Shown in pieces: positions 1 to 64,000 of a stretch of DNA of 64,000 nucleotides. The notes beneath the pieces are model-generated. The model was not told where the DNA came from and searched no databases. It was given only the letters and a program-made list of their open reading frames with translations. This DNA is from Tumebacillus sp. BK434. GTDB taxonomy: Bacteria > Bacillota > Bacilli > Tumebacillales > Tumebacillaceae. Both the position numbers and the translations under genes were made by a program. The stretch covers positions 591,689-655,688 of the forward strand of contig NZ_SLXS01000003.1 of NCBI RefSeq assembly GCF_004340785.1, written 5' to 3'. How positions within the stretch are numbered: position 1 is the stretch's first letter; each line of letters begins with the position of its first letter.

Positions 1-3000
1 CCTTGCCGATACTCGGCAAACGCGTCGAGGAAGAGATTGGCCGCCGTATAATCGCTTTGCCCCGGATACAGTTCCAGAGCGGCAATGCTGGAAAAGAGCA
101 CGAAGAAATCGGGCGCATCCTGCAGCGTGGCCAGATGCAGATTTACAGCTCCGTGCGCTTTCGGCGCATAGACGTGGCGGAACGTCTCCTCCCGCTTTTG
201 CAGCAGGAAGCCGTCGCCCGCGCGGCCCGCCAGATGCAAGACCCCGCCGATGCGCCCGTGCGCGGTGCGCAATTCGGCCAGCAGTTCTTCCACCTGCTGG
301 CGGTCCTCGATCTGCACCGGGCGCACCTCCAGCACGTCGAGCTGCTGCTCGAGCTGCTGCCAGCGTGCGACCCGCTGTTTCATCGGCAGGTCTTCCGAGG
401 ACGCAGCCAGCTCTTGCCACACACCCCGCGGCGGCACCGCCTGCTGTCCGAGCAAGACCAGACGGCGCGCGCCGTGCCGCACCAGCAGTTCGGCCGCTTC
501 TGCGCCCAGATCGCCCGTCCCGCCGGAGATGACGATCAGCTCGTCCGGCGAAATGGCAGCCTGCTCAGCAAGAGCGGGCAGCATCTGCTCCGCCAGCACC
601 GGCTCATACGCCTGCGCCTCGCGGTAGACGAGGAACGCAGGGCGGTCGGCTGCCGACAGTTCGCGAAGCAAATCGTCAGCCCCGGTCGTCCCGTCATGAT
701 CCAGACTGCGCATCCGGTCACCGGCCAGCTCCAGGCCGGCGACGCGCCACAGTCCGCTCAGCGCCGTCTGTCCCGGCTGGATCGGCCGTTCTTGCCCTTC
801 GACCGCATACCCCCGCTCGGTCAGCACGACCAGACCCGCCTGTGCCCGCAGTTTCGCGCTCGTCCAAGCGGAGACAAAACGGAAGCCTTGCCACAGCGCA
901 TCCTGCGCTTCTGCCTGCCAGTTGCCCGACTCCTCCCGGAGATCGGCCGGCTGCCAGTTGAAGACCGCCAGCGCCACTTCCTGCCCTTGCAGCGACGCCA
1001 ATCCCTCGCCCCAATCGCCAGCTTCGGCGGTCAGTTCGAGCACGGTGCGCCCTTCTGCCCGCCAGAGCTGGGCCAGCGCTTCCTGCACCGGGGTGCGGTT
1101 CCCGGCCAGCACCACCGCGCCGGACGGCAATTCCTGCTCCGTCGGCATCGCGGCCGGCCGGAAGCTCTGCCGGAAACCGACGTTCGCCCCGAGCTCGGCG
1201 CGCTGCAGCGCTTTCGATGCCGACTTGATGCAGTAGTTCCGGACTTCGAGGACGAGCGACCCTTCGGTGTCATACAACGCCGCGTCGAAGCTGTGCACCT
1301 TCGCTCCCGTCGTACCGCTCGTCCGCTTCAGGTGAGCGAACAGATGGGTCGGCAGGCGCTTGTGCAGCACCAGCTCGCCGTAGGACAGCGGCAGGTACAG
1401 CTCCGTCTCGTCGAGCAGATGGTTCACCGAGTTGACGCTGAGGTCCATCAAGGCGGGGTGCAGATGGTACAAGTACCCTTCGCGGCCGTATTCCTCAGGC
1501 AGCTGCAGTTCGATCAGATACTGCTCACCCGGCTCGTCCCGCCAGCCGCCGATACAAGAGCGCGCCCAGCGGTCGCCAACGATCAAACCCCGGTCCATAT
1601 TGTCGTAAGCGTTGGTGTCGACCGGCAGGCTGACCTGCGCGCGCAGTGCGGACAGATCGACTTGCGCAGTCGGCTGCAGCTCAGCTTGGCCTTTGAACCG
1701 GCCTTCCGCATGCACCATCCACTCTCCGGCTGCAGACAGCGAAGCGAAACGCAGACGCGTCTCGTCTCCTTCGTCTTCCGCCAGCAGATGGAGCTCTTTT
1801 GTCTCGCCATCCTGCACCGTAAACGGCTGCAAAAACGTGATGTCGCCAAAACGCAAACCTGCCAGTTCGCCCGCTTGCCGCGCCGCATACTCCACCATCA
1901 TCTCAACCAGCGCCGTGCCCGGCAAAAGACCGATGCCTTGCACCCGGTGCTCGTCCAGCTCCCAAGCATCCGCACAGCCAAGCGGCTGCGCAAACAACGT
2001 GTGGCCGAGCGTGCTGGCCGCCGGTGCGCCGAGCAGCGGATGCGCTTGCTCCGTCCGTTCCGGCGACGTTTCGGCCGGATCGACCCAGCAGCGCCGATGC
2101 TGAAACGGATAGGTCGGCAGGGAAATGCGCCGCGCGCCCAAGCCTTTGGTCAGGCGATCCCACGGCAGATCGGCTCCTTGCGTGTAGAGCGCCGCCAAGC
2201 GGTCGAGCACCGCTTGCTCCAGCCCGCCCTGCAGGCCGTTCAGCTCCTCCAGCGCCGTTTCGCCGAGCGCTTCCCGCTCCTGTTCGGTCAAGTCGCCATC
2301 CCGACGGCGTTTCTCCGCGCTTTCGACCACGCGATGCTCCCCGTACCAGATGCTGACATCGTCAGACACACGCGCCGCATCCGCGCCGAACGCCGCGATT
2401 TGTCCCAAGGCGGCGCACAGCTCTTCCCGCGTCGTAAAGCGAATCGCAGCGCGGATGTGATGATGCATCCTGCCCCGCGCGGCCGTAAAAACTGCATCGA
2501 CCAGCGATACATCCGAATGTTGCAGCTGCTGCTGATACGCGGCTGCCAATTGCCGCAGCGCCTGCTCCTGCTTGGCGCTCAGCGGCAGCAAGAGCGGCCC
2601 CTGTTCAGCCGCAGCGCGGGCCGGTTCGGCCGGAGCGGACTGCACCACCAGATGGCAGTTCGTGCCGCTCAGCCCAAAGCTGTTGATGCCCGCATAGAGC
2701 ACCTCGTGCGGATCGCGGCCCCAAGGGCGGGTGCGATCCTGCACATAGACGGGCGACTCCACAAATCCAATGTTGCGGTTCGGCATCGTAAAATGCAGGG
2801 AGGCCGGCAGCACGCGGTGCTGCATCGCCAGCACCAATTTTGCCATGCCGCCAAGCCCGGCCGCGTTGTCGAGATGGCCGATGTTCGACTTGAGCGAGCC
2901 GACCGCACAGAACTGCTTTTGCTCCGTGAATTGGCTCAGCGCCTGCCGAATGCCGCTGATCTCGATCGGATCGCCGAGGCGTGTCGCCGTGCCGTGCGCT

Positions 3001-4052
3001 TCGATGTAGCTCAACTGTTCCGCCGTAATTCCGGCATCATCGAGCGCACGGGAGATCAGATCTTTTTGCGCCTCCGAGTTCGGCGCGGTGATCCCGTTCG
3101 AAGCGCCGTCCTGATTGGCCGCGCCGCCCAGGATCACCGCGCGGATCGCATCGCCGTCCCGCTTCGCCGCTTCCAGCGGTTTCAGGACGAACGCGAACGA
3201 GCCTTCCGCTGTGACCGTGCCGTCGCTCAGGTCGTCGAACGTCCGCGTATGGCCGTCGCCGGAATGAATATCCCGGATCTCCCGCACGCCGAGGCCGCTT
3301 TTTCCGTCATTGAGCACAGGCAGCACCTGCGTCTTCACCGCGCCGACCACCGCCAGCGAACAGTCCCCGCTCTGCAGGGCGCGGCAGGCCAGATACATCG
3401 CCATCAGCCCCGACGAGCAGGCCGTATCGACCAGCAGCGACGGGCCGCGCAGATCGAGATGATACGCGAGGCGGGAGGCGATGATCGACTTGACGTTGCC
3501 GGCCACCGAAATCTCCGGAGCGTCCGGCGCCGCCACGTTCAGCATCTGGCGGTAGTCCTCGCCAAAATCATGCGAATAGCCGACGAACAGGCCCGTGTCC
3601 GACCCTTTGATCTCCGCACCGCCATATCCGGCGTCTTCAAGCGCCTTCCACGCCGTCTCCAGCAAGATCCGCTGGTTCGGGTCCATGAAATTCGCCTCTT
3701 GCTGCGAAATGCCGAAGAAAGCGGCGTCAAAACCTGCGATGTCCTGCAAGTAGGAAGAGCGCAGATACAGCTCTTCCTCGATCGGCAGCATGCCTTTGGC
3801 CCGCAAAAAAGCGTCCAAGTCGTTTCGCCGCGCCTCAGGCAGATCGCGCACGCCTTCCCGCTCGCTGAGCAGCAGGTTCCAAAACTCGGCCAGACTCTCC
3901 GCCGGGCCGACGCGCCCGGCGAGGCCGATGATCGCCACCGCCTGCCGCTGTGCAGGCTGCAGCTCCTCGCCAAGCCCTTCCGTCCCTTCTTCTTCCTCTT
4001 CCTCCCACTCCTCGAGAAACAGGTCATCCAGTTTCAGCGTCGGACGCTCCAT
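1..4052 (-). CDS. AT-less polyketide synthase module KS-DH-KR (3' end outside window)
   Basis: This is the beginning of a modular PKS protein of which about 1350 residues are visible. A ketosynthase spans roughly residues 37-465, with DTACSS near 209, EAHGTAT and KSNIGH, so the Cys-His-His triad is intact. No acyltransferase follows. Next come a dehydratase (HRVQGIGLLP near 705, giving HxxxGxxxxP, and HPALMDLS further on) and a ketoreductase (GGTGDLG near 1176; Ser, Tyr and Asn in FSSIAAL...DYTAAN). The KS-DH-KR order without AT is typical of trans-AT enzymes, and a free-standing AT lies directly upstream. The start follows GGAGGAGGGG and overlaps the AT stop (TGATG), so the two are translationally coupled. 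The usual Gln/His after the DH Asp is Asn here. The ACP must lie beyond the window edge. Confidence 0.93.
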   Translation of the reverse strand, partial: MERPTLKLDDLFLEEWEEEEEEGTEGLGEELQPAQRQAVAIIGLAGRVGPAESLAEFWNLLLSEREGVRDLPEARRNDLDAFLRAKGMLPIEEELYLRSSYLQDIAGFDAAFFGISQQEANFMDPNQRILLETAWKALEDAGYGGAEIKGSDTGLFVGYSHDFGEDYRQMLNVAAPDAPEISVAGNVKSIIASRLAYHLDLRGPSLLVDTACSSGLMAMYLACRALQSGDCSLAVVGAVKTQVLPVLNDGKSGLGVREIRDIHSGDGHTRTFDDLSDGTVTAEGSFAFVLKPLEAAKRDGDAIRAVILGGAANQDGASNGITAPNSEAQKDLISRALDDAGITAEQLSYIEAHGTATRLGDPIEISGIRQALSQFTEQKQFCAVGSLKSNIGHLDNAAGLGGMAKLVLAMQHRVLPASLHFTMPNRNIGFVESPVYVQDRTRPWGRDPHEVLYAGINSFGLSGTNCHLVVQSAPAEPARAAAEQGPLLLPLSAKQEQALRQLAAAYQQQLQHSDVSLVDAVFTAARGRMHHHIRAAIRFTTREELCAALGQIAAFGADAARVSDDVSIWYGEHRVVESAEKRRRDGDLTEQEREALGETALEELNGLQGGLEQAVLDRLAALYTQGADLPWDRLTKGLGARRISLPTYPFQHRRCWVDPAETSPERTEQAHPLLGAPAASTLGHTLFAQPLGCADAWELDEHRVQGIGLLPGTALVEMMVEYAARQAGELAGLRFGDITFLQPFTVQDGETKELHLLAEDEGDETRLRFASLSAAGEWMVHAEGRFKGQAELQPTAQVDLSALRAQVSLPVDTNAYDNMDRGLIVGDRWARSCIGGWRDEPGEQYLIELQLPEEYGREGYLYHLHPALMDLSVNSVNHLLDETELYLPLSYGELVLHKRLPTHLFAHLKRTSGTTGAKVHSFDAALYDTEGSLVLEVRNYCIKSASKALQRAELGANVGFRQSFRPAAMPTEQELPSGAVVLAGNRTPVQEALAQLWRAEGRTVLELTAEAGDWGEGLASLQGQEVALAVFNWQPADLREESGNWQAEAQDALWQGFRFVSAWTSAKLRAQAGLVVLTERGYAVEGQERPIQPGQTALSGLWRVAGLELAGDRMRSLDHDGTTGADDLLRELSAADRPAFLVYREAQAYEPVLAEQMLPALAEQAAISPDELIVISGGTGDLGAEAAELLVRHGARRLVLLGQQAVPPRGVWQELAASSEDLPMKQRVARWQQLEQQLDVLEVRPVQIEDRQQVEELLAELRTAHGRIGGVLHLAGRAGDGFLLQKREETFRHVYAPKAHGAVNLHLATLQDAPDFFVLFSSIAALELYPGQSDYTAANLFLDAFAEYRQ

Positions 4053-5323
4053 CAACGCCCCTCCTCCGCCACTGCCAGATGCTCCGGAAACAGCTCCTCC
4101 GTGCCGCTCAGATTGACGATGCGCTGCAAGCGGAAAGCCTGATCTTGCGGCGATACGCCTTTGGTTGCAAAGATCGTCTTCAGCAAGGTGAACGCCTGCT
4201 CGATCTCCGCCCGTTCCGGGAGGCGCTTGCCCTGTGCGATGCCATCATGCAGCGTTTGGAGCTCCTTGTACGGCTGGACCACGCCGGCCTGATAGGCCGC
4301 TTCGTCCCAGTTCGTGTTGCGCGTGCTGACCGCCGCCCCCAGGCAGAGGCCGACCGCGTTTGGCGCCAGCAGGATGCTCTCGCGGATTTTCTCGATCTGT
4401 CCCGTCCAGGCGGTGCGGTCTTCCGCAAGGTCATAAGCGAACGCGCTCGCTTCGGAGATCGTTTGCAGGGCCAGTTTTTTCAACACTTTGCCCGGCCCGA
4501 CCTCCAGCCAGTTGCGGACGCCGCGGTCGGACAGGTGTGCCAACACCTGTGTCCAGCGCACCGGCGCGGTCAGCTGTTCGACCAGAATCGCCTTGATGTC
4601 ATCCTGCGCCTGATACAGGCGGCCAATCTGACCGTTCATCACCGGAATGCGCATCTGGCCCAGTTCGACCGAGGCCAGCGCGCGGGTCAGCGCTTCGGCA
4701 GCCGCTGCCATGTAGCGGCTGTGGAACGGCCCGCTCACGTTCAGCGCCACCACGCGGCCGCCGATCGCTTCCAGCTGTTGGCCCGCTGCTGCCAGCGCCG
4801 TCTTGCTGCCCGACAGAATGGTCTGGGTCGGGCTGTTGTAGTTGGCGATCTCCACATTCTGCCCCGCCGCCGCCAACGCGCCGATCACCGTTTCCACCAC
4901 ATCGCTCTTCAGATGCGTCACCGCCGACATGCTGGCCAGTCCGTCCGCGTTGCAAGACGCCATCGCTTCGCCGCGGGCGCGGGCGATCCGCACCCCGTCG
5001 GCAAAGGAGAACACGCCGGCTGCCGTCAGCGCCGACAACTCGCCGATGCTGTGCCCGGCCAGATAGTCGATCTTGACGTCATGCTCCTGCTGAAACACTT
5101 CAAACATTGCCACGCTCAGCGCCAGCAAAGCCGGCTGCGTGTTTTCCGTCTGGTTCAGGCTCAACGCCGGCCCTTCGAAGCAGAGCTTGGTCAGATCAAA
5201 TCCCAAAATCTCCGACGCCTCAGCAAAACGCTGCTGCACCAAGGCGTGCTGTTCATGCCATCCCTTCCCCATTCCCACAAACTGCGAAGCTTGTCCAGGA
5301 AACATCGCGACGATCTTATTCAT
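4052..5323 (-). CDS. Free-standing malonyl-CoA acyltransferase (trans-AT)
   Basis: A FabD-like acyltransferase of about 423 residues. It begins MNKIVAMFPGQ and carries the nucleophile motif GHSIGEL near residue 80. The core ends near 290 and is followed by an extra C-terminal region of about 110 residues (LLAPNAVGLCLGAAVSTRN onward), which ordinary FabD lacks; I recall similar tails on AT proteins in PKS clusters. It sits between the starter megasynthase and an AT-less KS-DH-KR module, so it probably charges that module's ACP with malonyl units. The start at 5323 is preferred because GGGAGGGG precedes it. A second ATG at 5359 overlaps the upstream stop (TAATG) but has a weak RBS, and would add 12 residues. 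Confident in family, inferred in target. Confidence 0.9.
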   Translation of the reverse strand: MNKIVAMFPGQASQFVGMGKGWHEQHALVQQRFAEASEILGFDLTKLCFEGPALSLNQTENTQPALLALSVAMFEVFQQEHDVKIDYLAGHSIGELSALTAAGVFSFADGVRIARARGEAMASCNADGLASMSAVTHLKSDVVETVIGALAAAGQNVEIANYNSPTQTILSGSKTALAAAGQQLEAIGGRVVALNVSGPFHSRYMAAAAEALTRALASVELGQMRIPVMNGQIGRLYQAQDDIKAILVEQLTAPVRWTQVLAHLSDRGVRNWLEVGPGKVLKKLALQTISEASAFAYDLAEDRTAWTGQIEKIRESILLAPNAVGLCLGAAVSTRNTNWDEAAYQAGVVQPYKELQTLHDGIAQGKRLPERAEIEQAFTLLKTIFATKGVSPQDQAFRLQRIVNLSGTEELFPEHLAVAEEGR

Positions 5324-5358
5324 TAAAAGAGCCCCTCCCGCATTTTGTCTTGAAGTCA

Positions 5359-8300
5359 TTACATGCCTGCCACAAGTTTGAGCAGCTTTTTAAAGCGCAG
5401 CAAATGGTTCCGCAGCGCGGAGCCGGACAAGCGGTTACCATATTCGAAGCGCAAACGGACACGGCCGTTGTGCGGTTCAGCCAGCAGATAAAAATCGAGT
5501 TTGCGCAGCACGCGGCGCGCATCCACACCGCGATCGGCCGCGAATCCTGCCCGCACCTGCCCGTCCGCCTTCGCGGTCAGGTTCAGCTTGCGCAGCGGCT
5601 GGTAGTCGCGCAATGTCGGCAATCCGGCCGACAGTTCGCTGAACACCTGCGCCAGCTCCATGTTGGCAGCAAAGCGGAAATCGATGCGCGCAACCTGCTC
5701 GGCATCGCCGAGCAGCCAGAGCGGAATCTGCTCGGCACCGAGGCTTTTCTGCAGATACAGCGCGTACAGCGCCAGCAGCGTTTCCGAAAAATCCAAGCGA
5801 TACGTTGCCCCGAGCTCCGCGATCTTCGCCTGCATCTCCGGCTCCAGCTCCGTCTCCACGAGCCTGCGCTCGCCGCTTCCCGTCTCGAACCAATCGCCGG
5901 TCAGCGGCAGCAAGCCGCTGCCCTCAAGCGAGCTGTCACCGGTCGCCGCTTCGAGAAACGCCTTCAGCTTGGCGATCGTCGGCAAGGCGAACAGGTCGGG
6001 CACGGTCAGCAGGCCCGGAAACTCTTTGTCCAGCTCCGCGTAGAGCAGGACGAGACTGAACGAGTTGCCGCCGAGATCGAAGAACGAATCATGCAGGCCG
6101 ATCGGCCGGTCGCCGAGCAGCTTTTTCCAGATGTTCACCAGCACTCCATCGAGCGGTCCGCCCTCCGTCTCCACATCGGTCGGCAAAGCGCTCGAAGCGC
6201 TCGGCAAGGCGGGCAGCGCCTGACGGTTGACCTTGCCGTTCAGCGTCTGCGGAATGGCGGGGAGCTCGACGAGGAACTCCGACACCATGTACGCAGGCAG
6301 ACGCTCGGCCAGCCAGGCCCGCAGCTCGCTCTCCGTCACCGTAAGCTCCGGCGTGCGCTGATAGAAGCTGACCAAGACTTGGTTGCCAGGGCTTAGTTCG
6401 CGCACGGTCGCAGCGGCGTTCGTCACCGCCGGGTGCTTGCGCAGGATCTCTTCGAGCTCACCGAGCTCGATGCGAAACCCGCGGAGCTTGATCTGGTCAT
6501 CGCCGCGGCCGAGGCATTCCAATTCCCCGTTCTTCCAGCGCGCCCGATCCCCGGTGAGGTACATCCGCCCGCCCGAGAACGGGTCAGCGGCAAATCGTTC
6601 GCCGGTGAGCGCCTGATTGGCAACATAACCGCGGGCGACGCCGGCCCCGCCGATCCAGAGGTCGCCTTCCATCCCCGGCGGCGCGAACTCGCCGAACGGA
6701 TCGAGCACATAGACGTTCGTGCCGCGAATCGGCAAGCCGATCGTGACGTCCTCTGCGGAGGTCAGCTCCTTGCAGGTCGACCAGATGCACGTCTCGGTCG
6801 GGCCGTAGACGTTGAAGATCCGCAGGGACGGATGCTGCTGCAACAGAGGCAGAAGCTGCGCCGGAAACGCTTCGCCGCCGACGATCAGCGTGGAAACTCC
6901 CGACAGGATCTCGTGGGCGATCGAAGCGTCGGCGCACAGCAGGCGCAGGCGGGTCGGCGTCACTTGCAGTGCCTCCACCCGCCCTTCCTGCACCAAGCGC
7001 AGCACGCTGGCCGGATTGGCCATGTCGCTGTCGTCCGCCAGCACGATGCAGCCGCCTTGTGCCAGGCAGAGCAGGGTCTCCAGCAGGAAGATGTCAAACG
7101 ACGGTGTGGTCAGGCAGGCGGTACGCGCCCCCGGCGTCCAATCGAGCGCCTCGGCCATCCCCTGCAGGAAGTTGGCGAGCGCACACTGTTCCAGCTCGAC
7201 GCCTTTCGGACGCCCGGTCGAGCCGGACGTGTAGATCACATAGGCGAGCTGATCTGGCGCGATCTGCACCGGCCGTTGCCAACCGGCGACCGCCGTCTCC
7301 AGCACCGCCGGATCGAGCGCGGGCAGTCCATAGCCGCTGTGCTCGATCAGGGCGGCGTCGCCGATCAGCAGTTTTGCCCCGCTGTTTTCGACCATGTAGC
7401 TCAGCCGCTCTTGCGGAAACGATGTGTCGAGCGGCACCCAAGCACAGCCGATCTGCAGACCGGCCAGCATCGCGGCAACCAGATCGGGCGAGCGCGGCAG
7501 CAGCAGACCGAAGCGGTCTCCCGGCTCCAAGCCCAGCTCGATCATATGGCTGGCCAGCACTTCGGCCCGCGCCTGCAGAGCGGCAAACGTGAGCTCCTGC
7601 CCCTGATACCAGACGGCCGGACGATCCATGTGGGCGCGGAAGCTGTCGTCGAGCAGATCGCGTGCGAACGGCTGTCCTTGCACCGCCGGGCCGCGTCCTT
7701 GCGTCAGCAGCTCCCGCTCCTCTTCCGCCCGCAGCAGCGAGAAGCCGCCGAGCGGACGCTCTGGGTCCTGCAGCACGTCCACCAGAAACGCTTGGAACCG
7801 CTGGGCCCAGTCTTCTACCCGAGCCGCTGCGAACAGCGGTGTCGCATAGTTCAGACGGCACTGCAGCACGTCATCATGCTCAAACATGTCGAGATACAGG
7901 TCGAACTGGGCATGTTGCACCGGGAAGCGGCCGACCACGCCCCGCACGTCGCCGAAATCGAGCATGCGCTGCCCGTCTTTTTCGTAGTTGAACATCACAT
8001 CGAACAGCGGGTTGCGGCTCATATCCCGTTCCACGTTCAGCCCGCTGAGCAGCAGGTCGAGCGGATAATCGGAGCGCGCATAGGTGGCGAGGCTGACTTC
8101 TTTCACCGCATCCAGATAGGAGAGGAACGAGCGCGAGCGCTCCGGCTGCATGCGCAGCACCAGCGTCTGCGTGCACATCCCGACGGTGCGGGCAAAGTCG
8201 CCGATCATCCGCCGGTTCCACGGCACGCCGATGCAGAAGTCGGACTGATGGGCAATCCGTCCCAGGAACGCCGTCCACGCCGCGATCAGCACCATAAAGG

Positions 8301-11300
8301 TCGTGCTCTCACCTCGCATCGCGACTTCCTTCACCTTCGCCAGCACGTCGCTGTCGAAGCCGAAATAGCAGGTCGCCCCGCGGAATTCATTGATCTCCGG
8401 CCTTGCCGCATCGCTCGGGAAGTTCAAGGTCTGCGGCAGCGGCTGCAAGTGCTGCCGCCACCACGCCTCCTGCTCGGCGGCGGCGGGACTGGCGAGAAAC
8501 TGCTGCTCGCGCTTGACAAACTCGTGATAGGAAAGCGTCGGTGTCCCCAGCATCTTGCCATGCTGATAGACTTCCGAGATGTCATTCAACAAGAGATTCA
8601 GCGAGACGCCATCGGCGATAATATGATGGATGCTCAGCGTGAACTGATGCTGTCCCGCCGGATCGACCGTCACGCCCCACCGCCATAGCGGTGCTGTGGC
8701 GAGATCGAACGGGCGGCGGAAAAATTGATCGAACCGCTCCTGCTCCCCGTCCACGCGCAAGTCGGCCACGAAGAACTCCGCTTCGACCGCATCGGCGATC
8801 TGATGCACCACCTGCGCCCCTTCGACGCGGAAGGAGCTGCGCAGCATCTCATGCTGGGTGGAAACCGTTGCAAACGCCCGTTTCAGCCGCTCGACATCGA
8901 CCGGGCCGTCCAGATTGAACGTGCCGCGGATCTGGTGCGCCTCATTGCCGCCAGCCAAGAACGACATGAAATACATGCGGCGCTCATCGGAAGCCAGTTC
9001 GAACGATGCGGGCCGCTCCGCGACCTCGCCGATTTTCGGCTGCTGCGTTTCCGCCTGCACCGCGCCGAGCGACAGGATCAGCGACTCCAAGTGGGCCAGT
9101 TTTCGGTAGATGTCCTCCAGCACGCCATCCGCTGCAGCAACCGGAGCAGGCACCTCCCGCACAGCCGGTGCGGTTGGCGCAGTCTGCACCGCTCGCACGG
9201 CCGGCGCGACCGACACAAATGGCACGGCCCCCTGCTCGGCGAGATGCGCAGCCACTTTTTCCACCGTGTTCAACTCGGTGAAAAACGTGTTCAGGGCGAT
9301 CTCCACCCCGTACTGCTTCTGAATAAATTTGCTGATCTCGACCAGCATCAGCGAATCGATGCCCAAGGAGAACAGGCTTTGCGCCTCGGCGATCTCCTCG
9401 GCGGCCACTCCCGTCACCTCTTCGATCTTCCCTTTCAACTGGCTCGGCAAGTCGGCGTTGGCACGGTGCTCGCCCGTCTGCTCCATCGGCTCGTCGAGCA
9501 CCAAGGCGGCAGGCTCAGCAGCGGCAGCCACCTCCTGATACACAGCCGGTGCCAGCTGCGTTTCCAGGAACCAGACCCGCTTGCGGTCATAGGGGGTGTG
9601 CGGCAGTTTGTCCACCCGCACCGGCTTGCCCTCATCCAAGGCGCCGAGTCGGACGTTCCACCCGCGCTCCCACAGCTTTCCTGCGCTTTCCAGCAGCGGC
9701 TTCCACGCCGGTTGGCCCATGCGCAGACTGGGCAAGAAGGCCAGTTCTTCCCGGTCAAAATTCTGTGCGGCCAACCCGCAGAGCGTCGCTGTGCCCCCGA
9801 TCTCCAGGAACACCCGGCCCCCCGCTTGAACGGCCGTTTGCAGGGCGGCCGAAAATTGCACCGGCTCGACCAGATGCCCGGCCCAATAGTCGGCATCGAT
9901 CTCCTTGCCTGCTGCGGCCAGTTCGCCGCTGACCGCCGAGATCAGGCGCGGCGACGGCGCATGGAACTGCACGTCGGAGATGGCGTCTGCCAATTGACGC
10001 GCCTGTTCGCGCATCAGCACCGAGTGGAACGGGTGCGACACCGCCAGCTCCTGCACGAAAAATCTCGCATTCCGCGCCCGCATAGCCAGCTCATCGATGC
10101 TCGCTTTCCCGCCGGAGACGGTCACATTGTCCGGCGAGTTGACGGCGGCGATCGAAACATCTGCCACCCCTTCGATCAGCTCCTGCACTTTCTCAACGCC
10201 GGCCAAGATCCCGATCATGCGCCCGACGGCGGGCGTGCGATCCATCACCTGAGCCCGTGCAGCGACCATGCGCACCGCATCGTCCAGGCTGATCACCCCG
10301 TCCACGCAGGCGGCCGCATATTCGCCGATGCTGTGCCCGATCAGCAGGTCGGGCGTGATCCCGAGCGATGCCCAGAACGACGCCAGCGCGATCTGAACGG
10401 AGAAGATCAAAGGCTGGCTGTACAGCGGCCGCTGCAGATCTTCCGCCCCGCCCCCGTAGAGCAGGTCGATCAGCGAGACGCCAATCTGCGGACGGAACGC
10501 CGCGTCCAGCGCATGCAGCCGCTCGCGGAACACGTCCGAATCCTCGTACAGCTCCTTCGCCATCTCCGCATACAGCGACCCTTGCCCGGTGAAGAGGAAC
10601 ACGAGACGTCCGCCTGCCGTTGCAGCGTCCGCGCCCAGCTTTTCCTCGCCGTTCAGCAAGCCGGTCAGCCGCTTCTGCAGCTCCTCATGGCTCCCGGCCA
10701 CAAGCGACAGTCGGCGCGGCAGAGCGGCGCGGCCGGTGTTCAAGGTCCGGCTCAGCTCAGCCAGTCCGGCCGTCGGCTGTTCACACCAGGCGGCCAGCTC
10801 GCGAGCGTACTGGCGCAGCGACGCTTCTGTGCGCGCCGAGAGCGTGCACAAGTAGGCGGAACGCGGCGTCAGCACCGGCCGTTCTGCCCGCTCTGCGCGT
10901 GCTTCCAGCACGAGGTGCGCATTGGTGCCGCTGATGCTGAATGCGCTGATCCCGGCCCGGTAGACGCCGTCGCGCGGTTCCCACGCCATCGTGCGGTCGA
11001 CGACCTGCACCGGGAGGCGCTCCCAAGCGATCAGCGGGTTGCCCTTCCGGTAGTGCAAGTTCGCCGGGAGCCGCCCGTGGCGCATCGCCAGCAGCACTTT
11101 GCAGATGCCGGCCATCCCGGCTGCCGTCTCCAAGTGGCCGAGATTCGACTTCACGCTGCCCAGATACAGCGGGCGCTCGCGCCCGGCGAACACTTCGGCC
11201 AGCGCGTTGACCTCCTGCGGGTCGCCGATCTTCGTGCCCGACCCGTGCCCTTCCACATAATCGATCTGCTCCGGCAGCAGCCCGGCATCGGCCAGCGCTT

Positions 11301-14202
11301 GGCGAATCACCTTTTGCTGCGCCAATCCGTTCGGCACGGTCAGCCCGCCGCTTTGGCCGTTATGGTTGACCGCGCCGCCGCGAATCACGCCCCAGATCGG
11401 GTCGCCGTCCCGCTCGGCATCCTCCAGCCGCTTCAGCACCAGCACCGCGCTGCCTTCGCTGCGGATGTAGCCGTCCGCTCCTTCATCGAAGCTGCGGCAG
11501 CGGCCCGACTCGGCCAGCGCCTGCAGATTCGAGAAGCTGGCGTGCGCCTCCGCGCGCAAGATCAGGTTGACCGCACCGGCCAGCGCCAGATCGCACGCGC
11601 CCGACCTCAACTGCATCATCCCTTGATGCATCGCCACCAGCGAGGACGAACAAGCGGTGTCGATCGCCATGCACGGGCCTTGGAACCCAAACGTGTAGGA
11701 CAATCGTCCCGCCGCGCTGTTCAGCATGTTGCCCGTAAACATGTACGGGCCGGGCAGCTGGCCCAGATCGCGCCCGAGCTGCAGATAATCGCTCCCGGCG
11801 ATCCCGATGAAAACGCCGGTCTGACTGCCCGCCAGCGACTTCGGGTCGCGCCCGGAGTCCTCTAACGCTTCCCAGCTCAGCTCCAGCAAGAGCCGCTGCT
11901 GCGGATCTAACATTTCCGCCTCCTTGGCCGAGATGCCGAAGAACAGCGGATCGAACTGGTCGATGTCGTCCAAGTACCCGCCCTGCGACGTGGTCAGTTT
12001 CTGTTTGGCCGCCCGGTCTTGCTGCCAGCGCCCGGAGGGAATCTCCCGCACCGGGTCGATGCTCTCGTGCAACAGCTGCCAATATGCGTCCGGCGTGTTC
12101 GAGCCGCCCGGAAAACGGCAGGCCATCCCGATCACCGCGACCGCACCGCTCGCTTCTTCGCGCTTGCCCTGCCCGCCTTGCGGTTGCACCTGCGCCTGCT
12201 GCTTCTGTTCCAACAGCTCAGCAAACACGCGAATGCTCGGATAATCCAGCGCCGCCGTGCTGGTCAGCGCCATGCCGGTCCGCTGCTCCAGACGCTCTTG
12301 CAAGATCAAGAGCTGCATCGAACTCAGTCCCAGATCGAAAAACCCGGTGTTCACATCGTCGACCGCCGTACCCAGCAAGCGCTCCACTTCACCTTTCACC
12401 ACGGTCAAATATTCCCCGCCGGCCGGGACAGCTGTGCTGCTCAGGTTTACCGCCAGTGCCTTTTGTAACTCAGAACCTTCCGTCTTTTGTTGATCCGCTA
12501 CATCCTTTGGCATCTGTGCCATTAAAGATGCGAACTTCCCGCTTTGAAAGTCTTGGATCAGCTGGAAGCGCTGCACCTTCCCGCTCGTCGTCTTCGGGAT
12601 CGCCGTGACGGGCAGCACGTGGTCGACGCGCAGACCCACGCCGCTCAGCACCAGTTCCCGCACTTGCTCCACGATCGGCAGGAAGCCGTCCAACTGCTTT
12701 TTGTAGTAGACGAAGATCACCAAGTCTTCCGTGCCCGTCTCCGCATTCGGCACCCCGCAGGCGATGTACTTGTTGAGCTCCTCCTCGCCGATGCCTTGCA
12801 GGATCACCTTCTCGATGTCGTGCGGAAAATAGTTGGCCCCGCCGATGAGGATCAGTTCTTTCTGCCGGCCGACGATCACCAGACGCCCTTCATGCAAAAA
12901 GCCGAGGTCCTGCGTGTTGAGCCAGCCGTCCGCGCTGAGCACCTTGGCCGTCGCTTCCGGATTGTGGTGGTAGCCCGCCGTGACGCTGCCGCCTCTGATC
13001 TCAATCGTGCCGACGATGTCCTCCCCGAGCGGCTGGCGCTGTTCATCGGTGATGCGCACCTCGACGTGCTGCACCGGATGCCCGCAGTCGACGAGCTCCA
13101 TCGCCTCGGCAGCGTCTCGTTCAACAAAGGAAACCGGCTGTCCGATCCCCACTTGCCGGCGATCGACCGCATAGGACTGCACACCCTGCTCCCGCTTGCA
13201 GGCCGAGACGACGAGCGTCGCTTCCGCCAGCCCGTAGCCGGGCCGGACCGTCGATTCGCTCAAACCGTACGCGCCGAGTCTGTCGGCAAAATCCTGACAG
13301 ATCGCCGCCGAGATCGGCTCCGCGCCGTTGATGATCACTTTTACGCAGCTCAGGTCCCACGCTTCCGCCTGTGCCGTCTTCGCTTTAAAGCGCTTTAGGA
13401 AATGACGATAGCCAAAGTTCGGCGATCCCAAGACGCTCGCCCGATACTTGTGCACCGAGCTGAGCCAGTAGGTCGGATTCCAGATGAACGTGTTCGTCGG
13501 CATGATGTTTTGTTCCACCCCGAGCACAAGTGGGGCCAGATGGAAGAAGATCATCCCAAAGTCATGCGTCAGCGGCATCCAGCTCAAGAAACGATCATTT
13601 TCCGTAATTTCAAATATATTGACTAAGTCATTAATATTGGTCAACAGATTGCGATGTGTCAGGACGACCCCTTTCGGCTGCCCCGTCGACCCGGAAGAAA
13701 ATTGCACAAACGCGATGTCCTCCGGCCCAGGCTCATAGAACTGCGGCTGCCGATCGGCGACTTCGACCCTTTCCGGCTGAAACAGCCGAGCGGTCATCAC
13801 CGCGCTCTGCTCCGCCCCGTCATGCTCCTCCGCATACGCCGTCAGCTTGGCGGACAGCTTGTCACAGTCGGTGACGATCCACGCGGACTGCAAGACTTCC
13901 CAGACGGTGAACACTTTCCGCGTGTTCACCAGATTGTCCGCATAGGAGAGCGGGATCGGGACGATCCCCCCGAGCAGACAAGCCCAATACGCGGTGAGGA
14001 ACGACCGCGGCGCCAGAAACTGCAGCACCAGCTCATCGCCCTTTTCCACGCCCCTCGCTTGAAAAGCGGCCAGATACTGGCCTGCCTCGGCGAGCAGCGC
14101 TTCGTACGCAAGAACTTCTTCATTCGTCGAGTTGTTGAGAAAGCGAACCCCAGCACCGGTTCCGGCATTCTCACGCAAAGCTTCGACCAAAGATTGATAC
14201 AT
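5359..14202 (-). CDS. Hybrid megasynthase FAAL-ACP-KS-AT-ACP-C-A-PCP-half C
   Basis: A PKS/NRPS starter protein of about 2947 residues. Domains in order: fatty acyl-AMP ligase (1-575), ACP (DLGLSSM near 624), KS (DTACSS near 846), AT (GHSIGEY near 1289; SHPFHS resembles the malonyl-type HAFH), ACP (GIDSLM near 1617), condensation domain (HHIIADG near 1861), adenylation domain (YTSGSTGRPKG near 2327), PCP (DLGGNSF near 2711), then a C-terminal piece that looks like only the C-lobe of a condensation domain (2770-2947). Read against the GrsA numbering, the A-domain pocket is D-I-L-Q-I-G-V-I-W, close to the known glycine code DILQLGLIW. Inferred product of this protein: a beta-keto fatty acyl-glycyl thioester. 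The ATG at 14202 has GGGGTG upstream; an in-frame TTG at 14244 has no RBS. Confidence 0.95.
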   Translation of the reverse strand: MYQSLVEALRENAGTGAGVRFLNNSTNEEVLAYEALLAEAGQYLAAFQARGVEKGDELVLQFLAPRSFLTAYWACLLGGIVPIPLSYADNLVNTRKVFTVWEVLQSAWIVTDCDKLSAKLTAYAEEHDGAEQSAVMTARLFQPERVEVADRQPQFYEPGPEDIAFVQFSSGSTGQPKGVVLTHRNLLTNINDLVNIFEITENDRFLSWMPLTHDFGMIFFHLAPLVLGVEQNIMPTNTFIWNPTYWLSSVHKYRASVLGSPNFGYRHFLKRFKAKTAQAEAWDLSCVKVIINGAEPISAAICQDFADRLGAYGLSESTVRPGYGLAEATLVVSACKREQGVQSYAVDRRQVGIGQPVSFVERDAAEAMELVDCGHPVQHVEVRITDEQRQPLGEDIVGTIEIRGGSVTAGYHHNPEATAKVLSADGWLNTQDLGFLHEGRLVIVGRQKELILIGGANYFPHDIEKVILQGIGEEELNKYIACGVPNAETGTEDLVIFVYYKKQLDGFLPIVEQVRELVLSGVGLRVDHVLPVTAIPKTTSGKVQRFQLIQDFQSGKFASLMAQMPKDVADQQKTEGSELQKALAVNLSSTAVPAGGEYLTVVKGEVERLLGTAVDDVNTGFFDLGLSSMQLLILQERLEQRTGMALTSTAALDYPSIRVFAELLEQKQQAQVQPQGGQGKREEASGAVAVIGMACRFPGGSNTPDAYWQLLHESIDPVREIPSGRWQQDRAAKQKLTTSQGGYLDDIDQFDPLFFGISAKEAEMLDPQQRLLLELSWEALEDSGRDPKSLAGSQTGVFIGIAGSDYLQLGRDLGQLPGPYMFTGNMLNSAAGRLSYTFGFQGPCMAIDTACSSSLVAMHQGMMQLRSGACDLALAGAVNLILRAEAHASFSNLQALAESGRCRSFDEGADGYIRSEGSAVLVLKRLEDAERDGDPIWGVIRGGAVNHNGQSGGLTVPNGLAQQKVIRQALADAGLLPEQIDYVEGHGSGTKIGDPQEVNALAEVFAGRERPLYLGSVKSNLGHLETAAGMAGICKVLLAMRHGRLPANLHYRKGNPLIAWERLPVQVVDRTMAWEPRDGVYRAGISAFSISGTNAHLVLEARAERAERPVLTPRSAYLCTLSARTEASLRQYARELAAWCEQPTAGLAELSRTLNTGRAALPRRLSLVAGSHEELQKRLTGLLNGEEKLGADAATAGGRLVFLFTGQGSLYAEMAKELYEDSDVFRERLHALDAAFRPQIGVSLIDLLYGGGAEDLQRPLYSQPLIFSVQIALASFWASLGITPDLLIGHSIGEYAAACVDGVISLDDAVRMVAARAQVMDRTPAVGRMIGILAGVEKVQELIEGVADVSIAAVNSPDNVTVSGGKASIDELAMRARNARFFVQELAVSHPFHSVLMREQARQLADAISDVQFHAPSPRLISAVSGELAAAGKEIDADYWAGHLVEPVQFSAALQTAVQAGGRVFLEIGGTATLCGLAAQNFDREELAFLPSLRMGQPAWKPLLESAGKLWERGWNVRLGALDEGKPVRVDKLPHTPYDRKRVWFLETQLAPAVYQEVAAAAEPAALVLDEPMEQTGEHRANADLPSQLKGKIEEVTGVAAEEIAEAQSLFSLGIDSLMLVEISKFIQKQYGVEIALNTFFTELNTVEKVAAHLAEQGAVPFVSVAPAVRAVQTAPTAPAVREVPAPVAAADGVLEDIYRKLAHLESLILSLGAVQAETQQPKIGEVAERPASFELASDERRMYFMSFLAGGNEAHQIRGTFNLDGPVDVERLKRAFATVSTQHEMLRSSFRVEGAQVVHQIADAVEAEFFVADLRVDGEQERFDQFFRRPFDLATAPLWRWGVTVDPAGQHQFTLSIHHIIADGVSLNLLLNDISEVYQHGKMLGTPTLSYHEFVKREQQFLASPAAAEQEAWWRQHLQPLPQTLNFPSDAARPEINEFRGATCYFGFDSDVLAKVKEVAMRGESTTFMVLIAAWTAFLGRIAHQSDFCIGVPWNRRMIGDFARTVGMCTQTLVLRMQPERSRSFLSYLDAVKEVSLATYARSDYPLDLLLSGLNVERDMSRNPLFDVMFNYEKDGQRMLDFGDVRGVVGRFPVQHAQFDLYLDMFEHDDVLQCRLNYATPLFAAARVEDWAQRFQAFLVDVLQDPERPLGGFSLLRAEEERELLTQGRGPAVQGQPFARDLLDDSFRAHMDRPAVWYQGQELTFAALQARAEVLASHMIELGLEPGDRFGLLLPRSPDLVAAMLAGLQIGCAWVPLDTSFPQERLSYMVENSGAKLLIGDAALIEHSGYGLPALDPAVLETAVAGWQRPVQIAPDQLAYVIYTSGSTGRPKGVELEQCALANFLQGMAEALDWTPGARTACLTTPSFDIFLLETLLCLAQGGCIVLADDSDMANPASVLRLVQEGRVEALQVTPTRLRLLCADASIAHEILSGVSTLIVGGEAFPAQLLPLLQQHPSLRIFNVYGPTETCIWSTCKELTSAEDVTIGLPIRGTNVYVLDPFGEFAPPGMEGDLWIGGAGVARGYVANQALTGERFAADPFSGGRMYLTGDRARWKNGELECLGRGDDQIKLRGFRIELGELEEILRKHPAVTNAAATVRELSPGNQVLVSFYQRTPELTVTESELRAWLAERLPAYMVSEFLVELPAIPQTLNGKVNRQALPALPSASSALPTDVETEGGPLDGVLVNIWKKLLGDRPIGLHDSFFDLGGNSFSLVLLYAELDKEFPGLLTVPDLFALPTIAKLKAFLEAATGDSSLEGSGLLPLTGDWFETGSGERRLVETELEPEMQAKIAELGATYRLDFSETLLALYALYLQKSLGAEQIPLWLLGDAEQVARIDFRFAANMELAQVFSELSAGLPTLRDYQPLRKLNLTAKADGQVRAGFAADRGVDARRVLRKLDFYLLAEPHNGRVRLRFEYGNRLSGSALRNHLLRFKKLLKLVAGM

Positions 14203-14250
14203 TTTCACCCCATCCACCCCTTGCAAATATCGAATAGTTTCCAAATAAAA

Positions 14251-14297
14251 ACAGCTGTCGTGACAGGGGGTTGATCGTCCTCTGTAAAAACAGCTGT
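14251..14297. repeat. Two ACAGCTGT palindromes upstream of the megasynthase
   Basis: The 13-base unit AAAAACAGCTGTC occurs twice, with the palindrome ACAGCTGT at 14251-14258 and 14290-14297 (39 bases apart, close to four helical turns). It lies 50-95 bases upstream of the megasynthase start, where an operator would be expected. On the minus strand TTGACA (part of CTTGACAGC) overlaps the upstream copy, but I see no good -10 at the right distance. Confidence 0.45.
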
Positions 14298-14311
14298 CAA
14301 GCGTGTGGTGT

Positions 14312-15043
14312 TTATTTTCTGTTGAGAATGAGGATCGCGCCGCCGTAGCCGAGAATTCCCCAAATGATCAACGTGATGTAATGTTCAGTTCCGGCCGTAA
14401 ACGCATTCTCCGCCATCGAAGCGCGCATGACCTCCGCCATCGAGTACAGCGGCAAAATGTGGTGCAGAGTCTGCAGCCACTCCGGCAGACGCTCCATCGG
14501 GAAGTTGATCGGCGAGAACATCAGTGCGCCAAAGATCAAGACTTGCGACAGCGCCATCGAAGCGAGCGGCGACAACGCATACGAGAAGCCGTAGCCGACC
14601 CCGATCGAAGTCAGCGCGATCAGGACGATCACCGGCAGCACTGTCCACGAGATGTCATAGCCCGGATCGTACACATAGTGCGCCACCAGCGTGGAGATCG
14701 CGATGCCCGGAATGGTGATGATCAGCCAGGACAGCGTGTCGGCCGCCAGCACGAGCCCGCGGTTGACCGGCCAGGTGCGGATGAATTCGATGTAGCCTTC
14801 CGTTTTGGCGTTGGCGATCTGCTGCGGCAGAATGACCAGGCCGGTGATGATCAGAATCAGCGTCGGCGCACCGGTTGCCAAGAAGAGAATCGTGTTTTTC
14901 TCCGGATTGTCGAACAGATAGGTAAAACCGATGACAATCCCCAGCGACACCATGATCTGAATGATCGAGAAGAACATCAGATTCCCGGAGTTTCGCATAA
15001 ACTGCATCTTAAAGACATACTGAAACTGTTTGATTGTCGTCAT
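14312..15043 (-). CDS. ABC-2 type transporter permease
   Basis: A 243-residue membrane protein with about six hydrophobic helices, typical of ABC-2 permeases. It includes the stretch SPINFPMERLPEWLQ before the last helices, as seen in drug/antibiotic export permeases. Its start overlaps the end of the upstream ATPase gene by four bases (ATGA), so the two form one exporter. It ends only about 110 bases before the megasynthase on the same strand and no clear terminator separates them. Export of the lipopeptide product or self-resistance is therefore plausible, but this rests on position only. Confidence 0.85.
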   Translation of the reverse strand: MTTIKQFQYVFKMQFMRNSGNLMFFSIIQIMVSLGIVIGFTYLFDNPEKNTILFLATGAPTLILIITGLVILPQQIANAKTEGYIEFIRTWPVNRGLVLAADTLSWLIITIPGIAISTLVAHYVYDPGYDISWTVLPVIVLIALTSIGVGYGFSYALSPLASMALSQVLIFGALMFSPINFPMERLPEWLQTLHHILPLYSMAEVMRASMAENAFTAGTEHYITLIIWGILGYGGAILILNRK

Positions 15044-16023
15044 ACTGCCGCACCTTCCTTACCCGTATGGAAACTGTAAGCGCCCGCGCCTTCTTCCGCT
15101 TCCCGTCCGCCGGTCAGCGTGACATATACGTCTTCCAGCGTGGTCGGGGCCAGCGAATAGTCGATGATGCCGCCATGTTCAGCTTGTTGGTGCGCCCATT
15201 CGATCGCCGTGGTCGCCAGCTCCTGGTCGATCGACAGGATCATCCGCCCGCCGTTGACGCGCGAGCTTTGCACCCACTCCGGCAGCGCGTAGTCTGCCGC
15301 GTCATGCGTCAAGCCGATCTCCAGACGCAGCTGGTTGGAAACGGTGCTCTTCACTTCGGCCGGCGTCCCTTGGGTGAGAAACTTTCCTTGGTGGAGAATC
15401 GCCACGCGGTCGACCGCCTTCTCCGCTTCCAGCACGTTATGCGTGACCAGGATGACCGAGGTGCCGTCGTTGGTCAGGTCGCGGATCACGTCCCACAGGT
15501 AGCGGCGGCGCACCGGGTCGACGTCGTTGGTCGGTTCATCGAGCACGACCAGTTTGCCCGGCTGGATCACCGCCATGCAAAAGGAGGTCAAGCGACGAAT
15601 CCCGCCGGAGAGTTTGACCCCTTCGGTGTTCACCCATTGGCCCATGTCCAGCTTCTCGAACAGCATCTCCATGCGCTTTTTCACATCGTTTTTCTTGCCC
15701 ATCCGCATCATGCCCATCGTCGAGACGGCCTGCGTCGGCGTCATGAAGCCGAGCGGCAGCTGCGACTGCGGCTGCACCGAGCAGATCGAGCGTGCGCGGA
15801 GCGGATCTTTCTGCACCGATTCGCCAAGCAGGTACACTTCACCGCTCGACGGTTTGATCGAACCGATGATCTGATTGACCAGCGTCGTCTTGCCGGCACC
15901 GTTATGTCCCAAGAGGCCGTAGATTTCCCCTGCTTTGATGCTGAAGCTGATATTATCGTTCGCATAAAACTCGGACTTGCGATTGCGGAACACCTTGGTC
16001 AGTCCTTGCACATCTAAGATCAT
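15040..16023 (-). CDS. ABC transporter ATP-binding protein
   Basis: A 327-residue ATPase of the drug/antibiotic (ABC-2) exporter type. It shows Walker A (GHNGAGKTT near residue 40), a signature-like KLSGGIRRL, Walker B with the catalytic Glu (LVVLDEPT), and a C-terminal extension of about 100 residues as usual in this subfamily. It partners with the permease that overlaps its 3' end. ATG at 16023 is chosen because TGGAGGT lies five bases upstream; the GTG four codons earlier has no RBS. Energises export of an unknown substrate, possibly the neighbouring PKS/NRPS product. Confidence 0.9.
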   Translation of the reverse strand: MILDVQGLTKVFRNRKSEFYANDNISFSIKAGEIYGLLGHNGAGKTTLVNQIIGSIKPSSGEVYLLGESVQKDPLRARSICSVQPQSQLPLGFMTPTQAVSTMGMMRMGKKNDVKKRMEMLFEKLDMGQWVNTEGVKLSGGIRRLTSFCMAVIQPGKLVVLDEPTNDVDPVRRRYLWDVIRDLTNDGTSVILVTHNVLEAEKAVDRVAILHQGKFLTQGTPAEVKSTVSNQLRLEIGLTHDAADYALPEWVQSSRVNGGRMILSIDQELATTAIEWAHQQAEHGGIIDYSLAPTTLEDVYVTLTGGREAEEGAGAYSFHTGKEGAAV

Positions 16024-16140
16024 AAGTACCTCCACTCATTCCTTTACCCGTGCAGCACAGCACGCTTCGCAAAGGGGATTCTAAATTCAAATATACATCG
16101 CTTATGCTTTGCATACAGATTAAACCTTGCCTCGAAAATA

Positions 16141-16168
16141 ATTATAACACCGTGATAATAACATACAA
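16141..16168 (-). promoter_or_regulatory. Candidate promoter of the ABC-2 exporter
   Basis: On the minus strand TTGTAT (16163-16168) and TATAAT (16141-16146) are 16 bases apart, giving a leader of about 110 bases before the ATPase start. The rest of 16024-16282 is AT-rich and holds no convincing gene; a small dyad TATGC-TTT-GCATA lies near 16102-16114 in the leader. Confidence 0.5.
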
Positions 16169-16282
16169 ATGACGCTTTTGCAAAAATATTTCCCGTTTTA
16201 ATTAAGATTTCGTAATTTTTTATTTGAATAAAATGAGAACGGTTCTAATGAACACCCTATACCACTTGCCTCTGCACAACAC

Positions 16283-16313
16283 AAAAAGACCCTTCTGCCG
16301 TTTGACAGAAGGG
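16283..16313 (-). terminator. Rho-independent terminator after the MacB-like permease
   Basis: CCCTTCTG (16290-16297) pairs with CAGAAGGG (16306-16313), and the minus-strand transcript continues into TCTTTTTG. It lies just after the permease stop at 16324. Confidence 0.85.
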
Positions 16314-16323
16314 CCTCCTGCTC

Positions 16324-17507
<1,184 letters not shown>

Positions 17508-17511
<4 letters not shown>

Positions 17512-18212
17512 GCCAGCACCTCCCCGGAGGCGCGCTGCTCATTCTGCACATCTTCGCGGATCACGCCGTCGCCGAAGCGCAGGACGCGCTTGGCGTGCTC
17601 GGCGATGTCCGCTTCGTGCGTGACGAGGATCACCGTCGCCCCTTCGTCATTGATCTGCCGGAACAGATGCATGATGTCGAGCGACGACTTGGAGTCGAGG
17701 TTCCCCGTCGGCTCGTCGGCGAGCAGGATCGGCGGGTTCATCGCCAAGGCGCGGGCGATGGCGACACGCTGCTTCTGTCCGCCGGACAGCTCGTTCGGGC
17801 GGTGCGAGGTGCGGTCGGCCAGCCCGACTTTGGCGAGCAATTCCTTCGCCCGCTCCGTGCGCTCCGCTTGCGGCACGCCGCCGTACAGCATCGGCAGCTC
17901 GACATTTTTCAAGATCGTCTGGCGGGGCAGCAGATTGAAGCTCTGGAAGACGAAGCCGATCTTCTGGTTGCGCACGATCGCCAGCTCATCTTCCGTCAAG
18001 CTCTGCACTTCTTCCCCATCCAGCACATAGCGGCCCGCCGACGGCACGTCGAGGCAGCCGAGCAGGTTCATCAGCGTCGACTTGCCCGAGCCGGACGGGC
18101 CCATGATCGCCACAAATTCGCCTTGGCCGATGAACAGGTCGGTCGGATGCAGCGCGTGCACTTCCAGCCCGCCTTGATCGTAGGTTTTGGAAATGCCGGT
18201 CAAGGTGATCAT
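17508..18212 (-). CDS. MacB/LolD-like ABC ATPase
   Basis: A 234-residue ABC ATPase with Walker [10 protein letters not shown], signature [14 protein letters not shown] and Walker [10 protein letters not shown], the sequence type that serves FtsX-fold permeases (MacB, LolD, FtsE). It overlaps both neighbours by four bases (ATGA junctions), so stoichiometric coupled translation with the membrane fusion protein and permease is expected. Confidence 0.93.
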
Positions 18213-19258
18213 TGCACCTTCACCTTTTTGCCGGCGCGCAGGTCCTCCGGTACGCTTTTGATGATCTCATCCCCGGCAGACAGGCCGCTCAGGATCTCGA
18301 TGTGCGTCTCATCCTCTTTGCCCGTCTTGACTTCCGCTTCGACCGCTTTGCCGTTTTCCACGCGGTAGACGAGCGCTTTGTCGCCTTCGCGCTTGACCGC
18401 TTCCAGCGGCACCAGCGGGTGCCGCTCCGCTTCGGTCAGCGTGATCTCCACCGTTGCGTTATAGCCCGGGCGCAGCTTGGGCGCCGGATTGTCGAGGGCG
18501 ACGACCATCTCCACGGACGGATCTTTGGCGGCCGGATTGGCGATCGCCGCCGTCGGCGCCAGATAGGTCAATTTGCCCGGGTACGTGCTGTCGGCAAACG
18601 CGTCGCCGCTGACGGTAACGGCGAGCCCCTGCTGCACTTTGCCCGCATCGAGCTCACCGATCTGCGCGCGCACCTGCAGCGCGCCCGGGTTGGCGATGAC
18701 CAGCGCCGGAGCGCCTTCCATCAGCATCTGGCCCGCTTTGATGTCCAATTGTGTGACGACGCCCGCATTCGAAGCGGTGACGGTGGCGGAAGCGATCTTC
18801 TTCTGCACCGCCTCCACCGACATTCTGGCGTTTTCGATCTTCAGGTCGTACAGGGTCAGGTCGACCTTCTGTCCGGACAAGAGCGGGTTGCTCTGTGCCG
18901 CTGCATTTTGCTTGCGGGCCGCCTCGCGTTCCGCTTCGGCGATCTTGACGTTGTTTTGCTCCATCTTCAGCTGCTGCTGCAGCTCGTCGACGCGCAGCGT
19001 GTACAAGGTCTGCCCCTTTTTCACCGCGTCGCCGGGCTTGACCGACAACTTCTCGACGATGCCGCTCGCCGGGGCAAAATAGTGCTGCACCTCAGCCGAC
19101 TCGATCTGCCCGCTGGCGAACACCGTTTCTGAGATCGCGCCTTCTTCCGCTGCGGCGACGGAGACGTCGATCGTTTTGTTCAGATTGTAGACGTTCGCCC
19201 CGACGAGTCCGATGACCGACACGGCGATGACAGAACTCCAGATCAGCTTTTTGTTCAT
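18209..19258 (-). CDS. Membrane fusion protein (MacA/HlyD family)
   Basis: A 349-residue protein with an N-terminal membrane anchor (residues 5-25), a lipoyl/biotinyl-like hairpin ([22 protein letters not shown]), a coiled coil of about 60 residues rich in Gln/Glu/Lys, the second lipoyl half ([20 protein letters not shown]) and beta-barrel domains. This is the MacA-type adaptor for the ATPase/permease pair that follows. ATG at 19258 is used because AAGGCGG precedes it; the 22 upstream codons of the open frame do not look like protein. Confidence 0.9.
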
Positions 19259-19260
19259 GA

Positions 19261-19917
19261 TTATGCCGCCTTCGAGCCGAGCAGGGTGAGGAAGCTGACG
19301 ACCGCCCAGCCGATCACGATCCACGTCGCAACAGAACCGCGGCCTTTGCGCGTCATCACCGAAGTCCCGATGATCATCAGCACCAGGCTCCAGATCGCAA
19401 ACGGGTTGACCATCTGCGCGAGGACGAACAGCATCGACGTTTTATCGGACACAAACGCGCCCGCCGTCAGCGACACATCAAACAGCGAGGTCGCACCGGT
19501 CGCATAGGCGATGATCCCGGTGAGCAGCGTCCCGATGATCGTCGGGATGTACGAGTAGAGCGCAACTTTCGACAGCTGCATGTAAGTGGCTTCTCCGCGC
19601 ACGAACAAGTTGACGAGCAGCAGGAGCAGACCGCCGATAAACATCGTCAGCACGATGCTGAGCGCTGCCGTGACGTAGCCGATGCCAAGCGCAGATGCGA
19701 GTGCAAGATCGCGGACCGTTTCCGGAATCTCCTGTCCCCGCTCCGCCTGTCTGCTCAGCTCCTGATCGATCGTGCCGATCATCGCATCCCCTTGCAGCCA
19801 CAAGGCCAGCACCGACAGCGCCGTCAGCAAAATCAACGTCAGCACCCAACCGCCTTTTCCGCGCAGCCGTTCAAACGCGGCGGCCGGTTGTGTAAGTACC
19901 CCAAGAATATTCCCCAT
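19261..19917 (-). CDS. Yip1-family integral membrane protein
   Basis: A protein of about 218 residues with five hydrophobic helices, beginning MGNILGVLTQPAAAFERLR. The N-terminal 'P.. F' motif before helix one is typical of bacterial Yip1/YIP1-like proteins often found beside MacA/MacB-type transporters. The ATG at 19917 follows AAAGGGTGT; ATG at 19935 is an alternative adding six residues. It is the first gene of the four-gene export operon, ending two bases before the fusion-protein start. Exact role unknown; probably accessory to the exporter. Confidence 0.8.
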   Translation of the reverse strand: MGNILGVLTQPAAAFERLRGKGGWVLTLILLTALSVLALWLQGDAMIGTIDQELSRQAERGQEIPETVRDLALASALGIGYVTAALSIVLTMFIGGLLLLLVNLFVRGEATYMQLSKVALYSYIPTIIGTLLTGIIAYATGATSLFDVSLTAGAFVSDKTSMLFVLAQMVNPFAIWSLVLMIIGTSVMTRKGRGSVATWIVIGWAVVSFLTLLGSKAA

Positions 19918-20009
19918 TTTTTTACACCCTTTCATAGTAGAGATTAATTTGATAAGATCTGGAACTACTTGTAATACGAACAACTCGCCAAAAGGTTCAC
20001 CGTTTGCTG

Positions 20010-20035
20010 AAAAAAAGAAAAAACCGCGGAGTGAG

Positions 20036-20048
<13 letters not shown>
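20010..20048 (-). terminator. Terminator of the arginine operon
   Basis: A ten-pair stem (20024-20033 with 20039-20048, one G-U pair) is followed on the minus strand by TTTTTTCTTTTTTT. The argH stop codon TAA lies in the loop. Confidence 0.93.
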
Positions 20049-21424
<1,376 letters not shown>

Positions 21425-21439
21425 AGCTGTACGGCCCCC

Positions 21440-22636
21440 TTACTTGCTGGTGTTGACTTTGGAGTAGACTTTGGTCGGCAGGCCCCACAGCTTGATGAAG
21501 CCTTTCGCCGCGTTATGATCGAACGCATCGTCCGGCGAGTAAGTCGCGAGGTCGAGGTCGTACAGGGACTGCTCCGATTTGCGGCCGACCGGCTGGTAGG
21601 TGCCTTTGTGCAGCTTGACGCGGACGGTGCCGGTGACGGTCGCTTGCGTTTCTTCAATGAAAGCGTCGAGCGCTTTCTTCAGCGGCGAGAACCAGAGGCC
21701 GTTGTAGACGAGCTCGGTGTATTTCAGTTCCAGTTGCGGTTTGAAGTGCGCCACTTCGCGCGGCAAGGTGATCGTTTCCAGCTCGCGGTGTGCGGCGATC
21801 AGGATCAGCGCGCCCGGCGCTTCGTACACTTCGCGGGACTTGATGCCGATCAAGCGGTTTTCCACATGGTCGATGCGGCCAACGCCGTGCGCGCCGCCGA
21901 TCTTGTTCAGCTGCTCAACCAGTTCGACCAGTCCGAGCGCCTCGCCGTTCAACGAGACCGGGACCCCTTTTTCAAACCCGATCTCCACATACTCCGGCGC
22001 GTTCGGCGCATCGACCGGGTTGACCGTCCACTCGAACGCCGCTTCCGGCGCTTCCGCCCACGGATCTTCCAGCACACCGCATTCGCAGGAGCGGCCCCAG
22101 AGGTTGGCATCGACGGAGAACGGGTTCTCCTTGGTGATCGGGATCGGAATGTTGTGCTGCTTCGCGTACTCGATCTCTTCATCGCGCGACCAGCCCCACT
22201 CGCGGACCGGCGCCACGATTTCGAGGTTCGGGTTGAGCGCGGTGACCGATACGTCGAAGCGAACTTGGTCGTTGCCTTTGCCGGTGCAGCCGTGAGCGAC
22301 GGCGACGGCGCCTTCCTGCTCGGCGTACTGCACGAGCAGCTGCGAGATCAGCGGGCGGGACAGCGCGGCGGACAGCGGGTATTTGTGCTCGTACAGCGCG
22401 TTCGCTTTCAAGGACGGCAGGATAAACTCTTGGGCAAACAGCTCACGGGCGTCGATCATGTACGATTGGGCGGCGCCGACTTGCAGGGCTTTGTTTTTCA
22501 CAAATTCGAGGTCTTTGCCTTCGCCGACGTCGGCGGAGACAGCGATGACTTCATAGCCTTGTTCGTTGAGCCAGGTGATCGCCACCGAGGTATCGAGACC
22601 GCCGGAGTAGGCGAGGATAAGTTTTTTCTTGGACAT
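21440..22636 (-). CDS. argG: Argininosuccinate synthase
   Basis: A 398-residue enzyme that joins citrulline and aspartate using ATP. The PP-loop motif SGGLDTSVA is at residues 10-18, and [12 protein letters not shown] and AYRR-type regions follow in the expected order. The ATG follows AAGGAGAC. It lies between argF and argH in the operon. Length and motifs are ordinary and nothing suggests damage. Confidence 0.98.
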
Positions 22637-22684
22637 GTGGTTCAGTCTCCTTTGCTTGTATGCTGATGAATTGGCAGATGAGAT

Positions 22685-23653
22685 CTAGTTGTAGCTCATC
22701 GTGGCGACGAGAATCGCCTTTTGGACGTGCAGGCGGTTCTCCGCCTCATCGAACACGACCGAGTTGGGGCCGTCGATCACTTCGGCGCTGACCTCTTCGC
22801 CGCGATGGGCGGGCAGGCAGTGCATGAACAGATAGTCCGGCTTGGCGTGGGCTGCGAGCGTTTGGTTGACCTGGTAGGCGGCAAAATCCTGCTCGCGCTG
22901 CTTCTGCTCCTCCTCCTGCCCCATCGAAGCCCAGACGTCGGTATAGATCATGTCGGTGTCTTTCACGGCGGCGACCGGGTCGCTCGTGAGCAGCAGTTCG
23001 GTGCCGTGGAAGGAGGCGAGCTGCTGCGCCTGTGCGACGACCGCCGGGTCGCATTCGTAGCCGGGCGGGGTGGCGATGCGCAGGTTGAGGCCGAACTTCG
23101 GCGCTGCGATCAGCCAGGAGTTGGCCATGTTGTTGCCGTCGCCGACATAGGTGACGGTCAGGCCCTGCAGCTTGCCTTTCTTCTCGAGCAGGGTCAGCAC
23201 GTCGGCCAGCACCTGGCAGGGATGGTGCAGGTCGGTCAGCCCGTTGATCACCGGCACGGTGGCGTATTCAGCAAATTCGGTGACGATCTCATGGCCGAAC
23301 GTGCGGATCATGATGCCGTCCAGATAGCGCGACAGGACGCGCGCGGTATCGGGAATCGGTTCACCGCGGCCGATCTGCGTGTCGCGGCCTGACAGGAACA
23401 TCGCCTGCCCGCCGAGCTGGTTCATCGCCACTTCGAACGAAACGCGGGTCCGCGTGGACGCTTTTTCAAAAATCATGCCGAGCGTCTTCCCAGCCAGCGG
23501 GCGGAACGCAACGCCCGCTTTGTGTTTTTGTTTCAGCTCCAGCGCCAGTTTGAGCAGCGCTTGCAGCTCTTGTGCCGAGAAGTCGGCAAAATCGAGAAAA
23601 TCGCGTCCCTGCAGCTCATGAGCAGGCAGGGTGTGCAGCGGAATGGTCGCCAT
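22685..23653 (-). CDS. argF: Ornithine carbamoyltransferase
   Basis: A 322-residue enzyme that transfers the carbamoyl group from carbamoyl phosphate to ornithine, giving citrulline. The phosphate-binding motif KASTRTR (near 64), HPCQ (near 143) and the ornithine-binding HCLP (near 276) are present. The start follows AGGAGGGA and lies 38 bases inside the 3' end of carB, so translation is probably coupled. The partner carAB genes directly upstream supply its substrate. Confidence 0.97.
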
Positions 23654-26600
23654 GGGAAATCCCTCCTTGAGAATCGATCGCGTATGGGGTGACCCCTGTG
23701 CCCGCTTCCAGCGACAACAGCCAGGCGGCGGCCGTGTCGAGCGCGGTCAGGCAGGGGATCTTCATTTCAACAGTAAAGCGGCGGATCAGGCAGCCGAGGC
23801 GCGCCGGGTCGTTTCCTTGGGTCGGCAGGTTGAGCACGAGGGAGATCTTGCCCGATTTGAGCAGGGTCAGCACCTCATCTTCATCGCGGGAAACGGGGTG
23901 GGCGGCCAGGCCGGATGTTTCTAAAAAGGCGGCCGTGCCAGCGGTGGCGTACAGCGTCATGCCATGCCCGGCGAGCTGGCGCAGCAGCGGCAGGCTTTCC
24001 GCTTTCAGGCGGTCGGTGATCGAGAGGAGCACGCCGCCGTCTGCCGGCAGGGAAAGTCCGCTGCCGAGGAACGCTTTGGCGAGCGCCTCCGGGTAGGTCT
24101 GGCCGATGCCGAGCGCTTCACCGGTCGACTTCATTTCCGGGCCGAGCTGGATGTCGAGGCCGGTCAGCTTGCCAAAGGAGAAGACGGGCGCTTTGACGAC
24201 GACGTGGTCTTTTGCCGGGTAGAGCCCGATGCCATAGCCGCAGTCGGCCAGCCGTTCACCGCACTGGGCGCGGACGGCGAGCTCGACCATCGGCACCCCG
24301 GTCACTTTCGACAGGATCGGCACCGTCCGCGAGGCGCGGGGGTTGGCTTCCAGCACGTAGACGCTGTCGTTCGCGAGCACAAACTGGATGTTGAGCAGGC
24401 CGATGATACCGAGCGCCTTGGCGATGTTTTGCGTGTAGGCGACGAGGGTCGCGGTGACCGCTTCGCTCAGCGATTGCGGCGGGTACACAGCCAACGAGTC
24501 GCCGGAGTGGACGCCGGCCCGCTCAATGTGCTCGAAGATGCCGGGGATGAGCACGTGCTCCCCGTCGCAGATCGCGTCGACTTCCACCTCTTGACCGGTC
24601 AGGTACTGGTCGATCAGGATCGGGTGTCCGAAGGCGCTGGTACGGTTCGATTCAGCGTCCGCGCCTGCTTCGCCATTACTCTGGCTGCTCTCGGACGGAT
24701 GGGCTGTTGCGATCCCCATCGCCTGTTCCATGTAACGGACGAGCTCCTGCTCGTCATGGACGATCGCCATGCCCCGTCCGCCGATCACGTAGGACGGGCG
24801 CACCATGACCGGGTAGCCGATGGCAGACGCTGCCTGCAGAGCTTCGGCCACGGTGTAGGCCGAACTGCCTTGCGTCTGAGGAATGCCCAGCCCGTCGAGC
24901 AACTGGCGGAACTCTTCGCGGTCTTCCGCCCGGTGGATCGCAGCGAGCGTGGTGCCCGCCAAGGTCAGACCATGGCGTTGCAGCGGTTCGGCGAGATTGA
25001 TCGCCGTCTGCCCGCCAAATTGGACGAACACGCGGTCGATCCCCTCTCTGGCTGCCACTTCCAGCACATCCTCCGCCGTCAGCGGCTCGAAGAACAGGCG
25101 GTCGGCCGTGTCAAAATCGGTGGAGACCGTCTCCGGGTTGTTGTTCAGAATCACCGTCTCGAAACCGAGCTTCTCCAGCGCCTTCACCGCGTGCACCGAG
25201 CAGTAGTCAAACTCGATCCCCTGCCCGATGCGGATCGGGCCGGAGCCCAGCACCAGCGCTTTTTGCTTGTTCGTAGGCGAAAGGTATTCATCTTCGCCAT
25301 GGTAAGTTGAGTAAAAATACGGTGTGGCGGATACAAATTCGGCCGCACACGTATCGACCAGCTGATAGGCCGGAGAGATGCCCCACCGTTTGCGCAGCGC
25401 CGTCACCTCGTCGGCCGCGATGCCGTTCAACTGGGCGATGCGCGCGTCGGAGAAGCCTCTTTGCTTGCAGCGGGTGAGCAGTTCTGCAGACAGTTCCGCC
25501 TGCGCGATCTCCCGCTCCACATCGACCAGCCCTTGCAGCTTTTGCAAGAACCACGCATCCACGGCGGTCGCCGCTTGCAGCTCTTGCCACGCTGCGCCGC
25601 CGCGCAGCGCTTCCATCAGCGCAAACAGCCGGCGGTCATCTGCCACGTCCGGCGCGGCGAGCGCGCCCTTCCACGTCAAGCCGTCCGCGCCGATCTCCAG
25701 CGACCGGACCGCTTTTTGCAGCGCTTCTTCGAACGTGCGTCCGAGCGCCATCACTTCGCCGGTCGCTTTCATCTGCGTGCCGAGCGTGCGGTCGGCCAGC
25801 GGGAACTTGTCGAACGGCCAACGCGGCACTTTGACCACGATGTAGTCCAAAGCCGGTTCGAACGACGCGAACGTCTTGCCTGTGACGGGATTCACAATCT
25901 CGTGCAAATGCTGCCCAATCGCGATCTTCGCGGCGATCTTGGCGATCGGATAGCCGGTCGCTTTGGAGGCCAAGGCTGACGAGCGGGAGACGCGCGGGTT
26001 GACTTCGATCACACAGTAGCGCTCCGCATGCGGATCGAGCGCGAACTGCACGTTGCAGCCCCCTTCGATCTTCAGCCCGCGAATGATCTTAAGCGACGCC
26101 GTCCGCAGCATCTGGTACTCGCGGTCGGTCAAGGTCTGTGACGGAGCGACGACGATCGAGTCGCCGGTGTGCACGCCGACCGGGTCGAGATTCTCCATGT
26201 TGCAGATCGTGATGCAGGTGTCGTTGCTGTCGCGCATCACTTCATATTCGATCTCTTTCCAGCCCTTGATGCTGCGCTCGACGAGCACCTGCGAGATCGG
26301 CGACTGCTTCAGCCCGCGCAGGAGGATGTCTTCAAATTCCTCCAACGTCTCGGCGATCCCGCCCCCGGTGCCGCCCAGTGTAAAGGCCGGGCGCAAGATG
26401 ACCGGCAGTCCGATCTCCTGCAGAAACGCGCGTCCTTCGGCGAGCGTGTGTACGATCGCGCTCTCCGGAATCGGCTGCTCCAGCTCCTCCATCAGGTCTT
26501 TGAACAGCTGACGGTCCTCCGCGCGCTGGATCGAAGCCAGCGGCGTGCCGAGCAGCTGCACGTCATATTCGGCGAGCACGCCCGCTTCGGCGAGGTCGAC

Positions 26601-26900
26601 GGCGAGGTTGAGCGCCGTCTGTCCGCCGAGCGTCGCGAGCAGACCTTGCGGACGCTCTTGGGCGATGATCGCCGTCAGCGTCGGCACGGTCAGCGGCTCG
26701 ATGTAGATGCGGTCGGCCACCTCGTGGTCGGTCATGATCGTCGCCGGGTTGGAGTTGACGAGAATCACCTCGCAGCCTTCTTCGCGGAGCGCTTTGCAGG
26801 CTTGCGTTCCGGCGTAGTCGAACTCGGCGGCCTGCCCGATGACGATCGGGCCGGAACCGATGACGAGGATTTTGGCGAGATTAGGTGCTGCTGCTGACAA
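23616..26900 (-). CDS. carB: Carbamoyl phosphate synthase large subunit
   Basis: A 1094-residue enzyme with the two homologous ATP-grasp halves expected of the family: [17 protein letters not shown] near residue 13 and [17 protein letters not shown] near 553, followed by a C-terminal MGS-like allosteric domain (from about 950). It makes carbamoyl phosphate from bicarbonate, ATP and the ammonia delivered by CarA. An extra hydrophilic Ser/Asn/Ala-rich segment of about 30 residues sits near 735-760, just before HPILIDQYL; the family normally has only a short turn there. Placement in the arg operon under an ARG box indicates the arginine-specific enzyme. It overlaps carA by 20 bases. Confidence 0.97.
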
Positions 26901-27972
26901 GTTGCGATCCCTTCCTTTCTTTCATCCCGGTCAGGAAGCGGTCGAACAGATACTCCGCATCCTGCGGCCCCGGGCAGGCCTCCGGGTGAAACTGCACCGA
27001 GAACGCAGGCAAGCTGCGGTGCGCCACCCCTTCGATTGTGCCGTCGTTCACATGGCGGTGCGTGACGGTGAGCGCTGGCGGCAGGCCTTGTTCCTGCACG
27101 CTGTAGCCGTGGTTTTGCGAGGTGATCCAGACTTTGCCCGTCTGCAGATCTTGCACCGGGTGGTTCGAGCCGCGATGGCCGAAGCCCATCTTCCCGGTCT
27201 GTGCGCCAAACGCCAGCGCCAACAGCTGATGCCCGAGGCAGATGCCAAACAGCGGATACGTCTCAGCCAGTTTTTTCACCAAGGGCAGATATTCAGCGCA
27301 GTCGGCCGGGTCGCCCGGGCCGTTGGAGAGCATGATGCCGTCCGGCTGCAAAGCGGCGATCTGCTCAAAAGCGGTTCCGGCCGGCACGATCGTCACTTGG
27401 CAGCCGAGCCGGGCCAGCGACCCGGCGATGTTCGCTTTGGCGCCAAAGTCGAGCAGTACGACATGCAGGCTGCCGCTGTCATGGAAGCGGCGAATCCCTT
27501 TCGCGCTGACCGTCTTGACGAGATCGCGGGGCAGCGCCGGGAACTTCATCCGCTCCGCTTCGGCCAGCATCGTCTCCGGCAGCACGTATCCTTTCAGACT
27601 GCCTTCTTCGCGGATCGTCTTGACCAACGCCCGCGTGTTCACGCCGGTCAGCCCAGCGATGCCGTGTTGCGCCAGATATTCGTGCAGCGTTTTTTTGCTT
27701 CGAAAATGGCTCGGGGAGTCGCAAGCCTCTCCGGTGATGAAGCCGGTCAGCCAGGGGCGCTCCGCTTCAAAATCCTGCTCGTTGATCCCGTAATTGCCGA
27801 TCAGCGGGTAGGTCATCGCGACGATCTGCCCCGCGTAGGACGGGTCGGTCAGGATCTCCTGATAACCGGTCATCCCCGTGTGAAACACCACTTCTCCGTA
27901 ACTCCAGTCTGACGAGCCGATCAGCTCGCCGCGAAATTGCCGTCCGTTCTCAAGAACGAGAACACCTTTCAT
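26881..27972 (-). CDS. carA: Carbamoyl phosphate synthase small (glutaminase) subunit
   Basis: A 363-residue protein with the CarA N-terminal domain and a class I glutamine amidotransferase. The catalytic Cys is in GICLGHQ near residue 246, and the His-Glu pair is in QFHPEA near 329. It releases ammonia from glutamine for CarB. First gene of carAB-argFGH; the ATG follows GGGAGGGAAAGACAGC. Transcription starts from the promoter just upstream that carries an ARG box. Confidence 0.97.
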
Positions 27973-28013
27973 GCTGTCTTTCCCTCCCCATGGGTGCGTC
28001 GTTGTCTTGTGTT

Positions 28014-28043
28014 ATTATACATACACATGTATTTTTATTCAAG
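28014..28043 (-). promoter_or_regulatory. Promoter with ARG box of carAB-argFGH
   Basis: On the minus strand TTGAAT (28037-28042) and TATAAT (28014-28019) are 17 bases apart. The 18-base sequence CTTGAATAAAAATACATG (28026-28043) covers the -35 and matches the Bacillus AhrC/ArgR ARG-box form (CATGAATAAAAATTCAAG-like) almost fully. Arginine-bound ArgR should therefore repress the whole operon. Confidence 0.9.
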
Positions 28044-28112
28044 AACTGATTTTTGAACTTCGGATATGCACCCATTCGGGCGCAGGCTCATATCGTATCA
28101 ATACATCACAAC

Positions 28113-28220
28113 CCCACATGTGGGAGACGCGCACTCTGTCGTACAGAGAGAAAAGCGAGGTGGCAGCGGCACACGACGGCAGAGTCGCGATAACATAGAT
28201 CGTCCCGGCTGCAGACGGGA
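28113..28220 (+). ncRNA. Possible degenerate T-box-like leader (orphan)
   Basis: The plus strand contains AAAGCGAGGTGGCA (near 28151-28164), later CGCGATAACA, then a GTCCCG/CGGGAC hairpin (28202-28220). The order resembles the 3' half of a T-box leader (GGUGG..CCGCG then terminator), but extra bases interrupt the T-box core, no specifier stem could be recognised and no U-run follows the hairpin. A perfect CCCACATGTGGG palindrome lies at 28113-28124. No synthetase or amino-acid gene follows on the plus strand. At best a relic. Confidence 0.25.
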
Positions 28221-28241
28221 CACCGCTTTCCCTTTTCGTAT

Positions 28242-28293
28242 AAAAAGGGACGGATGCGAGGGAAATGAAGCTCCCTGCACCCGTCCCTTTTTT
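28242..28293. terminator. Bidirectional terminator
   Basis: GGGACGG (28247-28253) pairs with CCGTCCC (28281-28287), with an inner GAGGGA/TCCCTG stem, T6 on the plus strand and T5 on the minus strand. It ends the 28309-28599 gene on the minus strand and any transcript coming from the possible leader on the plus strand. Confidence 0.88.
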
Positions 28294-28308
28294 GTCGTGC
28301 TGTACCGC

Positions 28309-28599
28309 TTACCAGAAAAAGCCGCCAACGAGCGGACCGATCGAACCCCAGACGCGCCAGAAGACAAACCCGATGAAAAACAGCACCAAAAATGTGATGA
28401 TCCAGCCCATACCGCCAAAGCCGGCCGCAATGCCCGGCCAGTACCCCTGCGCCGCGCCGAACGGATAGGACTGTACTGTCCCTCCGGCGGCGCCAAAGGG
28501 AAAAGCGACTCTGCCTCTGGCATTGCGTGCGGCGTTTTGAGCGACGCGTCGTCCGACATCGTTACCGGCATTGATCTTGTATTTGCCTTTGCCTGCCAT
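28309..28599 (-). CDS. Small Gly-rich protein with one membrane helix
   Basis: A 96-residue protein with a very good RBS (AAAGGAGGAACCGGG before ATG). The first 35 residues are basic (MAGKGKYKINAGN, then RR, AARNARGR), followed by a Gly/Tyr/Pro-rich stretch (QSYPFGAAQGYWPGIAAGFGG) and one C-terminal helix (WIITFLVLFFIGFVFW). I do not recognise the family; the make-up recalls small spore-coat or YjcZ-like membrane proteins, which is only an impression. It stands alone, with its own terminator. Confidence 0.75.
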   Translation of the reverse strand: MAGKGKYKINAGNDVGRRVAQNAARNARGRVAFPFGAAGGTVQSYPFGAAQGYWPGIAAGFGGMGWIITFLVLFFIGFVFWRVWGSIGPLVGGFFW

Positions 28600-28811
28600 C
28601 CCGGTTCCTCCTTTGCCACCACGCTTCCCTTCAGTCTATGCCGGGAGGGATCATCGCGTATGGACGCCAGCCCGGTAGCTGTATTTTAACGTTATCTACG
28701 AAACATTGAGTAAAAATAATTGCGAACCTCGGGAGGAATCAATTTTACAGTTGGAGAATTTAGAATTACACAAACGTATACAACCTGCAGCGCTTGGCGG
28801 AGGTGAACAGG

Positions 28812-29030
28812 ATGGACAAGGACGGTAGAAACCGCCTGCTGGAGCGGCTGGACGACGACCCGGACCTGCGTGTGGTGCAGAAGCAGCTTTCCGCACTTGA
28901 GGAAAAGATCAAAAGGGTCGTCTCCGAAGACGCATGGGATCTGGTGCTGGAATGGGAAGCCTTATGGGCGCACTATGTCACGCTTTGTCTGGAGAAACTG
29001 CAGCGGGCAACGGACAGCGACAACTCCTGA
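28812..29030 (+). CDS. Small acidic helical protein, unknown
   Basis: A 72-residue, charged, probably all-helical protein (LDDDPDLRVVQKQLSALEEKIKRVV then EDAWDLVLEWEALW). ATG at 28812 follows GGAGGTGAACAGG at ideal spacing, and a strong terminator comes 11 bases after the stop, so this is a single-gene unit. No membrane segment or cysteine motif. Function unknown. Confidence 0.8.
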   Translation: MDKDGRNRLLERLDDDPDLRVVQKQLSALEEKIKRVVSEDAWDLVLEWEALWAHYVTLCLEKLQRATDSDNS

Positions 29031-29040
29031 GCCTGGAGCA

Positions 29041-29079
29041 AGAGAACGGCCGTTTTACTGCGGCGGCGTTCTCTTTTTT
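29041..29079 (+). terminator. Rho-independent terminator
   Basis: AGAGAACG (29041-29048) pairs with CGTTCTCT (29067-29074), followed by T6. It ends the 72-residue protein gene. Confidence 0.9.
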
Positions 29080-29155
29080 ATTAGTAGACAGACTTCTTCG
29101 AAGTTATTGCTGTGGTATAGTAAGAGGTAATTGCTTTAAGGAGGCACTTACTATT

Positions 29156-30487
29156 TTGCTGTCACGGTTTCATGCTCAACTCTTGATCCTTACGATTTCG
29201 CTCGGCGTGTTCGCCAGCGTCATGAGCACCTCGATGCTCGTGATCGCGTTCCCGGACATCGTGCGGGACTTCGGCATAACGGAGACGACACTGCAGTGGC
29301 GAAATCTGTTGTTTTATAGCTTGTTTGCAGTCGGCTTGCCTTTTTTCGGGATCTTGGCCGACCGCTTCGGGGCGCGGAAGCAGTTTTTGCTGGGGATGGC
29401 GCTGTTTTGTCTGGCGGCGATGATGAGCGGGCTGGTGCAGAACTGGACGGGCTGGCTGTTCTTCCAGTCCCTGCAGGCGGTCGCCGATTCGATGATCGTC
29501 GCCGCGCAGAGCCCGCTGATCCGCGCGGCCTTCCCGCAAGAGAAGATCGGATGGGCGTTCGGCTGGTTCGGAGCGGTGCTGTCGGCCGCCATGTTGACCG
29601 GACCGGCGCTGGGGGGACTGGTGATCGAGCACCTGCATTGGACGGCGATCTTCTGGGTGCTCGGCGCCTTCGGGCTGCTCGCGCTGATGCTGGCGGCGGC
29701 ATTTTTGCCACAAATGATGCCGGGGGCGGAAGCGGCAGCCTGCAGGGAGCGCAAGATCCCCTGGCTGGGCCTTACGAGCATGCTGGCGCTGGTGCTGTGC
29801 GGATCGGTGTTGCTGCTGCACGGATTTGATGTGGCGCTCGGGCTGCTGACAGCCGTTGCCCTCGCGACACTGATCTGGAACGAGCGCCGCGCGGGCGGTG
29901 CCGCACTGTTTCCGCGGGAGATGGCGCGAAATACAGTCTTTCTTACGGCGGCTGTACGGGTGTTTCTGTTATTCCTCGGCGTCAACGCGATCGGCCTGTA
30001 CGCCCCGACGTACTTGCGCAGCGTGCAGGGTTTGGGTGCCGACACGGTGGGCTTGATCCTGCTGACCCAGGCCCTGGTGGCGCTGCTGGCGGCAGGCAGC
30101 GCGGGCAAGCTGGCCGACCGCTGGCCGTATCGCTCGCTCGGTGTGGGGATCGGGGTGAGCGTGATCAGTTCGCTCTTGTTCTGGTTCGCCGATGCGGTGT
30201 CATTCGTGCCGTACTTCTTCCTGATCTTCTTCCTGATCGGCCTCGGCAGCCGCCTGACCATGCCCGCCCAGAACAAAATCGCCCTGCTCGCCGTCCCGCC
30301 CGCCGAGACCGGCAGCTACATGGGCGTGTTCCAAATGCTGCAGTTCGTCACCGGCGCTTTTGCGGCGACGCTGTTTGCCGGGATGAGTTTTCAGATGCTG
30401 ATCGGGGTGGTGGTGTTCTGTCAGGTCGGGGCGATGCTTACGATTTTTTGGAAACCATCCCGACCGCTTAAACGTCCTACTCCCTAA
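29156..30487 (+). CDS. MFS transporter
   Basis: A 443-residue major facilitator protein with about 12 hydrophobic helices. The loop 2-3 motif GILADRFGARKQFLLG and a motif-C-like stretch GAVLSAAMLTGPALGG point to a drug/H+ antiporter-type exporter. The longer open frame reaches back to 28934, but AAGGAGG at 29139-29145 and the start of hydrophobic sequence favour a TTG start at 29156 (ATT or CTG next to it are alternatives). Substrate unknown. A GACCGCCG/CGGCGGTC hairpin without a U-run follows the gene near 30530-30558. Confidence 0.88.
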   Translation: MLSRFHAQLLILTISLGVFASVMSTSMLVIAFPDIVRDFGITETTLQWRNLLFYSLFAVGLPFFGILADRFGARKQFLLGMALFCLAAMMSGLVQNWTGWLFFQSLQAVADSMIVAAQSPLIRAAFPQEKIGWAFGWFGAVLSAAMLTGPALGGLVIEHLHWTAIFWVLGAFGLLALMLAAAFLPQMMPGAEAAACRERKIPWLGLTSMLALVLCGSVLLLHGFDVALGLLTAVALATLIWNERRAGGAALFPREMARNTVFLTAAVRVFLLFLGVNAIGLYAPTYLRSVQGLGADTVGLILLTQALVALLAAGSAGKLADRWPYRSLGVGIGVSVISSLLFWFADAVSFVPYFFLIFFLIGLGSRLTMPAQNKIALLAVPPAETGSYMGVFQMLQFVTGAFAATLFAGMSFQMLIGVVVFCQVGAMLTIFWKPSRPLKRPTP

Positions 30488-30564
30488 AACGGGGAGCGGC
30501 ACCTGAAAATGAAGATTATCTTCCTGCAGACCGCCGTCGCCCTGCTCCCCGGCGGTCTCTATGA

Positions 30565-30873
30565 TCATTCGCTGCGTTTCAACCAGACTCGAACCGGCTT
30601 TTCCTCTGCTTCAATTTTATCGAGCACATAAGTTCGTCCTTTGATTCGAATCTCATCTCCCACCTTATACCCTTTTCGATCGGACGACTCCCCAATATAC
30701 AATTGATCAAACGCTCCGCTCATTTTATCAGCTTCAACATTCCACTCCGTCCCATCCCAAGACTTTGAAGGCACTACAACACCCATTTGCTCAGGAAGTT
30801 CATATGAAACAGTACCGCAACCGGTCAGAAACAAGCCAAGGCACAAACAAGTCACTACCACTGCTGATCTCAA
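30565..30873 (-). CDS. Small lipoprotein
   Basis: A 102-residue protein with a signal peptide ending in the lipobox LTGC (Cys near residue 19). The rest is a small polar domain ending YKVGDEIRIKGRTYVLDKIEAEEKP, which may form a beta-barrel. Start is TTG at 30873, preceded by AGGAGGGG. GC content is lower than in the surrounding megasynthase and arg regions. Function unknown. Confidence 0.78.
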   Translation of the reverse strand: MRSAVVVTCLCLGLFLTGCGTVSYELPEQMGVVVPSKSWDGTEWNVEADKMSGAFDQLYIGESSDRKGYKVGDEIRIKGRTYVLDKIEAEEKPVRVWLKRSE

Positions 30874-30936
30874 ATTGACCCCTCCTTGTAATTGTTAATC
30901 TAAGTATGCACAATATAACGTTTTCCAGCAAACAGT

Positions 30937-30969
30937 AAATGCCCCCCATCCTTAGAATGAGGGGCATTT
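30937..30969. terminator. Weak terminator-like hairpin
   Basis: AAATGCCCC (30937-30945) pairs with GGGGCATTT (30961-30969) just after the stop of the 30975-31994 gene. The run of Ts is short on the minus strand, so termination may be partial. Confidence 0.5.
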
Positions 30970-30974
30970 TCTAC

Positions 30975-31994
30975 TTACTTTTTGCTTGAGGCACTTTCAT
31001 TCCCAGGCAACACTTCTTTATGCAGGACAAAGCCATTGTCTACCGCTGGCACGACACCTGTAAATTCAGTATCTTTGCCGTTCATTTTGTACTTGCCTTT
31101 GAAAAAGTAGACTGGCTGCATAAACGGCTGTTCCTCGATCGGGCCCGCTTCTTCCCAATAAGTCAATTCGACTTGCTCAAGGATTGCGTCTGTCGCCCCC
31201 TCTTCAATCGTAATCATGCCCTTTTTCCCCTTCAATTCTTGAATTGCTTGGTCCATCGGCTTGAGCTTATACTTTTGGAAACCTTCATGAACTTTGTGAT
31301 ATTTTCTTACCGCTTCAATTTCGCCTTGATGCCCAACTTCAACTGTAATGCGGGATACACCTAAGACAGGCTTTCCATTCACGTGCTTGTACAAGTGCAC
31401 CGTTTTACTCAATACGGAGCCCTTATCAGTTTCCGGATTAAGATTTCCCGCGATCTCTCGATTTTCAGTTACCCCCATAACTTGAAAATCATCCTGCAGC
31501 CAATTCAGCTGTTTTAAAAATGCGGTCGCATACTGAATCGCCTGTTCATCCGAAGGGATCTGTTTGGCTTGCCCGTCTATCAATTTTTGATCCATGTGCT
31601 CACGGTTCAGAAAAATAATTTTCCCACTGTTCTTTTCTACTTCCAAGAACTTGTTTCCATCTTCAACCCCCAAAGATTCTGCCTGTTCACGAACTTGCCC
31701 TTTCATCCCCAGCTTTGCAGCCATGCCGAGCACTTCATTTCTGGAAAAATTGATCTTTTTAAACTTAAAGACCTGAGCTTCCCCCGGAACGTTGTCTACC
31801 TTTGCCGTCACTTGAAAATCAATTTTGTCTGCCACCGTTTGGCCAGGACCTGGGATAAACAATTCCGGCAGTTTGGCTTGTTGCTCCCCTGAGGCGGTGA
31901 ATGCTTTGTTATCTGCCGCCCCCACCTGCGAATAAATCACCCCGGCCCCCAACACTACAGACAGAGCAATGGCTGTAACCAGATTCTTTTTCAT
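30975..31994 (-). CDS. Secreted protein of unknown function
   Basis: A 339-residue protein with a signal peptide (MKKNLVTAIALSVVLGAGVIYSQVGAA) and no other membrane segment. The body is rich in Lys/Glu, with two similar regions ('SDEQAIQYATAFLKQLNWL' and 'KPMDQAIQELKGKKGM') that recall PepSY/YycH-like repeats found in protease pro-domains or sensor lipoproteins. The start follows GGAGGGACGACA. It lies 33 bases after the 32028-32855 gene on the same strand with no terminator between, so the two secreted proteins are probably co-expressed. Confidence 0.75.
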   Translation of the reverse strand: MKKNLVTAIALSVVLGAGVIYSQVGAADNKAFTASGEQQAKLPELFIPGPGQTVADKIDFQVTAKVDNVPGEAQVFKFKKINFSRNEVLGMAAKLGMKGQVREQAESLGVEDGNKFLEVEKNSGKIIFLNREHMDQKLIDGQAKQIPSDEQAIQYATAFLKQLNWLQDDFQVMGVTENREIAGNLNPETDKGSVLSKTVHLYKHVNGKPVLGVSRITVEVGHQGEIEAVRKYHKVHEGFQKYKLKPMDQAIQELKGKKGMITIEEGATDAILEQVELTYWEEAGPIEEQPFMQPVYFFKGKYKMNGKDTEFTGVVPAVDNGFVLHKEVLPGNESASSKK

Positions 31995-32027
31995 TGTCGT
32001 CCCTCCAGTTGATTACAAGTTTATGAA

Positions 32028-32855
32028 TTACAACGCAATTGTCTTGTCCCACGTGCTAAACGAAGAAGCGCTTGTGCTCGAGTACACAGGAGCTGCAGCA
32101 GTTGAACTTGCATAGTTATCGCTGCCTTTAGTTGAATATCCCTTTACGCGTGCGATCACCGACCCAGTTGGATCGGAATCTCCATACGGCAGCTGTGGTT
32201 GATAGTAGGCAGCTGCATCGAAGAAAGAATCTTTAATGGTCCATCCGGCACCCATACGTGCAGCGTACCGTCCTCCCTCGGCCGAATCCAAGTACATGAT
32301 GCTCGAGAATCCCATCATGAGATGCAAACCTTGAAACATGTTCCAAATCTTTGTTTCATACGCTGTATTGCCAAAATTACGCAAGAAATTGCACTGGTAC
32401 ATCGTGGCCCATCTCATCGAATCATCGCCCCAGCGGATCTCGTCCCATTGTGCATTTGAAGATTCCTGAGTTTCCGATGTATGGAATGTGGTGGAGGAAT
32501 TCGCCGTGTAGAAATGGGAACCCGCGCCTTTGCCATTAGAAAACGCCCCCGCAGCAAGCCCGTGACCTCCAAAAGCAAAAAATTGCTTCGAGTCTGCGAA
32601 TGAACTGGTCAAATCTAAGTCCCAAGCCAGATTATCCCGATACACCGTACCAGCAGAAGCCAAATTGTTCCCTACCATACCATCGTGGAGCTTTTGTACA
32701 TACTCCCCGCCTGCACGGTCACCATAGGCACAACTCCCTGTACGGGTATACGCACTCTGACCAGAATACCCGTGTGTCCAGGCAGCAGACACCGTTTCAG
32801 TGAAAACGCTGCTTAAGATCGTCACCATTCCAAGCACGACAATGGACTTTTTCAT
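32028..32855 (-). CDS. Secreted DUF6345-like protein, possible caspase-like fold
   Basis: A 275-residue secreted protein; signal peptide MKKSIVVLGMVTILSSVFTETVSAA. It has a conserved-looking FFAFGGHG near residue 95 and WATMYQCNFL near 155. A His after a hydrophobic strand (hhxGHG) and a Cys after a second strand (hhhxxQxC) are the arrangement of clan CD (caspase/gingipain-like) peptidases, so a protease is possible. My memory of DUF6345 proteins is similar, but neither assignment was verified. The C-terminal 40 residues are Ser/Thr/Ala-rich. ATG at 32855 follows AATGGAGGTATTAAAA; the longer frame to 32927 is rejected. The following gene encodes another secreted protein. Confidence 0.65.
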   Translation of the reverse strand: MKKSIVVLGMVTILSSVFTETVSAAWTHGYSGQSAYTRTGSCAYGDRAGGEYVQKLHDGMVGNNLASAGTVYRDNLAWDLDLTSSFADSKQFFAFGGHGLAAGAFSNGKGAGSHFYTANSSTTFHTSETQESSNAQWDEIRWGDDSMRWATMYQCNFLRNFGNTAYETKIWNMFQGLHLMMGFSSIMYLDSAEGGRYAARMGAGWTIKDSFFDAAAYYQPQLPYGDSDPTGSVIARVKGYSTKGSDNYASSTAAAPVYSSTSASSFSTWDKTIAL

Positions 32856-33031
32856 TTTTAATACCTCCATTACATTGTTATAGAACCAGCGTGCATATAT
32901 GGTAATATATAACACAAATTGTATCAACAGGAATATTATTCAATTTACAAAATGCACTTATCCTTTAGAAGATTACAAATAAAATCTCGATGACAGCATC
33001 CCATATGTCTAAGCTCCCCCATCTCTCATAC

Positions 33032-33067
33032 AAAAAAGAAGGCTCCGGGCACCAGCCCAAAGCCTTC
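33032..33067 (-). terminator. Terminator of the radical SAM/MNIO-like operon
   Basis: GAAGGCT (33038-33044) and AGCCTTC (33061-33067) form a stem with an inner GGGC/GCCC pair and a minus-strand tail of TTTTTTG. It is the first terminator after the 33155-33931 gene and marks the end of the operon. Confidence 0.88.
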
Positions 33068-33154
33068 TTTTTCTTCACCAAACGAAAAATCGTCAGTCCT
33101 CCCCCAAAGCGGGCGATCGGAAACAGGATGCACGCAATCAGTACTCGCCCGATG

Positions 33155-33931
33155 CTACCCAAGCTGCTCTTCCTTTTGCAGAAGTCCCAGTTCGGTCAAC
33201 TTCTGCATAACCAAATAAGCCTCCTCCCTCCCATCAGAAGCATGCATGCCCAACATGACCTCCGCGACCAACTCCGACACCGGTCCACCGATAAACCGCT
33301 CCTTCGTCGCCGCATACAGCCAGCACACTTCTGCATCTTCCCCGCTGATCGTGCGACCTCCGAGCGCCTCCGCCACTGCGCGCGGGTAGCACAGCACGGC
33401 AAACCGCGCCGCCCCGTTGTCCTGCACCAGTTCTGTGCGCACGCGAAACGCCGGGTCTTGGTTGACCGTCAAGATCCCCATCAGCGCCGTCAGAAACTCA
33501 TGCGTCAACAGGCACCTCATCCGCGCATCCCGGACGAACCACGGGTCGCGCTGCAAAAATTCATAAAACGCTTCCTCCACGCAGATGCCTTCCCCCGCAT
33601 ACGGCAGCTCGCGATAGTGGGCGTACACGTCCGATTCTACAAACGCGTACACCACCTCCAGCGCCTTGCGCCCCCCGGCTTCCAGCGCTTGAAACACGCG
33701 GCTGTACGCGCCGCGTAAACCCCGGTTGAAACCGCGCTCGCCGGCCAGCAGATTGCGGCAGATCTGCTTCGCCGTCGCCGACAGCTCGTCGGGATCCACC
33801 GTGGCAAACGCCTGCAACAGCTCGTCCGGCCAGCCCAACTCCTCATACCGCCCGGCCAAAAACGCCTCCCGCGCCGTCCGGTGGTGCAGCAGGCGGTACA
33901 AAGCCTGATCCATTCGCAGCACACATGTCAT
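33155..33931 (-). CDS. Putative partner protein of the MNIO-like enzyme
   Basis: A protein of about 258 residues, mostly helical. The first 60 residues (LYRLLHHRTAREAFLAGRY then LLQAFATVDPDEL) resemble the small LigA-like helical domain common in RiPP precursors and partner proteins. The rest has no motif I recognise. Its ATG overlaps the stop of the MNIO-like gene (ATGA), which is how two-component MNIO/partner pairs (MbnB/MbnC, TglH/TglI) are arranged. The start at 33931 follows GAAGGTGG. Inferred role: peptide recognition or presentation for the oxidase. Family uncertain. Confidence 0.72.
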   Translation of the reverse strand: MTCVLRMDQALYRLLHHRTAREAFLAGRYEELGWPDELLQAFATVDPDELSATAKQICRNLLAGERGFNRGLRGAYSRVFQALEAGGRKALEVVYAFVESDVYAHYRELPYAGEGICVEEAFYEFLQRDPWFVRDARMRCLLTHEFLTALMGILTVNQDPAFRVRTELVQDNGAARFAVLCYPRAVAEALGGRTISGEDAEVCWLYAATKERFIGGPVSELVAEVMLGMHASDGREEAYLVMQKLTELGLLQKEEQLG

Positions 33932-34890
33932 CCCTGCGCCCACCTTCCCACGATCTCCTGCAGGCGCAGGAAGTTCGGTTCGGCTTTGGCGATCAGTGTG
34001 CCGTCTTCTGTATATTGAGGGTCTTCGTACGTGACCGCTTTCAACTCGGGGCACAGCGGGAGCAGGTACTCCAGCAATTGCAGCTGCTCCTCGAGCAGCA
34101 CCCCGTGATGCAGGTCGCGAAACTTGCCCTTGATGATCTGACACCCGGAGAGATGGAACTCAAAGCAGTGTCTTAGCGGCAGCCGTTCCAATCCCTCAAA
34201 CATCCGCTCGCCCGTGTTTCCTTTCAGCCACTGGTAGCTCAGCACATGGCCGATGTCGATCGTCACGGGCGATCCGGTCTCCACGGCGATCTCGCGAAAA
34301 TATTCGAACGCATCGAGCTCGCCGATATAAAAATTCGACCCTTCCGTAAAGCCGGCAAATTCCACACAGAGCGGCGCCTTTAGCCGCTCCTGATACTCCG
34401 CGATGTTGCGGATGCAGGCCTGCAGCCCTTCTTTCGTCAGATATGGCGGCAGCGGAAAGGGCAGCACTTTACCATGCAGCGACCACAGCCCCAGATCTTC
34501 GACGATCCACGCCAGGTCATAGCGTTCGATCATCGCGTTGGTAAACTCGATGATCTCCTCTTTCGCGTAGGGCTCCAGCGCCCCCATGTTCAGCATCGTG
34601 TGATGAAACGCCCGATGCCCGATCTCCGGCACTTCCGCAAACAAGCGGTCGTACGCTGCGAAATAATCGTCCGCCCGCAGCCGGTTGCGATGCTTCGGCT
34701 GGAAGGCAAAAAACAGATAGGCAAACTGCCCGCGGTGCTTCTCGAAAAAATTTTTCATCTTCGGCGTGATCGTGTCGCCTTCCACACCGTCTTTCACAAA
34801 TCCGATCTCGCCTCCCCAAGGCAAGTCCATGCCAAGCCCAAGGCCAAGCCGTTTGGCGACCTTGGGCATGCGAATCGTGTACGCCCCCAT
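33928..34890 (-). CDS. TIM-barrel metalloenzyme, MNIO (DUF692)-like
   Basis: A 320-residue soluble protein with the strand-by-strand motifs of the xylose-isomerase-like barrel. Compared by eye with MbnB: AFHHTM matches AFHIML, IVEDLGLW matches VSDHILYF, LCVEFAG matches LYLENYP, VTIDIGH matches LFDASN, FEFHLSG matches FHVAG and TYEDPQ matches TYERD. Metal-binding His, Glu and Asp positions are therefore largely kept, but one His becomes Asp and two Asn become Phe and His. This is either a divergent multinuclear iron oxidase or a sister TIM-barrel enzyme. It starts 12 bases after the radical SAM gene with a perfect AAGGAGG and overlaps its partner gene. Likely acts on the 37-residue peptide. 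Confidence 0.7.
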   Translation of the reverse strand: MGAYTIRMPKVAKRLGLGLGMDLPWGGEIGFVKDGVEGDTITPKMKNFFEKHRGQFAYLFFAFQPKHRNRLRADDYFAAYDRLFAEVPEIGHRAFHHTMLNMGALEPYAKEEIIEFTNAMIERYDLAWIVEDLGLWSLHGKVLPFPLPPYLTKEGLQACIRNIAEYQERLKAPLCVEFAGFTEGSNFYIGELDAFEYFREIAVETGSPVTIDIGHVLSYQWLKGNTGERMFEGLERLPLRHCFEFHLSGCQIIKGKFRDLHHGVLLEEQLQLLEYLLPLCPELKAVTYEDPQYTEDGTLIAKAEPNFLRLQEIVGRWAQG

Positions 34891-34901
34891 AAGCGTCCTC
34901 C

Positions 34902-36842
34902 TTACGATGTAGGTAGCCCTAACCCCATTTGTACGAACTGCTGCAGCACCTTGCTCCCCTCGTTGCGCCCTGCCGTAAGCATCAGGTCGTCCCCTTGCTG
35001 TACCAGCCCCGCAGGCAACACGAAAAAGCGCTGCCAGCGCAGGTCGGCGACATAGCGCCGTGCAGGCTGACCCGGCCGCTGCGACGCCGTGATCACTTTG
35101 ACCCAAGGCAGCAGCGTTACCCGTTCCAAGTCCTCCTGCACCGTCCGCATGCCTTTGCGTTCATGCGGCGCGAGGTTGCTGTTTTTCTGCGGTTTGACTG
35201 TTTTGTAGATCTCTAAAAACCGCTGCAATCGCTCGTCAAACGTATCCCCGTCTTCATACAAAAAGTCGTTCCCCATCCGGCCCATCCCATAGCTTAACAG
35301 CCGGTTGCCCCTGAGTTCTGCCGTGTCTTTCCAGCGGATGTCATACTTCTCCGCCGCTTCCGCAAGAATCGTCTGCGGCTCTGCGACGAGCATCTGCATC
35401 ACGTCGATGCCGATCTTGTCCGCATTTTGTGCTAAAAACGCCTGCGACGCCGCCACTTCTTCCGGCGTTTCATCGAGGATGCCGCCCATGATCGCGAGCT
35501 GCAGCGGAATCCCCGCCCGGTGCAGGTTGTCGATGATCGGCTGGTAGTGGCTGGCCTGCACGCCTTTGTCCAATTTATCGAGCAGGCGTTGCGAGTTCGT
35601 CTCATACCCGGCCGACATCAGCACGCAGCCCAACTCCTTCAGCTCCTGCACGAACGCTTCGTCGAGCAGGCACTCCTCAAGGCGGTTGCGCGTCGTGAAC
35701 TGCAGCGTGTACCCTTGTTCCCGCAAGAGCCGCATCGCATGTTTCACAAGGCGCAAGTTGGTGTTTTCGTCGACAAAATTGATCCGGGTCACGCCGTACG
35801 TCTCGATCAGTTCGCGGCATTCGCGGGCCAACTGCCGGGCCGTCTTTTGCTGATAGCTCCCTTCGCGGCGCGAGCGGTTGCCATAAGAGCAGAACACGCA
35901 CCGCCCGTAGTAGCAGCCGACACAGGTGGTCAGCCCGAAGTGGAACTCCTCATGCAGGTAGCCTTTGACGTTCAGCCCGGCGAAATCGGGCGTCGGCACC
36001 TGCTGAATGCCCACCGTCGAGCGCGGCCCGCGCCGGCCGATCTGTCCCTGTTGCAACCAGACAAAATCGGGCACCTCCGCTTGTGGCAGCTGGCCTGCAA
36101 GCGCTTGCATCAGCTTGTCCATCGTCTCTTCGCCGGCGCCAAGGCCGATGCCGTCCAGATGCCGGACGAACGCGGGAATCGCACAGATCTGCTCCCCGCG
36201 CAGCATCATCTGCTGCCCGCCGACGATCACAAACGTCTGCGGGCGCAGCTCCTTGACCCAGCGGGCCAGCAACAGAGTCGGCAACAGCTGGCTGTAGTAC
36301 GCCACCGAGACGGCAAACACGTCCGGCTGCTCCTGCAACAGCGTCTCGCGGAGCCGCTCGTACAGCTCCGTTGCAGCAGGATCTTTTCCAGCATACGCTG
36401 CAGGTTCTTCAGCCAGCTCAAACTCCAGCGCCCGCTTGGCGATCTTTTCAAGCGAGGTGAGTTCTTCTCTGAGCACCGAGCCCTCCAGCAGCAGCTCCAC
36501 CCCTTGGCGGACGAACGGCAAGGATGCCGCAGTGTCGCGAACCGATCCGGACTTTTTTTCGATCACGTCCTGCCACAGCCGGTCGTGATGTTCCAGCAGA
36601 TAGCGCGCCAGCTCGGCGCGGTACTCCTCTTTCAACAGCCCCTGCGACGTGCGCTCAGACTCTTGCAAAAATTCACGAAGGCGCTGTTTCGAAAACAGAC
36701 GGTGGCAGACATCGAGGTTGAAATCGTATTGGCCGACCTCGACGCCCTGTCGGCGCAGGTAGGCGGTGATCATCGGCAGACTCAGGTACGGGAACAGACG
36801 CGCTTCTGTCGTCGGCGGAAACACAAGCATCACTTTGCTCAT
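34902..36842 (-). CDS. B12-binding-domain radical SAM protein
   Basis: A 646-residue protein. The N-terminal part (MSKVMLVFPPTTEARLFPYLS, then DVFAVSVAYYSQLLPTLLLA and FVIVGGQQMML) is a cobalamin-binding Rossmann domain as in B12-dependent radical SAM enzymes. The cluster motif is CVGCYYGRCVFC near residue 300: read as CX7CX2C it matches RiPP-maturation B12 radical SAM enzymes (CWWGxxxxCxFC) rather than the usual CX3CX2C; an extra Cys sits inside. A SAM-binding barrel and a C-terminal 130-residue extension follow. Start at 36842 after GAGGGG. It lies directly after the small peptide gene, separated by two hairpins. Probable reaction: methylation or C-C bond formation on the peptide. Confidence 0.88.
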   Translation of the reverse strand: MSKVMLVFPPTTEARLFPYLSLPMITAYLRRQGVEVGQYDFNLDVCHRLFSKQRLREFLQESERTSQGLLKEEYRAELARYLLEHHDRLWQDVIEKKSGSVRDTAASLPFVRQGVELLLEGSVLREELTSLEKIAKRALEFELAEEPAAYAGKDPAATELYERLRETLLQEQPDVFAVSVAYYSQLLPTLLLARWVKELRPQTFVIVGGQQMMLRGEQICAIPAFVRHLDGIGLGAGEETMDKLMQALAGQLPQAEVPDFVWLQQGQIGRRGPRSTVGIQQVPTPDFAGLNVKGYLHEEFHFGLTTCVGCYYGRCVFCSYGNRSRREGSYQQKTARQLARECRELIETYGVTRINFVDENTNLRLVKHAMRLLREQGYTLQFTTRNRLEECLLDEAFVQELKELGCVLMSAGYETNSQRLLDKLDKGVQASHYQPIIDNLHRAGIPLQLAIMGGILDETPEEVAASQAFLAQNADKIGIDVMQMLVAEPQTILAEAAEKYDIRWKDTAELRGNRLLSYGMGRMGNDFLYEDGDTFDERLQRFLEIYKTVKPQKNSNLAPHERKGMRTVQEDLERVTLLPWVKVITASQRPGQPARRYVADLRWQRFFVLPAGLVQQGDDLMLTAGRNEGSKVLQQFVQMGLGLPTS

Positions 36843-36877
36843 CCTCGCATCCCCTCTAAACACGTCTCTTCATAAAG

Positions 36878-36930
36878 ATAGAGAAGCACGGCGATACCTG
36901 CCCCCCAACAAGTACCCCTCGCTTCTCTAT
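36878..36930 (-). promoter_or_regulatory. Stem-loop before the radical SAM gene
   Basis: ATAGAGAAGC (36878-36887) and GCTTCTCTAT (36921-36930) form a perfect ten-pair stem around a 33-base loop in the leader of the radical SAM gene. With a weak U-run (CTTT) after it, it could protect the upstream message or reduce readthrough. Confidence 0.6.
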
Positions 36931-36932
36931 GC

Positions 36933-36955
36933 AAAAACAAGCTACCCCTGCTTGT
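36933..36955 (-). terminator. Attenuating terminator directly after the peptide gene
   Basis: On the minus strand ACAAGC-AGGGGTA-GCTTGT is followed by TTTT, starting six bases after the peptide stop codon. The stem has only six pairs, so partial termination is likely: much peptide message and less enzyme message, as in many RiPP operons. Confidence 0.65.
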
Positions 36956-36960
36956 GACTC

Positions 36961-37074
36961 TTATTCCTCATCCGATTCATCCAGGTGCGATTGAAACATG
37001 AACGTATGGAACGCATGTCCAACCTGCAGGTCTTCCGCTTCAACGATCTCCAGTTGCTCCAGGTCGTGGTTCAT
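36961..37074 (-). CDS. 37-residue acidic peptide, candidate RiPP precursor
   Basis: A short gene with an excellent RBS (GGGAGGTGACAAA before ATG). The first half is acidic and helical (MNHDLEQLEIVEAEDL), like a RiPP leader. The C-terminal part GHAFHTFMFQSHLDESDEE is rich in His, Phe and acidic residues and has no Cys. It has its own promoter, a terminator-like hairpin right after the stop, and sits between a heme-oxygenase-like enzyme and a B12 radical SAM/MNIO-like gene set. The gene is too short for ordinary annotation. Role as substrate is inferred from position; it could instead be a small regulatory or structural subunit. Confidence 0.78.
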   Translation of the reverse strand: MNHDLEQLEIVEAEDLQVGHAFHTFMFQSHLDESDEE

Positions 37075-37096
37075 TTTGTCACCTCCCTGAGATAAA

Positions 37097-37124
37097 ACTA
37101 TACATCAAGATACAATAAATACAA
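37097..37124 (-). promoter_or_regulatory. Candidate promoter of the peptide gene
   Basis: TTGTAT (37119-37124) and TATAGT (37097-37102) on the minus strand are 16 bases apart, 23 bases upstream of the peptide ATG. It would allow expression separate from the DUF3050 gene. Confidence 0.45.
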
Positions 37125-37181
37125 AGAGCCCAATTCATCATTTTTTTGACAGTCATACTAAACTGTTTCATCCACCTCTAT

Positions 37182-37934
37182 TTACATTGTTATGAAGGCA
37201 GATACTCCGTCCCACAGCTTGACCCGGCTGCGCAAACTGAGCTCAGCCGTCTCCATCGCCTCCCGCTCGCGCACGGCATCTCCGGCACACAGATAGGCCA
37301 AAAGTCGCTCGGCCAGCGGTCCATGCTCATCCCCGTCCAGCTCGATATGGCGCTTCAAATAGTACAAAAGCCTCTCCGCCGACTTGCCGCTTTCCTCCAG
37401 TTCCCGGACGAGATGGCTGAACATGTCGGGAATGATGTCCTCGCGCCCGTAGAAAAACGCCGCCGCCACCTGATGCGGCTGCCCGTGCAGCGCGATGTCG
37501 AGCGTGGTGTTCACGAACTGCTGCACCGACTCCGGGATGTCCGGGGCGTCGAGCGCCGCTTGCGGCGTCATCCCCTGCTGCAAACGGTCGAGAAAACGAC
37601 GGATCGGCGCGGTGTCCGCTCCGGCTTCCTCCATCGCTTCCAGATAGAGGTCGAAGTGTGAGATGTACCCACCCCGTCCGTCTTCATCCGTCTCTTCGCC
37701 GAGCACGATCTCATTGATGAAGCGTGCGTATTGCGCCACTTGGCCCGGCATCCACGGCACCTCGGTCACCGTGAGTTCGCGCTGCAAGCGCTTGAGCAGG
37801 CTCATAAAATCCCAGACGGCAAACACGTGGTGTTCCATAAACAGGCGCACGTGCTCCGCCGAGGTCAATTTTTTGTACACGGGGTGAAGCAGCAGTTCGT
37901 CACGAACCGCTTCAAAAGCCTGAGTATTCTGCAT
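37182..37934 (-). CDS. DUF3050 protein, heme-oxygenase-like fold (putative diiron oxidase)
   Basis: A 250-residue all-helical protein matching DUF3050: HPVYKKL, LFMEHHVFAVWDFMSLLK, EIVLGEETDED, SHFDLYLEAM and YLKRHIELDGDEHGP. The Glu/His pairs in these helices are placed like the metal ligands of heme-oxygenase-like diiron oxidases (HDO/CADD type), so an O2-dependent oxidation is plausible. Start ATG at 37934 (GGAGATGA upstream); an ATG at 37946 is jammed against the RBS. TATAAT at 37976-37981 may be its -10. It is the first gene of the group with the peptide, radical SAM and MNIO-like genes, separated from the peptide gene by about 107 bases. Confidence 0.82.
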   Translation of the reverse strand: MQNTQAFEAVRDELLLHPVYKKLTSAEHVRLFMEHHVFAVWDFMSLLKRLQRELTVTEVPWMPGQVAQYARFINEIVLGEETDEDGRGGYISHFDLYLEAMEEAGADTAPIRRFLDRLQQGMTPQAALDAPDIPESVQQFVNTTLDIALHGQPHQVAAAFFYGREDIIPDMFSHLVRELEESGKSAERLLYYLKRHIELDGDEHGPLAERLLAYLCAGDAVREREAMETAELSLRSRVKLWDGVSAFITM

Positions 37935-38074
37935 AGAAACTGTCATCTCCTAAGCTGTTTTGGATAGCTTCGGAAATTATATCACTCCTCATACAAATGG
38001 AGAAGGAATCTATCTTTTACAACCTGTTCGGCACGGCCGATCTGGAACAGGCTTCCGTCTCGAACGAGCTGCCT

Positions 38075-40306
38075 TTACCGTCGTAAGGATAACGAGCGCT
38101 TCGGGGTGCCGCCGGGTGCGGACTCCCCCTCCAGCCAGATCAGCAGCGTGGGGAACAGCGCAAACAGCGACATCATCGCCAGCACGACAATGCCGGAATC
38201 GTTGGTCAGCATTCCGACCAGACTCCCGGCAAGCATGCCGCCGACCGCCGTCCTGAACTCGGGATAGCGCGTCTGCCATGCTCTTTTTTCATGTTCGCCG
38301 GGAGCGAACAGCACGTAGGCGAACAGGGCGAGCAAGAGCAAAAACAGGCTCGGCCAGACCGACGAGAAGAGCAGGCGGACGAACATGTCCGACTTGCGGG
38401 CGAAGATCCGCGACATCTCCTCCAGCCCGCCGGAGAGCACTTGCCCCGCCGCCGCGCCGATATGCGAAGGCGGTGCGCTGGGCTGGTTGAGCAGGAACAA
38501 GATCACGCTTGCGCCAAACAGCGAGCCGAACAGCACGCCGAGCGTCGGGAGCAGCTTGAATTTTTTTTGCAGCGCCAAGCAGAGCCCCGTGGTGGCAGCC
38601 ATGGTCAGCGCCCCGCCGGTGTTGGTGCCAAGCGCGGGCGAGGCGAAGAACACGGTCAACAGCGCCCCGCCCGCCACCGCGCCCCGCCCGAGCCAGCGCC
38701 GTTCCAGGCGCGGGGCGTGCAAAAGCGCCGCGTAGAGCAGCACGGCCGCGCCGATCACGACGCCCATGTATTCGTTGCCGACCCCGTAGTAGCGCGCACC
38801 GACGATCGGGTCATAGGACAGCAGCCCGCACTTGGCGAGCAGGCCGCCTTGCCAGGTGTCGGCGACGACGGCGAGGATCGTCCACGCGGAGAGCCAGACC
38901 AGCCGCCCGGTCAGCTTTTGGCAAAACGGCAGGATGCGAAACGGGATCGCGGCGACGAGCAGGTACAACGCCCAGAGCCCGCCCGCCACCTCCCACAGCC
39001 CGGACGGGCGCAGGATCGGCAGCAGGTACAGGCAGAGCGGCATCGCCAGCGCCGTCCAGAGCAGGACGCGGATGCCGCCGAGCGTGATCACCGTGCGCAC
39101 GCGGAACAGACGCAGCACGGTGAGCAGCAGTCCGAGACCAAGCAGTGCTCCGACCGCGCCGAGCACGGTGGCCCGGTTGTTATACGTCCAGACGGTCGCC
39201 TCCTTCAGCGCGGCGAGGCGCTGCTGTGAAACGGCTGCGGTCGGCTGCAACGGGTAGCCGATCATCCCGTGGGGCTTCGGCACGCCAAGGAAGTGCAGCA
39301 CGGTCGGCGCGACGTCGAGGTTGGAGACGATGCCTTCGCGCCGCGTCGTCGCCGAAGTCAGCACGGTGTCTTGCGTCACGCTGCCCCCGGCGGCGATCAC
39401 CGGCGCGATCCACTCCGCCCGCGACTGGTCGTGGAGCGGCACTTGCGGCGAGGCGATCAGCAGCAGGCGGTTGGGACCGAGCTCGCCGGCCAATTTGCCG
39501 AGAAAGCGGTCCGCTTCGAGCAGCGCTTGACGGCGCAGGTTGGCGAACCGCTCCTCGGTGAGGTTTTGGCGATACTCGCCGACGCGGTAGAGGTCGGCGA
39601 GGTCAAAGACGACGAGCGCGGCGCGCCCTTGCAGGCTTTTGTAATCCGCCCACAGGCGGTCATAGTCGGTGCGCACGCCGTAAGGGCGGGCCGGGTCGCT
39701 TGTGAGCACGGTGTTCCCGACATCGCCAAACGGGGTGCGCCCCGACCTGTCGGACGTGAACAGCGCGGCGGGGCGCCACAGACGTGCCCCTTTGTCGCCC
39801 GAGCCGAGCACCGCCGTCTGCAGGCCGTGCCGCTGCAGCGTATCGCCAAGCGACACCGCCGACGCTTTGAAGTTCCAGCGCTCCTGTGTGCGCTCGATGC
39901 GCGGCAGGGACATCAGAAGCACTTCCGGCCCGCACGATCCGCCGTGCAGTCCGACGTGGACGGCGGCGACCGGGACGTCGTGGAGCGTCTCGTCGGCGTT
40001 GAAAGCGCGGATCTCTTCGCTTTTCAATTGGGCGGGCACGCCTGCTGCCATCGTCACATAGGCGTTGGCGTCGGTGCGCTTGCCGCCGGTGTTGACGTTC
40101 ATCAAGGCGACGGCGCCGCGCCGGGACAGCTTTTGCAGCTCAGGCATGACGGCGAGGTCGTCGAAGCTGAGCCGATTGATCAGCACGAGCAGCGCTTGCC
40201 GGTCGGGCGCTGTATCGAGCGTCTGTGCGGACGCCTGCGCTGCCGGCAGCGGCGGCAGCAACGTCAGGAGCAGGCAAAACAGCAGCAACCGGATCATGGG
40301 GAACAT
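38075..40306 (-). CDS. Alkaline-phosphatase-superfamily domain fused to a multi-helix membrane domain
   Basis: A 743-residue protein: signal peptide (residues 1-26), an extracytoplasmic alkaline-phosphatase-like domain (30-365; NAYVTMAAGV holds the expected Thr nucleophile, LDVAPTVLHFLGVPKPHGMIG the C-terminal part) and about ten membrane helices (380-720) containing DPIVGARYYGVGNEYMG and LTNDSGIVVLAM. The same two-part layout is known in uncharacterised proteins of Bacillota. The first metal-ligand position reads LVLIN rather than the common D. Likely a phosphodiesterase or phosphoglycerol-type envelope enzyme. ATG follows AAGGAGGGA. Confidence 0.82.
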   Translation of the reverse strand: MFPMIRLLLFCLLLTLLPPLPAAQASAQTLDTAPDRQALLVLINRLSFDDLAVMPELQKLSRRGAVALMNVNTGGKRTDANAYVTMAAGVPAQLKSEEIRAFNADETLHDVPVAAVHVGLHGGSCGPEVLLMSLPRIERTQERWNFKASAVSLGDTLQRHGLQTAVLGSGDKGARLWRPAALFTSDRSGRTPFGDVGNTVLTSDPARPYGVRTDYDRLWADYKSLQGRAALVVFDLADLYRVGEYRQNLTEERFANLRRQALLEADRFLGKLAGELGPNRLLLIASPQVPLHDQSRAEWIAPVIAAGGSVTQDTVLTSATTRREGIVSNLDVAPTVLHFLGVPKPHGMIGYPLQPTAAVSQQRLAALKEATVWTYNNRATVLGAVGALLGLGLLLTVLRLFRVRTVITLGGIRVLLWTALAMPLCLYLLPILRPSGLWEVAGGLWALYLLVAAIPFRILPFCQKLTGRLVWLSAWTILAVVADTWQGGLLAKCGLLSYDPIVGARYYGVGNEYMGVVIGAAVLLYAALLHAPRLERRWLGRGAVAGGALLTVFFASPALGTNTGGALTMAATTGLCLALQKKFKLLPTLGVLFGSLFGASVILFLLNQPSAPPSHIGAAAGQVLSGGLEEMSRIFARKSDMFVRLLFSSVWPSLFLLLLALFAYVLFAPGEHEKRAWQTRYPEFRTAVGGMLAGSLVGMLTNDSGIVVLAMMSLFALFPTLLIWLEGESAPGGTPKRSLSLRR

Positions 40307-40465
40307 GGCAGTTCCCTCCTTCCGCTAAGGTTCTACCTGCCAGTCTGCCCAGCAAAAAGCGAATTCAGGCAAGACTCCCGGTGCATTCGCTCCGCCGATG
40401 CATGATCTTCTTGCCGAATTGAGACGCTACTGGTAGAACGCTTTCTGGAGGAAGGACGTGCAGGC

Positions 40466-40792
40466 ATGAACAACCAGAGCAACAGTCAACCCCAAAACAA
40501 CGGGCCGAATCCCGGCCTGTCGGAGCGCGAGATCGAAGAGATCCTCGCCAGCAGCGGCGTCATCAACGGCACCGTCACCGACGGGGTCAAATTGGGCCAG
40601 GCGATCGCCGACATCCTCGTGAAAAACAACCAGTTGCTGATCCAGGCGATCCAGTCGGGTCACTTCAATCAAGCGCCGCTCGATGACACCCAAGGCCACA
40701 ACCAGACCGCCCAGCCGACCCAGATGTGGGAAGCGGGTACCCGCCCGCAGTCGGGCCTGCCGCAGCCGGACACACAAACGAATCAGCCCTGA
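40466..40792 (+). CDS. Small hydrophilic protein, unknown
   Basis: A 108-residue protein: Asn/Gln-rich N-terminus, a central helical part (LSEREIEEILASSGVINGTV, then KLGQAIADILVKNNQLLIQAI) and a disordered Gln/Thr/Pro tail. No signal, helix anchor or Cys. RBS GGAGGAAGG upstream of ATG, and a perfect terminator at the stop codon. I do not recognise it; the make-up is compatible with a spore or cytosolic accessory protein. Confidence 0.75.
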   Translation: MNNQSNSQPQNNGPNPGLSEREIEEILASSGVINGTVTDGVKLGQAIADILVKNNQLLIQAIQSGHFNQAPLDDTQGHNQTAQPTQMWEAGTRPQSGLPQPDTQTNQP

Positions 40793-40827
40793 AAAAAGGA
40801 TGTCTCCGCGGAGACATCCTTTTTATT
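40792..40827 (+). terminator. Strong terminator
   Basis: A 26-base perfect palindrome, AAGGATGTCTCCG/CGGAGACATCCTT (40797-40822), is followed by T4-A-T2 and preceded by A6, so it may work in both directions. Confidence 0.92.
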
Positions 40828-40895
40828 AACAGGCATCGACAAAATGCTCAAGAATCCAACATCAAAACTGTGAGTATCTTTTTACAAATTTCAAT

Positions 40896-41112
40896 TCATC
40901 CACACGATCCACAGACATATCCACAGCCAGAAACCTGATTTTTCAACATTTCTCCCGAAAACACCCTACTTATCCCCAAAACCCCCACCTACTTTACATA
41001 ATTTTTTGAGGATATTTGTCGATTGAGAAAACGCCCTATTTCAACACTTTTCCACGATATCCACAATAGGCTGTGTACAACTCAGTGGATATGTGCACAT
41101 CTCTGTTGATAA
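40896..41112. other. Cluster of DnaA-box-like sequences in a 430-base gene-free region
   Basis: The space between 40828 and 41260 holds no gene. It contains TCATCCACA (40896), ATATCCACA (40917), TTATCCCCA (40970), ATATCCACA (41057) and TGTTGATAA (41104, reverse of TTATCAACA), each one mismatch from the DnaA box TTATCCACA, and weaker ones at 40905 and 41082. An AT-rich stretch follows (41113-41230). None of the genes beside it is dnaA, dnaN or rpmH. Confidence 0.55.
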
Positions 41113-41260
41113 CCTGTAAATTTCCAGGATAAGCTTTCGATCGAAATTTTATAAACAATACAAAAACAATAAAAAATAACAATTGAGTTTTTTCTAAAAT
41201 GTCGCTATCATACAATTATAGCATTCCTGCCCTCGAGTGGCAGTTCAGACAGGTGATGAG

Positions 41261-42235
41261 ATGAAAAAACGAATTTGGCTGACTATCGGTGGTCTAGTCA
41301 TCTTGATCAGTGGCAGCGTGCTTCTGTTCGCCGGCCTGTTTTACAATCCGCTGCTGTTTGCGGTGGAGGAGCAGACGATGCGCAAGACGGAGTGGGAAGC
41401 GCTGCGCCCGTCCCTATTCGCCGGGCTGAACTACAGCCGGGAAGAAGAGCAGAACCTGCTTCAGCAGCGCAGTTTGGAAGAGCTCGTCCTGTTCAAAGGG
41501 CGGGAGCTCGGCATCACCGCAGACGAAGCGGCGGTCGCCAAGCAGCTCGAACAGCTCGGGACCACACCGGCCGACCGCGCCGCCGTTTTGAAGGATCTGC
41601 ACATGACAGAGGAAGATGCCAAGAACAACTATCGCCGCGCCTTGGTCGGTTTTGAGTTGAAGAAGCGCATGACGCAAGACATGAAGGTCACCGAGGAAGA
41701 AATGCTCGCGTACTACAACGAGAACAAAATGAACTTCTACGTACCTGAGTTCCGCACGATTCGCTATCTGCGCGCCAAAGCGGACGATGCGGCGACCGTC
41801 TCGCGAATGAAAGGGATCACCGCCGCCAGCTTTCAGACGGTGATCGAGCAGTTCCAGATCGATCCGAACGGCCGGATGCATGCGTGGGAAGAGCTGGCCT
41901 CGCAGGCCGCCTTCGCGCAAAACACGTCGGAGCAGCTCGCCGCCTTTGCCTTTGCACAGCCGAAAGGAAAAGTCGCAGGTCCCGTGCAGGACGGCGAATG
42001 GATCTACTGGCTGAACATCGAAGACACGACCGAGCCGCACCAGCAGACCTATCAGGAGTCGCGCCAGAAGATCTACAGCCTGCTCTATCAGGAGAAGCAA
42101 GCCAACCAGTTTCGCTCCTGGATCGAAGCGCAAAAAGAGCCTGCAGGCTACGGCGTGTATCCTGACAACTTGACCGCCAGCCGGTGGGAAGCTTTCTGGA
42201 GCGACCTGCCGCACAACTTCCGGCTGCTGTTCTAA
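41261..42235 (+). CDS. Membrane-anchored PrsA/SurA-like foldase (PPIC-type)
   Basis: A 324-residue protein with one N-terminal helix (RIWLTIGGLVILISGSVLLFAGL). A SurA-N-like helical region follows (EELVLFKGRELGITADEAAVAKQL, then EEEMLAYYNENKMNFYVPE) and then a degenerate parvulin-like domain ending FAQPKGKVAGPVQDGEWIYWLNI. It probably helps fold exported proteins outside the membrane. ATG at 41261 follows AGGTGAT. The next gene is a secreted cell-wall amidase, a possible client. Catalytic PPIase residues are not clearly kept. Confidence 0.78.
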   Translation: MKKRIWLTIGGLVILISGSVLLFAGLFYNPLLFAVEEQTMRKTEWEALRPSLFAGLNYSREEEQNLLQQRSLEELVLFKGRELGITADEAAVAKQLEQLGTTPADRAAVLKDLHMTEEDAKNNYRRALVGFELKKRMTQDMKVTEEEMLAYYNENKMNFYVPEFRTIRYLRAKADDAATVSRMKGITAASFQTVIEQFQIDPNGRMHAWEELASQAAFAQNTSEQLAAFAFAQPKGKVAGPVQDGEWIYWLNIEDTTEPHQQTYQESRQKIYSLLYQEKQANQFRSWIEAQKEPAGYGVYPDNLTASRWEAFWSDLPHNFRLLF

Positions 42236-42318
42236 GCCGGATCTCATGCTGTCTATACGAAGCGCTGTGCGCTTTTTATAGAAAATAAAATATGCTCATA
42301 CAAAGGGAGATGTTATCT

Positions 42319-43059
42319 ATGAAAATGGCAAAAACTTTGGTAGCAGCACTGGTCTGCACCACCATTTTGTCCACCCCAGCTCTCGCTGCGAAGGACAACT
42401 CGCAAAGCGCAATCGCACCGGAAGGGCTGTCCACTTCCGAACCGGCACCGGCGAACTATAACCCGTCGCTGAAAAAAGCGAACGATGCTTCGATCGGCAC
42501 TGAAGCGATCGGCATCGAAGCGAACCCGATCATCGTGCTCGACCCGGGCCATGGCGGTTCCGACCCGGGCGCTGTCGGCAACGGCATCGAAGAAGCGGAC
42601 GTCGTGCTCGACATCGCGACCCGCTCCAAGAACTACATCGTAGCCAACTATCCGGCGACCGTGTACATGACCCGCACCGCTGACACCACGTTGACGCTGG
42701 GCGACCGCACCACGTTTGCCAACAACAAAGGCGCGAACTTCTTCGTGTCCTTCCACATCAACTCCTACACCTCTTCGACGGCAAACGGTCTGGAAACGTA
42801 CTACTATCCGGGCAGCACCAACGGTCAAAACCTGGCGACCAACCTGTACAACAAGCTGAAAGCTCACTACTCCACCCTGCGTGGCGTCAAGTCGGCCGAC
42901 TTCTATGTCCTGCACTACACCAACATGCCGGCATCGCTCGGTGAGACGGGCTTCATCTCCAACGCAACGGACGCAACCAACCTGAAGTCTGCCACCTTCA
43001 AGCAGAACCTGGCTGTCGCGTACTCCCAAGGTATGCACGTCTACTGGTGGGGCTTCTAA
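42319..43059 (+). CDS. Secreted N-acetylmuramoyl-L-alanine amidase (Amidase_3)
   Basis: A 246-residue protein: signal peptide ending ALAA near residue 25, a linker of about 50 residues, then an Amidase_3 domain. The zinc ligands are in VLDPGHGG, GIEEADV and SFHINS, and the catalytic Glu is in SLGETGFIS. It cleaves the bond between MurNAc and L-Ala in peptidoglycan. There is no cell-wall-binding repeat. ATG at 42319 follows AAAGGGAGA; ATG at 42310 is a weaker choice. Strong terminator after the gene. Confidence 0.95.
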   Translation: MKMAKTLVAALVCTTILSTPALAAKDNSQSAIAPEGLSTSEPAPANYNPSLKKANDASIGTEAIGIEANPIIVLDPGHGGSDPGAVGNGIEEADVVLDIATRSKNYIVANYPATVYMTRTADTTLTLGDRTTFANNKGANFFVSFHINSYTSSTANGLETYYYPGSTNGQNLATNLYNKLKAHYSTLRGVKSADFYVLHYTNMPASLGETGFISNATDATNLKSATFKQNLAVAYSQGMHVYWWGF

Positions 43060-43074
43060 TCCCATAGCAAGCAA

Positions 43075-43104
43075 AACAGCACCCGTTACGGGTGCTGTTT
43101 TTTT
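43075..43104 (+). terminator. Strong terminator of the amidase gene
   Basis: AACAGCACCC (43075-43084) pairs with GGGTGCTGTT (43090-43099) around a five-base loop, followed by T7. Confidence 0.95.
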
Positions 43105-43141
43105 AATGCGTCCAAGACGCTGTAGGTGTTGCGGCTGTAGA

Positions 43142-44113
43142 TCACTGGCAGGCTCCGTTCTCTGGCGCACGGCGCTCCCGTTCGATCTGGATCGTGGTGT
43201 GGGTGAGGCCGAACTGCCGGGACAGCACCGCTTCCAAAGCGCGCAGCACGTCATCGCTGCTGGCATCCTTGTCGATGACGACATGTCCGCTCATCGAGAG
43301 AAAGCCGGAGCTGACCGTCCAGATGTGCAGATCGTAGACCTCTTCGACGCGGGCGACGCCGAGCATGGCCTGTTTGATCTTGAGGGCGTCGAGGTGCGGC
43401 GGCACCGCTTCGAGCAGGACGGAGACGGTCTCTTTGAGCAGGCGGAACGAGCTGAGCAGCACCAGCACCCCGATGATCACCGAGATGATCGGGTCGGCGT
43501 AGTACCAGTCGGTCAGCATCATGATCACCGCCGCTGCGATCGCCCCGACCGAGCCCAGCGCATCGCCGAGCACATGCAAAAGCGCCCCGCGCACGTTGAG
43601 GTTGTGCTTGTGGTCGCCGCCGCGCATCAGGAACCATGCGCTGAGCAGGTTGGCAGCCAGCCCGATGATCGCGACGCCGAGCATCAGCCCGCTCTGTACC
43701 TCCGGCGGGTGTTGGAAGCGCTGAACGGCTTCCCAAAAGATGTACAGCGAGACGAGGATCAGCGTGAGCGCGTTGAACAGCGCCGCCAGCACCTCGGCCC
43801 GTTTCAAACCAAACGTGCGCTTTTGCGTCGCCGGTTTCGCGGTCAGCCACAAAGCGATCAGACTGACCGCCAGCGCCGCCACGTCGCTAAACATATGCGC
43901 CGCATCCGACAGCAGCGCCAAACTGTTGGTGAGGAACCCCCCGACCAGCTCCGCCACAAACACCCCACCAGTTATCACCATCGCGATCGTCAGCGACTTC
44001 CGGCTCCCGTCCCCGTGATGATGGTGGTGTCCGTGCCCGTGGTGATGCTGGTGATCATGATCGTGGTCGTGGTCATGATGATGCGTATGCTCATGGTGGT
44101 TGTGCGTTTCCAT
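43142..44113 (-). CDS. czcD: Cation diffusion facilitator (zinc/cobalt/cadmium efflux)
   Basis: A 323-residue CDF transporter. The N-terminal 35 residues hold about 20 His plus several Asp (metal-binding tail). Six helices follow, with the site motifs SDAAHMFSD (HxxxD) and LHVLGDALGS, and a C-terminal cytoplasmic domain (VEEVYDLHIWTVSSG). It exports Zn2+ and similar ions in exchange for protons. The name czcD is by similarity. GGGAGGGATGTCGA precedes the ATG. The promoter carries an ArsR-type operator, consistent with metal-induced expression. Confidence 0.93.
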   Translation of the reverse strand: METHNHHEHTHHHDHDHDHDHQHHHGHGHHHHHGDGSRKSLTIAMVITGGVFVAELVGGFLTNSLALLSDAAHMFSDVAALAVSLIALWLTAKPATQKRTFGLKRAEVLAALFNALTLILVSLYIFWEAVQRFQHPPEVQSGLMLGVAIIGLAANLLSAWFLMRGGDHKHNLNVRGALLHVLGDALGSVGAIAAAVIMMLTDWYYADPIISVIIGVLVLLSSFRLLKETVSVLLEAVPPHLDALKIKQAMLGVARVEEVYDLHIWTVSSGFLSMSGHVVIDKDASSDDVLRALEAVLSRQFGLTHTTIQIERERRAPENGACQ

Positions 44114-44142
44114 TCGACATCCCTCCCGTTGTGAATTTCCGC

Positions 44143-44197
44143 AATATATGAATACTTGCTCATATATTAGTTATAACATATTTTTACTGCCCGTCAA
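44143..44197 (-). promoter_or_regulatory. CDF exporter promoter with ArsR/SmtB-type operator
   Basis: TTGACG (44192-44197) and TATAAC (44170-44175) lie 16 bases apart on the minus strand. Just after the -10 is the perfect inverted repeat AATATATGA-8 bases-TCATATATT (44143-44168), the form bound by CzrA/CadC-type metal sensors. Repression released by zinc is expected. No ArsR gene lies nearby, so the repressor would act from elsewhere. Confidence 0.82.
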
Positions 44198-44208
44198 TTC
44201 GATCGAGC

Positions 44209-44241
44209 AAAAAAATAAAGTCCGTTGTCAAAACGGACTTT
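44209..44241 (-). terminator. Terminator of the PepSY-type gene
   Basis: AAAGTCCGTT (44217-44226) pairs with AACGGACTTT (44232-44241); the minus-strand transcript ends with A-TTTTTTT. Confidence 0.92.
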
Positions 44242-44256
44242 GTGCTAGCATGCGAT

Positions 44257-44754
44257 TCATTTGGCTGATGGCTTCCTTTTTCGTGGCAGAAAATAGACAT
44301 ATCCGGTAAGCACCAGCAGCAAGGTCAAGATCGACACCACTTCCAACACGGTGACATAGTTCAAGTCTTCCCATTCCCCGACGTGCAATCCGTAGAAAAA
44401 GTCTAAGATCGGGTCTTGTTTCAGCGCTTTGATCTGTCCTTCCTGATCGATGGTGAGCCGGAGAATTGGGTCGCGTTTCACATAGACTTTGAACATGTCT
44501 CCCGATTTGGAGATCGACTGTATCTCTTCCCATCTGTACTCACCGCTCTTCACCAATTGCTCTCCCACATAAGCGATCGTGTAATCGGCCGGCTGAGCTG
44601 CCACCGGAATCTGCGTCACTTTCAGGTCGGTCGCCGCTTCCTGATACCACGGCACATTCAACAGCAAAAACCCGGTCACTGCCCACATGATCAGAAACAG
44701 GCTGACGACCAGCCCTGCGATCCGATGAAACTTCCGATTGATCCGCCGAAACAT
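44257..44754 (-). CDS. PepSY-associated membrane protein
   Basis: A 165-residue protein with a helix at each end: FHRIAGLVVSLFLIMWAVTGFLLLN (about 10-34) and YVTVLEVVSILTLLLVLTGYVYFLPRK. The extracytoplasmic part in between contains YDxLHVGEW-like FFYGLHVGEWEDL, the usual ending of PepSY_TM proteins that act in siderophore-iron or heme handling. ATG at 44754 follows GAGAGGGGTAG. Single gene with its own terminator; the substrate is not shown by context. Confidence 0.82.
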   Translation of the reverse strand: MFRRINRKFHRIAGLVVSLFLIMWAVTGFLLLNVPWYQEAATDLKVTQIPVAAQPADYTIAYVGEQLVKSGEYRWEEIQSISKSGDMFKVYVKRDPILRLTIDQEGQIKALKQDPILDFFYGLHVGEWEDLNYVTVLEVVSILTLLLVLTGYVYFLPRKRKPSAK

Positions 44755-45166
44755 AAAACTACCCCTCTCAAACTTCATGTGTACGTTCATCCGTTGATGA
44801 TCTTACAGCAAAGTCCCAAGGGGCACTATGACTCAAACTGGCTATTTATTAAACTTTTGCGGTTCAAGATTTGTCTAAGATCGCACGAATTTTCTGTTCA
44901 ACTACGTGACTGATTTCATCAAAAGTTCGATCTAAGCAGCTACATGTAAAATGGGCAATCTGCCAAACTGATGTTCAACGGCCAGCGGCTGTACCAATTT
45001 CCAGTGATGTTCAATCTTACAACCATCATCGATTGTGGAAATAAAATTACCTGAGTCCGGGTGGAATATCGAACTCAGGTCTGTGCCTAACTCAAAGGCC
45101 GGTTTTTACCCGCCATATACTTGACAGGGATATGTTCAAATGAAAAGGGCTATTTATAAGCTCAAC
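44755..45166. other. Gene-free stretch
   Basis: No convincing gene. An open frame of about 50 codons on the minus strand (about 45097-44937), without start or RBS, encodes a plausible-looking protein end (KIEHHWKLVQPLAVEHQFG) and may be a relic. A hairpin CCTGAGT/ACTCAGG lies near 45051-45080. The region is more AT-rich than its surroundings, as are the two genes that follow it upstream. Confidence 0.4.
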
Positions 45167-45859
45167 TCACAATCTACCTAACATACGAAGAATTTCCTCT
45201 TCAAACGGCCGATATCCATACGGACACCGTTCCGCCATCGTTTGCAAGTCTGCTTTTCCTGACCAATCTCTCATCTCAATCCGATCATCCGGCAAAAACG
45301 TTCCCTTCCAATACTCGTCCACAAATTCTTCTGCTGCCCCAGAACACCATACATCATAGTCGCTGTCCGAAGCTTGCAAAAGTTGTGTTAGTGTTTCTTT
45401 AGGATCAGGATCCCGCTCCGGTGAATAACCCGCCTGCCAAAAGCGGCAAGTAGGACAATCTCGCCTTCCAATCCCCAGCCACTCAATCACATGATCCCGA
45501 TCTGCAAGAATCCAAGCCTCGACCTCTTTGATCGCAAGCCCGAAGATAAACTCATTCTTTCCCTCTATCAACTCTCGAATTTCATTCTGCGCCTCTGTCG
45601 TCCGTGCACCATCCAGCAAAACGATAACATAGTCAAAATTTTTGCGAAATGCTGCCGGATCGGCATCTAACGCCTCGACCAGTTTACGAACTGCTACCTT
45701 CACTTCACCAAACCCCATGCCAAAGCCAACATTCTTTCGAATATCAGCACTAAAGTGCAACGGCCACTGCACATCCGCTTTGTTTTTCGCTATTGTCGTG
45801 ATGAGCGGCGGAAGCAAAATATCATCTATCTCACCTTCTCCGAGAAAAGCCACCTTCAT
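45167..45859 (-). CDS. DUF4276-like (TOPRIM-type) protein, partner of the AAA ATPase
   Basis: A 230-residue protein. It begins VAFLGEGEIDDILL (acidic residue after strand one), has YVIVLLDGARTTEA (second acidic position) and AIKEVEAWILADRDHV, the DUF4276 hallmark (ExEaWlLaD). DUF4276 proteins have a TOPRIM-like fold and are usually nuclease partners of AAA15/AAA21 ATPases in OLD-like or AbiL-like modules. The ATG overlaps the ATPase stop (ATGA). Four Cys occur (CPTC near 140, plus two). Expected role: nuclease effector of a phage-defence pair; inferred from family and partner. Confidence 0.78.
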   Translation of the reverse strand: MKVAFLGEGEIDDILLPPLITTIAKNKADVQWPLHFSADIRKNVGFGMGFGEVKVAVRKLVEALDADPAAFRKNFDYVIVLLDGARTTEAQNEIRELIEGKNEFIFGLAIKEVEAWILADRDHVIEWLGIGRRDCPTCRFWQAGYSPERDPDPKETLTQLLQASDSDYDVWCSGAAEEFVDEYWKGTFLPDDRIEMRDWSGKADLQTMAERCPYGYRPFEEEILRMLGRL

Positions 45860-47031
45860 TCCGCCTCATCCCCCTGACGGTGCAAGAAATCGGAAAACCA
45901 GAGATTCCCCAGTGAATTATCGAATAGCAATTTCGCTGTCTCCAAATGTTCTTCCGAAATTCGCGATAATTTGGAACCACTGCCTGCTGAACCTTTTTCC
46001 ATGACAAAGATGGAGTCCGTGTTTTCTTTTAGGATATCTAAGACATAAGGACTGTGAGTTGTCATAAATACTTGACTACGCAATTTCGGCTTGAGCTGGG
46101 TGACTTCCCGAATCAATTGAACAGCTGCGCGAAGAATCGGCGGATGCACCCCGTTCTCAGGCTCTTCGAACGATACAACAGAATGGGCTCGTTTCCCATA
46201 TCGCAAATAAGCCATCGCAATCAGGCGCAGGGTTCCATCACTGATTTGCTGGCTATTGAATTGCAAAGTTCCACGCTCATCCCACTCATGCAACATGATC
46301 TCTTTGTATCCGCCTCTGCTCCCCTTGATCGAGATATCCTCAAGGGAGGGCAAAAACTTTTGTAATTTCCGTACCATTTTTTTAAATTGTACCTCATGAT
46401 GCTTTTTCATCTCATCCAAGACTGACGCCAAATGCTGACCGTTCGGGCCTAAAGAGTCAGGTTCACCTCTGGATCGTTTCCGAAGCAGAGCAGGATCCCA
46501 AATCAAATAAGTCTGGATCCCCGTAATGAAATTCTTAAACCTTACGAGATCTGGAAAATCGTCCCCATCTTCATCTTCAATACTTGCTAATACACCAGTG
46601 TTGGGCGAATAAAAACTGCTCGTAAGATCCTCTCTTGAATGAAAGGTCACTTCTCGCCCTTTTCGAGTGAAGATTCGCTCCATTTTGCCGCCATTGGTGC
46701 TGACTCTCAGACGCTCTACTATTCTTTTTAATGGAGAAATCTTGACATAGTAGTTGTACTCATATTCTACTTCGTCCTCAACAAGACGAACGATGATATC
46801 CCAAGTAACTGATTTCTTGGACGTCTTATTGAAGATGTTCTTGAAATCAATTGCTCGCGTTTCCAGATAATAATCGAAAGCAGGAGAAGTGAACGCTTTC
46901 AAAAAGTCTATACTCTGCAACAATGATGATTTACCTGCCCCATTTGGCCCAATGATCACATTCATGTTCGAAAAATCGGCTTGGACGTCAATGAGTTGCT
47001 TAAAGTTTTGCACATGATACTGCGTAATCAT
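45856..47031 (-). CDS. AAA (AAA_15/AAA_21, OLD-like) ATPase
   Basis: A 391-residue SMC/ABC-type ATPase: Walker A GPNGAGKSS near 29, signature-like QQISDGTLRLIAMA near 265, Walker B VVSFEEPENGVHP near 290, and the H-loop TTHSPYVLDIL. Such stand-alone ATPases pair with nuclease-type proteins; here a DUF4276 gene overlaps by four bases. GC content is lower than in the flanking housekeeping genes, which suggests acquisition by transfer. Promoter: TATAAT at 47063-47068 on the minus strand; RBS AGGAGTTGAT before ATG. The pair is a good candidate phage-defence module. Confidence 0.86.
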   Translation of the reverse strand: MITQYHVQNFKQLIDVQADFSNMNVIIGPNGAGKSSLLQSIDFLKAFTSPAFDYYLETRAIDFKNIFNKTSKKSVTWDIIVRLVEDEVEYEYNYYVKISPLKRIVERLRVSTNGGKMERIFTRKGREVTFHSREDLTSSFYSPNTGVLASIEDEDGDDFPDLVRFKNFITGIQTYLIWDPALLRKRSRGEPDSLGPNGQHLASVLDEMKKHHEVQFKKMVRKLQKFLPSLEDISIKGSRGGYKEIMLHEWDERGTLQFNSQQISDGTLRLIAMAYLRYGKRAHSVVSFEEPENGVHPPILRAAVQLIREVTQLKPKLRSQVFMTTHSPYVLDILKENTDSIFVMEKGSAGSGSKLSRISEEHLETAKLLFDNSLGNLWFSDFLHRQGDEAE

Positions 47032-47101
47032 GTTATCAACTCCTAGAATCTCTCATACCGCTATTATAAGATTTTCCAAGTATTCGCGTCCACAAACCAA
47101 G

Positions 47102-47129
47102 AAAAAAGGCGGAACTTCACGTCCGCCTT
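47102..47129 (-). terminator. Terminator of the thiL-tsaD operon
   Basis: AAGGCGGA (47106-47113) pairs with TCCGCCTT (47122-47129), and the minus-strand transcript ends TTTTTTC directly after the tsaD stop. Confidence 0.93.
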
Positions 47130-48223
47130 CAAACACTTTCGATCGTCTTCGCATCCGCCCACTTCGTCAGGCTCAAGCTGGCGATGGCGTTGAGATCAAG
47201 ATCATGGAACTTTCCGGCATCATACAGCGGGAACGCCGCCGCCGCGATCATTGCCGCATTGTCCGTGCAGAGGTCGAGCGAAGGGAAATGCACATGGAAC
47301 CCCTCCTGCCCGGCACGCTCCGTCAGGCGCGCGCGCAGGCCTTTGTTGGCGGCGACGCCGCCTGCCACGACCACGTTACGCACCCCCGTCTGATTTACCG
47401 CACGCACCGTCTTCTCCACCAGCACGTCCACCACCGCCGCTTGGAACGAGGCGGCGATGTCGGCCTGCACGATCTCTTCACCGCGCTGCTCAGCATTGTG
47501 CAAGGTGTTGATCACCGCAGACTTCAGTCCCGAGAAGGAAAAGTCCATCGACTCGTCATCGATCCACGCCCGCGGGAACGGGTAGGCTTCCGGGTTGCCT
47601 TCCTGCGCCAGCCGGTCGATCCGCGGGCCGCCCGGGTAGTCGAGGCCCATGGAACGGGCGATCTTGTCATACGCCTCGCCTGCCGCATCGTCGCGCGTGC
47701 GGCCGAGGAACGTAAACTCGCCGTGCGCCGGCATGTGCACGAGCTCCGTGTGCCCACCCGACACGACCAGGGCGATCAGCGGCGGCTCCATCCCGCCCGA
47801 CAAAAAGTTGGCGTAAATGTGCCCCGCGATATGCTGCACCCCGATCATCGGGATGCCTTTCGCCCAGCACAGCCCTTTGGCGAACGCCACGCCGGTCAGC
47901 AGCGCCCCGACCAGACCCGGCCCGTACGTCACCGCGACGGCAGACAGGTCGTTAAGCGTCACGCCTGCCCGCTCCAGCGCTTCTTCCACCACGCCATTGA
48001 TGCTCTCCACATGCTTGCGCGACGCCACTTCCGGCACCACGCCGCCGAAGCGCTTGTGGATCTCGATCTGTGAGGCGATCACGTTCGACAAGATCTCCTC
48101 GCCGTCCCGGATCACCGCCGCCGACGTCTCGTCACAGCTCGTCTCGATCCCCAAGATCACCACCGGCTTGCCGGCCGCGCGGTCGCTTTCGTATTTGCTT
48201 CGGATTCTCTGCACAAAGCTCAT
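47129..48223 (-). CDS. tsaD: tRNA N6-adenosine threonylcarbamoyltransferase
   Basis: A 364-residue Kae1/TsaD protein that transfers threonylcarbamoyl to A37 of ANN-decoding tRNAs, with TsaB and TsaE. Motifs: [13 protein letters not shown] near the start, the metal site [19 protein letters not shown] and [13 protein letters not shown]. The start is the ATG at 48223 ([13 protein letters not shown]), giving a slightly long N-terminus of about 20 residues before the ASKHA fold; the longer open frame to 48259 runs over rimI. Last gene of the operon. Confidence 0.96.
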
Positions 48224-48230
48224 CCGCGAT

Positions 48231-48710
48231 CTACTCCATTCCCGCAGCCGCGCCTGCATGCGGCAGTTCCGCCCACATGATCAGCGCGTCTTCGTTGTTG
48301 TCCGTGTAATAGCCTTTGCGGATGCCGTAGCTCTGGAAGCCGAGGCGGTCGTACAGCTTCTGTGCAGGCACGTTCGAAACGCGCACTTCAAGCGTCATCC
48401 GCTCCGCTCCGTGCGCCATGCTCAATGCCATCATCTCGCGCATCAACTGCTCGCCCAAGCGCCGTCCGCGCACCGTCGGGTCGATCGCGATGTTCGTGAT
48501 GTGCGCTTCGTCCAAGATCACCCACATCCCGGCATAGCCGACCACTTCCCCCTCCAGCGTCACCACCAGATATTTGGCAAAATGGTTGTTGGTAAGCTCC
48601 GCCGCATACGCCTCGCGCGACCACGGCAGCGTAAAGGACCGGTGCTCAATCTCCATCACCCGGTCGAGGTCTTCCACGACCATCTTCCGGTATGCAAGCG
48701 GGTCTGTCAC
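48231..48710 (-). CDS. rimI: Ribosomal protein S18 alanine N-acetyltransferase
   Basis: A 159-residue GNAT acetyltransferase with the acetyl-CoA loop [12 protein letters not shown] and the RimI-typical ending [16 protein letters not shown]...[16 protein letters not shown]. The GTG start at 48710 overlaps the tsaB stop (GTGA) and follows GGGAGGGAAGA. It sits in the tsaB-rimI-tsaD order usual for Bacillota. Confidence 0.95.
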
Positions 48711-49456
48711 TCCGTCTTCCCTCCCGCTTCCTGCGCTTCCAGCCATTTTTTCTCCGCTTCGACCAGCTGCAAATACTCCGGCGCAAACGTCGCCGCATCA
48801 TGCGCCTCGCCCGCTTCGAGCAGCGGAATGCCCACTTCCAGCAAATGTGCCGCCCGCACAAAATCATGGCTTGGGCTCGGCGCAAACTGCGCTTTTTCCC
48901 CGAGCCGTTCCCGCAGCTCCTCGCGATGCTGCTGCGCCCCGTCGCCGAGCAGGAGCACCTTCACCGGGCGCTTGTCCAAGCGGCGCACCACCATCCGCGA
49001 GTTGATCGCTTTGATCAGATCGTCGAGCACCAGCAGCTGGTCGTCGGTGATCTTGACCAGCTCGCCGTTTTGCAGCTCATAAAACGCCGTGTACGCCTGC
49101 TTGCGGCGCGCATCGAACATCGGCACGATCAGCGCATCGCTCATCGCCCCGTGCCGGGCCAGCCCGTCCAGCGACGACACGCCGAGCAGCGGGATCTGCA
49201 GCGCCATCGCAAACGCTTTCGCTGCCGTGACTGCGATGCGCACGCCCGTATACGAACCGGGCCCGCGCCCGACGACGATGCCTTGCAACGTCTCCGGCGC
49301 GAGGTCGAGGTTGCTCATCAGTCCTTCGAGCAGAGGCATCATCTTCACCGAATGATTCTTCGAAAGCTGCGTCGTCGCTTCGCCGAGCAGCTTGCCGCGT
49401 TCGCCAACCGCTACGCTTAACGTCTGTGTTGCCGTATCTATCGCGAGGTAGGGCAC
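48707..49456 (-). CDS. tsaB: t6A synthesis protein TsaB
   Basis: A 249-residue ASKHA-fold protein (YLAIDTATQTLSVAV, then GRGPGSYTGVRI) that partners with TsaD in threonylcarbamoyl-adenosine synthesis. The GTG start at 49456 lies 19 bases inside the tsaE gene, after GGAGAAGAC; the longer frame to 49597 is out of family. Coupled translation with tsaE and rimI. Confidence 0.95.
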   Translation of the reverse strand: MPYLAIDTATQTLSVAVGERGKLLGEATTQLSKNHSVKMMPLLEGLMSNLDLAPETLQGIVVGRGPGSYTGVRIAVTAAKAFAMALQIPLLGVSSLDGLARHGAMSDALIVPMFDARRKQAYTAFYELQNGELVKITDDQLLVLDDLIKAINSRMVVRRLDKRPVKVLLLGDGAQQHREELRERLGEKAQFAPSPSHDFVRAAHLLEVGIPLLEAGEAHDAATFAPEYLQLVEAEKKWLEAQEAGGKTE

Positions 49457-49917
49457 GTCTTCTCCAACTCCTTTAGCCTTGCTTCCGCGCGAGGGCCGGT
49501 CGCCGCGAAGCTGATCTCGCGGTCGGTCGGGGTCAGGTTGTGCACAGTCACCTGCAGGCGGTCTTCCGGCAGCACTTCCTGCAGCCACTCCGCCCATTCC
49601 ACCACCGATACGCCCTCGCCAAAAAAGTACTCGTCAAAACCCAGGTCTTCTTCCGCCGCCGACTCGCCGAGGCGGTAAATGTCCATATGATACAGAGGGA
49701 TGCGCCCCTCGTCATATTCCTTGATGATCGTGAACGTCGGCGACGAGACGGGCTCTTCCACGCCAAGACCCCGGGCCAGGCCCTGGGTAAACGTGGTCTT
49801 GCCCGCGCCCAGATCGCCCGTCAGGCACAGCAGATCGCCCGGTTGCACAATCGCTCCGAGCGCCTTCGCCACCGCCTGCGTCTCATCCACCGATCGCGTG
49901 TGATAGGTCAGCATCAT
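49438..49917 (-). CDS. tsaE: t6A synthesis ATPase TsaE
   Basis: A 159-residue P-loop ATPase. Walker A GDLGAGKTTFTQG near 35; SSPTFTIIKEY and HMDIYRL, then VVEWAEW, are the family hallmarks. It regulates the TsaB-TsaD complex. ATG at 49917 follows GGGAG and starts right after the thiL stop (TGACATG). Confidence 0.96.
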   Translation of the reverse strand: MMLTYHTRSVDETQAVAKALGAIVQPGDLLCLTGDLGAGKTTFTQGLARGLGVEEPVSSPTFTIIKEYDEGRIPLYHMDIYRLGESAAEEDLGFDEYFFGEGVSVVEWAEWLQEVLPEDRLQVTVHNLTPTDREISFAATGPRAEARLKELEKTCPTSR

Positions 49918-49918
49918 G

Positions 49919-50926
49919 TCAACTCCCAAAATGGTTAAATCCCTTCGCCCGCAGCTCGCGGCGTGCTCCGTCCTGCACCAGCACCACGCCGCTGCCGGCC
50001 TCGACCTGTCCGATGAAGGTCAACGTCAGGCCCGCTGTGGCAAAAAGGGCTTCGAGCTGCGCCCGCTTGGCCGCCTCGATCGTGCCGATCAGCTGATAAT
50101 CCTCGCCGCCGAACAGCGCCCATTGCAGCGGATCAAGCCCGCGCAAGTCCGCATAGGCGCGCACGCTGTCATGCACCGGAATCTGCTCAGCATTCACGAC
50201 CAACTGCACGCCACTCATCTTGGCGATCTCGTTCAGCTCGCTCGCCACGCCGTCCGACACATCGTTCGCAGACGTGCAGGCGCCCGAATGCAGCAAGATC
50301 CGCCCGCCTTGCACTTGCGGGGCCGGACGCTGATGGAAGCGCAGCAGGTCCTGTCGCTGCTGCTCGGAAAGAGCCAGCCCTTGCCCCTGCTCCAGCCATT
50401 CCAGCCCGGCTGCCGAACCGCCGACCGTGCCGGTCAGATAGATCAAGTCGCCAGGTCGGGCACCGGAGCGGAGCAGCGCCTTGCCTGCTTCCACTTCGCC
50501 CAGCACTGTCACCGAGATCACAAACGGACCGGCCGTATTCACCACATCGCCGCCGACGACATGTGTTCCATATTCTGTGCAAATCTCCTGCACACCTATG
50601 TACAGCTCTTCCAGCCGCTCCACGTCGAGGTCGGCGGGGATGGCCAGCGACAGCACCGCATGTTTGGCCCGGCCGCCCATCGCCGCGATGTCGGAGATCG
50701 AGACGGCGAGCGACTTGTAGCCGAGCGAGCGGTCGTCGATCGTGTCGCGGCGGAAATGCACGCCTTCGACCAGCATGTCGGTCGTTGTCACCACCTGCAT
50801 GTCAGGTGCATATTGTACAACAGCAGCATCATCGCCGATGCCGACCACAACGCTCTCATCCGGCTCGCCCAAACGGGCAACCAGCCGGTCGATCAGCCCA
50901 AATTCTCCGAGTTCGTGGATTCGCAT
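49919..50926 (-). CDS. thiL: Thiamine-monophosphate kinase
   Basis: A 335-residue PurM-like enzyme that phosphorylates thiamine monophosphate to the diphosphate. Motifs: LGEFGLIDRL, GIGDDAAVV, TTDMLVEGVHF, VGGDVV, ANDVSDGVASEL and FGGEDYQL. ATG at 50926 follows AAGGGCGG. First gene of thiL-tsaE-tsaB-rimI-tsaD, a common order in Bacillales. Confidence 0.96.
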   Translation of the reverse strand: MRIHELGEFGLIDRLVARLGEPDESVVVGIGDDAAVVQYAPDMQVVTTTDMLVEGVHFRRDTIDDRSLGYKSLAVSISDIAAMGGRAKHAVLSLAIPADLDVERLEELYIGVQEICTEYGTHVVGGDVVNTAGPFVISVTVLGEVEAGKALLRSGARPGDLIYLTGTVGGSAAGLEWLEQGQGLALSEQQRQDLLRFHQRPAPQVQGGRILLHSGACTSANDVSDGVASELNEIAKMSGVQLVVNAEQIPVHDSVRAYADLRGLDPLQWALFGGEDYQLIGTIEAAKRAQLEALFATAGLTLTFIGQVEAGSGVVLVQDGARRELRAKGFNHFGS

Positions 50927-50957
50927 CGTCACACCGCCCTTATTTTGCATGTTCCTT

Positions 50958-50986
50958 ATTATACCTGACGGGCGCAAAAGGCACAA
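50958..50986 (-). promoter_or_regulatory. Promoter of the thiL-tsaD operon
   Basis: On the minus strand TTGTGC (50981-50986) and TATAAT (50958-50963) are 17 bases apart, 32 bases upstream of the thiL ATG. Confidence 0.72.
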
Positions 50987-51063
50987 AATACCCATTTTAT
51001 TTTCGCGCGTTATCGCGTATCTTTAAAGTAGAAGAAAAACTACTTACGATGAGGTGAAGTTGC

Positions 51064-51243
51064 TTGGGCAGTATAGGGATGTTTCTTGCGGAAGCTTTTT
51101 TCATGGGGGTAATCTTTGCGGGCGTTTGGCTTTTGGTGCGCTACGTCTTTAAGCAAACGGACGGTGCAGAAAAAGTCCGCGCGCAAGAACCCATCAAACT
51201 GGTTCCGTGTCTGGAGAAACACCACGACAGTCGCGCATCTTAA
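51064..51243 (+). CDS. 59-residue single-helix membrane protein
   Basis: A short gene with TTG start preceded by GAGGTGAAG. One hydrophobic helix (MFLAEAFFMGVIFAGVWLLVRYVF) is followed by a basic/polar tail (KQTDGAEKVRAQEP) and ends in a His/Asp-rich end with one Cys. A perfect terminator follows eight bases after the stop. It is divergent from thiL. Function unknown. Confidence 0.68.
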   Translation: MGSIGMFLAEAFFMGVIFAGVWLLVRYVFKQTDGAEKVRAQEPIKLVPCLEKHHDSRAS

Positions 51244-51251
51244 TCGTACAG

Positions 51252-51286
51252 AGAGCAGGAGCCCTTTACGGGCTCCTGCTCTTTTT
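51252..51286 (+). terminator. Strong terminator
   Basis: AGAGCAGGAGCCC (51252-51264) pairs perfectly with GGGCTCCTGCTCT (51270-51282), followed by TTTT. It ends the 59-residue protein gene and isolates glpD. Confidence 0.95.
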
Positions 51287-51330
51287 ATAAAATTTTACAT
51301 ATACCTGTTGAAAAGGTGAGGTGAACGCAC

Positions 51331-53094
51331 ATGACGGAAAGCGGCTGGATGGGCCGTCCCCGCTCCTATTGGGTCGGGCGGCTGCGGCAAGACGTGTTTG
51401 ATCTGATCATCATCGGCGGCGGGATCACCGGGGCGGGCATCGCCCGCGAAGCCGCGCTGGCCGGACTGCGCGTGGCGGTGCTGGAAGCGGCCGATTTTGC
51501 GGCCGGCACCTCTTCGCGCTCGACCAAGCTGATCCACGGCGGACTGCGCTATCTGGCCCAAGGCCATGTGCGCCTCGTGCGCGAAGCCGGCACCGAGCGT
51601 GCGGTGCTGCGCCGCCTCGCCCCGCATCTGGTCGAACCGGTGCCGTTTCTGCTCCCGATCTACCAAGGCATGCAGCACGGCAAACTGGCGATGTCGACGG
51701 CGATCTGGCTCTACGACCGTCTGGCCGGAGTGGCGAAAGCGGAGCGGCGCCAAGTGCTGTCCGCAGCCGAGCTGCTCCAGACCCACCCGCAACTGGCTCC
51801 GCAAGGGCTGCAAGGCGGCGTGCTCTACCACGAATACGTCACCGACGACGCCCGCCTGACGCTGGCGACGCTGCAGAGCGCAGCGGAGTGGGGCGCGGTT
51901 GCGCTGAACGATTGCCCGGTGCAACAACTGCTCACAGCTGACGGCAAGCTTTGCGGCGTCGTCGGCTACGACCGGGTGACCGGCCAGCCGATCGTCGTCA
52001 GCGGACGCGCCGTGGTCAACGCGGCCGGGCCGTGGATTGAACACGTCTTGGCGCTGGAAGCGGCACCGGGGGAACTGTCGCAACATTCGGGCGGGCAGCA
52101 AGTTGCCGCCTCGCGCCAGAACGACAGACTCCTCCCCGACGACAACACGCCCGCCTCTGATGGCCGCACGCTCGCCCGCGCCCCTAACAGCGCGTCTTCC
52201 CGCGTCACGCACAGCCGGGGAATTCACCTGTCGTTCGATGCAGAACGCTTGCCGCTCCCGCACGCCTTGGCGGTGCAAACGCCAGACGGCCGCCTCGTCT
52301 TCCTGATCCCGAAAGGCGACATCACCTATGTCGGCACGACCGACCAGCGCTACGACGGCGACCTGCAGCACCCGGTCGTGCCGAGCGGCGAGATCGACTA
52401 CCTGCTGAGCATCGCAAACGGCCTGCGCCCCGACCTGCACTTGACCGGGGAGGACGTGATCGGCATCTGGTCGGGCGTGCGCCCCTTGGTCAAAGAGGAG
52501 AAGCAGGACACCAAAGACGTCTCCCGTGAAGACGAAATCTGGGTCTCCCCGGCCGGCCTGATCACCATCGCCGGGGGCAAGCTCACCGCCTACCGCAAGA
52601 TGGCCGAGCGGGTGCTGGCGACCGTCCGGGAGCAGCTCGGAGTAGGCGGCGACTGGCAGCGCCGCGACGAGCTGTCGGCCAGCCTCCCCCTCTACGGCGC
52701 CAAGTCGATCCCCGGCACCGACATCGCCAAGTGGTGGCAGAGCGAGCTCAAGCGCCTCACCGACCGCCACGCCGTGGCCGAAACGGACGCCCGCGCCCTG
52801 CTCCACCGCTACGGCGACCGTGTGGAGGCCGTGCTTTCCTGCGGCGCGGCGAAGCGCCTCGTGCCGTCCGTGCCCTTGCTCGAAGCGGAGATTCCCTACA
52901 TGGTGCAGCACGAGCAGGCCAACCACCTCGACGACATCATCGGCCGCCGCACCGAGCTCGGCCGTTTCCGCGGTCGGCAGCTGCGCGAGCTGATCACCCT
53001 CGTTTCGCAGCGCATGGCCCCCCTGCTCGGCTGGACGGAACCCGTGCGGGAGCAGGAAGTGGAGCGCAGTTTGCGCGAGTGCCATGTAACATAA
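51331..53094 (+). CDS. glpD: Aerobic glycerol-3-phosphate dehydrogenase
   Basis: A 587-residue flavoenzyme that oxidises glycerol-3-phosphate to dihydroxyacetone phosphate at the membrane and feeds electrons to quinones. FAD motif DLIIIGGGITGAGIAREAALAG near 24, SSRSTKLIHGGLRYL near 67, VVNAAGPW near 230, LIPKGDITYVGTTD near 325 and the C-terminal GlpD cap. An extra Ser/Asn/Arg-rich segment of about 45 residues (about 248-293) separates the FAD-fold from RGIHLSF; most GlpD proteins have only a short loop there. RBS GAGGTGA. No glpF/glpK nearby. Confidence 0.95.
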   Translation: MTESGWMGRPRSYWVGRLRQDVFDLIIIGGGITGAGIAREAALAGLRVAVLEAADFAAGTSSRSTKLIHGGLRYLAQGHVRLVREAGTERAVLRRLAPHLVEPVPFLLPIYQGMQHGKLAMSTAIWLYDRLAGVAKAERRQVLSAAELLQTHPQLAPQGLQGGVLYHEYVTDDARLTLATLQSAAEWGAVALNDCPVQQLLTADGKLCGVVGYDRVTGQPIVVSGRAVVNAAGPWIEHVLALEAAPGELSQHSGGQQVAASRQNDRLLPDDNTPASDGRTLARAPNSASSRVTHSRGIHLSFDAERLPLPHALAVQTPDGRLVFLIPKGDITYVGTTDQRYDGDLQHPVVPSGEIDYLLSIANGLRPDLHLTGEDVIGIWSGVRPLVKEEKQDTKDVSREDEIWVSPAGLITIAGGKLTAYRKMAERVLATVREQLGVGGDWQRRDELSASLPLYGAKSIPGTDIAKWWQSELKRLTDRHAVAETDARALLHRYGDRVEAVLSCGAAKRLVPSVPLLEAEIPYMVQHEQANHLDDIIGRRTELGRFRGRQLRELITLVSQRMAPLLGWTEPVREQEVERSLRECHVT

Positions 53095-53102
53095 AAAACG
53101 CC

Positions 53103-53140
53103 AAAAAAGCAGGTGCGCCATCCCGGCACACCTGCTTTTT
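53103..53140. terminator. Bidirectional terminator between glpD and the 54-residue gene
   Basis: AAAAAGCAGGTG (53104-53115) pairs with CACCTGCTTTTT (from 53129). T-runs are present on both strands, so it serves glpD (plus) and the 53154-53318 gene (minus). Confidence 0.92.
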
Positions 53141-53153
53141 CTCTATTCAGCCC

Positions 53154-53318
53154 TTAACTTGCGGCCCACAACACAATGCCGACGACGGCGGCGAGGACGA
53201 TCAGGGTCAGCGCCCAGGACTTGACGGTGCTCCCCACTGAACTTTTGCTGCTTGCGCTGCTGTCGATGTCTGATCGAATTTCATTGTTACGGCTCGAGTG
53301 AACGTTGAAGTCTTCCAT
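53154..53318 (-). CDS. 54-residue single-helix membrane protein
   Basis: Begins MEDFNVHSSRNNEIRSDIDSS, a polar Ser-rich part, then one C-terminal helix (WALTLIVLAAVVGIVLWAA). ATG at 53318 follows GAGGAGGAACAGC, an excellent RBS. Ends at a bidirectional terminator. Tail-anchored small protein of unknown function. Confidence 0.75.
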   Translation of the reverse strand: MEDFNVHSSRNNEIRSDIDSSASSKSSVGSTVKSWALTLIVLAAVVGIVLWAAS

Positions 53319-53393
53319 CGCTGTTCCTCCTCTACAATGAAATGTGCTATACATTTCGAGGAGCGAACGATGTTTATGTCGCGGTCAAGTCCC

Positions 53394-53780
53394 TTACTTC
53401 TGCTCGATGCTCAAGTGCTCATGGATGATCTGCCAGCGTCCGCCCTGCTTGACGAGCACGTTCGTGCCCCGCCCGCCGCCTTCGCACAGCACGCCTTCGA
53501 TGTAGCCCTGCCAGTAAAACTCGTAGGTGCAGGTCGACACCGTGTCGCTCTGGGCGATCCAGCGCACGCCGCGGATGCTGTAGACTTCTTCCTTCACCGT
53601 CGCCCATCCTTGGTCAAAATAGGCACGGATCGCGGCGATGCCCTCACAGCTGCTGTCGGTAAACCAGTAGATCGCGTCTTCGGCGATCAACTCCGCCACC
53701 TGCGCGAAATCGTGCGAGTTGGTGGCGTCTTCATACCTTTTCAGAAACAGGTTCAGTTCGGCGATGAGCGTCTTGTTCAT
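53394..53780 (-). CDS. NTF2-like (SnoaL/DUF4440) protein
   Basis: A 128-residue alpha+beta barrel protein of the NTF2-like superfamily: LNLFLKRYEDATNSHDF, LIAEDAIYWF, IRAYFDQGW and RWQIIHEHLS at the end. Members include isomerases, hydrolases and YybH-type proteins; the substrate cannot be told from sequence. Start after AAGGAG; the preceding PaiB stop lies within this RBS, so the two are probably one operon. Confidence 0.85.
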   Translation of the reverse strand: MNKTLIAELNLFLKRYEDATNSHDFAQVAELIAEDAIYWFTDSSCEGIAAIRAYFDQGWATVKEEVYSIRGVRWIAQSDTVSTCTYEFYWQGYIEGVLCEGGGRGTNVLVKQGGRWQIIHEHLSIEQK

Positions 53781-53786
53781 GGGAGG

Positions 53787-54419
53787 TTACTCCTTTGCCG
53801 TTTTCTGGGCCGCCCGCTGTTCCATCAGCCCGGCGACCGCGTGGGCCTGACCGTTCTCCTGCATGCGCAGCCCGGCAATGACGTTCTGCTGCAACTGCGC
53901 GGATTTGTTCTGATTGAGTTTTTGCTTGCCTTCCAGCCTGGTGATCACGATCTTGAAGCCGACGATGCCGCCGAGAATGCGCTCAGCATACTCTTGGCTC
54001 TCCGCCACCTTCCACGGCTTCTCCATGCCCGCTTCAAAAAAGTCGGTCGTGCGGTCGAGCAGCTCCAACAGCGCGTCCCGCTCCTCGAACATTTCGATCT
54101 GTCCGTACACGTGCACGGCGGTGTAATTCCACGTCGGCACATTGCCCGGCTCCTGATACCAGGTCGGCGAAATGTAGTGGTGCGGCCCGGCCAGGACGAC
54201 CAGCACGTCCTTGGCGGTGCTTTTCCAGTGCGGGTTGGCGCGGGCCATGTGTCCGTACAACACCCCATATTCCCCTTCCTGCTCGACCAGGTAAAACGGC
54301 AGATGCGTGCCGGTCGGCCCCTGCTCAGTCTGCGAGAAGAGAATGCCAAAGGAGTGCGCTTTGACAAACGCTTGGATCTCCGCGAGATCTTCCATCTTAA
54401 AATGCGGCGGCGTGTACAT
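53787..54419 (-). CDS. FMN-binding PaiB-family protein
   Basis: A 210-residue protein of the PaiB/YPX family: MYTPPHFK, FGILFSQTEQGPTGTHLPF, HMARANPHWKS, SPTWYQEPGNVPTWNYTAVHVYG and a Leu/Lys C-terminus (LEGKQKLNQNKSAQ). These proteins have a split-barrel flavin fold; PaiB is described as affecting sporulation and protease gene expression in Bacillus. No paiA acetyltransferase is adjacent. RBS GGAGGGAGCG. Confidence 0.92.
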   Translation of the reverse strand: MYTPPHFKMEDLAEIQAFVKAHSFGILFSQTEQGPTGTHLPFYLVEQEGEYGVLYGHMARANPHWKSTAKDVLVVLAGPHHYISPTWYQEPGNVPTWNYTAVHVYGQIEMFEERDALLELLDRTTDFFEAGMEKPWKVAESQEYAERILGGIVGFKIVITRLEGKQKLNQNKSAQLQQNVIAGLRMQENGQAHAVAGLMEQRAAQKTAKE

Positions 54420-54530
54420 AAGGCGCTCCCTCCGTTTCCCCTTTAATTGTAAATCTTTCCCGCTCCTGTGTGAAGAGTTCTTATGCTATTGTAGAGGTTG
54501 AAAAAAGACGAAACTTTTGCTGGAGTTGGA

Positions 54531-55349
54531 ATGATGGACACGGGATTGACACGAACGTATCAGGTCGAACTTTTCTTCGACGAACGGCCTGAGCTCGATC
54601 AGGAAGCGCTGCGCAAAAGCTTAAAAGCGCGCGTCGGCATCGTAGAACCGCTGGAGACCGGCGAGCAGAGCACAGATCTGCTGGCTTTTTTCCTGCACAA
54701 TCATGCGGTGGAATTCAAAGGCGGCCAAGTGCCGGTGCAAACGGCGATGCATCTGGTCGAAGGCCCGCCCAATTTTGATAAATTAGCTCCGGCGCTCGGC
54801 CAGTCGTTCCACTGGACAGGCGCGCGGGAAGCGTTAGCAGGCTGTCGCTACACGATGCTGATCCACGACCTGTGGGCAATCGCGATGCCGTACAAAGCGC
54901 GGATGGAGCTGTTTCATCAGATCGTGCAGGCGGTCATGGAGATCGCCAAGCCGAGAGCGCTGTACTGGCCGCTCAGCCAGCTGTTGACCGAGCCGGGCGA
55001 CTACCTGGCGTCACAGGAACTGGAGCCGAAAGACCTGTTGAACGGCGCAGTCTCGCTGCGCTTTTTCCATGTCGACGGAAGGCCCGGCGAAATGATCGTC
55101 GACACGCTGGGCTTGGCGGTGCACGGGCTGCCCGATGTGCAATGCCACTTCGCCGGGCTCGACCCGAATGAAGTGGGCAGCCACTTGTACAACATTGCAC
55201 ACTATCTGTTCGACCACGGAGATCTCATCGAAGATGGGCACACGATCGAAGGCACGATGCCCGGAGAGAAATGGCGCTGCCGCCGCGAGCTGTCACTGGT
55301 CGGGCCGGAGCGCGTCGTGCTGAACCTCGATACCGGTACCATCAGGTAA
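54531..55349 (+). CDS. DUF4261-like protein
   Basis: A 272-residue protein beginning MMDTGLTRTYQVELFFDERP. Later parts HDLWAIAMPYKARMELFHQIV, ALYWPLSQLLTE, LRFFHVDGRPGEMIVDTLGLAVHGLPDVQCHF and a GHTIEGT ending look like the DUF4261 family. No signal peptide or helix. ATG at 54531 follows CTGGAG; a TTG at 54498 would add 11 residues but has a poor RBS. Divergent from paiB. Terminator after the gene. Function unknown. Confidence 0.8.
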   Translation: MMDTGLTRTYQVELFFDERPELDQEALRKSLKARVGIVEPLETGEQSTDLLAFFLHNHAVEFKGGQVPVQTAMHLVEGPPNFDKLAPALGQSFHWTGAREALAGCRYTMLIHDLWAIAMPYKARMELFHQIVQAVMEIAKPRALYWPLSQLLTEPGDYLASQELEPKDLLNGAVSLRFFHVDGRPGEMIVDTLGLAVHGLPDVQCHFAGLDPNEVGSHLYNIAHYLFDHGDLIEDGHTIEGTMPGEKWRCRRELSLVGPERVVLNLDTGTIR

Positions 55350-55367
55350 TGGGTGATGTGAAAAGGG

Positions 55368-55402
55368 AACCAAACTTTCGCTTGCGGAGTTTGGTTCTTT
55401 TT
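55368..55402 (+). terminator. Terminator of the DUF4261-like gene
   Basis: AACCAAACT (55368-55376) pairs with AGTTTGGTT (55388-55396), followed by C-TTTTT. Confidence 0.92.
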
Positions 55403-55444
55403 AATATGCTTGTGCACACACGACAGAAGAGGGGGAATCTGGGA

Positions 55445-56047
55445 ATGGAGATTTTGCTGATTCGTCACGGGGAGTCGGAAGCCGACCTGCTGGGCGTACA
55501 TGAGGGGCGGGCCGATTTTTCCTTGACCGGGCTGGGGCGCCGGCAGGTAGCCGCGATGGCGGAGCGCGTGGCGGCGGAACTGATGCCGGAGCGCATCTTC
55601 AGCAGCACGCTGCAGCGGGCGCAGCAGACGGCAGCGGTGCTGGCAGAGACGACGGGCGTGGAGCTGCAGTTCTTGCCCGACCTGATGGAGATCAACAACG
55701 GCAAGCAGGCCGGACTGCCGCTTGAAGAAGGCAACCGCCTGCATCCGATCCCGGCGCTGCCGCATGTGCCGTTTGCAGACGGCGAGTCGTGGTTCCAGTT
55801 CCGCATGCGGGCGGAAAGCGTGCTGTCGGAGATTGTGACGGCGTGTGCCGGGAAGCATGAACGCATCGCCATCGTGTCGCACGGCGGGATGATCTCGGCG
55901 CTGATCCAGTCGTTTTTGCGGATGCCGGCGATCAACTCCTGCTATTTTCACTCCGGCGATACGGCGATTCATGTGCTGGTGCATCAGGAACCGCAACGGG
56001 TGGTAAAAGTGATGAACGATACGAAGCATTTGAGCACGCTGGCCTAG
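55445..56047 (+). CDS. Histidine phosphatase family protein
   Basis: A 200-residue phosphoglycerate-mutase-like phosphatase: the catalytic LIRHGESEAD at residues 5-14, FSSTLQRAQQTA, the acid-base region LMEINNG and the second catalytic IAIVSHGGMI. Substrate unknown (members include sugar phosphatases and GpmB-like enzymes). ATG at 55445 is chosen because the catalytic RHG comes directly after; the open frame back to 55271 overlaps the previous gene. Terminator after the gene. Confidence 0.92.
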   Translation: MEILLIRHGESEADLLGVHEGRADFSLTGLGRRQVAAMAERVAAELMPERIFSSTLQRAQQTAAVLAETTGVELQFLPDLMEINNGKQAGLPLEEGNRLHPIPALPHVPFADGESWFQFRMRAESVLSEIVTACAGKHERIAIVSHGGMISALIQSFLRMPAINSCYFHSGDTAIHVLVHQEPQRVVKVMNDTKHLSTLA

Positions 56048-56137
56048 CTGAGCGGCTCGCGCGTCAATACGTCCACCGGCAGGCGTCCGGATTTTTGTCG
56101 AACAAAAAGCCGCGGAACGTCGCTTGTCGCAGGTGGT

Positions 56138-56167
56138 GAAGCAGAGGCGTGTGCCCTGCTTCTTTTT
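56138..56167 (+). terminator. Terminator of the histidine phosphatase gene
   Basis: GAAGCAG (56138-56144) pairs with CTGCTTC (56156-56162), followed by T5. Confidence 0.85.
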
Positions 56168-56726
56168 ATTTGAGGTTCAACGTCGTTTTCAGCAGATGCT
56201 CCGCCTGTTTCCAGAAGCCGGGGACGGCGCGAGTACCGCGGTCGAGGGTGAGCTGTCCGTAAGTTGGCGAGCTCGGGCTGCTGCAGTCGCGCGACCAGTT
56301 TTGCAGCCAGACTTTCCAGCTCGGCTCTGCACTCGACTCGTCGCGCACCACTTTGAAGGGCATCGACGGTTCCGGACAGGACGATTTTTCTTTGTAGTCA
56401 ATTTCCAAAAGGTATTCGACCGTGTTCGCGTCGATCTTCGTTTCGGACAGGATGTTCATCGCGACGACCGTCTGGTTTTGCATCCCTTGTTCATAATCGG
56501 TGCGTTGAAAGGCGAAATCGCCTTCATAATCGTCGTCGCGCACGATGCCGATGACGCTGTCGACGTCATTGTTTTGAGCAGCCGCCATAAAAATCTGGAT
56601 CGCCTCTTTTGGCGTGGCTGCCACCACTTTCGGGGCGGACAGCGAACTTTTCAAATAGAGCGGCGTCGCCATGAGCAGGATCAGGAGGAAAGGGGATAGG
56701 ATCAGGGCAATTTTTTTCAAGTTCAT
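56166..56726 (-). CDS. Membrane-anchored NTF2-like (DUF4878-type) protein
   Basis: A 186-residue protein with an N-terminal helix (IALILSPFLLILLMATPLYL) and an outside domain that begins TPKEAIQIFMAAAQNNDVDSVIGIV, the usual start of DUF4878/lumazine-binding-like domains. Two Cys (SSCPEPS, RDCSSPS) could form a disulfide. The start overlaps the VanW-like gene stop (ATATGA), so the two are co-translated. Function unknown. Confidence 0.8.
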   Translation of the reverse strand: MNLKKIALILSPFLLILLMATPLYLKSSLSAPKVVAATPKEAIQIFMAAAQNNDVDSVIGIVRDDDYEGDFAFQRTDYEQGMQNQTVVAMNILSETKIDANTVEYLLEIDYKEKSSCPEPSMPFKVVRDESSAEPSWKVWLQNWSRDCSSPSSPTYGQLTLDRGTRAVPGFWKQAEHLLKTTLNLK

Positions 56727-57544
56727 ATTACGGACTCCTCTCCATGCGACAATAGCGGGCTGTACATCATGTAAGCGTGATTTTCGGTGACAAATTCATC
56801 GCCGGTCTCCCGCCCCTGCCGGTCATATACTTTGCGCCAGATCTGGTTGTGCCGGGTAAAACCGCCCCAGTAGTGCTGCTGGAAACGATGCTCTTTTTCA
56901 TAGACGCGATAGGTCACTTCGGCCGGCCGCTTCGCGCGCCATTCGCCGACGAGATCGGTGTCGGTCAGGTAGATGTGCAGGCAGAAGGTCTGATCGGTGT
57001 CGTTGCGAATCTGCAGGTCGACATAGTTGTAGGCGCAAGTAGCGCCACTGCCAAAGGGCTGTGTGCGGTTGCTGTCCGGAAACACGTCGTATTGATGCCG
57101 AAAGCGTTCGGTGACGGTGAGCGGCGTGTGCAGCGTGATCCAGTAGAGCAGATTGGACAGCTGGCACAGCCCGCCGCCATATCCCGGCTGAAAGCCGCCG
57201 CCGTGCAGCACCATGCCTTGCTTGTAGCCGTTGCGCTTGCTCGGCGAGCCGATCAGCTTCCAATAGCTCATCGTCTCCCCCGGCTGCAGCACCAGCCCGT
57301 CCAGCTTCGGCACGGCGAGGCGCAAGTTGTGCACCTTGTTCTCCTGCAGCCACATCTCCACGTTGCGCAGCTGCCGGTACAGCGGCGTCCGATGCTCCGC
57401 CTGCACAGCCGCAAACGCCGCCGCATCCGCCTTCCCGCTCGCATACGCCGTCCCCGACAGATACCACTGCCCCATCCGTCGCGCCGTATAATACAACCGC
57501 CCCGCCTGCATCCGCAGCCAAGAGCGGTGGATCGGTTCTTGCAT
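56723..57544 (-). CDS. VanW family protein
   Basis: A 273-residue protein containing the VanW domain: LVLQPGETMSYWKLIGSPSKRNGYKQG, then GGGFQPGYGGGLCQLSNLLYW and RFRHQYDVFPDSNRTQPFGSGAT. VanW-like proteins occur widely in Bacillota and take part in cell-envelope functions that are not well defined; this copy is not in a vancomycin cluster. ATG follows AGGAGCGACC. A 21-base perfect palindrome lies 20 bases upstream of the start. It forms a two-gene operon with the membrane-anchored DUF4878-like gene. Confidence 0.9.
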   Translation of the reverse strand: MQEPIHRSWLRMQAGRLYYTARRMGQWYLSGTAYASGKADAAAFAAVQAEHRTPLYRQLRNVEMWLQENKVHNLRLAVPKLDGLVLQPGETMSYWKLIGSPSKRNGYKQGMVLHGGGFQPGYGGGLCQLSNLLYWITLHTPLTVTERFRHQYDVFPDSNRTQPFGSGATCAYNYVDLQIRNDTDQTFCLHIYLTDTDLVGEWRAKRPAEVTYRVYEKEHRFQQHYWGGFTRHNQIWRKVYDRQGRETGDEFVTENHAYMMYSPLLSHGEESVI

Positions 57545-57563
57545 GAGTGGTCGCTCCTTTTTT

Positions 57564-57584
57564 GCTAATCATTCCCAATGATTA
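57564..57584. promoter_or_regulatory. Perfect palindrome upstream of the VanW-like gene
   Basis: CTAATCATT-CCC-AATGATTAG: nine-base arms around three bases, 20 bases upstream of the VanW-like start. It lies where a repressor would block transcription. The half-site resembles Fur-like boxes only partly. There is no U-run, so it is not a terminator. Confidence 0.6.
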
Positions 57585-57602
57585 GACTACAGAAAGCAGC
57601 AA

Positions 57603-57881
57603 TTGGTTACAATACCTCACAACCTGAATTTTCCACTGGAACAAAGTGGATCTTTTGCTCATTCGTCCTGCCAGTACACTCAACTTAACCAGATTGATCA
57701 CGCATCTTTTCTTGATGACCTGACGCAGATGGTCGAGAGAATCCCCGCGCGAATCCTCACTGCTTCTGTAAACAAGGAGGAGCTCTGCAAAAAAGCGTTA
57801 AATATGCTGAACCAAGGTCTGTCCAAGATTCGATCAGGACTGGCCTTTTTGTCCATTCAGGCATCCCAACATCCCGCCTAA
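57603..57881 (+). other. Unsupported open frame in a gene-poor stretch
   Basis: The 386-base gap between the VanW-like gene and the pro-peptide holds a 92-codon frame (TTG start, no RBS). Its C-terminal half (SVNKEELCKKALNMLNQGL) looks protein-like, but a terminator-like hairpin (GGTCTGTCC/GGACTGGCC then T5, about 57825-57850) lies inside the frame. It may be the relic of a gene. Confidence 0.3.
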
Positions 57882-57920
57882 AAAATCGAAAACCCCATAT
57901 GGAACGAGCCATAAGGGGTT
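57880..57920 (-). terminator. Terminator of the RRNPP regulator/pro-peptide operon
   Basis: AACCCC-A-TATGG-aacgag-CCATA-A-GGGGTT (57891-57920) forms a near-perfect hairpin; the minus-strand transcript continues TTTTCGATTTTTT. It lies 11 bases after the pro-peptide stop. Confidence 0.9.
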
Positions 57921-57930
57921 GAAAGGAAGA

Positions 57931-58086
57931 TTACTTGGTTTGTGCCAACGGATCTGGATCGAAAATGTTCGGTTTCACAACCAAGGGATCCGGATCAAAA
58001 ATTTTGGCGGATGCAGCAGATCCTGCAACTGCCTGTGTTGCGAAAATTGCGACAAACAGCAAGGCAAGTACTCCATACTTCTTCAT
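57931..58086 (-). CDS. Secreted 51-residue pro-peptide with duplicated heptapeptide (candidate pheromone)
   Basis: A signal peptide (MKKYGVLALLFVAIFATQAVAGSAA) is followed by a short tail in which IFDPDPL occurs twice, separated by VVKPN. The two copies are identical in protein but use partly different codons (ATTTTTGATCCGGATCCC... and ATTTTCGATCCAGATCCG...), so selection acts on the peptide. The ATG overlaps the regulator stop by four bases (ATGA), with GAGGGG upstream. Position and layout match pheromone genes of the RRNPP family (Phr, NprX, PapR, AimP). The mature signal is predicted to be a heptapeptide around IFDPDPL, taken back up by an oligopeptide permease. Too short for standard annotation. 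Confidence 0.85.
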   Translation of the reverse strand: MKKYGVLALLFVAIFATQAVAGSAASAKIFDPDPLVVKPNIFDPDPLAQTK

Positions 58087-59372
58087 AGAACAATACCCCT
58101 CTCTTCTAATATCAGCCGGCTGTAGCCCCGAACTTCCTTCGTGATGCCAAATGCGCGCTTGTAATCGTCCGCTTCGAGGTACAACTCAGCAAGATCATAC
58201 ATCGTGTCATCCCATTCGGTGATCGCATCCATGTGCTTGAAGCAGTCAGCCGCCATCTGATACCGGCGGATCGCTTCGTCACGCTGATTGCGTGCTTTGG
58301 CGATCTGTCCGTGAATGCGATTGATCCACCCTTGATACATATGCAGTTCGGGCAGCCAGCCGCGGGCATCACGGCACAGCTCCGCTGCTCTTTGCAAATC
58401 CCCCTGCTGCAATCGAAGTTTTGCGAGTTCGACGATCGCCATCCCCATCTCTTCCTTCTGCCCCAGTTCCTTGAGTTTAGCGATCCCCTGCTCCAGCATC
58501 GCTTCCGCTTCTTCAACCATTCCCTTGTCTGCTTGAAGAACTGCGCACGTCACTTGGAGCTTGACCGTCATCAGCACATTGTCCAATCCATTAAAAATGG
58601 CTGTGGCGCGCTCCGAATAGTCCGAGGCTTTCTCCAGATCATTCAGACGTTTGTACGACATCCCAAGTCCCATGTAGACATGACCGATCTCGTACAAACT
58701 CCCCACCGACTCATACAAGCCCGACGCCCCATTATAATAATCGAGCGCTTCGGTCAAGTTGCCCAGCTTCGAGTGCACCAGCCCCAGATTAAACAAAATG
58801 CTCGCCTTCAAAAATACGTCCTGCTCTTCCATCTTGTCCGCTTCTTCCAGGCCCTTGTGCCACTGGTACGCGGCGAGCTGGTAGCGTTTGCGGCGGAATT
58901 CGACGAGGCCGATGTTTTTCAGGGTGAGGGCCTGTTGCTGGTGGTCCTGGCGGAGGATCGACAGCTCGTACACTTGGTTGAACAGCTTCTCCGCTTCGGG
59001 CAGCTGGCCGGTGTGGAGGTAGCAGTCGGCCAGCTCAAACATGATGTCCATCGTCGAGATCTGGGTGCGCGGCGTCTCCAGCAGCTCTTTTAGCAGCGGG
59101 ATCGCCGAACTGTGCTCTTTGGCCGCCACCATCGCGCGCGCCATCTTGTAGGTGCTCACATACTCCAGATTCAGGTCGACATCTGACAGCAGCTTCTCAA
59201 GCGGCACCTCGAGCCTTTCTGCAACTGCGAAAAGAATCTTGTACGACGGCCGCGCCCGATCGGACTCGATCTGGGAGATCATGCTCGGTGTGCAAAGTCC
59301 TTTTGCCAGGTCAATCTGGGTGATTCCTTTCTTCATGCGCAACTCTCGAATGCGCTGCCCAAGGGAAAACAT
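58083..59372 (-). CDS. RRNPP-type regulator (HTH plus TPR repeats)
   Basis: A 429-residue cytoplasmic protein with an XRE-type helix-turn-helix (about 6-60: LGQRIRELRMKKGITQIDLAKGLCTPSMISQIESDRARPS) and then about eight TPR-like repeats. This is the layout of PlcR, NprR and AimR: transcription factors that bind a re-imported peptide in the TPR groove. Length matches NprR. ATG at 59372 is chosen after AGGTGG; ATG at 59390 has no RBS. The gene directly following, with a four-base overlap, encodes a secreted peptide with a repeated heptapeptide, its likely ligand. Target genes not visible; autoregulation is suggested by repeats in its promoter. Confidence 0.9.
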   Translation of the reverse strand: MFSLGQRIRELRMKKGITQIDLAKGLCTPSMISQIESDRARPSYKILFAVAERLEVPLEKLLSDVDLNLEYVSTYKMARAMVAAKEHSSAIPLLKELLETPRTQISTMDIMFELADCYLHTGQLPEAEKLFNQVYELSILRQDHQQQALTLKNIGLVEFRRKRYQLAAYQWHKGLEEADKMEEQDVFLKASILFNLGLVHSKLGNLTEALDYYNGASGLYESVGSLYEIGHVYMGLGMSYKRLNDLEKASDYSERATAIFNGLDNVLMTVKLQVTCAVLQADKGMVEEAEAMLEQGIAKLKELGQKEEMGMAIVELAKLRLQQGDLQRAAELCRDARGWLPELHMYQGWINRIHGQIAKARNQRDEAIRRYQMAADCFKHMDAITEWDDTMYDLAELYLEADDYKRAFGITKEVRGYSRLILEERGIVL

Positions 59373-59414
59373 TTGCAATCCACCTGCCATTTCTATTTTA
59401 TCTTATCTGCTTAG

Positions 59415-59484
59415 ATTATACAATAGGAGAATTAATTTGTCCATAAAGACTTTACTATCATTTTATGTTTAAAGCTAATTTGTC
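59415..59484 (-). promoter_or_regulatory. Promoter of the RRNPP regulator with direct repeats
   Basis: On the minus strand TGGACA (59438-59443) and TATAAT (59415-59420) are 17 bases apart. The nonamer GACAAATTA occurs twice (59433-59441 over the -35, and 59476-59484), 43 bases apart (four helical turns). Candidate binding sites for the regulator itself. Confidence 0.6.
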
Positions 59485-59711
59485 GAATCATACAACTTTT
59501 TTGATAGCCATTTACAGGAATCCTCTTCCGTTTTGCAGGGTCTTACGCACACTTTCGACCCGTTTTTGGGCATAAAAAACCGCCCCTGGCACAAGGCGCA
59601 GAGGCGGATGCAACCGACCGTCAGTTTTTCCAAACCAGCGGTCATCGCAATAGGAAAGTAGTGGTGTGATTCCGTCAACTCCATCGTACGATGAATCAAA
59701 TATGAAGTCAA
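59475..59711 (-). other. Possible zinc-ribbon gene or relic
   Basis: In this 78-codon frame the end reads LCALCQGRFFMPKNGSKVC and then VRPC, a CxxC-13-CxxxC pattern like a zinc ribbon, followed by a basic helix. No good RBS could be found for any start (an internal ATG at 59573 has GGGGCGG upstream). The rest of 59373-59791 carries the regulator promoter and no other gene. Confidence 0.3.
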
Positions 59712-59791
59712 CCGTTATCAGAAAATTTTTGATCATTACACGATGGTTACGAGAAGATTTCACGCAAGTTGCAACAGTGTCAAATCAACGC

Positions 59792-61987
<2,196 letters not shown>

Positions 61988-62095
61988 ATGTACGAAGTAC
62001 CTCCTGTGCCTTGCAGCATTGTTACTTACTGTTTCGTTCCCTTGCCAGTCAATTCCTATCTTGCTCCGAATTGGACATACTCTTGCCAAAACCAT

Positions 62096-62133
62096 GCAAA
62101 AAGACGGAGCGCTCAGGACGCTTCCGTCTTTTT
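62096..62133 (-). terminator. Terminator of the PAP2 gene
   Basis: AAGACGGA (62101-62108) pairs with TCCGTCTT (62123-62130); the minus-strand transcript ends TTTTTGC. The stop codon lies in the loop. Confidence 0.9.
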
Positions 62134-62751
62134 CTGCTGATAATACCAAACGGCAAAAGTGAGCAGGCTGGCCCCGCCCAAAAAGCCGCCGACCACATCG
62201 CTCGGATAATGGACGCCAAGATAGATCCGCGACGTGCCGATCAGCAGCACCATCGCGATGCAGACGAGCAGCAGCGCGGTGCGCCACAACTTGTTCTCCA
62301 CTTTCAGCCAGATCAAAAAGCCGAGGATACCGTACAAAGCAAACGCCGACATCGAGTGTCCGCTCGGGTAGGAAAAACCGTCCGCGTGCACCAGCGGATT
62401 GAGTTCGGGACGCACGCGCTGGAACACATTTTTGAGCAGGAAGTTGAACACGCCCGACGAGATCACCACCGCCAGAAACAGCGCCAATTCCATCCGTGAA
62501 CTGCCGAGGTGATAGAGCAAGAACAACGCCGTCAGCGAGATCGCCGCCACGGTGGCCGCATCGCCGATCGTCGTAAACAAGACCATGACTTGGGTGGCCA
62601 GATCGGAGTGCCACCCGTTGACCAGATCGATCACCCAGCTGTCAAACCCGACGACCCGGTCCCAGTGAATCAGCTGCGCAATCGCCAGCAGACCTGCCAA
62701 GGCGAGCACGCTGAGAAAAAAAGCTTTCGTCAACTGCAGATTCAGCCGCAC
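62113..62751 (-). CDS. PAP2-family membrane phosphatase
   Basis: A 212-residue protein with about five helices and the three PAP2 motifs in order: KNVFQRVRP, PSGHS and SRIYLGVHYPSD. Such enzymes dephosphorylate undecaprenyl diphosphate (BcrC-like) or phosphatidylglycerophosphate/phosphatidic acid; the sequence does not decide. GTG at 62751 is preferred because GAGGTG lies six bases upstream; GTG at 62760 is within that RBS. Confidence 0.93.
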   Translation of the reverse strand: MRLNLQLTKAFFLSVLALAGLLAIAQLIHWDRVVGFDSWVIDLVNGWHSDLATQVMVLFTTIGDAATVAAISLTALFLLYHLGSSRMELALFLAVVISSGVFNFLLKNVFQRVRPELNPLVHADGFSYPSGHSMSAFALYGILGFLIWLKVENKLWRTALLLVCIAMVLLIGTSRIYLGVHYPSDVVGGFLGGASLLTFAVWYYQQKKTEAS

Positions 62752-62815
62752 GAAACGCACCTCGCTCTCTGTAGATCGAAACCTCTCTTAAATTATACGG
62801 ACAAACACAACAAAG

Positions 62816-62845
62816 AAAACCCCGGAATGAATTTCCGAGGTTTTT
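62816..62845 (-). terminator. Terminator of the sugar kinase gene
   Basis: AACC-CGGAA and TTCCG-GGTT form a stem around TGAA; T-runs exist on both strands (TTTTC on the minus strand). It lies about 85 bases after the kinase stop. Confidence 0.75.
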
Positions 62846-62930
62846 GTCATCACTTTGTCATTTCCTGCAAATACAGCTCAGGCTGCAGCCCGTCCAGCTC
62901 GATCACAAACGCCGTCAATGCGAAACAGCT

Positions 62931-63944
62931 TCATCGCTTCCCCGCCTCTTTCACGTTTTGGCGGCGTCGTCCCGCGTACATGAACTCGTACACTTCCTGC
63001 TTCGTCGGCAGGGCGGGGATCGCGCCGAGGCGGGATACGGTCAGCGCGCCGACCGCGTTGGCATAGCGGGCCATCTCTTCGATCTCTTCCGGGATCGACA
63101 GCGAGTAGTCGAGCGAGCGCCCCTGCACGCGGTCGACCAGCTGGCGCAGGAAGCCGGCCACAAAGCCGTCGCCCGCCCCGGTCGCATCGACCGTCGGCAC
63201 GCGAAACGGCAGCACGCGGGCCTGCAAGTCTTGCGTTTTGTAAAAAACGCCCTTCTCAGCGAGCGTCACGAAGACGATCTTCGGCCCCAGCGCCAGCAGC
63301 GCAGCAGCCCCTTGCTCCACGTTCGACGTGCCGGTGAGGAACTCCATCTCCTCTTCGCTGACTTTCAGTACATCGGACAATGAAGCTGTCTCGCGCACCT
63401 TCGCCCGCCCTTCCTCTTCGCGCCCGCGCCACAGCCCCAGCCGAAAATTGACGTCAAAGGAGACGATCACGCCGTGCTCGCGGGCGATCTTTTGCGCTTT
63501 TACCGTCGCGGCGAACGCTTCCGGGAGCAGCTGCGTCACCGAGCCGATGTGGATGACGCGCGCCTGTTTGATCAGGTCTGCGTCGATGTCCGCTTCCTGC
63601 AGCAGCATGTCGGCTGACGGGTTGCGGTAAAAGTGAAAATGGCGGTCGCCCATCCCGTCGATCGCGACGAAGGCCAGACCTGTCTTCGCCTCATCGGTGC
63701 GCACGCAGCCATCCGTCTGCACACCGTAGCTTTGCAAAGTCTGGATCAGGTAATCTCCGAACGGGTCGGTGCTGAATTTGCCGAGAAACGCGGCGCGGCC
63801 CCCGAGCTTGGCGACGCCGACCGCCACGTTGGCAGGCGCGCCGCCGGCCGCCTTGTGAAAGCCGGGCACCCGGTCCAAGGTGATGCCCGTCTCCTGCGGC
63901 ATAAAGTCGATGATCATCTCACCGATCGAAAGCACATCATACAT
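62931..63944 (-). CDS. PfkB-family carbohydrate kinase (fructokinase-like)
   Basis: A 337-residue ribokinase-like enzyme: VLSIGEMIIDFMP at the start, GGAPANVAVGVAKLGG, FYRNPSADMLL (fructokinase-like lid region) and the catalytic VPTVDATGAGDGFVAGF near 245. It phosphorylates a sugar, most likely fructose, from ATP. ATG at 63944 follows GGAGGGTTCTGC. No transporter or regulator is visible; the upstream side leaves the window. The stop codon TGA is followed by 25 more open in-frame codons before another TGA. Confidence 0.92.
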   Translation of the reverse strand: MYDVLSIGEMIIDFMPQETGITLDRVPGFHKAAGGAPANVAVGVAKLGGRAAFLGKFSTDPFGDYLIQTLQSYGVQTDGCVRTDEAKTGLAFVAIDGMGDRHFHFYRNPSADMLLQEADIDADLIKQARVIHIGSVTQLLPEAFAATVKAQKIAREHGVIVSFDVNFRLGLWRGREEEGRAKVRETASLSDVLKVSEEEMEFLTGTSNVEQGAAALLALGPKIVFVTLAEKGVFYKTQDLQARVLPFRVPTVDATGAGDGFVAGFLRQLVDRVQGRSLDYSLSIPEEIEEMARYANAVGALTVSRLGAIPALPTKQEVYEFMYAGRRRQNVKEAGKR

Positions 63945-64000
63945 GCAGAACCCTCCGATCCTCTCATTAGCCTCCAGTATACCACGCAAAGCCCAGCCCT

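Follow-up and report, generated by a model that had tools for sequence, protein, structure and literature searches.

A probable RRNPP-type quorum-sensing pair with a duplicated heptapeptide in Tumebacillus, and its variation in copy number between related species

A stretch of 64,000 nucleotides from Tumebacillus sp. BK434 (hereafter, the window) carries what we read, with a probability of about 0.88, as an RRNPP-type peptide quorum-sensing operon. It consists of a gene for an HTH-TPR receptor and an overlapping gene for a secreted propeptide that holds the heptapeptide IFDPDPL twice (Table 1). Judged from sequence, the pair is very probably functional, of the RRNPP type and equipped with a duplicated pheromone; also very probably, it is one of dozens in the family, and its signal differs from species to species in both copy number and sequence. 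The assignment is strongly supported because the peptide core is conserved, secreted ORFs lie downstream of receptors far above background, these ORFs contain repeats, and a [DEGI]P[LMH] motif is shared among them.

Table 1. Features of the receptor–propeptide locus, in window coordinates
Feature	Position	Strand	Basis and remarks
Promoter TGGACA-N17-TATAAT with conserved spacer TTCTCCTATTG	59415..59443	minus	Alignment of seven orthologous upstream regions
HTH-TPR receptor (RRNPP-type)	58083..59372	minus	429 aa counted from the conserved ATG (MFSLGQR)
HTH_3 DNA-binding domain	59190..59351	minus	Pfam PF01381 (E 2.2e-13), covering residues 14-67 in the 435-aa reading
TPR superhelix with about nine helix pairs, presumably the groove that binds the peptide	58131..59165	minus	Pfam TPR families, AlphaFold2 model, fold comparison
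Pre-propeptide gene, 51 aa	57931..58086	minus	Start shares ATGA with the receptor stop; orthologous genes in three further genomes
Sec-type signal sequence, residues 1-27	58006..58086	minus	Basic N-terminus and hydrophobic core (hydropathy rule)
Pheromone copy 1, IFDPDPL, residues 29-35	57982..58002	minus	ATT TTT GAT CCG GAT CCC TTG
Pheromone copy 2, IFDPDPL, residues 41-47	57946..57966	minus	ATT TTC GAT CCA GAT CCG TTG

The longest ORF of the receptor comprises 435 aa from a start at position 59390 that is not conserved. The ATG of MFSLGQR at 59372, by contrast, lies behind GGCAGGTG or a near variant in six of six relatives and is the conserved start; we therefore delimited the gene from this codon, whose position is also the end coordinate given in the earlier reading. 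Several Pfam TPR models scored above the cut-off, and the AlphaFold2 model of the protein (pLDDT 70.6) places helices at residues 76-419, corresponding to about nine TPR helix pairs. RRNPP receptors span 250-500 aa and contain TPRs and, except for Rap, an N-terminal HTH, which is also what we found here (429-435 aa, HTH_3 and TPRs). Fold comparison of the same model retrieved NprR (5dbk, Z 22.7) and RapJ (4gyo, Z 21.7) along with unrelated TPR proteins at equal scores; LGN, TONSOKU and other TPR proteins rank as high, and the structural match does not point to NprR in particular. Many TPR proteins bind things other than pheromones. As a single sequence, the receptor matched one sole RRNPP protein in the PDB, PlcR (2qfc, E 1.9e-8), through its HTH part; NprR was not matched by the receptor alone (phmmer, E 0.001) and was reached only via a profile, the search with which returned PlcR, NprR and Rap structures. 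A phage collection contained no match to the receptor and IMG/VR no relative of it, and the plasmid collection yielded only Priestia HTH-TPR proteins with 24-26% identity.

The nine-TPR architecture resembles that of NprR and Rap, as would be expected of a receptor that acts mainly on another protein, such as Spo0F, and not on DNA; NprR itself has both activities (PMC9765709). For the window receptor we regard such a role as unlikely, given that its HTH_3 domain is intact and nearly identical across orthologues. With respect to the Tumebacillus avium orthologue, the receptor shows 0.40 synonymous differences per site and 0.03 amino-acid differences.

The receptor stop and the propeptide start share the tetranucleotide ATGA at 58083-58086, which corroborates the four-base overlap between an HTH-TPR regulator and a 51-residue secreted peptide proposed in an earlier, sequence-only reading of this DNA. 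Adjacent propeptide genes of RRNPP systems encode 10-100 aa, a range that includes the product found here. Its N-terminus, MKK followed by a hydrophobic core, is of the Sec type by the hydropathy rule, and cleavage of the signal peptide at the predicted site, after A-S-A, is probable. In its domains, the order and sizes of its genes and its signal sequence, the pair fits the RRNPP definition used by RRNPP_detector (PMC10075063), in agreement with the likeness to known pairs in layout, size and signal peptide that had been claimed before. The partly different codons of the two IFDPDPL copies, likewise noticed earlier, amount to three synonymous and zero amino-acid differences within a repeat unit of 12 residues. 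That all three differences are synonymous suggests that both copies are kept.

None of 500 shuffles of the mature part of the propeptide reached an equal self-match (p<=0.002), and comparison with the T. avium propeptide over 47 codons gave a pS of 0.46 and a pN of 0.14. The ORF is coding and, by these sequence ratios, under purifying constraint. Short ORFs are common and the peptide lacks any match in Pfam, NCBIfam and PHROG, both of which would suit a chance ORF with a chance repeat; we nonetheless rejected this explanation as extremely improbable on the basis of the repeat shuffling, of pN being below pS, and of the start, ribosome-binding site (RBS), overlap, signal and core being kept in four genomes. 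A tblastn search of the plasmid collection with the propeptide returned no match. On the opposite, plus strand, a 92-aa ORF that adjoins the propeptide gene (57603-57881) has no counterpart at the T. avium locus and is probably not a gene.

We compared the locus in seven genomes of the family, namely that of the window, two congeneric ones and four further members of the family. In all of them tex is the gene upstream of the receptor, which can therefore be followed by position; the downstream neighbours differ, and only the window and T. avium have a VanW-family gene at that place. An overlapping propeptide gene follows the tex-linked receptor in four of the seven genomes, one of them of another genus, and in these four genomes of two genera the start overlap, RBS, hydrophobic signal and a core F-x-PDP-[L/E] are kept. 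The identical pair of the window compares with three diverged copies in T. avium AR23208 (G002; IFYPDPL, IFDPDPE and FDPDPL; receptor 95% identical), which bear both L and E endings, and with single copies in G001 (IFWPDPE; receptor 81%) and in G005, the genome of the other genus (VFWPDPL; receptor 70%), each of which has one of these endings. Mature RRNPP pheromones are usually C-terminal in the propeptide, and the single copy of G005, being C-terminal, shows where the likely mature peptide ends. Conservation of the repeat among relatives, on which the sequence-only reading had made its proposal depend, therefore holds for the motif but not for the duplication, as copy number changes from genome to genome (2, 3, 1 and 1).

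In the three other genomes (G003, G004 and G006; receptor 55-58% identical), no propeptide gene was found after the tex-linked receptor, and an unrelated secreted protein starts ~130 to 200 bases past it. Homologous regulators devoid of the peptide gene, named beforehand as grounds for refutation, thus make up three of the seven tex-linked cases, with the overlapping gene present in the other four, and the receptor may therefore also act without a propeptide or with another peptide. What stands of the proposed RRNPP pair with a duplicated pheromone are the domains, the core conserved in four genomes and the dozens of similar pairs; neither the peptide gene nor its duplication is universal.

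The early proposal that two copies would double the yield of signal competes with a different explanation, to which we give even odds: the two copies may be a passing stage of pheromone diversification, with gain and loss of tandem 12-residue units, divergence of the copies and a receptor that follows suit. A model of this kind has already been proposed for Rap-Phr (PMC5199041), and it agrees with the changing copy number beside receptors that are 95, 81 and 70% identical, as well as with a T. avium propeptide in which all copies differ and the endings found singly in G005 and G001 coexist. The purely synonymous divergence of the window copies speaks against it, as do the identical repeats that are common in the receptor-linked propeptide family. 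Because four natural alleles exist, the role of duplicated pheromones, be it yield, added specificity or a step of code change, is directly testable. What makes the locus valuable is this natural allelic series (one, two and three copies; L and E ends), which can be traced across two genera next to receptors that are closely related, along with the large repertoire of related systems.

Along the established RRNPP path, the propeptide is exported by Sec and cleaved, proteases release the pheromone, a permease imports it, and its binding to the TPR groove changes DNA binding. For the window pair, we infer export, processing, import and binding, as well as the sign and targets of regulation. Receptor and pre-propeptide would probably be co-transcribed and translationally coupled, the propeptide would leave the cell by Sec with a signal peptidase cut near A-S-A, and extracellular proteases would then free a pheromone of six or seven residues, FDPDPL or IFDPDPL, twice from each propeptide. 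Re-import would be carried out by an oligopeptide permease, for which any of the eight SBP_bac_5 oligopeptide-binding proteins encoded in the genome could serve. Within the TPR groove, the pheromone would alter how the HTH domain binds DNA, at the very least, most likely, at the conserved promoter of the receptor itself. The promoter spacer TTCTCCTATTG is conserved out to G006 and partly beyond in the alignment of upstream regions, and each of three Tumebacillus genomes contains the 17-mer TTCTCCTATTGTATAAT exactly once, at this promoter. The footprint is a possible autoregulatory site with a putative operator role; further copies of it were sought, and no conserved second site was found.

The NprX-type pheromone is SKPDIVG, from which the motif of the window had been set apart at first sight. 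F-x-PDP-[L/E] is the core in all four orthologous propeptides; the peptide argues against NprR-NprX proper, and for this reason we did not file the pair as such. It is otherwise like this system of the Bacillus cereus group in combining an HTH and nine-TPR receptor with a propeptide directly downstream in which repeats are common (PMC9765709). With PlcR-PapR it shares an HTH-TPR transcription factor, but PlcR has five TPRs and about 290 residues, and the PapR peptide is of the LPFEF type. The phage systems Rap3T-Phr3T and Rap105-Phr105 of Bacillus also hold identical or diverged copies in one propeptide, with both Phr products active (PMC11343458), whereas Rap lacks a DNA-binding HTH and Phr pheromones are of the RRGHTA, SRGHTS and ERPVGT types. 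A report of repeated pheromones dates from 2016 (PMC5199041). In 2022 they were quantified, with as many as six copies and with repeats in 17 of 17 large NprR (NprX) propeptides (PMC9765709), and a study of 2024 tested two Rap systems and found the copies to be active (PMC11343458). Duplication in RRNPP systems is hence already known, as in Phr105 and NprX variants, and the window pair, with two identical copies beside the three diverged ones of T. avium, adds another case.

The wider family was collected with a profile built from 14 receptors, which gave 29-59 matches per genome, fragments included, when run on the seven genomes. The 260 fetched loci provided 239 receptor readings and, once duplicates and near-identical copies had been removed, about 216 in the family, with 24-50 receptors collected per genome. 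The Alo systems (AloR-AloP) of Paenibacillus polymyxa are comparable in that many paralogous HTH-TPR receptors occur per genome, most of them with a 32-50 aa ORF directly downstream, and Alo13 responds transcriptionally to a synthetic peptide (PMC7425212); they differ in peptides such as SHGRGG, in divergent TPRs and in their number, 16 loci in strain ATCC 842. Downstream propeptides, defined as small ORFs with a Sec-type N-terminus and a ribosome site that start between -12 and +40 bases of the stop codon, were found at 76 of the ~216 receptors versus 4 of 2030 opposite-strand control windows (0.2%), and one of the 76 (L111) resembles an ordinary small protein more than a propeptide. The four-base overlap with the receptor stop recurs in 37 of these 76 pairs. 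In 27 the propeptide is internally repeated to a significant degree, with two to five copies; examples are L012 with four copies of FIHDAEPL, L069 with five of FINGGEPLSPK and L019 with two of QYEPGIPM. The longest repeats seen, in L012, L094 and L069, consist of four or five copies of either FIHDAEPL or FINGGEPLSPK. The motif [DEGI]P[LMH] is present in 38 of the 76 propeptides versus 6.2 expected by shuffling, a count that is descriptive and not a test because the motif was picked after the peptides were seen.

In the receptor tree, the large clade that includes the window group has hardly any downstream propeptides outside this group. Upstream propeptides were detected at 25 of the 124 loci with enough DNA versus one on the control strand, such as VAETIPIGG twice before L108 and SWSTPEPLGI before L077; a few of the 25 belong to the upstream receptor or look like chance. 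Orphan status of the sister receptors was rejected, as a wider scan showed upstream propeptides at many of them. The switch between downstream and upstream layouts has moderate support in the tree. Sec-type propeptide genes lie ~310 to 160 bases before the receptor start at L049, L102, L106, L108, L112, L059, L035 and others, and the upstream propeptides of sister receptors contain related cores (IPPDP, VPPTPL and TIPIGG), some of them repeated.

These upstream genes, together with the three tex-linked orthologues that lack a peptide gene, would also accord with the small secreted protein being an effector, such as an antimicrobial or cell-surface peptide, under the control of a receptor that listens to another peptide. 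We consider this quite improbable, since conservation is confined to a very short acidic, proline-rich core, which fits the role of a bound ligand, and since this peptide grammar is common to dozens of receptor-linked propeptides, so often with the stop overlap. Returning to the pheromone reading, Tumebacillus stands out as unusually rich in receptor-propeptide systems. There is, in our estimate, an even chance that its family holds a very large private signalling network, with dozens of HTH-TPR receptors per genome and with propeptides downstream or upstream that are often repeated and obey one proline-acid grammar, approximately x-[DGP]-P-[DEGIT]-P-[LM]. Within such a network, the tex-linked window locus would be a code in change, with one to three copies, D/Y/W and L/E pherotypes, receptors 70-95% identical, and two pherotypes in one T. 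avium propeptide. Neither the peptide code nor the large repertoire of Tumebacillus appears to be reported in the literature that we found, in which no paper names Tumebacillus with RRNPP or prints FDPDPL or FWPDPL; the RRNPP_detector data set includes related families, and the T. avium pair may be among its entries.

HTH-TPR receptors frequently occur in back-to-back pairs, 180-260 bases apart, as at G000:C2:726730-729571, at G000:C4:52917-55680 and at six places in G002. In both G000 pairs, a propeptide lies downstream of one receptor, whereas its partner, which is related to the window receptor, lacks one. A separate receptor clade, with a single member per genome in all seven (L006, L085, L157, L127, L131, L132 and L110), has a secreted peptide 250-310 bases downstream that bears the motif WW[TNS]-x-x-[EG]PN, repeated in six of them.
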